From: a virus
DNA length: 33,174 bases
IMG/VR virus record: IMGVR_UViG_3300043419_000368
Coordinates: 1 to 33,174 of that record
Strand: one strand, 5' to 3'
A model generated the notes under the pieces. The model saw only the letters and a list, made by a program, of their open reading frames with translations. It was not told the origin of the DNA and made no database searches. This document shows, piece after piece, positions 1-33,174 of the stretch (positions are counted from its first letter, which is position 1; the number at the start of each line of letters is the position of its first letter). The position numbers and the translations under genes are program-made.

Positions 1-228
1 ATAGCCATTTTAGAAAGAGTAACAGGTATAAGGCTATCGGTCACACCGGTATAGTTTACCGTATCAATCCGTATTCAGTACGCACCATTGAAGGCAATAC
101 TAATGATTCAGGTTCACGTGACGGGCGCAGTAGTGGTGGTGTATATGTCAAGATAAGACCATTGAATAAGAACATACACATAACAAGATGGAAAAAGGCA
201 TGAAGCGCATAGCACTTTATATAGGCAT
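1..228. repeat. Terminal direct repeat, left copy (circular closure)
   Basis: These 228 bases are the same as 32947-33174 except at one base: T at 101 here, C at 33047. The overlap shows that the contig is a closed circle of about 32,946 bp, or that the molecule has a terminal repeat of at least this length. The mismatch falls in the third position of a Thr codon of the endolysin, so it is silent. It looks like a strain variant in the sampled population rather than an assembly fault. Confidence 0.95.
3..203 (+). CDS. Endolysin, C-terminal part (duplicate of the copy at the right end)
   Basis: This partial reading frame enters from the left edge and ends with TGA at 201-203. It is the last 66 residues of the endolysin encoded whole at 32718-33149, repeated because the circular contig overlaps itself. 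It holds the catalytic His (GHTGIV) and the Glu-Gly-Asn segment (TIEGNTN). The stop overlaps the ATG at 200 of the next gene (ATGA), so the two are probably translated together. Confidence 0.9.
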   Translation, partial: SHFRKSNRYKAIGHTGIVYRINPYSVRTIEGNTNDSGSRDGRSSGGVYVKIRPLNKNIHITRWKKA

Positions 229-601
229 TATAGTCGTGGTTGGTTGTGGTATTATACTAACATTTCGCGGGTGTAATAAGAAAGAAAATCCGGCTGTTGA
301 TAGGCTTAATACTATCAATGATTCATTGTATCAAATCATTCAGTTAAATAATACTAAGACTGATTCACTCTTTGCTAAGATTGATTCACTTGCTATGCGC
401 ACAGATACCATAATAGAACGCCACCAAATCACGAATGAATACTACCAAAATGAAACGTTTAATATTCTTAATAGTACTCCTGCTAATGCAGATAGTAAGT
501 TTCGCACAACGCTCAAAAAGTCCGACTCGTTACTCAAGGCAGGATTTTACACCCGAACTTACAACCTACGATCAGCAGCTTTTCAATCTGAACTACAATA
601 G
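200..601 (+). CDS. Spanin-like protein A (N-terminal anchor plus coiled coil)
   Basis: The predicted protein is 133 aa. It starts with a basic residue pair and a long hydrophobic stretch (residues 4-22), then a Cys-Asn-Lys-Lys sequence, then a helical region with LNTINDSLYQI and KTDSLFAKIDSL heptads that should form a periplasmic coiled coil. An upstream ATG at 188 exists, but the ATG at 200 overlaps the endolysin stop as ATGA and is preferred. Cys16 (VVGC) or Cys25 (RGC, followed by NKK as in many Bacteroidota lipoproteins) could be lipidated, so the anchor may be a transmembrane helix or a lipid. Position after holin and endolysin, plus the 152-nt out-of-frame overlap with the next gene, resembles Rz/Rz1 spanin pairs. 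Function is inferred from layout and topology, not homology. Confidence 0.6.
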   Translation: MKRIALYIGIIVVVGCGIILTFRGCNKKENPAVDRLNTINDSLYQIIQLNNTKTDSLFAKIDSLAMRTDTIIERHQITNEYYQNETFNILNSTPANADSKFRTTLKKSDSLLKAGFYTRTYNLRSAAFQSELQ

Positions 602-890
602 TATGATGTACTGGTACAACACTACCAAAGAACTTGATAGTTTGTATCAAATGGAGAAGCTAAAGACGCACTACTATGCTAAGATAACAGGTATACAAGC
701 AGCTAGTTATGAAACCTTAGCTACAATATACGAGAATAAACAAAGCATTGAAAGTGCCGTCAATGCTGAGAAGGATAATCAAATAAAAGATTTGAAAAGA
801 AGGAACAGACGGTTAATAATTTCCAACACAATGCTCACAGTTGGTATCACAGCGGTCGCTTTTTCTACTATATATTTTACAATACTATAG
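450..890 (+). CDS. Spanin-like protein B (signal peptide plus C-terminal membrane helix)
   Basis: The predicted protein is 146 aa from ATG 450 (an in-frame ATG at 435 would add five residues). It opens with a clear signal peptide, MKRLIFLIVLLLMQIVSFA, followed by Gln, the usual Bacteroidota cleavage pattern. There is no lipobox Cys. The middle is Tyr-rich and helical; a basic patch (DLKRRNRRL) precedes a C-terminal transmembrane segment of about 22 residues ending in FTIL. After cleavage it would lie in the periplasm, held in the inner membrane by its C-terminus. It starts inside gene A in another frame, as Rz1 does in Rz. The opposite anchor arrangement to a normal spanin pair is odd. It might instead be a unimolecular lysis protein. 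Confidence 0.6.
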   Translation: MKRLIFLIVLLLMQIVSFAQRSKSPTRYSRQDFTPELTTYDQQLFNLNYNSMMYWYNTTKELDSLYQMEKLKTHYYAKITGIQAASYETLATIYENKQSIESAVNAEKDNQIKDLKRRNRRLIISNTMLTVGITAVAFSTIYFTIL

Positions 891-892
891 AT

Positions 893-1219
893 ATGGATTT
901 TCAGCCGAGAGATTTAGTGACAATTATAGGTGGTGCTGTATCACTTACCGGGTTATACTATGCTTTGAAAAGAGATGTCGTGAAGGTTAGCGCATCACTT
1001 AAGACTGTTGAATCATACCATAAAAGAGAGGTTACTATGCTTGCTGAATCTATAAAGGATACTAAAGAAGAATTCAATAATAAACTCACGGCTATGAAGG
1101 ATGAACAGAACAAGGCTATTGATAAGCTTGAAAGCAAGATAGACACCATAGCTACGCAGAATATTTTGATATCAAACAACCTTGCGGAATTGACAGGGTA
1201 CTTGCGAGGTCAAAAATAA
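893..1219 (+). CDS. Small membrane protein with coiled coil (lysis region)
   Basis: The protein is 108 aa. Residues 7-25 (LVTIIGGAVSLTGLYYALK) form one N-terminal transmembrane helix. The rest is charged heptad-like sequence (KEEFNNKLTAMKDEQNKAIDKL) expected to be a long coiled coil. This N-in anchor plus coiled coil is the layout of haemolysin XhlA-like proteins and of inner-membrane spanins. It lies 2 nt after spanin-like gene B and 5 nt before the phosphoesterase gene, so it is part of the lysis cluster. It could be an accessory to the holin or the real inner-membrane spanin. Confidence 0.65.
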   Translation: MDFQPRDLVTIIGGAVSLTGLYYALKRDVVKVSASLKTVESYHKREVTMLAESIKDTKEEFNNKLTAMKDEQNKAIDKLESKIDTIATQNILISNNLAELTGYLRGQK

Positions 1220-1224
1220 ATACC

Positions 1225-2277
1225 ATGAGGCTTAATTACGCTGCGGTTTATCTTGAGATAAACGAAGGCGAGGGTACACTAACAAATCGTATTGCTAATG
1301 CGATGCGTAAGTATAATATCAGTACCAGTCCAAAAAGTTTTACCCGTATGTACCATGCGTGGTGTAAGAATAACAACATAGCCAAAAACAATACTCAAGT
1401 AGTAGGTCAAATTGATAAAGGAAAAAGTCCTTTACTTAACTTGGAAACTAAGTTGAACGGGTTTAGCAGTCTACTCGATGAACTTAAGCCATCGGAATCT
1501 AACCCGCTTGACCTGCCACCATCACAGGAATCAAACTATAAACCGTTTAAGTTACCCGTCAATCATAATGACATCCTGTTGATGTCAGATATTCACGTGC
1601 CGTACCATAACATACAGGCGTTAACGCTTGCGCTTAAGTACGGTTTGGAGAATGAGGTTAACACTATCCTGCTGAATGGGGATATCATAGACTTCTACGC
1701 AATTAGTCGTTTTGAAAAAGACCCGCGAAAAAGAAACTTTGGGCATGAAGTGCTAATGACCAGGCAATTTTTGCAAACACTACGCAAGCTTTTCCCAAAT
1801 GCTGCCATCTATTACAAGTGTGGTAATCACGATGTGCGATATGATCACTATATCATGCGCAACGCACCTGACCTTTTGGGCATGAATGAGTTTTCATTTG
1901 AGAGTTTGATGAAGCTCGATGAACTAAATATAACGTTTATCCCGGATAAGCAGATAATACATGCAGGTAGGTTGACAATCTTGCACGGGCATGAACTGGG
2001 TGCATCAGTATTTAGCCCTGTAAACATCGCACGTGGTTTGTTTTTACGTGCTAAGGATAGCGCATTGTGTGGACATCACCACCAAGCAAGTGAACATACA
2101 GAGCCTAACATCAATGGCAAGCTAACAACGTGTTGGAGTGTGGCGTGTTTGTGCGAGCTGCACCCCGATTACATGCCCATCAACAAACACCATCATGGAT
2201 TTGCACACGTGCGTATTATGGATACGGGAGATTTTGAAGTGAACAACTATCGCATTGTTAATGGTAAGATTCGGTAA
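1225..2277 (+). CDS. Calcineurin-like metallophosphoesterase
   Basis: The 350-aa protein carries the full two-metal phosphoesterase signature: SDIH (Asp122, His124), NGD (Asp153), GNHD (Asn201, His202), HGH (His254-His256) and GHHH (284-286). Residues 1-60 form a separate N-terminal helical region that may bind nucleic acid; residues 61-110 look like a flexible linker. Such enzymes cut phosphomonoesters or phosphodiesters with two metal ions, often Mn. The substrate cannot be told from sequence; nucleic acid or a nucleotide second messenger are both possible. It is the last gene before a hairpin terminator at 2283-2308, so it is transcribed with the late and lysis genes. Confidence 0.9.
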   Translation: MRLNYAAVYLEINEGEGTLTNRIANAMRKYNISTSPKSFTRMYHAWCKNNNIAKNNTQVVGQIDKGKSPLLNLETKLNGFSSLLDELKPSESNPLDLPPSQESNYKPFKLPVNHNDILLMSDIHVPYHNIQALTLALKYGLENEVNTILLNGDIIDFYAISRFEKDPRKRNFGHEVLMTRQFLQTLRKLFPNAAIYYKCGNHDVRYDHYIMRNAPDLLGMNEFSFESLMKLDELNITFIPDKQIIHAGRLTILHGHELGASVFSPVNIARGLFLRAKDSALCGHHHQASEHTEPNINGKLTTCWSVACLCELHPDYMPINKHHHGFAHVRIMDTGDFEVNNYRIVNGKIR

Positions 2278-2282
2278 ATGAA

Positions 2283-2308
2283 AAAGCCCCCACCGTTGCA
2301 GGGGCTTT
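2283..2308 (+). terminator. Hairpin terminator after the phosphoesterase gene
   Basis: AAAGCCCC (2283-2290) pairs with GGGGCTTT (2301-2308) around a 10-nt loop, six nt after the TAA of the phosphoesterase gene. The A-run before and T-run within the right arm make it work in both directions. It should end most late transcripts, though the HExxH gene lies beyond it. Confidence 0.75.
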
Positions 2309-2372
2309 AGTCAATCAAATAACAAAAACAATGAAAAGTGTATGAACACAAAACCGTTGTAAATATAGCACA

Positions 2373-2618
2373 ATGAAACGCAAGGCACATCCTAAAGTTA
2401 TTCATCGCAAGTTAGGCCGTGAACGTGCGGATGGTTTGTACTGCGACAATGTGATAGAGATAGACCCAACGTTGCCACCTATGCGCTACCTGATTGTACT
2501 TATCCATGAGTATCTTCATCACATTCAACCAGAATGGAGTGAGGAAAAGGTGGATGCTGAAGGTGAGGCACTGGGTAGGTTTCTGTGGAAACATGGTTAT
2601 CGCAAGGTGCAGCAATGA
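2373..2618 (+). CDS. Small HExxH metallopeptidase-like protein
   Basis: This 81-aa protein carries HEYLHH near residues 44-49, the zinc-binding HExxH motif of zincins, followed by acidic residues (EEKVDAEGEALG) that could give the third ligand, Glu. The N-terminus is basic. The family resembles small phage metallopeptidase-like proteins related to SprT or WLM domains but is shorter than a full protease (usually over 120 aa), so activity is uncertain. It lies after the terminator and ends 30 nt from the convergent leftward operon, so it is probably read by read-through or from a weak promoter in the 95-nt gap. Confidence 0.65.
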   Translation: MKRKAHPKVIHRKLGRERADGLYCDNVIEIDPTLPPMRYLIVLIHEYLHHIQPEWSEEKVDAEGEALGRFLWKHGYRKVQQ

Positions 2619-2648
2619 TGCGACCACTGCTAAGGATTAAGAAGCGTG

Positions 2649-2870
2649 TCAAAACTTATCTGCTATGCCGGCATCGAGTAACTCACTAGCCAACCATTCC
2701 CGTATCTTACCTACTATCTCGTATTGTTCAGCTGTAATGTCTTGATACTTTTCAAGGCTACGCAGGTGCTGTTGTATTTCATATATCACATCGTGGTATT
2801 TGTTACCATTTACAGCGCAATCAAATGCATGCTGGTCTTCGCGTAGATCAAAGGTTAGTGTTGCTTTCAT
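2649..2870 (-). CDS. Conserved small phage protein
   Basis: The 73-aa protein begins MKATLTFDLREDQHAFDCAV. That start (MKATLTF.L.ED..F..A..G) is shared by a widespread group of small phage proteins of unknown role. The rest is helical and charged. It is the last gene of the leftward operon and overlaps the regulator gene at its start by 23 nt. No catalytic residues stand out. Confidence 0.7.
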   Translation of the reverse strand: MKATLTFDLREDQHAFDCAVNGNKYHDVIYEIQQHLRSLEKYQDITAEQYEIVGKIREWLASELLDAGIADKF

Positions 2871-3093
2871 TTCGTTTGGCTTTTCTTTTTTTTATTGTTG
2901 TTGGTTGGATGGTGTATGCACCATAAATGTTTTGGTCTACTTTGATTCCGATGTCTTTAAACAATCGCAAATACCTATATGCGGTACGTTCGGTTACCAT
3001 CAGTTCTTTGGCTATGACATGCACCGGCATATCACGTTGTTGCAGCTGCACCATTAGCGTAAGTGCTCTTTTAATTTTATCCATTCTCTGCAT
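2848..3093 (-). CDS. Winged-helix (HTH_11-type) DNA-binding protein
   Basis: The 81-aa protein has a clear helix-turn-helix: MPVHVIAKELMVTERTAYRY (residues 21-40), followed by LRLFKDIGIKVDQ and a short hairpin wing (YGAYTI). This is the DeoR or HTH_11 pattern. There is no effector domain; the tail is basic (IKKRKAKR). It is likely a phage repressor or activator. The twin palindromes at 6543-6601 or the palindrome at 12738-12753 are candidate targets, an inference only. It overlaps the small gene upstream by 17 nt. Confidence 0.8.
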   Translation of the reverse strand: MQRMDKIKRALTLMVQLQQRDMPVHVIAKELMVTERTAYRYLRLFKDIGIKVDQNIYGAYTIQPTTIKKRKAKRNESNTNL

Positions 3094-3217
3094 CTATTAG
3101 TAGGTCTTGCATGTCATGAATAAAGTTTCGTCCTCTTTGTGTGTGAACATCAAATAGACTAGGCTCATGCTTTTCAACTATGCGCATAGCCTTTTGCAAT
3201 AGTGTTAGTTCGTTCAT
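3077..3217 (-). CDS. Small protein of unknown function (46 aa)
   Basis: A 46-aa frame starts at 3217 with an ATGA overlap to the stop of the gene upstream and ends at 3077 inside the regulator's start. The sequence runs MNELTLLQKAMRIVEKHEPS and then a charged helix ending in DLLIDAENG. The exact stop-start overlap and the fact that it fills a gap in a packed operon support it as real. It has no recognisable domain. Confidence 0.65.
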   Translation of the reverse strand: MNELTLLQKAMRIVEKHEPSLFDVHTQRGRNFIHDMQDLLIDAENG

Positions 3218-3429
3218 AGCTCTATCTGTGTGCGGTTAGGTAATCCACTTTGACCATCTAAGTATCCATCATTATAGGCATTGTAGATATGGTTCATTTC
3301 AATGGTTTGCACTGCGTTTAATAGTGCTTCCATTTCCGCCCATGTCATGCGTATAGCTTGACCTTTGAACTTGCGTTTTAGGGTTAGATGCAATCTGCGA
3401 ATGGCTGTTTCTTTTTTCTCCTGTATCAT
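3214..3429 (-). CDS. Small protein of unknown function (71 aa)
   Basis: This 71-aa protein is basic at the N-terminus (ETAIRRLHLTLKRKFKGQAI) and ends in a Tyr- and Gly-rich stretch (NHIYNAYNDGYLDGQSG). ATGA overlaps tie it to the genes on both sides (start 3429, stop 3214). I do not recognise a family. The C-terminal helix-plus-Gly pattern slightly resembles the small paralogous proteins at 4292-4842. Confidence 0.65.
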   Translation of the reverse strand: MIQEKKETAIRRLHLTLKRKFKGQAIRMTWAEMEALLNAVQTIEMNHIYNAYNDGYLDGQSGLPNRTQIEL

Positions 3430-3596
3430 AAGTACCTGGTATCTTTAGTTATGGTAAATAAGTCCTGATTGACTGCTTTTATTTTGTTAAAGAGGTTAGC
3501 TTTAACGTAGTTGGTTTTGGCATTAGCGTACATGCCCAACAATACTTTGCGTTCTTCACGTAGATCTTCAAGGGGTAGTAACTTTCTTTTGTACAT
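3426..3596 (-). CDS. Small basic protein of unknown function (56 aa)
   Basis: A 56-aa frame from ATG 3596 to TGA 3426-3428 fills what would otherwise be a 138-nt gap. It begins MYKRKLLPLEDLREERKVLL and is helical and Lys-rich. Its stop overlaps the next start (ATGA), which supports translation. It overlaps the end of the gene upstream by 29 nt. No domain is recognised; it might bind nucleic acid given the charge. Confidence 0.6.
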   Translation of the reverse strand: MYKRKLLPLEDLREERKVLLGMYANAKTNYVKANLFNKIKAVNQDLFTITKDTRYL

Positions 3597-3837
3597 TGAG
3601 TTTAAGTAATTCGTTTTTTACGTGATGATAGTAAGCTTTTACGGAGTAGAATTCACCGGTGCTTTCAAAGTCATTTAGAATATCATTTGGTGCGTTGCTG
3701 ATTGCTTCATCGACGCAAAGGATTGCGCAGTTAAGTGCTTTGACATGCACATCAACCAGGTTGCCTTCTTGCTTTTCACCTTCGACTAAATCAAAATAGT
3801 TCGAGTACAGTTGCCACGCTTTGTCTTTTGCTTTCAT
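3568..3837 (-). CDS. Small helical protein of unknown function (89 aa)
   Basis: The predicted protein starts MKAKDKAWQLYSNYFDLVEG and is helical throughout, with two Cys near residues 40-45 (NCAILCVDEAI). The ATG at 3837 overlaps the stop of the alpha/beta-hydrolase gene as TAATG and is preferred over the ATG at 3849, which adds four residues. No domain was recognised. Its coupling to the hydrolase may mean related use, or only packing. Confidence 0.65.
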   Translation of the reverse strand: MKAKDKAWQLYSNYFDLVEGEKQEGNLVDVHVKALNCAILCVDEAISNAPNDILNDFESTGEFYSVKAYYHHVKNELLKLNVQKKVTTP

Positions 3838-4289
3838 TAGTAGTCGCATTTAAAGTGATTAAAAAAATATGCGGGTATTTCGCTGTGCTTTAGCTTCATG
3901 CTTACAGCCTTACCACCTGTTGCATTGATTTGGTTGGCTACTTCGTCCATGCTCTTATTCGTACCACCCCAGTTGGATTGATTGTAGAACATGTATGTGT
4001 TAGTGGTGTATGCAATTTTTGCATAATCCATGCGAGTTGACGGGTCAAGCAGTACAACCATTGCATACTCTTGCGAGTAGTTACGTAGCACATCCAAACC
4101 ACCTGCGCTGAATCCTATGAGTGCAGTTGTTTTTGGGTCTACGTTTGCAATACTAGATAGCTTAGTACCGTATGGTGCTATGTGTATTTCATAGCGTGAC
4201 CACATCCATTCGGGTATTTGTTTTTCCATCCATGCCGGGGTTGCATAGTGCATGCCCCCCCAAATGATTAGTGTACATAGTGCGTTCAT
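3837..4289 (-). CDS. Small alpha/beta-hydrolase-like serine hydrolase
   Basis: The 150-aa protein has the nucleophile-elbow motif GFSAGG (Ser61), a following strand and LLDPS with Asp82, and a C-terminal KHSEIP with His135. These suit a Ser-Asp-His triad of the alpha/beta-hydrolase fold (esterase, lipase or peptidase). It is much shorter than the usual 200-300 aa, so it is a minimal core with little cap. Residues 4-12 (LCTLIIWGG) are hydrophobic and may be the first strand or a weak export signal. It sits in the early operon, far from the lysis genes, 2 nt after the gene upstream. Possible roles are modifying host lipid, cell-wall esters or a small molecule; none is shown. Confidence 0.7.
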   Translation of the reverse strand: MNALCTLIIWGGMHYATPAWMEKQIPEWMWSRYEIHIAPYGTKLSSIANVDPKTTALIGFSAGGLDVLRNYSQEYAMVVLLDPSTRMDYAKIAYTTNTYMFYNQSNWGGTNKSMDEVANQINATGGKAVSMKLKHSEIPAYFFNHFKCDY

Positions 4290-4291
4290 GG

Positions 4292-4546
4292 TTACTTGTA
4301 TGTTTGGTTGTAGTATTCTTCACCATTAGCGTATGCAATTTCATTTGATATTGAAATCCTACCATCATCGTGAACTTGCGGTACCCATTTAACTTTTTCT
4401 TCCATGAAGGCATCTTCAATCTGCTGCTTTTCTTTTGCTTTGGCAAGCATCTTTAAATCACTTATTGTTATTGCATTCAATGTGCCTTCGGCTATTTGGT
4501 TGCGTAGTTCATCTATCAACCATTCAACTGCTGTTTCTTTTTTCAT
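4292..4546 (-). CDS. Small paralogous phage protein (YYxxTY tail family)
   Basis: This 84-aa protein starts MKKETAVEWLIDELRNQ, has a central EKQQIEDAFM helix and ends in EEYYNQTYK. The same layout (MKK-TAV--L at the start, EKQQI-DA in the middle, E-YY--T at the end) recurs in the 68-aa protein at 8901-9107. Related features occur in 4543-4842 (KDIIQAFDMGF, GKGYYENIF) and in the C-terminus of 8476-8904 (IDWLINQL). The family is very common in Bacteroidota phages, with no known function. A perfect Shine-Dalgarno site lies 6 nt before its start. Confidence 0.75.
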   Translation of the reverse strand: MKKETAVEWLIDELRNQIAEGTLNAITISDLKMLAKAKEKQQIEDAFMEEKVKWVPQVHDDGRISISNEIAYANGEEYYNQTYK

Positions 4547-4842
4547 ACGTCACCTCCTTCAAATATATTCTCATAGTATCCTTTGCCACTATATCTAAAT
4601 ATGTTCTGCTTTGTTTCAGTTACTTCAATGTGCCAAAACACACCTAATTTAAAACCCATGTCGAAGGCTTGTATAATATCCTTGCGGCAATTAGTTTCGG
4701 CTACTTCCTTAAGTTCATCCATTGCAGCAACAAATTCTGCGGGACTCATGGTACGTTCTGAATAGCGTTTGAACAAGGCCCGAAAGCCTTGGTCAAAATA
4801 TGTTGCAGCTTGTATGCTGTGGTTTGTGTTTTTATTACTCAT
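4543..4842 (-). CDS. Small paralogous phage protein (99 aa)
   Basis: The 99-aa protein ends KGYYENIFEGGDV and carries a KDIIQAFDMGFKLG helix, features shared with the YYxxTY family next to it. Its N-terminal half (SIQAATYFDQGFRALFKRYS) differs. The last codons GGT GAC GTA TGA contain the Shine-Dalgarno site and overlap the next ATG, so downstream translation is coupled to this gene. It overlaps the start of the exonuclease stop by 4 nt upstream. Function unknown. Confidence 0.7.
   Translation of the reverse strand: MSNKNTNHSIQAATYFDQGFRALFKRYSERTMSPAEFVAAMDELKEVAETNCRKDIIQAFDMGFKLGVFWHIEVTETKQNIFRYSGKGYYENIFEGGDV
4550..4557 (-). promoter_or_regulatory. Perfect Shine-Dalgarno site inside the preceding gene
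   Basis: GGAGGTGA on the minus strand encodes the Gly-Gly-Asp end of the 99-aa protein and sits 6 nt (from GGAGG) before ATG 4546. It is a strong match to the 16S anti-SD, unusual in Bacteroidota phages. Confidence 0.8.
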
Positions 4843-5603
4843 AGTGCTAAAGTATTAAGGTATTCACGCCACATTGGTACACGCTCCTGAAGCTTTGCGA
4901 TTGCTGCCTCATCAAACTCCACAACCTTTTCGTGGATGCGCTCCTGCACCGGTATATCGTATGTCCATTCGCTAAGGTCACTTTCAAGGTTCGCGTTTGG
5001 ATTTTCATTAAGGTAAGTAGGCATATCGAATATCATGTTCTTTTCAATGCGTGCTGCCTTTTTAATGAATTCATCGTTGCCTTGTGGATCAATAAGATTC
5101 ATGCGTAATGATAGGCGGTACTTTTCGCTGTCTATCATTTGTGATGGTGCATTGACAAGCACGAAACAAAACGTTGCCTTTGGCGCACCTGTCAACCAAC
5201 AGTATGCCTGCCCTTGCCAGTAGTAGTCTTTGCTTATATCATTCATCTTTGCATCGATAAAGGTATGTATATCCCAACTGCTTTTGATATCCGGCACATT
5301 GATTACTGCGCCACCATCTTTGATAAGCAAATCAGGTGTACCTGTGATGAAGTCATTTTGAAAATTGATTTCGTTTTTGAATACGATTGCACCACGCTCC
5401 CTGCGCCATAGGTCGATTGCATCATTCTCAACCGCTACACCTTTCTCAATATACTTGTTATTGATTTCCTTATAACGCTTGTACTTCTGTTGCACGTACA
5501 CTTCGAGTAGTGCGCTCTTAGTTGTTTCTGATAGACCTGTTTTTGTGCGTGCATCGGTCATTAGCTTACCTAGCTGCGATGCTCTGAATTTTACTTGTTC
5601 CAT
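4839..5603 (-). CDS. YqaJ/lambda-type recombination exonuclease
   Basis: The 254-aa protein has the PD-(D/E)xK nuclease core: a KGVAVEND segment with Glu59, GTPD with Asp91, PDIKSS with Asp105 and Lys107, and YYWQGQAY (127-134), the Gln helix typical of YqaJ viral recombinases. These enzymes chew one strand of dsDNA 5' to 3' to give single-stranded tails for an annealing protein. The gene for a Rad52-type annealase lies just upstream in the same operon, so the pair forms a two-part recombination system like lambda Exo and Beta. Length fits the family. The ATG at 5603 follows an AT-rich leader. Confidence 0.9.
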   Translation of the reverse strand: MEQVKFRASQLGKLMTDARTKTGLSETTKSALLEVYVQQKYKRYKEINNKYIEKGVAVENDAIDLWRRERGAIVFKNEINFQNDFITGTPDLLIKDGGAVINVPDIKSSWDIHTFIDAKMNDISKDYYWQGQAYCWLTGAPKATFCFVLVNAPSQMIDSEKYRLSLRMNLIDPQGNDEFIKKAARIEKNMIFDMPTYLNENPNANLESDLSEWTYDIPVQERIHEKVVEFDEAAIAKLQERVPMWREYLNTLAL

Positions 5604-5633
5604 TGTGTATTGTTATTTGATGGTTCGAAGATA

Positions 5634-6311
5634 CTACAACAGTCCTGATAGTTCCTGCTTTTTAACATTTACTAACGGTTCTATTTGGGCAAAGAATTCT
5701 TGCGGGCATGCTTGCAAGATGATGTCGCAATCATCTAGGCTTTGTGCTTTCTCGATTAACTCCAGCATATATTGCACATCTTTGTTAGATGCGTTAAGGC
5801 TACCCTTTAACTTGAATGGCTTGTACACATCTACGTTGTTACGGTTAAGGTCACGCCCTAACAACTTACCAAATGACAATGCAGCGTTTTTAAGGCACTC
5901 TGTTTTGAGCTTTGGAAATGCAAGGTCTAAGGCGTTAGGCTTTTTATTATCTGCGTTTAATGCCCACCTATTGCGCTCAACAGGGTCGGATGCTATCGCA
6001 CTGGGTACTCTGTCAACCATGATGACAATGGAGGCTGCACCCGTACGACGCAACTCATACCCGGTTATCGGATGGATTACTACAAGGTCAAGGCTACCCA
6101 CTACCTCGTTTGCCATACGTTCCCACTTGAAATTCTCTGTTCTCCAATGCCCAAAAAACATTTCGTCTAAGGTTGTTTCTACGTGCGATACTACTAGGGT
6201 CTTTGCCTTACCATCGGGTGTCTTTTCAATACCGAGTTCATCAGGTTTGGCGTTTAGCATTTGCTGAAATTTCTGCAATGCTTCAAGATTGTCTTTGTGG
6301 AATGAGTTCAT
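5634..6311 (-). CDS. Rad52-family single-strand annealing protein
   Basis: The predicted protein is 225 aa from ATG 6311; an in-frame ATG at 6347 would add 12 residues but overlaps the small gene upstream. The Rad52-like signature is the strand region DEMFFGHWRTENFKWERM followed by VVGSLDLVVIHP, then the helix KTECLKNAALSFGKLLGRDL, which matches the ALK-A-KSFG-LG-L pattern of Rad52/Sak proteins. The protein should bind and anneal ssDNA made by the YqaJ nuclease downstream (31 nt apart). The C-terminal third (residues 165-225) is less conserved and probably binds a partner. Confidence 0.85.
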   Translation of the reverse strand: MNSFHKDNLEALQKFQQMLNAKPDELGIEKTPDGKAKTLVVSHVETTLDEMFFGHWRTENFKWERMANEVVGSLDLVVIHPITGYELRRTGAASIVIMVDRVPSAIASDPVERNRWALNADNKKPNALDLAFPKLKTECLKNAALSFGKLLGRDLNRNNVDVYKPFKLKGSLNASNKDVQYMLELIEKAQSLDDCDIILQACPQEFFAQIEPLVNVKKQELSGLL

Positions 6312-6328
6312 GTTATTTGATTTTGATT

Positions 6329-6433
6329 TTAATACTTGGCTAAACAATCATTTAGCTCTTGGCAGTAGCTAAGGATTGCAAAGATTACGATAATGGCTAC
6401 AACGTAGCGTAGAATGGTAGATGCTGTTTTCAT
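6329..6433 (-). CDS. Small membrane peptide (34 aa)
   Basis: A 34-aa frame starts at ATG 6433 and ends at TAA 6329-6331. Residues 8-25 (LRYVVAIIVIFAILSYC) make one transmembrane helix, with a short basic start and a tail holding Cys24 and Cys30. It is the first gene after the 6434-6601 regulatory gap, 17 nt before the Rad52-type gene. Small early membrane peptides in phages often act on host membranes or block superinfection; nothing more specific can be said. Confidence 0.55.
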   Translation of the reverse strand: MKTASTILRYVVAIIVIFAILSYCQELNDCLAKY

Positions 6434-6517
6434 ATTGTAAGATTTGTTGTTATTGATAGCGCGAAGATAGTGCAACTAGTTACACTTACCCTGTTAAAAA
6501 TTGTTAAAATTGCAATC

Positions 6518-6534
6518 GGTTACAGATTGTAACC
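6518..6534. promoter_or_regulatory. Inverted repeat GGTTAC-5-GTAACC
   Basis: Perfect 6-bp arms around a 5-nt centre, in the same gap as the twin TATACC repeats. It could be another regulator's operator; its sequence differs from theirs. Confidence 0.5.
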
Positions 6535-6542
6535 ACCTTAAC

Positions 6543-6560
6543 TATACCAACACGGGTATA
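6543..6560. promoter_or_regulatory. Operator-like inverted repeat, copy 1
   Basis: TATACCAACACGGGTATA: perfect 6-bp arms TATACC/GGTATA. The centre shares CACG with copy 2. The start-to-start distance between the copies is 41 bp, close to four turns of B-DNA, so bound dimers would face the same side. Confidence 0.65.
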
Positions 6561-6583
6561 AATGCAACAGTATTACCCTTGTT

Positions 6584-6601
6584 TATACCTTCACGGGTAT
6601 A
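6584..6601. promoter_or_regulatory. Operator-like inverted repeat, copy 2
   Basis: TATACCTTCACGGGTATA: same arms as copy 1 and 16 of 18 bases identical. It ends right next to the terminase stop codon. A degenerate half (TATTACCC) lies between the copies at 6571-6578. Confidence 0.65.
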
Positions 6602-7900
6602 CTACGCCCACGAATAGCTGCCGTAGTTTGGGAATAGTTCGAAGTACATGCGCATCATTATGGCATCTGCGTAATCGGGACTCTTACCATGCATGCGTGC
6701 TATCTCATCTTTGCTAATTACTGCAAGTTTGCCATCGGCTTCAGGCTGCCTGCGCCTAATCATGTCCAGTTCTTGCACGATAACATCGCGGAATTGCGAC
6801 ACTTTAAAGATTACTTTGTTTTGCTCGATTAATTCAGCAAGCTTAAAATAACACTCAGCCTTTTGGTTGGTGTATCTATCCGCTTGCTTAGCACGCCCAC
6901 CATTGAGAAAGCCTCGACACTTCAAACTATCTACTACACCACCACCAACACCATCCTCATCACAGATCACGTTGGATAATTTGATAGCGTGCCTGTCGCA
7001 TAGTTGGCGAATGGTAGCAACAACAGTTGTTATTGGTTGCTTGCGCAGCTCGTGAATCTCCATTAAATGCAATCCATGCCACACGCATATCACACTACGG
7101 TCTTTTCCAAGGCGTGCAATATCCGCACTGATGTACTTTTCTCCTTTGCTTTCTTCATCCCGGAAGCAGCGCACAAGGTCATCATATTGATACAGGTTGT
7201 CTACGGATTCATCGTATTCCCAATCTCCATCGAGCAGCCTTCGCCTATCCACTTCGGGTAACATGCGCAGCGTTTCAAGATATGATTCTGGCAAGTGTGG
7301 ATTGTCGGTAGGTAGTGATGGGATGAATGCAAGGTGCTGCGGCAGGTTATCTGCTTTAAATGGTGAATAGAATTCGTTGTATAACCATCCCTTTGATGGA
7401 TTGCATGTGAGCAGCATCTTCGGTTTGAGGTCGTACTGAGTAAGCTTGAATCGGATGCGGGACTGGAGTATATCAATTGCCCTCTTTGATACCTGTGCGC
7501 TTTCATCTACGTACGCATCGGTCAATTCAAGACCACCCAGTGCGTGAAATTCAGGGTCGGATGGATAAGCAAACAGGTCCTTGAGTATTATCTCGCTGCC
7601 ATTGCTGAATGTGATTACGTTCGTTTGGTTGTTAATTGTGTAGTGTTCATTAGGTGCTAACCCTAACATGTGCGCTACCTCAAAGAAGGTTTTAAGTGTG
7701 GTCTTCTTTAGCGTATCTAATTTGCTACGGCCTATCAACCCTCGCGTGCCGGGATACTTGAACCTGCGGCTTATTTGCCATGCACAACCAATGAATGATT
7801 TTGATCCACCTGCTGCACCTCCAAACAGCACCACACGTGCCGGGTGTGAATTACCCAGCACACGCAATGCTTCTTTTTGTTTCGGTAGGTACTCAATCAT
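6602..7900 (-). CDS. terL: Terminase large subunit (ATPase-nuclease packaging motor)
   Basis: The 432-aa protein has Walker A GGAAGGSKS (27-35), Walker B AYVDES with Asp132-Glu133, the coupling motif TCNPS (165-169), and nuclease acidic residues ADIARLGKD (Asp260), CDEDGVGGG (Asp314, Asp316) and SPDYADA (Asp409, Asp412). It drives DNA into the procapsid and cuts the concatemer. Length is normal. It is on the minus strand among early DNA genes, while the small subunit is on the plus strand 6 kb away (13916-14203), which is unusual. Its stop abuts operator copy 2 and its start overlaps the upstream SSB-like gene's stop. Confidence 0.95.
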   Translation of the reverse strand: MIEYLPKQKEALRVLGNSHPARVVLFGGAAGGSKSFIGCAWQISRRFKYPGTRGLIGRSKLDTLKKTTLKTFFEVAHMLGLAPNEHYTINNQTNVITFSNGSEIILKDLFAYPSDPEFHALGGLELTDAYVDESAQVSKRAIDILQSRIRFKLTQYDLKPKMLLTCNPSKGWLYNEFYSPFKADNLPQHLAFIPSLPTDNPHLPESYLETLRMLPEVDRRRLLDGDWEYDESVDNLYQYDDLVRCFRDEESKGEKYISADIARLGKDRSVICVWHGLHLMEIHELRKQPITTVVATIRQLCDRHAIKLSNVICDEDGVGGGVVDSLKCRGFLNGGRAKQADRYTNQKAECYFKLAELIEQNKVIFKVSQFRDVIVQELDMIRRRQPEADGKLAVISKDEIARMHGKSPDYADAIMMRMYFELFPNYGSYSWA

Positions 7901-8133
7901 TAGAATGGCAAATCACCCGTGCCTTGTGAATCATCCACCTCTTCACGCTTCACTAGTGGTTCGCTCATCTTACCGCTAAAAAACTTACCACTCTTGCCTT
8001 CCTTCACCCACGCAGCAAGGCGCATCTTCTTGCCATTCACCATGATTTCACCAGTGTACTGCGGCCCGTTGTTAGCCACGTTGTTGTTCTTAAATAGGGT
8101 GAACTGACCCTCTTGCATTTGATAGTTACTCAT
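7900..8133 (-). CDS. DUF736-like protein with SSB-type acidic tip
   Basis: The 77-aa protein has a beta-rich core, YTGEIMVNGKKMRLAAWVKE and KFFSGKMSEP, reminiscent of DUF736 and of a small OB-like fold. It ends DDSQGTGDLPF, close to the DDDxPF tail by which bacterial SSB binds its partners. It may act as a small ssDNA-binding or replication-partner protein. That is inference from the tail and the neighbouring recombination and replication genes. One base is shared with the terminase start. Confidence 0.65.
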   Translation of the reverse strand: MSNYQMQEGQFTLFKNNNVANNGPQYTGEIMVNGKKMRLAAWVKEGKSGKFFSGKMSEPLVKREEVDDSQGTGDLPF

Positions 8134-8138
8134 TGTGT

Positions 8139-8321
8139 TTAATTATTGATTACGTTAATATCTTCGTACATGAGTGATATGGTAATCTTACCACCCAGCT
8201 CTGTAGTTCTAACTATATTGAAGTCTAATTGTTGGATACTATGGCCTTCGATGTAACCGATGTATACTTCTGTATCATCGGAATACTGTGCTAGCTTATC
8301 CCACAATTCACCTATTGTCAT
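8139..8321 (-). CDS. Small protein of unknown function (60 aa)
   Basis: The 60-aa protein begins MTIGELWDKLAQYSDDTEVY and ends ISLMYEDINVINN. The opening (IGEL...L..Y.DD..V.I) is a pattern seen in many small phage proteins of unknown role. Its ATG at 8321 overlaps the stop of the upstream small gene (ATGA). No catalytic residues. Confidence 0.65.
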   Translation of the reverse strand: MTIGELWDKLAQYSDDTEVYIGYIEGHSIQQLDFNIVRTTELGGKITISLMYEDINVINN

Positions 8322-8479
8322 AGCTTATATTCATCTTTGTCGGTTAGCAAATGTAACTCTTCAAAGATAAGACGCATTGTGATATTATCCTGCATTGATG
8401 GGCGCATGCTTCGCTTTGCAGTTAGCACAGACAACTTGCGTAGTAAATCAATTTCGCGTTGCTTATCGTATTGCTTTAT
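8318..8479 (-). CDS. Small protein with likely ATA start (53 aa)
   Basis: An open frame of 53 codons, reading IKQYDKQREIDLLRKLSVLT at its start, fills the gap between two genes and ends in an ATGA overlap with the gene at 8321. The first codon in the expected place is ATA at 8479-8477, exactly 6 nt after a perfect GGAGG, where the two sibling genes have ATG. A G-to-A change at 8477 would turn ATG into ATA and the overlapping upstream TGA into TAA. The first in-frame ATG is 24 codons later with no ribosome site. Either ATA is used, or the gene is weakened, or this base is a sequence error. Helical and charged; function unknown. Confidence 0.55.
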   Translation of the reverse strand: MKQYDKQREIDLLRKLSVLTAKRSMRPSMQDNITMRLIFEELHLLTDKDEYKL

Positions 8480-8904
8480 TTGTCACCTCCTTTGTGTATT
8501 CTAGCTTTAGCTTGATGACAAAAGTCAATAGCTTTTCTTAGCCCAATTCTATAATCACCTGTTCTATTAGTACCAAGTTTGTTGTGTGCAGATAAAACAA
8601 TGTGGTTTTCTAACTGATTTATAAGCCAATCTATAGGTGCAACATCATCCTCTACCATCTTCCTGACATCAGGAACATGGTCTACCATTTCGTTGGTGTT
8701 AACAATATGACCTCCGTATGTTTCGTTGTCAATTACAATTGAATATCTATTTAAATAACCATATCTTGCCCACCAAGTACCGATAAAAGTTAGAGAAATT
8801 TGTTGTGCATCTACTGTGAATTGATGTTTATACCAAGTACCTTTTCTCCATTTACGATACCATTGAAATCTATTTAACCATAGATAATCTAACCATTTAT
8901 TCAT
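8476..8904 (-). CDS. Trp/Tyr-rich protein with paralog-family C-terminus (142 aa)
   Basis: The 142-aa protein joins an aromatic-rich, basic N-terminal part (MNKWLDYLWLNRFQWYRKWR, then a beta-strand region to about residue 70) to a C-terminal half (APIDWLINQLENH, then FCHQAKARIHKGGDK) that resembles the small paralogs at 4292 and 8901. The N-terminal part might be an ordinary globular domain of another origin. The stretch is richer in A and T than its neighbours, so recent acquisition is possible. The start at 8904 has a Shine-Dalgarno site and ATGA overlap. Confidence 0.65.
   Translation of the reverse strand: MNKWLDYLWLNRFQWYRKWRKGTWYKHQFTVDAQQISLTFIGTWWARYGYLNRYSIVIDNETYGGHIVNTNEMVDHVPDVRKMVEDDVAPIDWLINQLENHIVLSAHNKLGTNRTGDYRIGLRKAIDFCHQAKARIHKGGDK
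8483..8490 (-). promoter_or_regulatory. Perfect Shine-Dalgarno site before the ATA-start gene
   Basis: GGAGGTGA on the minus strand within the last codons (Gly-Gly-Asp-Lys) of the 142-aa protein. It stands at the same distance from ATA 8479 as in the two ATG-starting copies, which is the reason for calling that start. Confidence 0.75.
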
Positions 8905-9107
8905 TTGTCACCTCCGTATGTTTTAGTGTAATATTGTTCTTCTGTTTTTTTGTTATCCCAATATATAGAGCCATCCCAATGAGCGTCAAGAATTTGCTGC
9001 TTCTCCATTGCTAAATACATATCCCAATTCACCACCATTTTAGTGCCTGATTTCAGTTCATGGTCTATGCTTTCTTTTAAAAGTTGAACTGCTGTTTGCT
9101 TTTTCAT
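8901..9107 (-). CDS. Small paralogous phage protein (YYxxTY tail family, 68 aa)
   Basis: The 68-aa protein starts MKKQTAVQLLKESIDHEL, has EKQQILDAHW in the middle and ends EEQYYTKTYGGDK. It is a close relative of the 84-aa protein at 4292-4546 in both order and motifs, so one arose by duplication or both were gained from related phages. The GGDK ending is the coding face of the Shine-Dalgarno site for the next gene. Function unknown. Confidence 0.75.
   Translation of the reverse strand: MKKQTAVQLLKESIDHELKSGTKMVVNWDMYLAMEKQQILDAHWDGSIYWDNKKTEEQYYTKTYGGDK
8908..8915 (-). promoter_or_regulatory. Perfect Shine-Dalgarno site inside the preceding gene
   Basis: GGAGGTGA on the minus strand, coding Gly-Gly-Asp at the end of the 68-aa protein, 6 nt before ATG 8904. 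Confidence 0.8.
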
Positions 9108-9108
9108 A

Positions 9109-9648
9109 TCAATATTCGTTTTGCGTTTCGATTAATTCCCTGTAACGTTCCTGCCTGTACTCTGTGAACTGGTAAGGTCTGTTCTTGTACACACGAAAGC
9201 GCATATCATTATCCCACGTTGGCAGCGCATCGTACTCACGCATCAAAGCTATTTCAATCTGTGGTGGATTGCTGCGCTTTGCATCCTGTGCCGGGGCTTC
9301 TTGTATCTTCAACTTATCTGCTGCATGCTGGATGGCATCGACCACCTGCGGGTGTTGGAACATTTCGTAGATGTTGTTGGCTTGCTTTTCATTTTCATTA
9401 ATTCCATCAACCGCAAGTTGGCGTTGTGCATCATAAAGCGGAAACCATGCAAGAATTGTTGCCGGGTCGATGCGGTTGTATATTGTTCCATATGCACCAA
9501 TAGCACCACGATCTAAACACAACTGGATATCTTCAAGGCTGTACATCCACATCTTATCGAGAATGTTCTCAGCGCAAAACTCAATCTGCATAGCGTTCAT
9601 ATTGTTCTGTACATTGAGCAGTTGGGTACAGCGTGTAACCAACTCCAT
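9109..9648 (-). CDS. Conserved phage protein near the replication gene (179 aa)
   Basis: From ATG 9648 the protein is 179 aa, starting MELVTRCTQLLNVQNNMNAM. Motifs ILDKMWMYSLEDIQLCLDRG and YGTIYNRIDPATILAWF match a conserved Bacteroidota phage and prophage family often found beside DUF6291-like replication genes. The frame is open further up to ATG 9822, but that would overlap the replication gene by 143 nt, and the extra N-terminal sequence is low-complexity (Gln and Asn), so 9648 is preferred. It may help load or regulate the replication complex; this is only inferred from position. Confidence 0.65.
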   Translation of the reverse strand: MELVTRCTQLLNVQNNMNAMQIEFCAENILDKMWMYSLEDIQLCLDRGAIGAYGTIYNRIDPATILAWFPLYDAQRQLAVDGINENEKQANNIYEMFQHPQVVDAIQHAADKLKIQEAPAQDAKRSNPPQIEIALMREYDALPTWDNDMRFRVYKNRPYQFTEYRQERYRELIETQNEY

Positions 9649-9679
9649 AATTTTAATCTTTGTAGTTGTTCTGTCAAGT

Positions 9680-10387
9680 TTACGAAGTAGTGCTATTTTG
9701 TCTTGCTTGATCGCGTGCGTTACTGATAGCGACTGCATCGCGGAAAAGTTGTTCAGCTTTTGCAATGTGTTCTGCTGTTGTAGTTGGTTGTTTTGCATAT
9801 TGATTTGGTTTTTTATTTTCAAACTTAGTATTATTGTTCATCCAGTTGCGCACAGCCGCTTCCCAATTTTTCATTTTGTTTTTACCCACCATCCAACCGT
9901 TGCTTTCGTAATGGTTGTAAAAGGCTTTGCTTTCGGATATCACTTTTGCTTCTTGCCATACGTTCCCGGCTAATGAATTTTTTTCTTTCATAAACCCTAA
10001 AATTTCATCATACGTCGGAGCGCGAAAGCGCGACCTTGAAACATTAGCATTTACATTTTCATTATCATTCACATTAGCATTAACATTTACATTATCATTT
10101 ACATTTACATTAGCTTCAACCTCGCTTACATCTTGCTTCGGTTTTGCTTCCTTTTTGCTTATGACTTGCTTCGCCTTTGGTTTGTTCCCGTTTTCATATC
10201 GCTTCTGATTCGCATCAAGTTGTGGCTTGATTAAAGTAAACACGGTCTTGGCAACGCCCTTCAATTCAAGCTCGTTAAAGTTCAATGCGTATTCAAATAT
10301 GGCAGAATAGACTTGAGCCTGTGTATCTGCATCAAGTTCTTTAATCGCTTCGTAAAACGATCTATAAAAGACTGTTGATTCTCTCAT
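9680..10387 (-). CDS. DUF6291-type replisome organizer
   Basis: The predicted protein is 235 aa from ATG 10387 (ATG 10414 would add nine residues). The N-terminal domain (residues 5-75) has FYRSFYEAIKEL, AIFEYALNF and TLIKPQLDANQKRYENG, the DUF6291 pattern of phage replication proteins. Then come a Lys-rich linker, twelve Asn-x dipeptides (NVNVNDNV and so on), and a C-terminal domain with FYNHYESNGWMVGKNKMKNW, typical of DnaD/DnaT-like DNA-binding modules. It should open the origin and load the host helicase, as no phage helicase or polymerase is present. The linker is coded by a 72-bp tandem repeat, which is a candidate origin. Its own promoter lies at 10494-10524. Confidence 0.8.
   Translation of the reverse strand: MRESTVFYRSFYEAIKELDADTQAQVYSAIFEYALNFNELELKGVAKTVFTLIKPQLDANQKRYENGNKPKAKQVISKKEAKPKQDVSEVEANVNVNDNVNVNANVNDNENVNANVSRSRFRAPTYDEILGFMKEKNSLAGNVWQEAKVISESKAFYNHYESNGWMVGKNKMKNWEAAVRNWMNNNTKFENKKPNQYAKQPTTTAEHIAKAEQLFRDAVAISNARDQARQNSTTS
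10020..10031. other. GC hairpin GCGC-GAAA-GCGC beside the repeat array
   Basis: GCGCGAAAGCGC can fold into a four-base-pair hairpin with a GAAA loop; its core GCGAAAGC is known to make an unusually stable DNA mini-hairpin. It lies 10 bp from the hexamer array and codes for part of the same protein. Could mark an origin, or be chance. Confidence 0.45.
10042..10113. repeat. Twelve tandem CATTNN hexamers inside the replication gene
   Basis: Twelve unbroken hexamers, each CATT plus two variable bases (AG, TA, TT, AT, CA, AG, AA, TA, AT, TA, TA, AG). On the minus strand each codes Asn plus Val, Ala, Asp or Glu. The array is AT-rich. As in lambda gene O, an initiator gene carrying repeats within its own sequence suggests iterons of the origin, though a simple unstable linker repeat is the other explanation. 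Confidence 0.9.
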
Positions 10388-10397
10388 ATGCAAAATA

Positions 10398-10462
10398 CCC
10401 ACCACTACACACAAAGGCTACCCAGCGCACGGATGTGCTTATGGCAATGCGGTAATGGTGGG
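10398..10462 (-). other. Long-range inverted repeat in the replication-gene leader
   Basis: CCCACCA (10398-10404) pairs with TGGTGGG (10456-10462), with a smaller GCAC/GTGC hairpin inside. It lies in the 5' leader of the replication gene, downstream of its promoter, so it could form an RNA structure over the start region. With only 7-bp arms it may be chance. Confidence 0.35.
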
Positions 10463-10493
10463 ATTTGAAAATGTTTTCATCTGAGTAGCGTTG

Positions 10494-10524
10494 CAAAGAT
10501 AGTCAAACTATCTCTACTTCCAAA
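10494..10524 (-). promoter_or_regulatory. Bacteroidota-type promoter for the replication gene
   Basis: On the minus strand TTTG (10524-10521), a 19-nt spacer and TATCTTTG (10501-10494) match the Bacteroidota consensus TTTG-N19-TAnnTTTG fully. It starts within the last bases of the upstream gene and would give a leader of about 100 nt before ATG 10387. This allows the replication gene to be read apart from the main leftward promoter. Confidence 0.75.
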
Positions 10525-10948
10525 TAATTGTAGCAATCATAAAGCCTACCATCGCACCTACTGCGAGTATCAATAGCATCTTGCTGTTGCTTGTGTCGCA
10601 TTCGGCTTCTTTCACGATAGGTTGTGGTGTATCTACTGGGGCTTTGCGGATGGGTGTAATGGTCATTTGATTTGGCTTTAGCTCTTTTTTCTTTAATCGC
10701 TTGCGTTGTTCTATTTTTTTTAAATGATTATACTCATTATAAATTTCTTTCACCGTATGTTGAGTTAATGGCTGTCCTATCCATTTGGTAACACCATCTG
10801 TTGTTTGGATATTATTAGTATTTGCCATTGCACGTAAAAGTGTAAATCCAACTCTATGTATATCTCTAAGCATCAATTTATCAAAAGTCTGATGGTTATA
10901 ACAATCTTGAATAAAGTTGAAATACTTGGTTTTAATTCTTTGATTCAT
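10514..10948 (-). CDS. Tail-anchored membrane protein (144 aa)
   Basis: The 144-aa protein has a helical N-terminal region (residues 1-75), a strongly basic stretch (KKIEQRKRLKKKELK, 77-91), a Pro-rich linker and one C-terminal transmembrane helix (MLLILAVGAMVGFMIATIIW, 124-143). No signal peptide, so the bulk should face the cytoplasm. The basic domain could hold DNA or RNA at the membrane. The gene overlaps the nuclease gene as ATGA and its end carries the promoter of the replication gene. Not recognised as a known family. Confidence 0.65.
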   Translation of the reverse strand: MNQRIKTKYFNFIQDCYNHQTFDKLMLRDIHRVGFTLLRAMANTNNIQTTDGVTKWIGQPLTQHTVKEIYNEYNHLKKIEQRKRLKKKELKPNQMTITPIRKAPVDTPQPIVKEAECDTSNSKMLLILAVGAMVGFMIATIIWK

Positions 10949-11307
10949 TTCTCTAAATATGTTTTAATTGTTTGTGTAAATTCTTCAAATGACCTGCACA
11001 CCTTTACGCAGTACCCTGCATTGATAAGCTGTGCGTGAACGATTTTCTGCATGTCTGAAAGTTTACCCTTTTCGGTCTTCATTTCGATGAACAGCGCATG
11101 GTATGAACCCGATGGTATGCATATCATAATATCAGGCATGCCGGGCATTGCACCTTCTGCTTTCAATATGTTCCACCTTTTCGCCCGTTGCACAGGAGTA
11201 CCTCCGATAAATACACCGTTAGGGAATGAAGCAATCAATGTTCGAGGGAATGAGTAGCGAAACCATTCTACACATCGCTGCTGTATCTTGCTTTCTTCGT
11301 GCTTCAT
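10945..11307 (-). CDS. VRR-NUC nuclease
   Basis: The 120-aa protein is a PD-(D/E)xK nuclease of the VRR-NUC family: KHEESKIQQRCVEWF with the leading Glu, GMPDIMI with the metal-binding Asp, FIEMKTEKGKLSDMQK with Glu-x-Lys, and a final strand VCRSFEEF. Length fits the stand-alone phage form. These act on branched or flapped DNA, such as Holliday junctions in replication and recombination forks before packaging. It is linked by ATGA overlaps to the genes on both sides in the early operon. Confidence 0.9.
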   Translation of the reverse strand: MKHEESKIQQRCVEWFRYSFPRTLIASFPNGVFIGGTPVQRAKRWNILKAEGAMPGMPDIMICIPSGSYHALFIEMKTEKGKLSDMQKIVHAQLINAGYCVKVCRSFEEFTQTIKTYLEK

Positions 11308-11879
11308 GCAGTAGCTTGTTGTAACATGTTACTCATAGCTAACCAAAATGCACCTACATAGTGATCATCTGCTTCTATGTCTATCACATGCAAATGATTT
11401 TGAAGCTGCAAAAATTCCCATTGCCCTACTGGATGAACCTCGTAATCACATCCAACTGATACAGGGCAGAATTCAACCGTGTGCTTTTGGATAGGAATAT
11501 CAAAGCGCACTAAGTAATTAAACGAATGGTTTAATGTTACGATATAGCATTGCCTACTCTCATTGACTACTTTCTTTTTGACGGTGTAAAAAGTCTTACC
11601 ACCTACGTTACGCACTGAGTGTATATCGTATTCACTTGCCATCGAATCTTCAAAACTTTCATGCATCTCCATTCGATTCAAGTTATCTTCGATAGCCTTC
11701 CATCGCTTTTCTCGTTCGGTATTATCAAAGATTAGCTTAGTCCATTTGATAAGCTTCTTACTACTTACATTCAGGTGCAACCTTATGTCATGGAATCGTA
11801 GCTTATTCCAATTCTTAACTATGAAAAGAATGTCACTACGTGTAGGTAGTTCAACCGTGCGTGTTCTTGGTTTACTCAT
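11304..11879 (-). CDS. Protein of unknown function (191 aa)
   Basis: The 191-aa protein has an N-terminal helical part that looks like a helix-turn-helix (LRFHDIRLHLNVSSKKLIKW, residues 27-46), a charged middle and a beta-rich C-terminal half (TFYTVKKKVV, CYIVTLNHSFNYLVRFDIP, CDYEVHPVGQWEF). It could be a DNA-binding protein with a sensing or oligomer domain. I do not know its family. It overlaps the upstream HTH gene by 8 nt and the nuclease by 4 nt. Confidence 0.65.
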   Translation of the reverse strand: MSKPRTRTVELPTRSDILFIVKNWNKLRFHDIRLHLNVSSKKLIKWTKLIFDNTEREKRWKAIEDNLNRMEMHESFEDSMASEYDIHSVRNVGGKTFYTVKKKVVNESRQCYIVTLNHSFNYLVRFDIPIQKHTVEFCPVSVGCDYEVHPVGQWEFLQLQNHLHVIDIEADDHYVGAFWLAMSNMLQQATA

Positions 11880-12108
11880 CGCCTTCGTTTTTGATAGTTA
11901 TTACATTAATGATTTCGCATAGTGGCAGCTGCATTACTTGACTAAGGTTCATCAGTTGTCGTAGCTTAATGCTGCCCGGGTCGGCACACCAGTTGTGCAA
12001 TGTTTTCTTGACAATGGGTGTGTTGCTTCTTTGCATCGCACGTAGGAGAGCTGCTTTGCTCCCCACCGTGCGTGCAATCAACCCGTTTAGTTGATTGTTC
12101 TTTCTCAT
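11872..12108 (-). CDS. Small XRE-like HTH protein
   Basis: The 78-aa protein has an HTH of the Cro/C1 kind: SKAALLRAMQRSN, then VVKKTLHNWC-like recognition helix (VKKTLHNWCADPGSIKLRQL), then LSQVMQLPLCEIINV, matching the five-helix XRE layout. It has no other domain. It may regulate the divergent control region 600 bp away (12708-12805) or act with the winged-helix protein at 2848. It overlaps its neighbours at both ends. Confidence 0.7.
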   Translation of the reverse strand: MRKNNQLNGLIARTVGSKAALLRAMQRSNTPIVKKTLHNWCADPGSIKLRQLMNLSQVMQLPLCEIINVITIKNEGDE

Positions 12109-12440
12109 TGTATCGGTCTAAGATTGTGGTTTAACTTATAGAACAGTTCGCGATGTGCTGCGCTAAAGTGATGGTGAAATACTGCCTCATCAATAGGCGT
12201 GTATAGCTTTTCGCGCATATCCTTTTCTAATCTACCCGCTACCTCTTGGTGATCGTCGTACTGGATAGTGTCCATGTTGATATAAACATCATTATATCGC
12301 ACGGTGATTAGGGTGTTCTGCTCAGTAATACAACAGTAGTTCTTACTGTATGTACCGCAGATGTAAAAGAAAGGGAGTGTTACCTCCGTTGTGTTGATTA
12401 CAGCAGGTGCTGTGTGTTGAATTTTAACTGTGTTTGTCAT
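12105..12440 (-). CDS. Protein of unknown function (111 aa)
   Basis: The 111-aa protein starts MTNTVKIQHTAPAVINTTEV and then is beta-rich (LPFFYICGTYSKNYCCITEQ) with three Cys, followed by helices ending FHHHFSAAHRELFYKLNHNL. The HHH segment could bind a metal but no known motif is complete. It is the second gene of the leftward operon, so likely expressed early. A host-takeover role is possible but not supported by sequence. Confidence 0.6.
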   Translation of the reverse strand: MTNTVKIQHTAPAVINTTEVTLPFFYICGTYSKNYCCITEQNTLITVRYNDVYINMDTIQYDDHQEVAGRLEKDMREKLYTPIDEAVFHHHFSAAHRELFYKLNHNLRPIQ

Positions 12441-12464
12441 TGTATTGAGATTATTTGGTTTTAC

Positions 12465-12707
12465 TTATTTACATGAACTGCATGATGAAGGTATTTTCGG
12501 ATTGTTCTCGATTGCTTTTTCAATCGCTTCATCCATAAAGGCATCCCACATATCCTCTTCTAGTTGATCATCAGGATTTTCAGAATTCCACTTTGCCATC
12601 ATAGGCATTGCTTCTACTTTGATTTCATCTTTGTAATACATAGTATCACAATAGATACATTGTGTATCACCTTCATGTGGGTGTGTAAGTCCGTAAATGA
12701 TTTGCAT
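12465..12707 (-). CDS. Zinc-ribbon-like acidic protein (80 aa)
   Basis: This is the first gene of the leftward operon. The 80-aa protein has CIYC near its start (Cys17, Cys20) and CSSC at its end (Cys76, Cys79), two Cys pairs that could hold one zinc ion, and a strongly acidic helical middle (DQLEEDMWDAFMDEAIEKAI). Acidic early proteins of phages often bind host enzymes, but no partner is evident. Its promoter at 12743-12772 lies 36 nt upstream. Confidence 0.65.
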   Translation of the reverse strand: MQIIYGLTHPHEGDTQCIYCDTMYYKDEIKVEAMPMMAKWNSENPDDQLEEDMWDAFMDEAIEKAIENNPKIPSSCSSCK

Positions 12708-12737
12708 TGTTTTTGTTTTTAATTGATTATCTTTGAC

Positions 12738-12753
12738 GTGTACAAATATACAC
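12738..12753. promoter_or_regulatory. Operator-like inverted repeat over the early promoter
   Basis: GTGTA-CAAATA-TACAC, with perfect 5-bp arms, covers the -7 element of the leftward promoter. A protein bound here would block it. It also lies in the divergent region that precedes the rightward late operon. Confidence 0.6.
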
Positions 12754-12772
12754 CAATCTTTTAAACGTGCAA
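12743..12772 (-). promoter_or_regulatory. Bacteroidota-type early promoter
   Basis: On the minus strand TTG (12772-12770), 19 nt, and TATATTTG (12750-12743) fit the consensus. The expected start is about 12736, giving a leader of about 30 nt to ATG 12707. It is the likely main promoter of the leftward operon. Confidence 0.75.
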
Positions 12773-12805
12773 CTATTTACACCGTAATTTTAACAAACTT
12801 TAACA

Positions 12806-13360
12806 ATCGACTGTGTAAGTATCCATATCGGGAAACATTATAACGCATGGCTAAGTAAGGCCACAGGCTTAACTCACGATAAAACAAAGGCAAGTGATTT
12901 ACTACATGAGGTACTTGCCCGGCTAATGGATAGACCAGAGCAGGATGTAAAAGATATCGTATGTGGTGGTAAGGTAGAAGCATACGTTAACCGTGCATTG
13001 TGGCTATCATGGCACAGTAACCGTAGCGATTACGCTGTAAAGTATCGCAAGTATTACGAGTTGCATACTGATAGAGAATTAACCGACAACAAACAAGATG
13101 AAACGTGGATAGGTGCATTCATAGACGGTGAATATTTATACAGCGCAATAGGTAGATTAAACGAATACGATAGCATTTTACTACGTTTATACAGTAAGCC
13201 TGATTTTGACTACAAAGAATTGAGTAAAGAAACGGGTATACCATACAACTACCTGCGCACATCTATACACAGAGCATTAAAAAGAATACGCGAATATGTT
13301 AAACTTCAACGTGCCCTTGCACATTCAACGAGAGAGATTGAGCATTTGCCAAAAGTGTAA
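12806..13360 (+). CDS. Sigma-70-like RNA polymerase factor, start not canonical
   Basis: From 12806 the protein is 184 aa; from the first ATG (12926) only 144. The upstream frame, open from 12794, reads HYNAWLSKATGLTHDKTKAS and then DLLHEVLARLMD, which is the amphipathic region-2-like start of small phage sigma factors (compare xxAEDLLHEVL), so translation must begin earlier. No ATG, GTG or TTG is in frame there; ATC at 12806, 12821 or 12827 are the options. The C-terminal part, LLRLYSKPDFDYKELSKETG followed by IPYNYLRTSIHRALKRIR, is a region-4 HTH. It probably guides host RNA polymerase to late promoters. It is the first rightward gene, next to the early promoter. Confidence 0.7.
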   Translation: MDCVSIHIGKHYNAWLSKATGLTHDKTKASDLLHEVLARLMDRPEQDVKDIVCGGKVEAYVNRALWLSWHSNRSDYAVKYRKYYELHTDRELTDNKQDETWIGAFIDGEYLYSAIGRLNEYDSILLRLYSKPDFDYKELSKETGIPYNYLRTSIHRALKRIREYVKLQRALAHSTREIEHLPKV

Positions 13361-13742
13361 GTTCTTTAAATCATCAACCGCATCATGTGGTACACTTATC
13401 ATCGGGCAAACAGTAGATCTTGAAGAAAATAATGTTACCCACTACAAAGAGAAGATAAAGCTTTGCGGGTGCGTCATGCCTGTAAAGACTAAGTTCAGAT
13501 TTGCATCATGCCCGGCACGTAAGTGGTTTGCCCTTGACTGGAAGCAAGAAGAAATTGCCGCACTTGATGAATTTATACAGCGCATTCACAAGGCGAATAA
13601 GATTGAGAGTGATGACTTGCAACTATTGTACTATTGGTTTAGCAAAGTAACAGGCAAGCATCAACAGGCATCGGGCTGCGCATCGTGCATACGTGACCTT
13701 ATCACAGAGTTCAGACGACAACTAGGTAAAATCGAAAAATAA
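13296..13742 (+). CDS. Cys-rich, probable zinc-binding protein (148 aa)
   Basis: The 148-aa protein has Cys18, Cys21, Cys31, Cys57, Cys59 and Cys72 (CQKC, SCG, CGC, CPARKW), a zinc-knuckle pattern, and a CASC pair in its C-terminal helical half. Proteins with this ICxxCxxF...GCxxMxxxT...FASCPxxKW arrangement are common in Bacteroidota phages beside the terminase small subunit. Function unknown; DNA or RNA binding is possible. It begins 64 nt inside the sigma-like gene in another frame. Confidence 0.75.
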   Translation: MLNFNVPLHIQRERLSICQKCKFFKSSTASCGTLIIGQTVDLEENNVTHYKEKIKLCGCVMPVKTKFRFASCPARKWFALDWKQEEIAALDEFIQRIHKANKIESDDLQLLYYWFSKVTGKHQQASGCASCIRDLITEFRRQLGKIEK

Positions 13743-13749
13743 ATATACA

Positions 13750-13891
13750 ATGCCATTACCAACACCAACACCCGAAGAAGCAAAGAGCGCATTCATAGCA
13801 CGATGCATGAGTGATGCAAAAGTGCAAAGTGAATTTTTCTGATTCGCAACAGCGCATAGCCGTGTGCATTGCGCAGTATGAACAGAAATAG
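13750..13891 (+). pseudogene. Small conserved phage protein split by one base
   Basis: From ATG 13750 the frame reads MPLPTPTPEEAKSAFIARCM, then SDAKVQSEFF and stops at TGA 13840-13842. Skipping one T in the T5 run at 13834-13838 joins it to SDSQQRIAVCIAQYEQK, ending at TAG 13891. The joined form matches a short, widespread phage protein with the pattern CMSD...EFPD..QR.AVC. So there is an extra T, a +1 frameshift, or a sequencing error. The known proteins are about 45 aa, as here. Confidence 0.65.
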
Positions 13892-13915
13892 TTATTAAAC
13901 AAATAATTTTTAATA

Positions 13916-14203
13916 ATGCCTAGCAAAGGAGTAATCAATAATCCTAACGGTAGACCCGTTGGAAGCTTGAATAAAAAGACTTTAGAGTGGGAAGAATTTG
14001 GGCGTGACTTTGTGGCCGATGCTTTACCTAAGGTTGCTGCATTCATCAATGATTGCATGGATAGCCGTGACGAAGATTTAAAGTTTAAGGCAGCAAGTCT
14101 TACACTGGACGTACTCGAATACTTCAAACCAAAACAAGCCCGCGTCACGCATGCAGGTGATGAGAAAGCACCCGTTATTATTCAGGTGCATTCAGACCTG
14201 TAA
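13916..14203 (+). CDS. terS: Terminase small subunit-like protein
   Basis: The 95-aa protein starts MPSKGVINNPNGRPVGSLNK, a basic NPxGRPxGSxNKK leader of Bacteroidota phage small terminase-type proteins. A helical core follows (LPKVAAFINDCMD, LKFKAASLTLDVLEYF) and the tail RVTHAGDEKAPVIIQV is also typical of the family. It should recognise the packaging site and hand DNA to the large subunit, which is encoded on the other strand. Gene is 34 nt before the tail-chaperone gene. No separate HTH is obvious, so the call is by family pattern. Confidence 0.75.
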   Translation: MPSKGVINNPNGRPVGSLNKKTLEWEEFGRDFVADALPKVAAFINDCMDSRDEDLKFKAASLTLDVLEYFKPKQARVTHAGDEKAPVIIQVHSDL

Positions 14204-14237
14204 CAAAAAGGAAGCAAAAACTACAATACAATAGAGC

Positions 14238-14819
14238 ATGAAATTAAAGTTCAGCATAGCAGCGAATGCACAGGGTGTAACACTTGGCAAGTACATCGAC
14301 TACCAGAATGCAGTCGATAAGGTTGAACAGGTGCGCATCATTACAGGTAAGAGCAGCGAAAGTATTAAGCTACTTCAACTGCCTGTGATAGACGAAATCA
14401 TTATGCGCTTTGAAGCTGCGATTAAGATAGGCAGCAATGACTTCAAACGTAAGGTGCGAGTTGGTGCAATTGAGTTAGGCTTTATTCCTAACCTGCAAGA
14501 AATGACCTTTGGCGAATACGTCGACATAGACAGTGCATGTGCTAATCTGTACAAGGATGGTGTGGTAAACGGTGAAGCAGCGCATAAGATTATGTGTATC
14601 CTATATCGCCCTGTAAAAGCAAAGTTTGGTGAGTACTATGATATTGAGCCATACAATAGTGACGGCAAACGCAAGTATGCAGATGCCGTTAAAGAGTTGA
14701 CGCTTGACCATGTACTCAATGTGCTGCTTTTTTTTTCGACTTTAGAAATCGAGCTGTACAACAGTTCCCTCGAATATTTGGCAAAAGAGATAACGGAGAT
14801 AGTGAAGGAGATGAAGTAA
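14238..14819 (+). CDS. Tail assembly chaperone-like protein, unshifted form
   Basis: The 193-aa protein opens with MKLKFSIAANAQGVTLGKYI and repeats the pattern in its middle (MTFGEYVDIDSACANLYKDG), two related halves. Near its end (codons 164-166) is a run of nine T bases; the zero frame then reads STLEIELYNSSLEYLAKEI to TAA. Position upstream of the tail genes and a frameshift site fit the G/GT-like chaperones that coat the tape measure. The exact family is not certain from sequence alone. Confidence 0.7.
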   Translation: MKLKFSIAANAQGVTLGKYIDYQNAVDKVEQVRIITGKSSESIKLLQLPVIDEIIMRFEAAIKIGSNDFKRKVRVGAIELGFIPNLQEMTFGEYVDIDSACANLYKDGVVNGEAAHKIMCILYRPVKAKFGEYYDIEPYNSDGKRKYADAVKELTLDHVLNVLLFFSTLEIELYNSSLEYLAKEITEIVKEMK

Positions 14820-15001
14820 CAACGCCCGATGGCTTAGCCGTGTATGGTTGGTTTCACATCATAGAAAGCTTAGCCGATAGGGACATAACAAAATTTGACG
14901 CTGTGACAGAGCGTAGAGTATTTGAAGTGTTTACACACCTAACATACTTAGCAGATTACGTGTACACACAAAAGGTAGAAATGAGAAAACGCAATAGATA
15001 A
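14238..15001 (+). CDS. Predicted -1 frameshift product of the tail chaperone (254 aa)
   Basis: After codon 166 a -1 slip at T_TTT_TTT (14729-14735) continues in the -1 frame for 88 codons: FDFRNRAVQQFPRIFGKRDN and onward through GWFHIIESLADRDITKFDAV to TAA 14999-15001. That frame is open from 14709 (after a TGA) yet has no ATG until near its end, and its stop overlaps the next gene as TAATG. This is the layout of lambda gpGT. The extension is helical, charged and ends in Arg-rich sequence. Confidence 0.75.
14729..14735 (+). other. Slippery heptamer T_TTT_TTT (in a T9 run)
   Basis: Nine T at 14728-14736. The zero-frame codons are TTT TTT, preceded by T, which is the ideal X_XXY_YYZ signal for a -1 shift. 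It would let the ribosome enter the 88-codon extension. Confidence 0.75.
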
Positions 15002-17499
15002 TGAGTAGCAGTTACAACTATAGTTACAACGTTTTGATAAACCGCTTCGAAGCATTCGCAGCCGGGCATCTACTTATCAAACGTTTTACGCATGGACAGA
15101 TTGACCTTAGTGATCAGTTGAATGATGACCAGTATCCATTCATGCACGTAACACCTGATACTATTGAACCTGTAAAGGGGGCAATGCAGTTCGGATTTCA
15201 TATCATGTTTGCTGATATACCGCGTGACAAAGAAACAAAAGCGGAATACCAGCGCGAAGTCATTAGCGATTGTGTGCGATTAGGTCAAGACCTTATTGCC
15301 GAAATACAGAATGGACTTGAATTGTTTGGCTTCAATGTACAACTCGTAAACAACGTAGTGTTTGAGCCATTCATGGAGGAGCAAAAGAACACGGTTACGG
15401 GTGTGGCCTTTACGGTAAAGCTTGAGGTTCCGTGGGACTGGAGTGCATGCGATATTCCTGCTGTGTGGGCAGTAGGTGGTAATAGCACAGGTGGTAGCGG
15501 TTCGCCTATTGGTTTGCTTTTGCAAGTCAATGGAGTGAACAACGTCGTGCAAAGCGAGCTTGACCTTGTTGCGGGTACGAACGTAACGCTTACCGATAAC
15601 GGTGATGGTAGCGTGACCATTGATGCAACAGGTGGTGGTGGTGGTGGTGCCGGTACGGTTACTAGTGTTGCACTTACCGCACCCGCTGCATTCAATGTTA
15701 GCGGTTCACCTGTTACCACATCGGGAACTTTAGCACTAAGTGCTGCGGGTAATGCGTCGCAGTATATCACAGGTGCAGGTACATTGCAAACATTTCCTAC
15801 CATACCCGCTGCACAGGTCAATTCAGACTGGGATGCGGTTAGTGGCGTGGCTGAAATTCTCAATAAGCCATTTATACCTGTTAACCTTGATGACTTAGCA
15901 GATGTAGAAGCAAGTTCACCAAGTCTTCTTGCAACTATATTTTGGAACGGCTCGCAGTGGCGTGAAGGTAATGTACCACTATACACATTATCCGATGTCA
16001 ATATACCTACTCCAACCAATGGACAGGTGCTAACCTATAACACAACCTCTGGTAAGTGGGAAGCGGTAACGCCTGCATCGGGCGGTTCAGTTACGTCGGT
16101 TGGTCTTACTATGCCTGCACCAACTAACGCTGCATTTTCAGTTAGCGGTTCGCCCGTGACTACATCAGGTACACTTGCCGTTGCAGCTAATGGGACAAGT
16201 GATCAATACATTGATGGAACGGGCGCACTCCGCACATTGCCTTCAACGGGTGGTGGTGGTGGGCAGGTGTTGTATTTCAATGGTAATGTATCGCAAGGTA
16301 CAATAGGCGGTAATAATTACTACGAGTTAGGAACGGCTGCTAACACAGGCCCAGCGGCTAACTTCACACGTGCAACAACAGGTGTGATTGCCCGATTCAT
16401 CACGGATGTAAACCAACCAAACCATGTTCTTATTCCTTCGGGTGTTTGGACTATTGATGTGTACTTAAGTGAAACAGGGGGCGGCTCAAACCATGCGCAA
16501 ATACTTGCTAAGCTTTACACCTATAACGGTAGTACGTTCACGCTTGTTGCCACTTCCACAATGGAAGAAATCACTAATGGTAACGTGCCTGATTTGTACT
16601 CGTTTAGCGTTTCAGTACCTAATACGGTAACTGCTGCAACCGACCGTGTACACATTGAGTTCGACATACAGAACACCAACGGTAAGACGGTAACGCTATA
16701 TACTGAAGATGGGCGCATAGGTGAAGTGCATACTACCTATGCAATTGGTCTTAGTTCTTTGAATGGCCTAACTGAAAGCACGCAGAACTTTGCAACAGGT
16801 ACATCCGGGACTGACTTTGCTATTAGCAGCGCATCAGGTACACATACATTCAACCTACCAACTGCCAGTGCTGCAAATCGTGGTGCATTAAGTAGCGCAG
16901 ATTGGTCAACCTTTAATGGTAAACAGGATAGCATAGGACTTACTACGGTAGGTACTAACCTTGCAACACTTGCTAACCCATCTGCTGTACGTTATGTGCG
17001 CATCAATGCAGATAATACGGTTAGCGCGATAAGTCTAGCAACTTTAAAAAGTGAACTTGGCTTGTTGCGTGGTGTGCAAACTAGCAATCTAACCAACGCG
17101 AACACGGCAGCCAATACTAACATAACAGGTTGCATACTTGCACTCGAGGCAAATAGTAGTTATATAGGCCGTTTAATTGTTTCCTCGGGCTTTACGACTA
17201 CGACAGGTTTTAACTTACTATTTACTTTCCCGAGTGGCTCAACAATGAACGTTGGGCAAATATCCACCGCAGCGGTCGGTGGTCAATTTATGCAATGGCA
17301 AGCGGTAACGAGTGGAACCGTGTTAACGAATCGACTTAACCAGGCGGTAAACCAAATTGGTTTAGCTGTTATCGAAATATTCATAACTACAGGGGCCAAC
17401 TCAGGCAACTTAACACCCGCTTTCGTAACATCGAGCAATGGTCAAACTGCAACCGTGTACGGTAACGCAACACACATTCAACTTGAAAAAATATCATAA
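15001..17499 (+). CDS. Tail fiber with fused tail-associated N-terminal domain
   Basis: The 832-aa protein has an N-terminal domain of about 165 residues (MSSSYNYSYNVLINRFEAFA, then a beta and helix pattern to VPWDWSACDIP) that in related phages stands alone as a tail-completion or attachment protein. Then come Gly-rich linkers and repeated fiber modules (TVTSVALTAPAAFNVSGSPV, SVTSVGLTMPAPTNAAFSV), a C-terminal beta-rich receptor-like region, and the end HIQLEKIS. SGVAEILNKP and THTFNLPTASAANRG are common in Bacteroidota phage fibers. It should bind the host surface. It starts with a TAATG overlap with the shifted chaperone. Confidence 0.75.
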   Translation: MSSSYNYSYNVLINRFEAFAAGHLLIKRFTHGQIDLSDQLNDDQYPFMHVTPDTIEPVKGAMQFGFHIMFADIPRDKETKAEYQREVISDCVRLGQDLIAEIQNGLELFGFNVQLVNNVVFEPFMEEQKNTVTGVAFTVKLEVPWDWSACDIPAVWAVGGNSTGGSGSPIGLLLQVNGVNNVVQSELDLVAGTNVTLTDNGDGSVTIDATGGGGGGAGTVTSVALTAPAAFNVSGSPVTTSGTLALSAAGNASQYITGAGTLQTFPTIPAAQVNSDWDAVSGVAEILNKPFIPVNLDDLADVEASSPSLLATIFWNGSQWREGNVPLYTLSDVNIPTPTNGQVLTYNTTSGKWEAVTPASGGSVTSVGLTMPAPTNAAFSVSGSPVTTSGTLAVAANGTSDQYIDGTGALRTLPSTGGGGGQVLYFNGNVSQGTIGGNNYYELGTAANTGPAANFTRATTGVIARFITDVNQPNHVLIPSGVWTIDVYLSETGGGSNHAQILAKLYTYNGSTFTLVATSTMEEITNGNVPDLYSFSVSVPNTVTAATDRVHIEFDIQNTNGKTVTLYTEDGRIGEVHTTYAIGLSSLNGLTESTQNFATGTSGTDFAISSASGTHTFNLPTASAANRGALSSADWSTFNGKQDSIGLTTVGTNLATLANPSAVRYVRINADNTVSAISLATLKSELGLLRGVQTSNLTNANTAANTNITGCILALEANSSYIGRLIVSSGFTTTTGFNLLFTFPSGSTMNVGQISTAAVGGQFMQWQAVTSGTVLTNRLNQAVNQIGLAVIEIFITTGANSGNLTPAFVTSSNGQTATVYGNATHIQLEKIS

Positions 17500-17759
17500 T
17501 GAGAGATATTCAACCTTTGGACATTTGGAGCAACGGTGAAACAAAAACAGCCGTGTGCATGAAGCTTTATATCAGCTATGATGACTTGACTACAACAGCC
17601 GCACTGGTATATTCACTGTGCGATGTGGACGGGCATAGCATTTACGATGGTCAAGTAATATTCGATGGTCAAACCTACATCGATTGGGGTAGCAGTGGCG
17701 ATTCAAACAACGAGGCGTACACCATTGCCGCATCAATGCTTAACTTGACATTGATCTAA
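17499..17759 (+). CDS. Conserved small tail-region protein (86 aa)
   Basis: The 86-aa protein carries IYDGQVIFDGQTYIDWG, a short motif shared by small proteins in the tail region of Bacteroidota phages. It looks beta-rich. It shares bases with the genes on each side (TAATG), so it is made together with the fiber and gp10-like protein. Role unknown; perhaps part of the tail tip or neck. Confidence 0.7.
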   Translation: MRDIQPLDIWSNGETKTAVCMKLYISYDDLTTTAALVYSLCDVDGHSIYDGQVIFDGQTYIDWGSSGDSNNEAYTIAASMLNLTLI

Positions 17760-18289
17760 TGGCAGATGAGTTTGAAAATATGCTGAATGAGTATGCACTT
17801 GCCGTAGTGGAACGTGCGCAATCTAACCTACGCATCAAACGCCGTGTGCGTGGTAAGACTGTTAACCGCGTTGCATCGGGCAGGTTGCTTAATTCACTAT
17901 ACTACAATCTTAAGATACGCTATAACAAGCCCACAATTGATTTCACCGTAAGCAATGATGCAGCGGGTAAGTATGCAGATGTTATTGAGTTTGGCCGCAA
18001 GGCTTATCCGGGTGATCCTACAAAACGCCCACCGTACAAAGACATCATGCAATGGATACGGTTGAAGCCTTTGAAGCTACGCAATAAGCAAGGTTCATTT
18101 ATAAAGGCAACAGAAAGCAATATAAAGAGCGCAGCCATTGCCATTGCAAAGAGCATTGGTGAAAAAGGTATAGAAGGTATTTACTATTACACGGAAGCAA
18201 TAGATGATACATGGGATGAATACAAAGACAAGCTAATGGAAAGCTATATTAAGTCAGTCGAAAATAGATTACTCTTAAACAAAAGATAG
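17759..18289 (+). CDS. HK97 gp10-like tail completion protein
   Basis: The 176-aa protein has the pattern of the HK97-gp10 group: an N-terminal helix with ALAVVERAQSNLRIK, RVASGRLLNSLYY, a strand, then ADVIEFGRKAYPGDPTKRPP, a conserved YADVIEFGR...P..K.PP loop. Such proteins form the joint between head and tail. Length is normal. It is adjacent to the tail genes, though far from the head genes, in this rearranged order. Confidence 0.75.
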   Translation: MADEFENMLNEYALAVVERAQSNLRIKRRVRGKTVNRVASGRLLNSLYYNLKIRYNKPTIDFTVSNDAAGKYADVIEFGRKAYPGDPTKRPPYKDIMQWIRLKPLKLRNKQGSFIKATESNIKSAAIAIAKSIGEKGIEGIYYYTEAIDDTWDEYKDKLMESYIKSVENRLLLNKR

Positions 18290-19567
18290 ATGATTACAAT
18301 AATAGACCAACCGTATGAGTGGGCAGTACGTGGGCAGAAGCTCATGATAGTAGCAAGCAGTACCAATACTGCACAGGTTGGATTTCGTTATGGTGTAGAA
18401 ATAGATATTGATGGTACGCTGTACAACTTTTATGTAGCAGCTGCACCCGATGGTAACTTATACTTCGATGCACAGTCATTGCTCAATGACATGCGTAACT
18501 ATGAACCATTAAACTTGCACCTATCAACTGATGACACCGTAGATGATTTAAGCAAAAAGGTTTTGAACTTTACGCTTACCGAATGGTGGATAGTAGGAGG
18601 TATCCTTACAGAGGCAGAAGGAAGTGCAGAAGTAGGTACAGAATGTTTAATAGTTAATGCATACTACCAAGTCAAGGACGGTTACAAGCCATCACCTGAA
18701 AGCGGCAATTCAGCTGTCAAGTATTCCTTGACAAATGCCACATCATACGCAATGAGTGACCGTATTATAGGCACTCATAACTGGCCGCTTGCTGGCACAT
18801 TTGGTGTATCGAATAACAACGTAGTAATACCATCTTTTGAAACTGACTACGGTGTGCTATCCATACCGGGCAATGCTACCTACTTAAGTAATAACGGTGC
18901 AGATAAAATGGTTATTACTATTTACTCCAGCGCAGGCGCACCAACATCGCAAACAATTCTACTTGATGGTTATGATATCGAAGCTTTGCCCGTATATCCT
19001 GCTAACCTCAATGATTGGACAGCATTAACTGTAAAGCCTTCACTATTTCCTAATTGGAGATACTACCAAGTACTAATACAGAATAGTTCAAGTAATGCAG
19101 TATCTGAAACCTACATTTTCTACAACGCAAAGGCTTACGGTCAGTCGGATTGTTGGTGGGATAAGATACGCTTAGGATGGGTTAACAGTCGTGGCGGTTG
19201 GGATTACTTTAACTTCACTAAGAAGTCTGAAACGAGTGATGAAATCCAACGCAAGCCATACCGACAAGTGTTGTTCAATGGTACAACTACCATCTTTAGC
19301 ACTAATGATCGCGGTAAAACAGATAGACGCAATCTTGTTGAGCAAGTAATAACTGCCACAAGTGACTACATTAGTGAGGGTGAATTCACATTATTGCGTT
19401 CGCTGATGGTAAGCAATCAGGTCACATGGCTAAGCACAGACCAAGGCAAGCCGATTGAAATACCTGTGAACATGGATGATACTAGCTATCTTGAAAAGAA
19501 GCTACGTGATGGTAAGCTATACAACGTAACAGTAAAATTTAGAATTGCAAACGAATACTGGACATAA
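18290..19567 (+). CDS. Tail/baseplate protein of unknown family (425 aa)
   Basis: The 425-aa protein starts MITIIDQPYEWAVRGQKLMI and is beta-rich, with VEIDIDGTLYNFYVAAAPDG early and a conserved-looking region SDCWWDKIRLGWVNSRGGWD and then NFTKKSE in the second half. Position between the gp10-like and large baseplate genes suggests a distal-tail or hub component. Related proteins with this LGWxNSxGGxDxxxF pattern occur in Bacteroidota phages and prophages without known role. Confidence 0.65.
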   Translation: MITIIDQPYEWAVRGQKLMIVASSTNTAQVGFRYGVEIDIDGTLYNFYVAAAPDGNLYFDAQSLLNDMRNYEPLNLHLSTDDTVDDLSKKVLNFTLTEWWIVGGILTEAEGSAEVGTECLIVNAYYQVKDGYKPSPESGNSAVKYSLTNATSYAMSDRIIGTHNWPLAGTFGVSNNNVVIPSFETDYGVLSIPGNATYLSNNGADKMVITIYSSAGAPTSQTILLDGYDIEALPVYPANLNDWTALTVKPSLFPNWRYYQVLIQNSSSNAVSETYIFYNAKAYGQSDCWWDKIRLGWVNSRGGWDYFNFTKKSETSDEIQRKPYRQVLFNGTTTIFSTNDRGKTDRRNLVEQVITATSDYISEGEFTLLRSLMVSNQVTWLSTDQGKPIEIPVNMDDTSYLEKKLRDGKLYNVTVKFRIANEYWT

Positions 19568-19570
19568 CGC

Positions 19571-22500
19571 ATGAACGGAGAAGTACAATTAATAGTAAGG
19601 CCAACTAAGACGCTAACGCTAACAAGCCAAAGCAACACGGCCATATATGGTAGTGTAGGGTCATGGCGTTTAATTATAGAAAGCTTTCCCGAAGACCTTG
19701 AGTTGGACGGCAAAACGCTAACGCTAACCAATTCCAATGGTGATACGCAAGCATGCACAGTAGCTTCAATTGTACAGAATTCTCCAAGCCCCGGCTTTAC
19801 ACGTTTAAACTTCGACAATAGCAATCCTTTTAATTTTGATTTCACATTAGCAGCGGGCGGTTACTTCGTTTACGATGTCACTAAGGAGCATTATCTTGAC
19901 TTGTTTGTCAATGAGAGCATCTCGCAGAACTGGAAGTTTCAAGACCTTAATAACTTCACCGCACAAGGTGCGTTTAGCCGTGAGTTCAGAGTACCATTTA
20001 GCGACACAAATCAATTTGCGTTAGGTGCGTTGTTCGATGTAAATGTAAGCGCAGGTGATACTAACTTTTTCCACTATAAGTTACCCGCTGAAATACGTGT
20101 TGACACTTTGCCTATTTCATTCGGTTATGTGCGAGTGCGTAAAGTTTACAAGCAGAACAACCGTATCAATGAAGTGGAGTTAGCGTTCTATGCTGAAACG
20201 CCTGATTTGGTGCGTAACATCGGGGAAAAGAAGTTAAAAGACATTGTTGACCTGCCTAACCTAAATCAAAACATGACCTATGATAATATTGAGAATAGCA
20301 CCATACCCGGTATATGGACAATATTAGAGCGTGGTCAGTTATGGAGTGCAGGTAATCAGCAAGGCACGCGACCAATAGATGAAAGTACAAGCCCTATCTA
20401 TGCGAGCGATTTTACGCCTGCACTTGGATGGAGTTATTTGTTTAGTCAAATCATTGCTGATGCGGGTTTTGAGTTGGAAGCAGGTACGTTGCTAGGTATA
20501 TTGTCAGAGTATCACATGCCGTGGCTTAATAGTCAAAGACCAGTAGCAAGTGATTCGTTTAATGATTTGTTTTTTCAAGCACAAACAACAACGCCTGTGC
20601 TTGCAAATATTATCACACCAAATGTGATATTGCCTGCCGATATAGAGGTATATGATAATGGTGGTGATTATAATCCTGCAACCTATACATACACAACACC
20701 GGGTGGAGGTTATTATACTTTTCAGGCAGTATTAGATATTACACCTACATATTCATCAGATTTAATTTTGGAAGTGTATGTAGGGTTGATAGTTGATGGT
20801 GTTTACATACAGGCATTAGCCACGGGTTCGTGTGAGGAAGTTGCAGGCGTAACATATGAGCGCATATTTACATTTACGATTGGTATTGACGGTGCTAGTA
20901 ATGTGCAATTTTTAATAAGTACTGCCTTTATTGGAATACAACAAGTAAGCATTAGGGGTAGATGGTCATTGATTAATGTTCAATTAAACTATGGCCAGAC
21001 GTTTTTCTTTGACCTTAACGCACCTGATGTTAAGCAGATTGATTTTGTAACCGATGTTCTTAAGATGCACAACTGCGCAATCGTATCGGATAGGACACGC
21101 CCAAACAGAGTGCAGATAGTCCCGCAAAATAGTTACCTAGGTAGTGGCAATCTTCTTGACTGGACATCAAAGCTAGACACATCAAAGGACATTACCATAA
21201 GCAGCACGGTTGACTTGCAAAAAGCTAAGTTTCAATTTACGTACAGCGCAGGTGAAGACAATTTGAGCAAGGTATACAAGAACGTCAATCGTGTGTATGG
21301 TGATTATGAAGTAGTAGGATATACGGTCAATCCTGATATTGAACCTAGCGACTTTGCCATAGGTGATCAATTAATAAAACTTGTAACGCAATCCACTCCA
21401 TGCGCACCTGTTAACGGCACGGACATAGTAATGCCTATGTTCATCAATGAACAATTACAGTTCGTTAATCCGGGCATGAGATGCCTATATTACGCAGGCT
21501 CGTTTGATGGTTTTATTTACGATGATGGTACAGCTACAGTAGTACAAGTTGCTATTCGATTACTCAATCATTATAGCGCAATCAACCCCGATATCAGTGA
21601 CTTCGATTTGAACTGGTCACCTGAAGTACCACCGTATACTATCAATACGAATCTATACAATAACCTATTCAATTTGTACTGGCGTACCTACATGAATGCT
21701 TTGTATTCGCCTAATGCGCGAATCATGGAGGCTTCGTTTGCGCTTGACCTCAAAGACATACTTACCTTTCAATTCAGCGACAAGATATGGATAGAGAATG
21801 CGTATTGGCGCATACTTGAGATTAATGACTATAAGGTGGGCATGCAAGAAAGCACATCGGTAAAGCTGATTAAGTTTCTCGAAGATGTAGAAGACTGTAG
21901 CGCAACGCCTTCAACCATATCCATTAATGGTGAAGTCAACTTTGTAGATGGAAATGGTGACCCTGTATCGGCTACTCAAGATTGTTGCACACGCTACGGT
22001 TATAACTGGGATGAAAGCACGGCAATTTGTTGGGCAACCATTCCTAGCGGTGGTAGACCAAACACCAACGTAGGAGGTACTACTACCAACCCAGCACCAC
22101 GTGTTACAAAGACGGCACAACAAACACGTGCCGTAACCAATAGCGTCATCAATGGTGATAGCATTGAAATTGAGATAGGCAACCGTGATATGTTAGCGGT
22201 TGGTCGTGACCTTGAGTTGACAAAGAATGTAAGTGGTAGCAATTTACTAGGTAAAAATGTTACGACTAATCTACCGGGCTTTCACTTAGGTGGTGGGTAT
22301 CGCGACGGTACTAGCTACATTGAAAAGGGATGGGCGCAATCAGGCACGGTTATACTGCACAGAAAGGATTCATACCCAGCAGCAGGCAATGCCTTTTACT
22401 ACATAGAGGGTATTACTAATGAACACATAGAGCTACCTAATGACACATTGTGGTCATGTCTATTAAATGTAACTATTTGGGATACTAATGCAGGTACTTA

Positions 22501-22732
22501 CGCCACAGGGCAGTATTCATTTGCTATGACTAAGGTAGCGGGTGTAGCAGCTGTAAGTGCAATCACAGCACTCAACACGGTCAACACAACTGCATTCACG
22601 TTTACGGTGGGTGTAAATGTGGCAGTAGCTGCAAAGCACAGGCTATTCTTGACAGTAGGCGGTGGTGGTACATTCCCTGTAAACATCATAACAACGGCTT
22701 CGCTTCAATATCAACAAAGTAAAATATCATAA
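19571..22732 (+). CDS. Large baseplate/tail tip protein with inserted binding domain
   Basis: The 1053-aa protein has an N-terminal part with ISQNWKFQDLNNF and SREFRVPFSDTNQFAL (about 120-150), a motif of Bacteroidota phage baseplate proteins, and a core of about 500 residues with a segment VDLQKAKFQFTYSAGEDN. Residues about 345-475 (VYDNGGDYNPATYTYTTPGG and onward) look like a C1q-like beta-sandwich insert. The C-terminal 200 residues (LPGFHLGGGYRDGTSYIEKG, ending QQSKIS) form a second beta-rich tip. It probably forms the tail tip and touches host glycans. Four nt after the previous gene. Confidence 0.7.
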   Translation: MNGEVQLIVRPTKTLTLTSQSNTAIYGSVGSWRLIIESFPEDLELDGKTLTLTNSNGDTQACTVASIVQNSPSPGFTRLNFDNSNPFNFDFTLAAGGYFVYDVTKEHYLDLFVNESISQNWKFQDLNNFTAQGAFSREFRVPFSDTNQFALGALFDVNVSAGDTNFFHYKLPAEIRVDTLPISFGYVRVRKVYKQNNRINEVELAFYAETPDLVRNIGEKKLKDIVDLPNLNQNMTYDNIENSTIPGIWTILERGQLWSAGNQQGTRPIDESTSPIYASDFTPALGWSYLFSQIIADAGFELEAGTLLGILSEYHMPWLNSQRPVASDSFNDLFFQAQTTTPVLANIITPNVILPADIEVYDNGGDYNPATYTYTTPGGGYYTFQAVLDITPTYSSDLILEVYVGLIVDGVYIQALATGSCEEVAGVTYERIFTFTIGIDGASNVQFLISTAFIGIQQVSIRGRWSLINVQLNYGQTFFFDLNAPDVKQIDFVTDVLKMHNCAIVSDRTRPNRVQIVPQNSYLGSGNLLDWTSKLDTSKDITISSTVDLQKAKFQFTYSAGEDNLSKVYKNVNRVYGDYEVVGYTVNPDIEPSDFAIGDQLIKLVTQSTPCAPVNGTDIVMPMFINEQLQFVNPGMRCLYYAGSFDGFIYDDGTATVVQVAIRLLNHYSAINPDISDFDLNWSPEVPPYTINTNLYNNLFNLYWRTYMNALYSPNARIMEASFALDLKDILTFQFSDKIWIENAYWRILEINDYKVGMQESTSVKLIKFLEDVEDCSATPSTISINGEVNFVDGNGDPVSATQDCCTRYGYNWDESTAICWATIPSGGRPNTNVGGTTTNPAPRVTKTAQQTRAVTNSVINGDSIEIEIGNRDMLAVGRDLELTKNVSGSNLLGKNVTTNLPGFHLGGGYRDGTSYIEKGWAQSGTVILHRKDSYPAAGNAFYYIEGITNEHIELPNDTLWSCLLNVTIWDTNAGTYATGQYSFAMTKVAGVAAVSAITALNTVNTTAFTFTVGVNVAVAAKHRLFLTVGGGGTFPVNIITTASLQYQQSKIS

Positions 22733-22733
22733 A

Positions 22734-22907
22734 ATGGAATCAATCAAAAACTCAATGCGCTATTTGCAGCTAGGTATCGTACCAAGTAGTAAGTATAACT
22801 TTCAACTTCGCAAGTGGCAGCGTGTGATGTGGTATATCACGCTGTATATATGGCGCACTATCTTGTTTTTCGGACTTATCTATTTACTATCTAAACTTAT
22901 ATACTAA
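22734..22907 (+). CDS. Small membrane protein between baseplate and tape measure (57 aa)
   Basis: A 57-aa frame begins MESIKNSMRYLQLGIVPSSK, followed by QLRKWQRVMWYITLYIWRT and a hydrophobic helix ILFFGLIYLLSKLIY. It shares TAATG with the tape-measure start. It may be a membrane-linked helper of tail assembly or DNA entry. It fills a 174-nt gap, which makes it likely real. Confidence 0.6.
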   Translation: MESIKNSMRYLQLGIVPSSKYNFQLRKWQRVMWYITLYIWRTILFFGLIYLLSKLIY

Positions 22908-25159
22908 TGGCAGAGCCTATTGTTCGGAGTTTCGTAATTGACACAAGTGAGAGTGAACAAAATCTCAAAGAATTAAATGTTCAAATTAACGCTACATCGA
23001 CTGCAATCAACAGCGGTGCGCAGTCATTTGAGAATGTTGCTGCTGCTGAACAAGAAGTAGTAACATCTACCAAATCACTCAAGGCGCAGCTACGTGAATT
23101 ACAAGCGCAGTTAGCCAACACGGAACCTGATTCAGCAAAGTATCGTGAACTTGCAGCGGCAGCGGGTGAACTTAAAGATAGAATTGGTGATGCGGCTGAA
23201 GCAGTAGGCACACAGGCGGGTAGTGCATTAGAGCGAGTGAGTGGATCACTTGGACTTGTTACATCCCGTATTGCCAACCTTGACTTTGAAGGCGCAGCGG
23301 AAGCAGCGCAATTATTTGCACAGAATATTGGTGAAGTTAAATTAACTGATATTACAAAAGGTTTATCCAGTTTAGGTACATCGTTGGTATCTATTGGTGC
23401 ATCTTTATTAAGCAATCCTTTATTTTATTTAGGTGCTGCAATAGCAGGTATAGTTATTTATTGGGAAGATTTAGATCAAGCTATAAAAAATCTAAATCCT
23501 GAATTAGAAAGACAACGTGCGCTAACCGCTGCTTTAAATACTGAAATCAACAATCAGTCAAAACAGGTAGGTACTCAAATCAGCAAAGTAAACGCATTGT
23601 TTAATGCGGTAACTGATTCCAATAAAGCTGATGCAGAACGAAAGCAAGCATTAGACGCAATCCAACAACTATATCCTGATATATTTAAGAATCAGAATAT
23701 AGACATTAATAATACAGATGCCCTAACAAATGCTAAGCTAACTTTAATACAAGCGATAGAGGCAGAAGCAAAAGCACAGGCGGCCCGAAATTTATTAGAA
23801 CAACAATATGCTAAACAATTTGAGTTACAGGTTAAGCTTCAACAAAGCCAAGCTACATTAAGTGAAAAGCAAGCTAAAGAAGCAGAAATTGTTGCTAATA
23901 GCAGTAGAAAAAGTGCTGCCGAAATTCAGCAATTTACGGTTAATATAGAGCAGGCAGGAAATGCTACAGCTAATGCAGCTTCTGAAGTCGCAAATTTGCA
24001 AAAAGAAATTGAAACTAATGCAAAAAATATTGCTGATGTAGAAAAAGTAGCAGGTGAATCTATTGTCAAAAACATAGTTGATAATGCCAACAAGAAAGTT
24101 GATAGCAGCAATAAAACAACTAAGGCGGTAACAGATAATAAAAAGAAAGAAAAAGATGAAGTAATACAAAAAGAAAATGATTTAACGGCTGAAATACTTA
24201 GACTACGCGAAGAACAATACCAGGCAAGCCTTAGTAATCAGGATAAAGAATTACGACAGGTCGCTTTAAAGTATCAAGTTTTAAAGGATCAAGCCGGTAC
24301 TAATGTAGAAGAACTAAAAGCATTACAGGAGCTTGAACGTGCCGAACTGCAAGCAATCAATGATAAATATTTTGATGAACTTTTAGCTACTGAATTAAAG
24401 AGTGATGAAGAAATATTGCAGAAAAAACGTGAGCAGGAAGCATTACGTTATGAGTTAACTACATCTGCTCAGCAAAAGGAAATAGATGCAATACGTGCCG
24501 CAGCAACCGCAAAAATTGAAATAGCACAAGGTGATGCTGCTTTAATCAAAATCATTAGTGAACAAAGTGAAGCTGAAATACAGGCTATTAAAGATAAATA
24601 TGCAGCAGAAGATAAAGCAAAGCAAGAACAAAAGGCAGCAGATGAAAAGGCTTTGTTACAAGGCAAATTAGATTTTGCTAAAGGTATACTGGGTAACATA
24701 GCATCTATTACGGAATCATATTCAAAAGGTGATGAACAACGAGCAAAGAAAGCTTTTAAGGTACAGAAGGCAATAAGTATTGCACAAGCAACAATAGATA
24801 CTTATGAAGGAGCGCAGGCTGCTTTTGTAAGTACTCAAAAAAATCCAGTGTCAGTATTATTCCCGGCTGCTCCATATATCGCAGCAGGTGCTGCGGTTGC
24901 AGCGGGTATTGCTAATGTTGCTGCTATTAGTAAGCAACAATTCCAAGGAGGTACACCACCTGCAACAAGCGAAAACAATCCCCCTTCATTGGATGGTGGG
25001 GGTGGTGGTGCGCAGCCTGCGCAGTTTAACCCACTTGCATCTGCATTTTTAAATGATAGACCTGAACAAATCACACCACGTGCGTATGTACTTGCAGGTG
25101 ATGTGGCAAGTCAACAAGAAGTGCGTACAAAGGTTGAAGACCTTTCGCGTATAGGATAA
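22907..25159 (+). CDS. Tail tape measure protein
   Basis: The 750-aa protein is mostly Ala/Gln/Lys-rich coiled coil (ELRELQAQLANTEPDSAKYR-like start; later EKEIETNAKNIADVEK and KEKDEVIQKENDLTAEI), with a hydrophobic region near residues 150-185 (LFYLGAAIAGIVIYW) and a C-terminal Ala/Gly-rich membrane-like stretch (AAPYIAAGAAVAAGIANVAA). This is the tape-measure pattern. At about 0.15 nm per residue it predicts a tail of roughly 110 nm. Its middle is more AT-rich than its neighbours. Confidence 0.85.
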   Translation: MAEPIVRSFVIDTSESEQNLKELNVQINATSTAINSGAQSFENVAAAEQEVVTSTKSLKAQLRELQAQLANTEPDSAKYRELAAAAGELKDRIGDAAEAVGTQAGSALERVSGSLGLVTSRIANLDFEGAAEAAQLFAQNIGEVKLTDITKGLSSLGTSLVSIGASLLSNPLFYLGAAIAGIVIYWEDLDQAIKNLNPELERQRALTAALNTEINNQSKQVGTQISKVNALFNAVTDSNKADAERKQALDAIQQLYPDIFKNQNIDINNTDALTNAKLTLIQAIEAEAKAQAARNLLEQQYAKQFELQVKLQQSQATLSEKQAKEAEIVANSSRKSAAEIQQFTVNIEQAGNATANAASEVANLQKEIETNAKNIADVEKVAGESIVKNIVDNANKKVDSSNKTTKAVTDNKKKEKDEVIQKENDLTAEILRLREEQYQASLSNQDKELRQVALKYQVLKDQAGTNVEELKALQELERAELQAINDKYFDELLATELKSDEEILQKKREQEALRYELTTSAQQKEIDAIRAAATAKIEIAQGDAALIKIISEQSEAEIQAIKDKYAAEDKAKQEQKAADEKALLQGKLDFAKGILGNIASITESYSKGDEQRAKKAFKVQKAISIAQATIDTYEGAQAAFVSTQKNPVSVLFPAAPYIAAGAAVAAGIANVAAISKQQFQGGTPPATSENNPPSLDGGGGGAQPAQFNPLASAFLNDRPEQITPRAYVLAGDVASQQEVRTKVEDLSRIG

Positions 25160-25188
25160 AAAAAACCGCCCACGTTTGGACGGCCTTT
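25160..25188. terminator. Hairpin after the tape-measure gene
   Basis: CCGCCC (25166-25171) pairs with GGACGG (25178-25183), with one mismatch and a loop of six. A run of A precedes it and CTTT follows. Read on the minus strand it is a hairpin followed by seven T, so it may stop transcription in both directions, weakly on the plus strand. Confidence 0.45.
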
Positions 25189-25245
25189 GTGCTAACTTCG
25201 AGAATGAACCGAATAGAAACCGAACAAATATAATAACTTTGTAAA

Positions 25246-25839
25246 ATGGAAAAAAGAAAAGTAGTTAAGTGTGTTATTGATGAAGAAGGCCGTTTGGGTA
25301 TTACCGCAATGGGCCTTGTAGATAGCCCCGCAATCGAAGAAAACTGGATTGCACTTAGCAAGATGCAACTTGCAAAAGTGGATGAAGAACGTCGAATGCT
25401 TTACGGCCCTGCACTCATCCCGGATAAGGAGATACTTCGCTATGATGACAAAGGCGAACCGTACTATGTGTACTTTGAAAAAAAGACTGTGCAACAATTA
25501 GCGCATCAGTTCTTTAAAAAGAACTTGCAACACACTACCAACTTGCAGCATGAAATACCAGTAACGGGTGTGACCGTTGTTGAATCATGGCTAAAGGAAG
25601 GAAAGCAAGATAAGAGCCTACAACTTGGCCTACCTGAGTTACCCGATGGCACATGGTTCATTGGTACTAAGGTGGACGAAGAACATGTATGGAATGACGT
25701 GAAAGAAGGTAAGGTGCGCGGGTATAGCATAGAAGGATTCTTTAACGAGGTAGGTGTAGCCATGAGTGGTGTGAAAAACTATGAAGCAGAATTGATGTTG
25801 GAGCTAGATGATATTCTAAGCAAAGCAACCAATAAATAA
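25246..25839 (+). CDS. XkdF-like prohead protease
   Basis: The 197-aa protein resembles the phage XkdF putative serine protease family: an early ITAMGLVDSPAIEENWIAL, then VYFEKKTVQQLAHQFF, QHEIPVTGVTVVESWL, then KVDEEHVWNDVKEGKVRGYS and an IEGFF motif. The His of the LQHEIP region and the Ser of GYSIEGFF are the plausible catalytic pair. It should trim scaffold and capsid during head maturation. It starts the head module, following a hairpin and an AT-rich 60-nt gap. Confidence 0.8.
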   Translation: MEKRKVVKCVIDEEGRLGITAMGLVDSPAIEENWIALSKMQLAKVDEERRMLYGPALIPDKEILRYDDKGEPYYVYFEKKTVQQLAHQFFKKNLQHTTNLQHEIPVTGVTVVESWLKEGKQDKSLQLGLPELPDGTWFIGTKVDEEHVWNDVKEGKVRGYSIEGFFNEVGVAMSGVKNYEAELMLELDDILSKATNK

Positions 25840-25844
25840 TTTAC

Positions 25845-26909
25845 ATGATAAACATCGACAAGGCACTTGAGGTACTTGGATTACCTCCCGAATTTGAGGC
25901 GTATAACGGGCAGATTCAGCAGCGAATCAATCGTGGCTATACCGTGTATGAGAACAATGATTTTTCAAGCGGTAAAAACGTGATTACCTACACGGTTGAA
26001 CAACGCCAAAGCACAGAGTTGTTTGGCTTGTACCCGCTGAACTACGCAGCTATGATGCTTTACACTGGAGGATTTACACTTGAGGGCATGACTGATAAAG
26101 GTTACCACTTATTGCAAGCACGTAAGGCAGTACTACACGAACCACCTAGCAGCCGTGCCGGGCAAGTAGTTCACTATGTAGAAAGCAATATCTATTTTAA
26201 TCAAGACAAAATAGAGTTTACGTATGAGCCATATGAAACGGTGGTTAATGGTATTGCAGAAGATATGACCAACCCAGTTGTGCGAGTGCAATACAAGTCA
26301 CGCTTATTAGGCAAAGATGCGACAGGCAAGACGGTTGTAAAGTGGACAAGTCGCGGTACGATTACGCCAAAGAAAAAATTCAGACGTGATGAGTTTTTGC
26401 AGCTTGCAGGTATAACTGAAGAACAGTTAGTGTGGAATTGTCGCATCACTTATCCGATTGTACCTGTTAAAGGAGAAACCCACATTACATCGATAGCAAT
26501 GGACATTGAACAACCAACGTCTACAAGTGTAAAGAGTACCGTGTATATCAATGGTATTGACGCGAATACTTTTGATTATAAAAAACTCATTAACTCATTT
26601 GGTCAAACATATGGAGGATATATGCAACAGTACAGATTGTACAACGGCCCGCGATCAATTGAAACCAGTATCAATGTTTATGGTAGTACGCTTGACATCG
26701 GTCAGAATCCGACGCAAGATTCTACATTGAATCTGCAAGCAGGTGGTGCAAACAGCTACGACGCTACGAATCGCACATTGACCTACAACCCAAGTTTAGA
26801 TGACGATGCGAAGCTGCTTGCGTACATGGAGTTCTTGCCTGCTAATGGTAAGAATGAATGTGCAGGTAAGTGGTTAAGTTTAGAAACAGGGATTGAATCT
26901 CTGTATTGA
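25845..26909 (+). CDS. Head-region protein of unknown family (354 aa)
   Basis: The 354-aa protein lies 5 nt after the protease gene. It starts MINIDKALEVLGLPPEFEAY and has QRQSTELFGLYPLNYAAMML then a beta-rich C-terminal half (TSVKSTVYINGIDANTFDY, SIETSINVYGSTLDIGQNP). It is not a known capsid or portal type. Position suggests a structural or decoration protein. A strong terminator follows. Confidence 0.6.
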   Translation: MINIDKALEVLGLPPEFEAYNGQIQQRINRGYTVYENNDFSSGKNVITYTVEQRQSTELFGLYPLNYAAMMLYTGGFTLEGMTDKGYHLLQARKAVLHEPPSSRAGQVVHYVESNIYFNQDKIEFTYEPYETVVNGIAEDMTNPVVRVQYKSRLLGKDATGKTVVKWTSRGTITPKKKFRRDEFLQLAGITEEQLVWNCRITYPIVPVKGETHITSIAMDIEQPTSTSVKSTVYINGIDANTFDYKKLINSFGQTYGGYMQQYRLYNGPRSIETSINVYGSTLDIGQNPTQDSTLNLQAGGANSYDATNRTLTYNPSLDDDAKLLAYMEFLPANGKNECAGKWLSLETGIESLY

Positions 26910-26955
26910 TTAGGCATTGGTAATGCAATATAGTGTTTTAGGTATTTAGTGTTAA

Positions 26956-26988
26956 AAAGAAAGGCCCAAACGAGGGCCTTCTTTTTTT
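26956..26988 (+). terminator. Strong hairpin terminator
   Basis: AAAGAAAGGCCC pairs with GGGCCTTCTTT (one bulged A) around AAACGA, then seven T. It closes the transcript after the 354-aa protein. Confidence 0.85.
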
Positions 26989-27004
26989 AACCATTAACTA
27001 TGAA

Positions 27005-27136
27005 TCAAAGGATACAAGCACGAACGTAATCGGCTATGTTCATCTTCGATGCTTTTGCATTTTTCACGATAATCTTGTATTGCTTTTCAGTCAATCGTGC
27101 GCTAACTTTTTTTGAGAGTGTTTCTGTTGCTTTCAT
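27005..27136 (-). CDS. Ribbon-helix-helix DNA-binding protein, antisense to late operon (43 aa)
   Basis: A 43-aa frame reads leftward from ATG 27136 to TGA 27005-27007: MKATETLSKKVSARLTEKQY, then KIIVKNAKASKMNIADYVR. The VSARLTEKQYKII strand-helix and SKMNIADYVRACIL helix match the Arc/MetJ (CopG-like) ribbon-helix-helix fold. Such proteins bind DNA as dimers. It is the only minus-strand gene in the late region. A promoter TTTG, 20 nt, TATCTTAG is at 27161-27192. It may control the scaffold and capsid genes. Confidence 0.75.
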   Translation of the reverse strand: MKATETLSKKVSARLTEKQYKIIVKNAKASKMNIADYVRACIL

Positions 27137-27160
27137 AAATAGAAGTATTTAATTACACGG

Positions 27161-27192
27161 CTAAGATAAGTCACGGGCATGGATGTAACAAA
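27161..27192 (-). promoter_or_regulatory. Likely promoter for the antisense RHH gene
   Basis: TTTG (27192-27189), 20 nt, TATCTTAG (27168-27161) on the minus strand, one base off the TAnnTTTG consensus. It would begin the RHH transcript about 18 nt before its start. Confidence 0.45.
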
Positions 27193-27227
27193 ACAATGTT
27201 TTTGCTACTATACCCAAATACTAATCG

Positions 27228-27827
27228 ATGTCAAACATTAAAGAACAAATCAAATCCGTATTTTCAAAGTACGGTATTGACCCTTCAAGCGTTGGTATCA
27301 AGTTCGAAGAAGAAGCAGCTACTGAAGCAATAGCCACAGAGGTTAAGTTCGCAGTAGAAGGCACTTTGAGCGATGGTACTAAAATCTATTCTACCGCTGA
27401 TCAGTGGGTAGTAGGTGTGGATATCTACACTCAAGATGCTGAAGGCAATCCAGTGCCAGTACCTGCGGGCGAGTACCTGCTTGAGGACGGTGTGACCAAA
27501 GTCGTAGTAGGCGAAGATGGTTTTATTGCTGAAATTGAAAAAGAAGAACAATCAACTGAAATGAGCAGCGAAGACCTTGTTGCTGTAATCGGTCAATTGT
27601 CTGAGCGTATCGCTGCGCTTGAAACTGAAAAGACTGAACTTGCCGCTGCAATCGAATCTGCAAAGAACGAAACTGCATCTGTAAAGGCTGAGCTTGCTTC
27701 AGTTAAGAAAGCACCTGCTGTGCCTTCAGTTAAGTCACAAGAATTTAAAAAGAATGCTCAACCTGTTGTTGCTTCGAATGGATCAACATTCAGCGACTTC
27801 ATGGAAAGCATTCGCTCTAAAAAGTAA
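27228..27827 (+). CDS. Putative scaffold protein
   Basis: The 199-aa protein lies 30 nt before the major capsid gene. Its first 95 residues are beta-rich (EGTLSDGTKIYSTADQW), a small domain found in phage head proteins; residues 115-155 are a coiled coil (LSERIAALETEKTELAAAI). The C-terminal 40 residues are basic and end MESIRSKK. High acidic content, coiled coil and capsid-adjacent position are typical of scaffolds. Alternatively it is a head decoration protein. Confidence 0.65.
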   Translation: MSNIKEQIKSVFSKYGIDPSSVGIKFEEEAATEAIATEVKFAVEGTLSDGTKIYSTADQWVVGVDIYTQDAEGNPVPVPAGEYLLEDGVTKVVVGEDGFIAEIEKEEQSTEMSSEDLVAVIGQLSERIAALETEKTELAAAIESAKNETASVKAELASVKKAPAVPSVKSQEFKKNAQPVVASNGSTFSDFMESIRSKK

Positions 27828-27857
27828 ATTAATTCACCTCATAAATTTTAATTAAAA

Positions 27858-28754
27858 ATGCCAACAACAACTTCACTCACCACCACCTATGCAGGTGAAT
27901 TAGCTGGTGAAATCGTAGCTAAAGCTTTGTTGTCAAACGTATCTGCAGGATATGTAACAATGAAGCCTAACGTGCCTTACAAATCAGTAGCACGTAAAAT
28001 TGATGACACTGTAACATTTGCTGCCGGCACTTGTGACTTTACCCCAACAGGTACTATCACTTTGACCGAGCGCATTTTGACTTTGGAAGAATTCCAAGTT
28101 CAGCGTCAAATCTGTAAGAAAGATTTCTTTACTGATTGGTCTGCTGCTGATGTAATGAGTGGCCGTGTAAACACACAAATCCAAGACGCTATCATTGAGC
28201 GTTTGGTTGGTGGTATCGCTGCCAACAACGAATCTGTAATGTGGAATGGTGTTAACGCTACCGCTGGTCAGTACGATGGTTTCTTGACCTTGATTAAGGC
28301 AGGTGGTTCAGGTGCTGTATCTGCAGGTTCAGGTGCAATCACTTCAGCTAACATCATTGCTACCATTTGGGACATCATCAACACTGCGCCTACTGCTGTT
28401 AAAGGTGCTGCTGAAAAGCCTGCACTTTACATGGGACAGGCTGCGTGGGAAGCTTACATGCAAGCGCAGATTGCTGATGGTAACGGTTGGTACTTGACAG
28501 GTGGCCCTGAAGTAGCTAAGCGTTTCGTTGGTATGTACGAAATCTACGTATGTCCCGGTATGGCTGCTGATAACATCGTGTTTGCACAGAAGTCAAACTT
28601 GATGCTTGGCACATGGCAAGAAAACCAAATGAACGAAGTGTTCATCTTGGACATGCAAAACCTTGACGGTTCACAGAACGTACGCTATGGCGCACGCTTC
28701 TACCTCGGAGCGCAGATTGCAGTTGGTGAGGACATCACCTACTGGGGAGCATAA
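27858..28754 (+). CDS. Major capsid protein
   Basis: The 298-aa protein follows the putative scaffold and shows common Bacteroidota phage capsid traits: LTERILTLEEFQVQRQICKK, IIERLVGGIAANNESVMWNG, and the C-terminal NVRYGARFYLGAQIAVGEDI, a late conserved strand region. Length and position (protease, scaffold, capsid) fit an HK97-like fold. It is among the better-conserved codon-usage genes here (G/C at third positions), as for a highly made protein. Confidence 0.8.
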   Translation: MPTTTSLTTTYAGELAGEIVAKALLSNVSAGYVTMKPNVPYKSVARKIDDTVTFAAGTCDFTPTGTITLTERILTLEEFQVQRQICKKDFFTDWSAADVMSGRVNTQIQDAIIERLVGGIAANNESVMWNGVNATAGQYDGFLTLIKAGGSGAVSAGSGAITSANIIATIWDIINTAPTAVKGAAEKPALYMGQAAWEAYMQAQIADGNGWYLTGGPEVAKRFVGMYEIYVCPGMAADNIVFAQKSNLMLGTWQENQMNEVFILDMQNLDGSQNVRYGARFYLGAQIAVGEDITYWGA

Positions 28755-28763
28755 TTAATAACT

Positions 28764-28787
28764 AAGGGGGTGTAACAGCCCCCTTTT
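28764..28787 (+). terminator. Hairpin terminator after the capsid gene
   Basis: AAGGGGG (28764-28770) pairs with CCCCCTT (28779-28785) around an eight-nt loop; TTTT follows. Partial read-through could set the ratio of capsid to downstream genes. Confidence 0.8.
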
Positions 28788-28802
28788 AAAACTATATAAA
28801 AC

Positions 28803-29345
28803 ATGGCTTGTGACTTAACCACAGGATTTACGCTCGGATGCCTTGAAGGTATCGGAGGTGTTAAAGAAATTTTGATTGCTAACTACGATGACTTCACATC
28901 GGGTATTACCTATGGTGGTCCTGATGGTGAGGTAGACGGATTACCAACTGCTACAATCTTCCGTTATGTACCATTCCGCAACAGCGGTTCTTACATTGAA
29001 ACGGTGCAGAAGAATTTAGAAACAGGTACTTTGTTTTTCTCGCAAGAAGTTCAATGGACTTTCGGTAAGTTGAACCAAGAAATGCGTAATGAGTTTTTGA
29101 ACGTAGCGAAAGCAAAGATGATTGTATTTGTTCGTACTAATGATGATCAAATCTTGTTGCTAGGTGCAGGTGAAGGTGCGCAGCTTACTGCTGGTACTGT
29201 TCAATCAGGCGCACAGAAAGCAGATTTGATGGGTTATCAAGTTACTGCAACTGCTGAAGAACTCACACCTGCTGTGCATCTTGAGCCGTTCACATCAGTA
29301 CCTTTCGATAACTTCGCAGGTATTACTGTAAGCCCTGCTTACTAA
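28803..29345 (+). CDS. Structural protein, possible major tail or head protein (180 aa)
   Basis: The 180-aa protein starts MACDLTTGFTLGCLEGIGGV and has QEVQWTFGKLNQEMRNEFLN, then KMIVFVRTNDDQILLLGAGE and MGYQVTATAEELTPAVHLEP. The pattern of a short Cys/Gly-rich start and an Ile/Val strand-rich second half is common in Bacteroidota phage structural proteins, and may be a tail tube or head-tail protein. The two flanking terminators give it its own transcription dose. Confidence 0.6.
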   Translation: MACDLTTGFTLGCLEGIGGVKEILIANYDDFTSGITYGGPDGEVDGLPTATIFRYVPFRNSGSYIETVQKNLETGTLFFSQEVQWTFGKLNQEMRNEFLNVAKAKMIVFVRTNDDQILLLGAGEGAQLTAGTVQSGAQKADLMGYQVTATAEELTPAVHLEPFTSVPFDNFAGITVSPAY

Positions 29346-29369
29346 GAATTGTTTCCGTTTGTGTTCTTG

Positions 29370-29399
29370 TTGTATTGAGAAAAGGGCAGGTTATATTTG
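29370..29399 (+). promoter_or_regulatory. Bacteroidota-type promoter set inside a terminator hairpin
   Basis: TTG (29370-29372), 19 nt, TATATTTG (29392-29399). The -7 box lies in the loop of the hairpin at 29380-29411. It would restart transcription for the portal and downstream genes right where upstream transcripts end. Confidence 0.65.
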
Positions 29400-29413
29400 A
29401 CTTGCCCTTTTTT
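29380..29413 (+). terminator. Hairpin terminator with promoter in its loop
   Basis: AAAAGGGCA (29380-29388) pairs with TGCCCTTTT (29403-29411), loop of 14 nt, then T-run. It ends transcripts from the 180-aa gene. Confidence 0.8.
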
Positions 29414-29427
29414 AATTAAAGAGGCCA

Positions 29428-29817
29428 ATGATATATCTAACTACAAATACAGCTAATCAGCAAGTGTATCTATCGCTTGACGAAGCAAGGCAGTATTACA
29501 GCACAGCATTCACAAACTATCTTATTATTCTCACACACGAAGAGAATAGCACTACCGGTAACAAGCTTGCACAGGTTGCAACGGTTGTTAGTGAATCGGT
29601 AAGAATTACACACCTAACCATTACCACAGTTGGCTTAACTTTGGCGGGTAGATACCGCTATGAAGTATACGGCCAAAATTCTCCATCTAATACTAATCCG
29701 ACAAATGCTGCTGTTGTTGGTATTGTGGAGCGTGGGTATGCTGTTTTAAATGACAATACAAGTTGGTTTGACGTACCTGTCAATACCATACCAAACGATA
29801 TAATATATGAACCATAA
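29428..29817 (+). CDS. Conserved small head-region protein (129 aa)
   Basis: The 129-aa protein is beta-rich (QVYLSLDEARQYYSTAFTN, then YLIILTHEENSTTGNK, YRYEVYGQNSP) and ends in a WFDVPVN segment. Proteins with this arrangement sit next to portal genes in many Bacteroidota phages, function unknown. An AAAGAGG stretch precedes its start. It overlaps the portal start by 11 nt. Confidence 0.65.
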   Translation: MIYLTTNTANQQVYLSLDEARQYYSTAFTNYLIILTHEENSTTGNKLAQVATVVSESVRITHLTITTVGLTLAGRYRYEVYGQNSPSNTNPTNAAVVGIVERGYAVLNDNTSWFDVPVNTIPNDIIYEP

Positions 29818-31597
29818 CGAATCAAACATAGTATCGCTAAAGCTTAGTGAATACGTAGCTAAGAGTGATGCAGAAAAAGTCGACCGCAAAGGCTGGGTAA
29901 ACTACGGAGATGCAAACGACTTCCCGCAGTACCTACGTGACCTATCACACGAATCACCTGTACACGGTTCGCTCGTTGTGGCTATTGGTGATATGATTGC
30001 GGGTAAGGGTATCCAGTCTGAACAATATCAGGCCGAACTCGATGCATTAAAAATTGATGAACTAACCTATGCGTGTGCGCATGACTTGAAGTTGTTTGGT
30101 GGTTTCTTTATCGAAGTAATTTGGAGCAATGATAGGACTGTTATATCAAAGCTCAATGCCATACCATTTGAAGAGTGCCGCATCGCAATCAGTCAAGAAG
30201 ACGAAAGCGAAGTAGGTATCTACCACAGTTACGATTGGTCAAACATTCGTAAGAAAAAGAACACGCCTGAGTTCATACCTAAATATAACTACCTTACACG
30301 TAACGAAGAACCACGCCAAATCTATTGGTGCTTTACATACACAGGTAGTGATTCATACCCGCGCCCTGATTACTGGAGTGCGATTAACTATATAGAGTTA
30401 GATAAGCAGATATCTATATTCCATATCAACCAAATTTCGAACGGTCTTTTCCCTTCTACTATTATCAACTTCTACAATGGGCAAGCAACGCCTGAACAGA
30501 AGCAACAGATGATGTTAGACTGGGAAAATAAGATGAGTGGCGCACGTAATGCAGGAAAGGTTGTGATGTTCTTCAATGAACGTGATCAACCTAAGACTGA
30601 GATTACACCATTCCCTGTTAATGACGCAGATAAGCAGTATCAGTTAATGAATGATACGGCACAGCAAAAGATAATCACAGCACACCGTGTTACTACGCCA
30701 CTTCTTTTCGGTATACGCGACACAGGCGGTGGATTTGGTAGCAACAAAGACGAAATGGCTACAGGTTTGGAGATATTCAACAAACAAGTAGTAGAACCTT
30801 ATCAGGCTAAAATCAATAAGAGCATTACCGAACTATTGAGCAATCAAATGCCGGGTGTAAATCTTATGATTGTTCCTAACACGCCATTAATTACAGAGCA
30901 GGCAGCAGTAGCACCCGATGCAAGTGCAACAGGCAATGTTGCTGCTCCTGCATCTTTAGACGCTGAACAAATTAGTTCGATAGTGCAAGCTACATTGATG
31001 GCTTTTGAAAAAAAAAAAGATGATAGCACAGCAGGAGATGCATTGATTGCATTAGGTGAAGATTGGAAAGAAGAATGGATTTTGATTGATGCGTATAACG
31101 CTGATGAAGAAATTGAGCATGAGTTTGCGGTGCGCACGGGTGCGGCAAGACCAGCGGCAAAGAGTGAACAGGATGCCATTATCGATGGTAAGTACTTTAT
31201 TACACGTTATGTGTATGCAGGTAGTTTTACCCATGATAATATGCGCCCATTCTGCAAGAAGATGGTGGAAGCGGGTAAGCTATATCGCAAAGAAGATATA
31301 GTTTCAATGGAGAATGTCGCAGTTAATCCCGGATGGGGGCCTGAAGGAGCGGCTACATATGACATTTGGTTTTACAAAGGCGGTGGTAATTGCCGTCACT
31401 TTTGGGAGAAGCGTGTATATGTAGATGCAAGTGGTGCAAAGATTAACCCTAATGACCCCGATGCTAAGAGAATAGCGGTTGCACTTGCTGAACGCATGGG
31501 TTATAAAGTGCGTAATAATGCACTTGTTGCAAAACTTCCTGAAGACATGCCACACAACGGCTTCCTTCCAACAAATCCTATTTACGGTAATCAATAA
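29807..31597 (+). CDS. Portal protein fused to an extra C-terminal domain
   Basis: The 596-aa protein has portal features in residues 1-390: WVNYGDANDFPQYLRDL near the start, ISQEDESEVGIYHSYDW, IFHINQISNGLFPSTII, then HRVTTPLLFGIRDTGGGFGS. At codons 401-404 it meets an A11 run (31008-31018), then a 190-residue C-terminal domain (RPFCKKMVEAGKLYRKEDIV, then YDIWFYKGGGNCRHFWEKRV) that in related phages is found as a C-terminal or separate piece near head proteins. The portal forms the DNA gate of the head. The fused part may add a head-binding or protein-ejection role. One frame, no break. Confidence 0.8.
   Translation: MNHNESNIVSLKLSEYVAKSDAEKVDRKGWVNYGDANDFPQYLRDLSHESPVHGSLVVAIGDMIAGKGIQSEQYQAELDALKIDELTYACAHDLKLFGGFFIEVIWSNDRTVISKLNAIPFEECRIAISQEDESEVGIYHSYDWSNIRKKKNTPEFIPKYNYLTRNEEPRQIYWCFTYTGSDSYPRPDYWSAINYIELDKQISIFHINQISNGLFPSTIINFYNGQATPEQKQQMMLDWENKMSGARNAGKVVMFFNERDQPKTEITPFPVNDADKQYQLMNDTAQQKIITAHRVTTPLLFGIRDTGGGFGSNKDEMATGLEIFNKQVVEPYQAKINKSITELLSNQMPGVNLMIVPNTPLITEQAAVAPDASATGNVAAPASLDAEQISSIVQATLMAFEKKKDDSTAGDALIALGEDWKEEWILIDAYNADEEIEHEFAVRTGAARPAAKSEQDAIIDGKYFITRYVYAGSFTHDNMRPFCKKMVEAGKLYRKEDIVSMENVAVNPGWGPEGAATYDIWFYKGGGNCRHFWEKRVYVDASGAKINPNDPDAKRIAVALAERMGYKVRNNALVAKLPEDMPHNGFLPTNPIYGNQ
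31008..31018 (+). other. A11 run at the portal/extra-domain junction
   Basis: Eleven A code Glu-Lys-Lys-Lys between the two parts of the portal fusion. A slip by polymerase or ribosome in either direction meets a stop within about 12 codons (TGA at 31020-31022 or 31045-31047 region), which would give a portal without the extra part. Confidence 0.6.
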
Positions 31598-31605
31598 TCA
31601 CAACT

Positions 31606-32175
31606 ATGCCTGAAGTACTATTAATATCCGAAAACTTTGTCAAGAAATACACCACCGTGAATGGTAGTGTTGACCCTAATCTTATCTATCCTGCCGTATA
31701 TCTTGCACAGGACAAGTGGCTGCTTCCCTTTTTGGGAACTGATTTGTTGAATAAGATAAAAGCAGATGTCGCAGGGGGCACGATAAGCGGTAACTACGAA
31801 ACACTACTTGAAGACTACATACAAAAGATGCTTCTATGGTGGGTAATGGTGGAGCTTATGCCTAACCTTAGCTACCGTATGGACAATGGAACGCTAGTGC
31901 AGCGTCAAAGCGAAGACACCGTAGCGGTAAGCGACCTTGTTATGAAGGATATGATAGACCGTGCAAGGCAAAATGCAGAACACTACACAACTTTGTTAGT
32001 CGATTACTTGTGTGCTAACTCAAGTTTATTCCCGGAATACTCAACAGCTACGTGGCCTGATAGATCACCACGCACAGATGTTACAAATACGCTGAACTAT
32101 CAATTCAGTTCGGGCAATACATCCACATCATACCGTCCTACCTACTCACGTAATATCATCAATCGCATACCATGA
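31606..32175 (+). CDS. Head-tail connector-like protein (DUF6712 type)
   Basis: The 189-aa protein has the pattern of DUF6712 connector proteins of Bacteroidota phages: LLISENFVKKYTTVNGSVDP, an I.PAI..AQ..WL-like segment (VYLAQDKWLLPFLGTDLLNK), YIQKMLLWWVMVELMPNLSY, and a polar tail. It probably joins portal and tail. The 3' end overlaps the small gene that follows as ATGA. Confidence 0.75.
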   Translation: MPEVLLISENFVKKYTTVNGSVDPNLIYPAVYLAQDKWLLPFLGTDLLNKIKADVAGGTISGNYETLLEDYIQKMLLWWVMVELMPNLSYRMDNGTLVQRQSEDTVAVSDLVMKDMIDRARQNAEHYTTLLVDYLCANSSLFPEYSTATWPDRSPRTDVTNTLNYQFSSGNTSTSYRPTYSRNIINRIP

Positions 32176-32294
32176 GTGAAAAGAAGACACTGAAGCAAGA
32201 CTATACAGAACGCTTGCGTAAATACGAGCGTGAATTGCAATTAAAACTTAGAGCAAATGGCAAGCAAGCAGAAACAACCAGTGACAAAAAATAG
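32172..32294 (+). CDS. Small charged helical protein (40 aa)
   Basis: A 40-aa frame beginning MSEKKTLKQDYTERLRKYER and continuing as Lys- and Glu-rich helix. It overlaps both neighbours (ATGA at its start; holin start 38 nt before its end). No family recognised. Confidence 0.55.
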   Translation: MSEKKTLKQDYTERLRKYERELQLKLRANGKQAETTSDKK

Positions 32295-32667
32295 CCATTT
32301 AAAAAAGCTATTGTATAATGCCAAATTATTTGATGGCATTTGGTCTATTCCCCTTGCCTTCGCTTTGTTTACCGTAGCAGGTGCGATAAGTTACAGCTAC
32401 TTTGGTGATGCTTTGATTAGCACAGAGTACATCCAGTACATCGTGCTTGCAGGTTTCATCATGGTGTTTGCAAACTTCGTGACTTTCTTAGGCATACGCT
32501 TTAACTTTAGCGCATTGCAAAAGGCGGTCTATGATAAAGAAATAAAGTACGAACTAAATACATATCTAACGACATGGCAAAAGGTTGTCTTATACCTGCT
32601 CTTATATGCATTTTACTTTGCAGCTTTTCTATTCGTATTGCGAACGCTAATGACGGTTATTGTGTAA
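32257..32667 (+). CDS. Holin-like membrane protein
   Basis: The 136-aa protein has three transmembrane helices (about residues 31-52, 60-82 and 108-134) and a basic N-terminus (KQKQPVTKNSHLKKLLYNAK). This is class I holin topology. It lies just before the endolysin, so it likely times lysis. No conserved holin family motif is evident, so the call rests on topology and place. Confidence 0.7.
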   Translation: MASKQKQPVTKNSHLKKLLYNAKLFDGIWSIPLAFALFTVAGAISYSYFGDALISTEYIQYIVLAGFIMVFANFVTFLGIRFNFSALQKAVYDKEIKYELNTYLTTWQKVVLYLLLYAFYFAAFLFVLRTLMTVIV

Positions 32668-32717
32668 GGTTCACGGCCTTATCATTCGTAGGCGTAAAGG
32701 AGAAAGGCGGTAACAAT

Positions 32718-33149
32718 ATGGCATTTACTGACCAATACTTGCAGTACATCATGAGCTTGCAAGGGTGGAAACCTACCTACCATTGGTGCAGTTTCTTTGT
32801 TGCTGCCATGCTGGATGAGTGTGGAATACCTCACAAGATTAGTGGATGGTCGCCTACTGCCTACAACAAGAATGATGTCATATATACAGACGGTAAATTC
32901 TATCAATCGTACAACCCGAATGATGTACTGGTAATGACTTTATCGTATAGCCATTTTAGAAAGAGTAACAGGTATAAGGCTATCGGTCACACCGGTATAG
33001 TTTACCGTATCAATCCGTATTCAGTACGCACCATTGAAGGCAATACCAATGATTCAGGTTCACGTGACGGGCGCAGTAGTGGTGGTGTATATGTCAAGAT
33101 AAGACCATTGAATAAGAACATACACATAACAAGATGGAAAAAGGCATGA
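32718..33149 (+). CDS. Endolysin, CHAP/NlpC-P60-like cysteine peptidase or amidase
   Basis: The predicted protein is 143 aa from ATG 32718, with AAAGGAG (32696-32702) about 15 nt upstream. It has HWCSFFVAAML with catalytic Cys24, AIGHTGIVYRI with His91 and TIEGNTN with Glu107/Asn109, the Cys-His-Glu/Asn triad of CHAP-like peptidoglycan hydrolases. It would cut peptide or amide bonds in the wall. An in-frame ATG at 32574 adds 48 residues that look like a signal peptide (see findings). No cell-wall binding domain. The gene runs past the circular join. Confidence 0.85.
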   Translation: MAFTDQYLQYIMSLQGWKPTYHWCSFFVAAMLDECGIPHKISGWSPTAYNKNDVIYTDGKFYQSYNPNDVLVMTLSYSHFRKSNRYKAIGHTGIVYRINPYSVRTIEGNTNDSGSRDGRSSGGVYVKIRPLNKNIHITRWKKA

Positions 33150-33174
33150 AGCGCATAGCACTTTATATAGGCAT
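32947..33174. repeat. Terminal direct repeat, right copy (circular closure)
   Basis: Right copy of the 228-base overlap with 1-228, carrying C at 33047 where the left copy has T. Genes that cross the join are the endolysin and the first spanin-like gene. Their intact versions are at 32718-33149 and 200-601. Confidence 0.95.
33146..33174 (+). CDS. Spanin-like protein A, N-terminal fragment at the right edge
   Basis: First nine or ten codons of the gene that is whole at 200-601, repeated because the contig overlaps itself. Confidence 0.85.

Follow-up and report, generated by a model that had tools for sequence, protein, structure and literature searches.

A tail-module gene family of phages with a conserved T9 run and putative G/GT-like two-product coding

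A gene in the tail module of a virus, whose host is probably a member of the Bacteroidota, almost certainly encodes two proteins, and sequence comparison shows this two-product coding to be conserved across the family to which the gene belongs. The short product, G, would be a protein of 193 amino acids, and the long product, GT, a fusion of 254 amino acids that would arise when one extra U is inserted into a U9 tract, adding a second helical domain that is read in the -1 frame. The frame change is proposed to come about mainly through slippage of RNA polymerase on the T9 template run (programmed transcriptional slippage). Many copies of G would coat the tape-measure protein, and a few copies of GT would bring in the tail-tube subunits. 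For the whole chain, comprising two products, a chaperone role and a frame change made mainly by the polymerase, a probability of about 0.48 is estimated.

The window, the whole stretch of DNA that was analysed, is an IMG/VR virus record of 33,174 bases. Its features that bear on the gene are as follows.

14238..14819, plus strand: zero-frame gene with a G-like product of 193 aa, of which residues 1-166 are common to both products (ORF, PHROG match, dN/dS, AlphaFold)
14728..14736, plus strand: T9 run, the putative slip site (sequence; T9 or T10 in 286 of 287 distinct junctions)
14729..14735, plus strand: T_TTT_TTT heptamer in zero-frame phase, the minimum for a ribosomal -1 slip (sequence, junction codon table)
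14735..15001, plus strand: -1-frame extension with a T-like domain, 88 codons and TAA (open frame, dN/dS, conserved motif)
14737..14819, plus strand: dual-coded overlap of the zero-frame tail and the start of the -1 domain (drop in pS and in synonymous differences)
15001..17499, plus strand: next gene, with its ATG at 15001 inside the -1-frame TAA (ORF, overlap, neighbour comparison)
22907..25159, plus strand: tape-measure protein gene, whose product would be the partner of the G part (match to phrog_1538, tape measure, at E 3.7e-7)

The codons of the run read CTT TTT TTT TCG in the zero frame (14727-14738), and the heptamer at 14729-14735 is therefore in phase. In the -1 frame no stop occurs from 14708 until the TAA at 14999-15001, and this frame provides 88 residues when counted from 14735, which together with the 166 residues of the G part give the 254 amino acids of GT. 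These coordinates reproduce what an earlier note, made from the sequence alone, had described as an open 88-residue extension behind a T9 run. The note had also placed the stop of the extension over the start of the next gene, and the TAA indeed contains the first base of the ATG at 15001. The -1-frame stop and the following start share bases, as TAATG or ATGA (14999-15003 in the window), in most close relatives, and translation of the gene 3' of G/GT may therefore be coupled to that of the frameshifted frame.

The evidence that both frames code for protein comes from the way in which they vary. Within the window-like set of sequences, the zero frame has a dN/dS of 0.09 ahead of the run and the -1 frame one of 0.049 past the zero-frame stop, with values of 2.0 and 1.7 for two control frames, so the extension is under strong purifying selection. 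In the overlap of the same set, both frames show a drop in pS from 0.67 to about 0.2, and the synonymous difference per codon goes from 0.40-0.48 before the run to 0.00 within it and about 0.15 after it. A second subfamily, with an overlap of 84 codons, shows a drop in pS there from 0.37 to 0.055. Such a loss of synonymous variation is the mark of dual coding and argues for two coding frames in the overlap, which bears out the view in the note that both look like real protein. The T domain keeps the motif WGWY..(I/V)Y.LA.GDI across the family. The zero-frame tail differs in length between subfamilies, and in one of them (L146-L189) it extends about 80-86 codons beyond the run, with the consequence that almost the whole extension is co-encoded in two frames.

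The junction is highly conserved among relatives, to an extent well beyond what chance would give. A close set of 80 relatives together with the window (n=81), 75-100% identical to the window, has exactly T9 in the same codon phase in all 81 sequences, and an open extension of 88-90 aa is found in all 76 that are complete at this point. Wider scans recovered relatives at 25-57% identity, with at least 589 confirmed relatives from one scan; scans of genome contigs returned none in the first round and eight contigs in the second. Junctions across the family, down to about 25% identity, were read with HMMs for both parts, and of the 287 distinct ones, 286 have G in frame 0 and T in the -1 frame, separated by a run of T9 (277) or T10 (9). 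Coding in the second frame is thus a property of the homologues as well as of the window. The one remaining case (L128:2475-3134) lacks the junction and has both parts fused in frame, and this loss represents either a real deletion or an assembly error. In 52 representative sequences that share less than 72% identity with each other, all nine columns of the run are T and the flanking positions vary. The 434 kb of these representatives contain only three other same-strand runs of nine or more T.

The Nonlabens phages P12024S and P12024L are the named cultured members that carry the frameshift junction. In the record of P12024S (L082:9001-9695) the gene is annotated as two, gp38 and gp39, with gp39 drawn from an internal ATG that misses the start of the T domain. 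The contigs of two relatives (L276 and L277) were assigned to bins of Pseudooceanicola and Euryarchaeota; the gene content of these contigs is phage-like, and the bins may therefore be contaminated.

More distant homologues hold both halves in a single open reading frame. A continuous G and T frame of 259-301 aa, with no change of frame, is present in Flavobacterium phage 2A, laban6-1, Cellulophaga Ingeline, Polaribacter Leef, Microcystis Mea-Yong924-1 and Bacteroides BT-TP2. When the family was compared with these fused proteins by hhalign, the G part matched with an E value of 6.6e-13 (97.8%) and the T part with an E value of 6.6e-5 (63.8%), in the expected order. Since distant cultured phages encode the two halves continuously, G and T belong on one polypeptide. 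Flavobacterium phage 6H gp10 (L363:10352-10927), which is broken, was considered as another frameshift; the close relative 2A has one continuous ORF, and the break in 6H is accordingly attributed to an indel or a sequence error and was left out of the frameshift evidence.

How the frame is changed is the step at which two readings compete. Slippage by RNA polymerase is judged, from the pattern of the sequences, to be the somewhat more probable main route. In the other, which is less probable but of appreciable likelihood, the same two products arise when a pair of Phe tRNAs slips by -1 in the ribosome on U_UUU_UUU, in the manner of lambda G/GT. The note had favoured a slip of this kind on T_TTT_TTT. 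What a ribosomal -1 slip requires, a heptamer in phase, is certainly present, as T_TTT_TTT in the window and as T_TTT_TTN at the junctions, covering nearly all relatives, and ribosomal -1 frameshifting is the route described for known tail chaperones (PMC5009743). What is kept through the family, however, is a run of at least nine rather than a heptamer, for no run shorter than nine occurs at any of the 286 distinct junctions that have one (287 in all). In many bacteria, too, it is from a length of nine that A/T runs are avoided and prone to slippage (PMC1088944, PMC5009743). In the other genes of these phages, runs of nine or more T number 0 against an expected 4.4.

Codon use within the run provides a second line of evidence. 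The four junction codons a-b-c-d take the form (G/C/A/T)TT TTT TTT T(AC/AT/GG/CG), such that replacing codon c by TTC is silent in the zero frame and, where d is TAx or TGG, in the -1 frame as well (Leu). The change would leave U_UUU_UUC, a heptamer that functions on the ribosome in E. coli and is found in use in IS elements, and whose tetramer U_UUC came out a little ahead of U_UUU when tested in E. coli (PMC4066793). Despite this, TTC is the second Phe codon in just one of 48 representative junctions (P 2e-6, with relatedness ignored) and in 2 of 201 junctions overall, against a TTC share of 28-31% among the Phe codons elsewhere in these genes. In both TTC cases, and in one TTG case, the run is lengthened on its 5' side to T10. 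The tree places the 3'-side losses of T (L269, L272 and L273) in a clade with an earlier gain of TTT on the 5' side, and shows T lost on one side and gained on the other in L279 and L349; the informative exceptions to the run pattern amount to about four lineages.

Stimulators of ribosomal frameshifting were sought on both sides of the run. A Shine-Dalgarno-like stimulator upstream is found in 5 of the 52 representatives compared with 68 of 874, which is no excess, and the mean folding z for a downstream RNA structure is -0.06 in the same 52. Taken together, a floor of nine instead of seven, the avoidance of U_UUU_UUC and the absence of such stimulators make the ribosomal slip doubtful and fit slippage by RNA polymerase better. 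Many ribosomal G/GT sites likewise have no clear stimulators. Moreover, coding constraint accounts for part of the run pattern, and a strict need for U_UUU_UUU combined with coding constraint on the flanking T residues would also yield T9 in most lineages. Of the slip put forward in the note, then, the in-phase heptamer stands and its use by the ribosome has become the less favoured half.

The gene is part of the tail module, in which the tape-measure gene follows it at a distance of several genes. The order is terL (in several subfamilies), G/GT, a short FPLxHI protein, a gp10-like protein, further tail genes and the tape measure. The FPLxHI neighbour in one relative (L272) is phrog_30964, and in the window the product of 15001..17499 is similar at its N-terminus to the short FPLxHI protein encoded after G/GT in other subfamilies. 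In the window, terL occupies 6602-7900 on the minus strand and is separated from the tail module, whilst in other subfamilies it is directly upstream of G/GT.

The zero-frame protein matches phrog_32199, for which no function is annotated, with an E value of 2.4e-12; the note's remark that the family could not be placed as a known chaperone therefore holds. Pfam and PDB sequence searches gave nothing significant, and hhalign comparisons with lambda G, lambda T and HK97 gp13 were negative, these being single-sequence comparisons of low sensitivity. The AlphaFold model of the zero-frame protein has a pLDDT of 93, and Foldseek with this model of G retrieves family members and many uncharacterised phage proteins, with nothing significant against the PDB. 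Among 126 chains compared, the HK97 tail assembly chaperone 2OB9 is the only one with Z>=2, a weak match (Z 2.8) over residues 1-63, with 59 aligned at 3.7 A, and the second half of the G domain (residues 64-166) falls outside it. The model of the T domain is of low confidence (pLDDT 72), and the lack of a match among the six chains compared with it says little.

It is likely that G/GT acts in the manner of the lambda G/GT tail assembly chaperone, a function that fits with the tail module, the tape-measure gene downstream, the G/GT architecture and the weak fold match to HK97. As this match is weak and the sequence comparisons are negative, the proteins are called chaperone-like and are not filed in a known chaperone family. 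The recoding could also be real and the protein have another role in tail or neck assembly, a reading that would account for the absence of a significant sequence match to known chaperones and for the several genes that separate G/GT from the tape measure. It is nonetheless unlikely, given the architecture, size and tail-module position of the gene and the weak 2OB9 match, and no second G/GT-like pair is seen between the tail genes of the window. The description of the gene in the note as a tail chaperone is thus upheld for the two-product arrangement in the tail module, and for the chaperone identity itself, architecture, position and one weak fold match stand beside negative hhalign comparisons.

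Two further explanations of the split frame are less probable still. Synthesis of the T domain as a separate protein, by an internal start or by re-initiation, would agree with the internal ATG chosen for gp39 in the Nonlabens P12024S record, and is nevertheless very improbable: 317 of 354 junctions are free of ATG, GTG and TTG in the early -1 frame, leaving the T domain without an evident start of its own, the conservation of T9 would have no explanation, and the distant homologues are fused. Homopolymers are generally error-prone and mutable, yet a sequencing or assembly error (the miscounted T run, in truth T10 with a single 254-aa frame, that the note had raised) or a phase-variation switch can be dismissed, since the same out-of-frame relation recurs in 286 distinct contigs and isolates, an in-frame T10 occurs in none of the relatives and both frames are under purifying selection.

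The portal ORF of the window (29807-31597) contains a run of its own, A11 at 31008-31018, which has a bearing on the mode of slippage and speaks on the side of the polymerase. A run of A9-A11, always read as AAA AAA AAA, is present in 73 of 73 distinct sequences from relatives and the window, whereas in the same portal genes AAG is commoner than AAA for Lys (1750 against 799). Both other frames stop within 28 nt of the run, and a slip there would consequently remove a C-terminal region of about 195 aa. It is possible that this represents a second programmed slip that gives a truncated portal product. The portal of Nonlabens P12024S has no such A run.

G/GT recoding is known as a kind, and the family with the T9 junction is unannotated. 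The literature searched, the coverage of which is incomplete, yielded no tail gene recoded by a transcriptional route. The fuller proposal, of a large unannotated G/GT family in phages of Bacteroidota and neighbours in which polymerase slippage on T9 would set the ratio of short to long product, and in which slippage on A9-A11 would truncate the portal in the group of the window, is tentative, at somewhat less than even odds. If a polymerase-type run in a family hundreds strong proves true, the same need for two products would be one that transcription can serve; the cultured Nonlabens phages P12024S and P12024L allow the question of slippage to be tested. The proteins of phrog_32199 and phrog_25418, whose function is not annotated, gain a two-domain reading; gene callers split or lose the T domain.

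The closest parallels for the proposed slip are the cases of programmed transcriptional slippage at 9A/9T, namely Thermus dnaX, Shigella mxiE and IS elements, which share with the present family a homopolymer of at least nine, a conserved reading in the other frame downstream and no need for RNA stimulators; they differ in that no tail-gene case was found among them in the literature searched. A slip at the portal run would resemble dnaX in truncating a C-terminal region. The phrog_25418 proteins of the Duneviridae and their relatives, such as Flavobacterium phage 2A, are homologous in both the G half and the T half, but have a single ORF without a frameshift, such that only the fused product is evident there. 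HK97 gp13, which has a -1 frameshift and is represented by PDB 2OB9, is similar in its two-product -1 arrangement and in the weak fold match, and dissimilar in the negative sequence comparison and in the second half of the present G domain, which has no part in that match. With respect to lambda G/GT, no sequence similarity was detected by hhalign, the lambda gene is directly upstream of the tape measure whereas several genes intervene here, and the slip site GGGAAAG of lambda is replaced by a T9 run on which the slip is possibly transcriptional. In common with lambda, the gene has a short product and a -1-extended product, with the extension entered near the end of the first gene, and it resides in a tail module with the tape-measure gene downstream.
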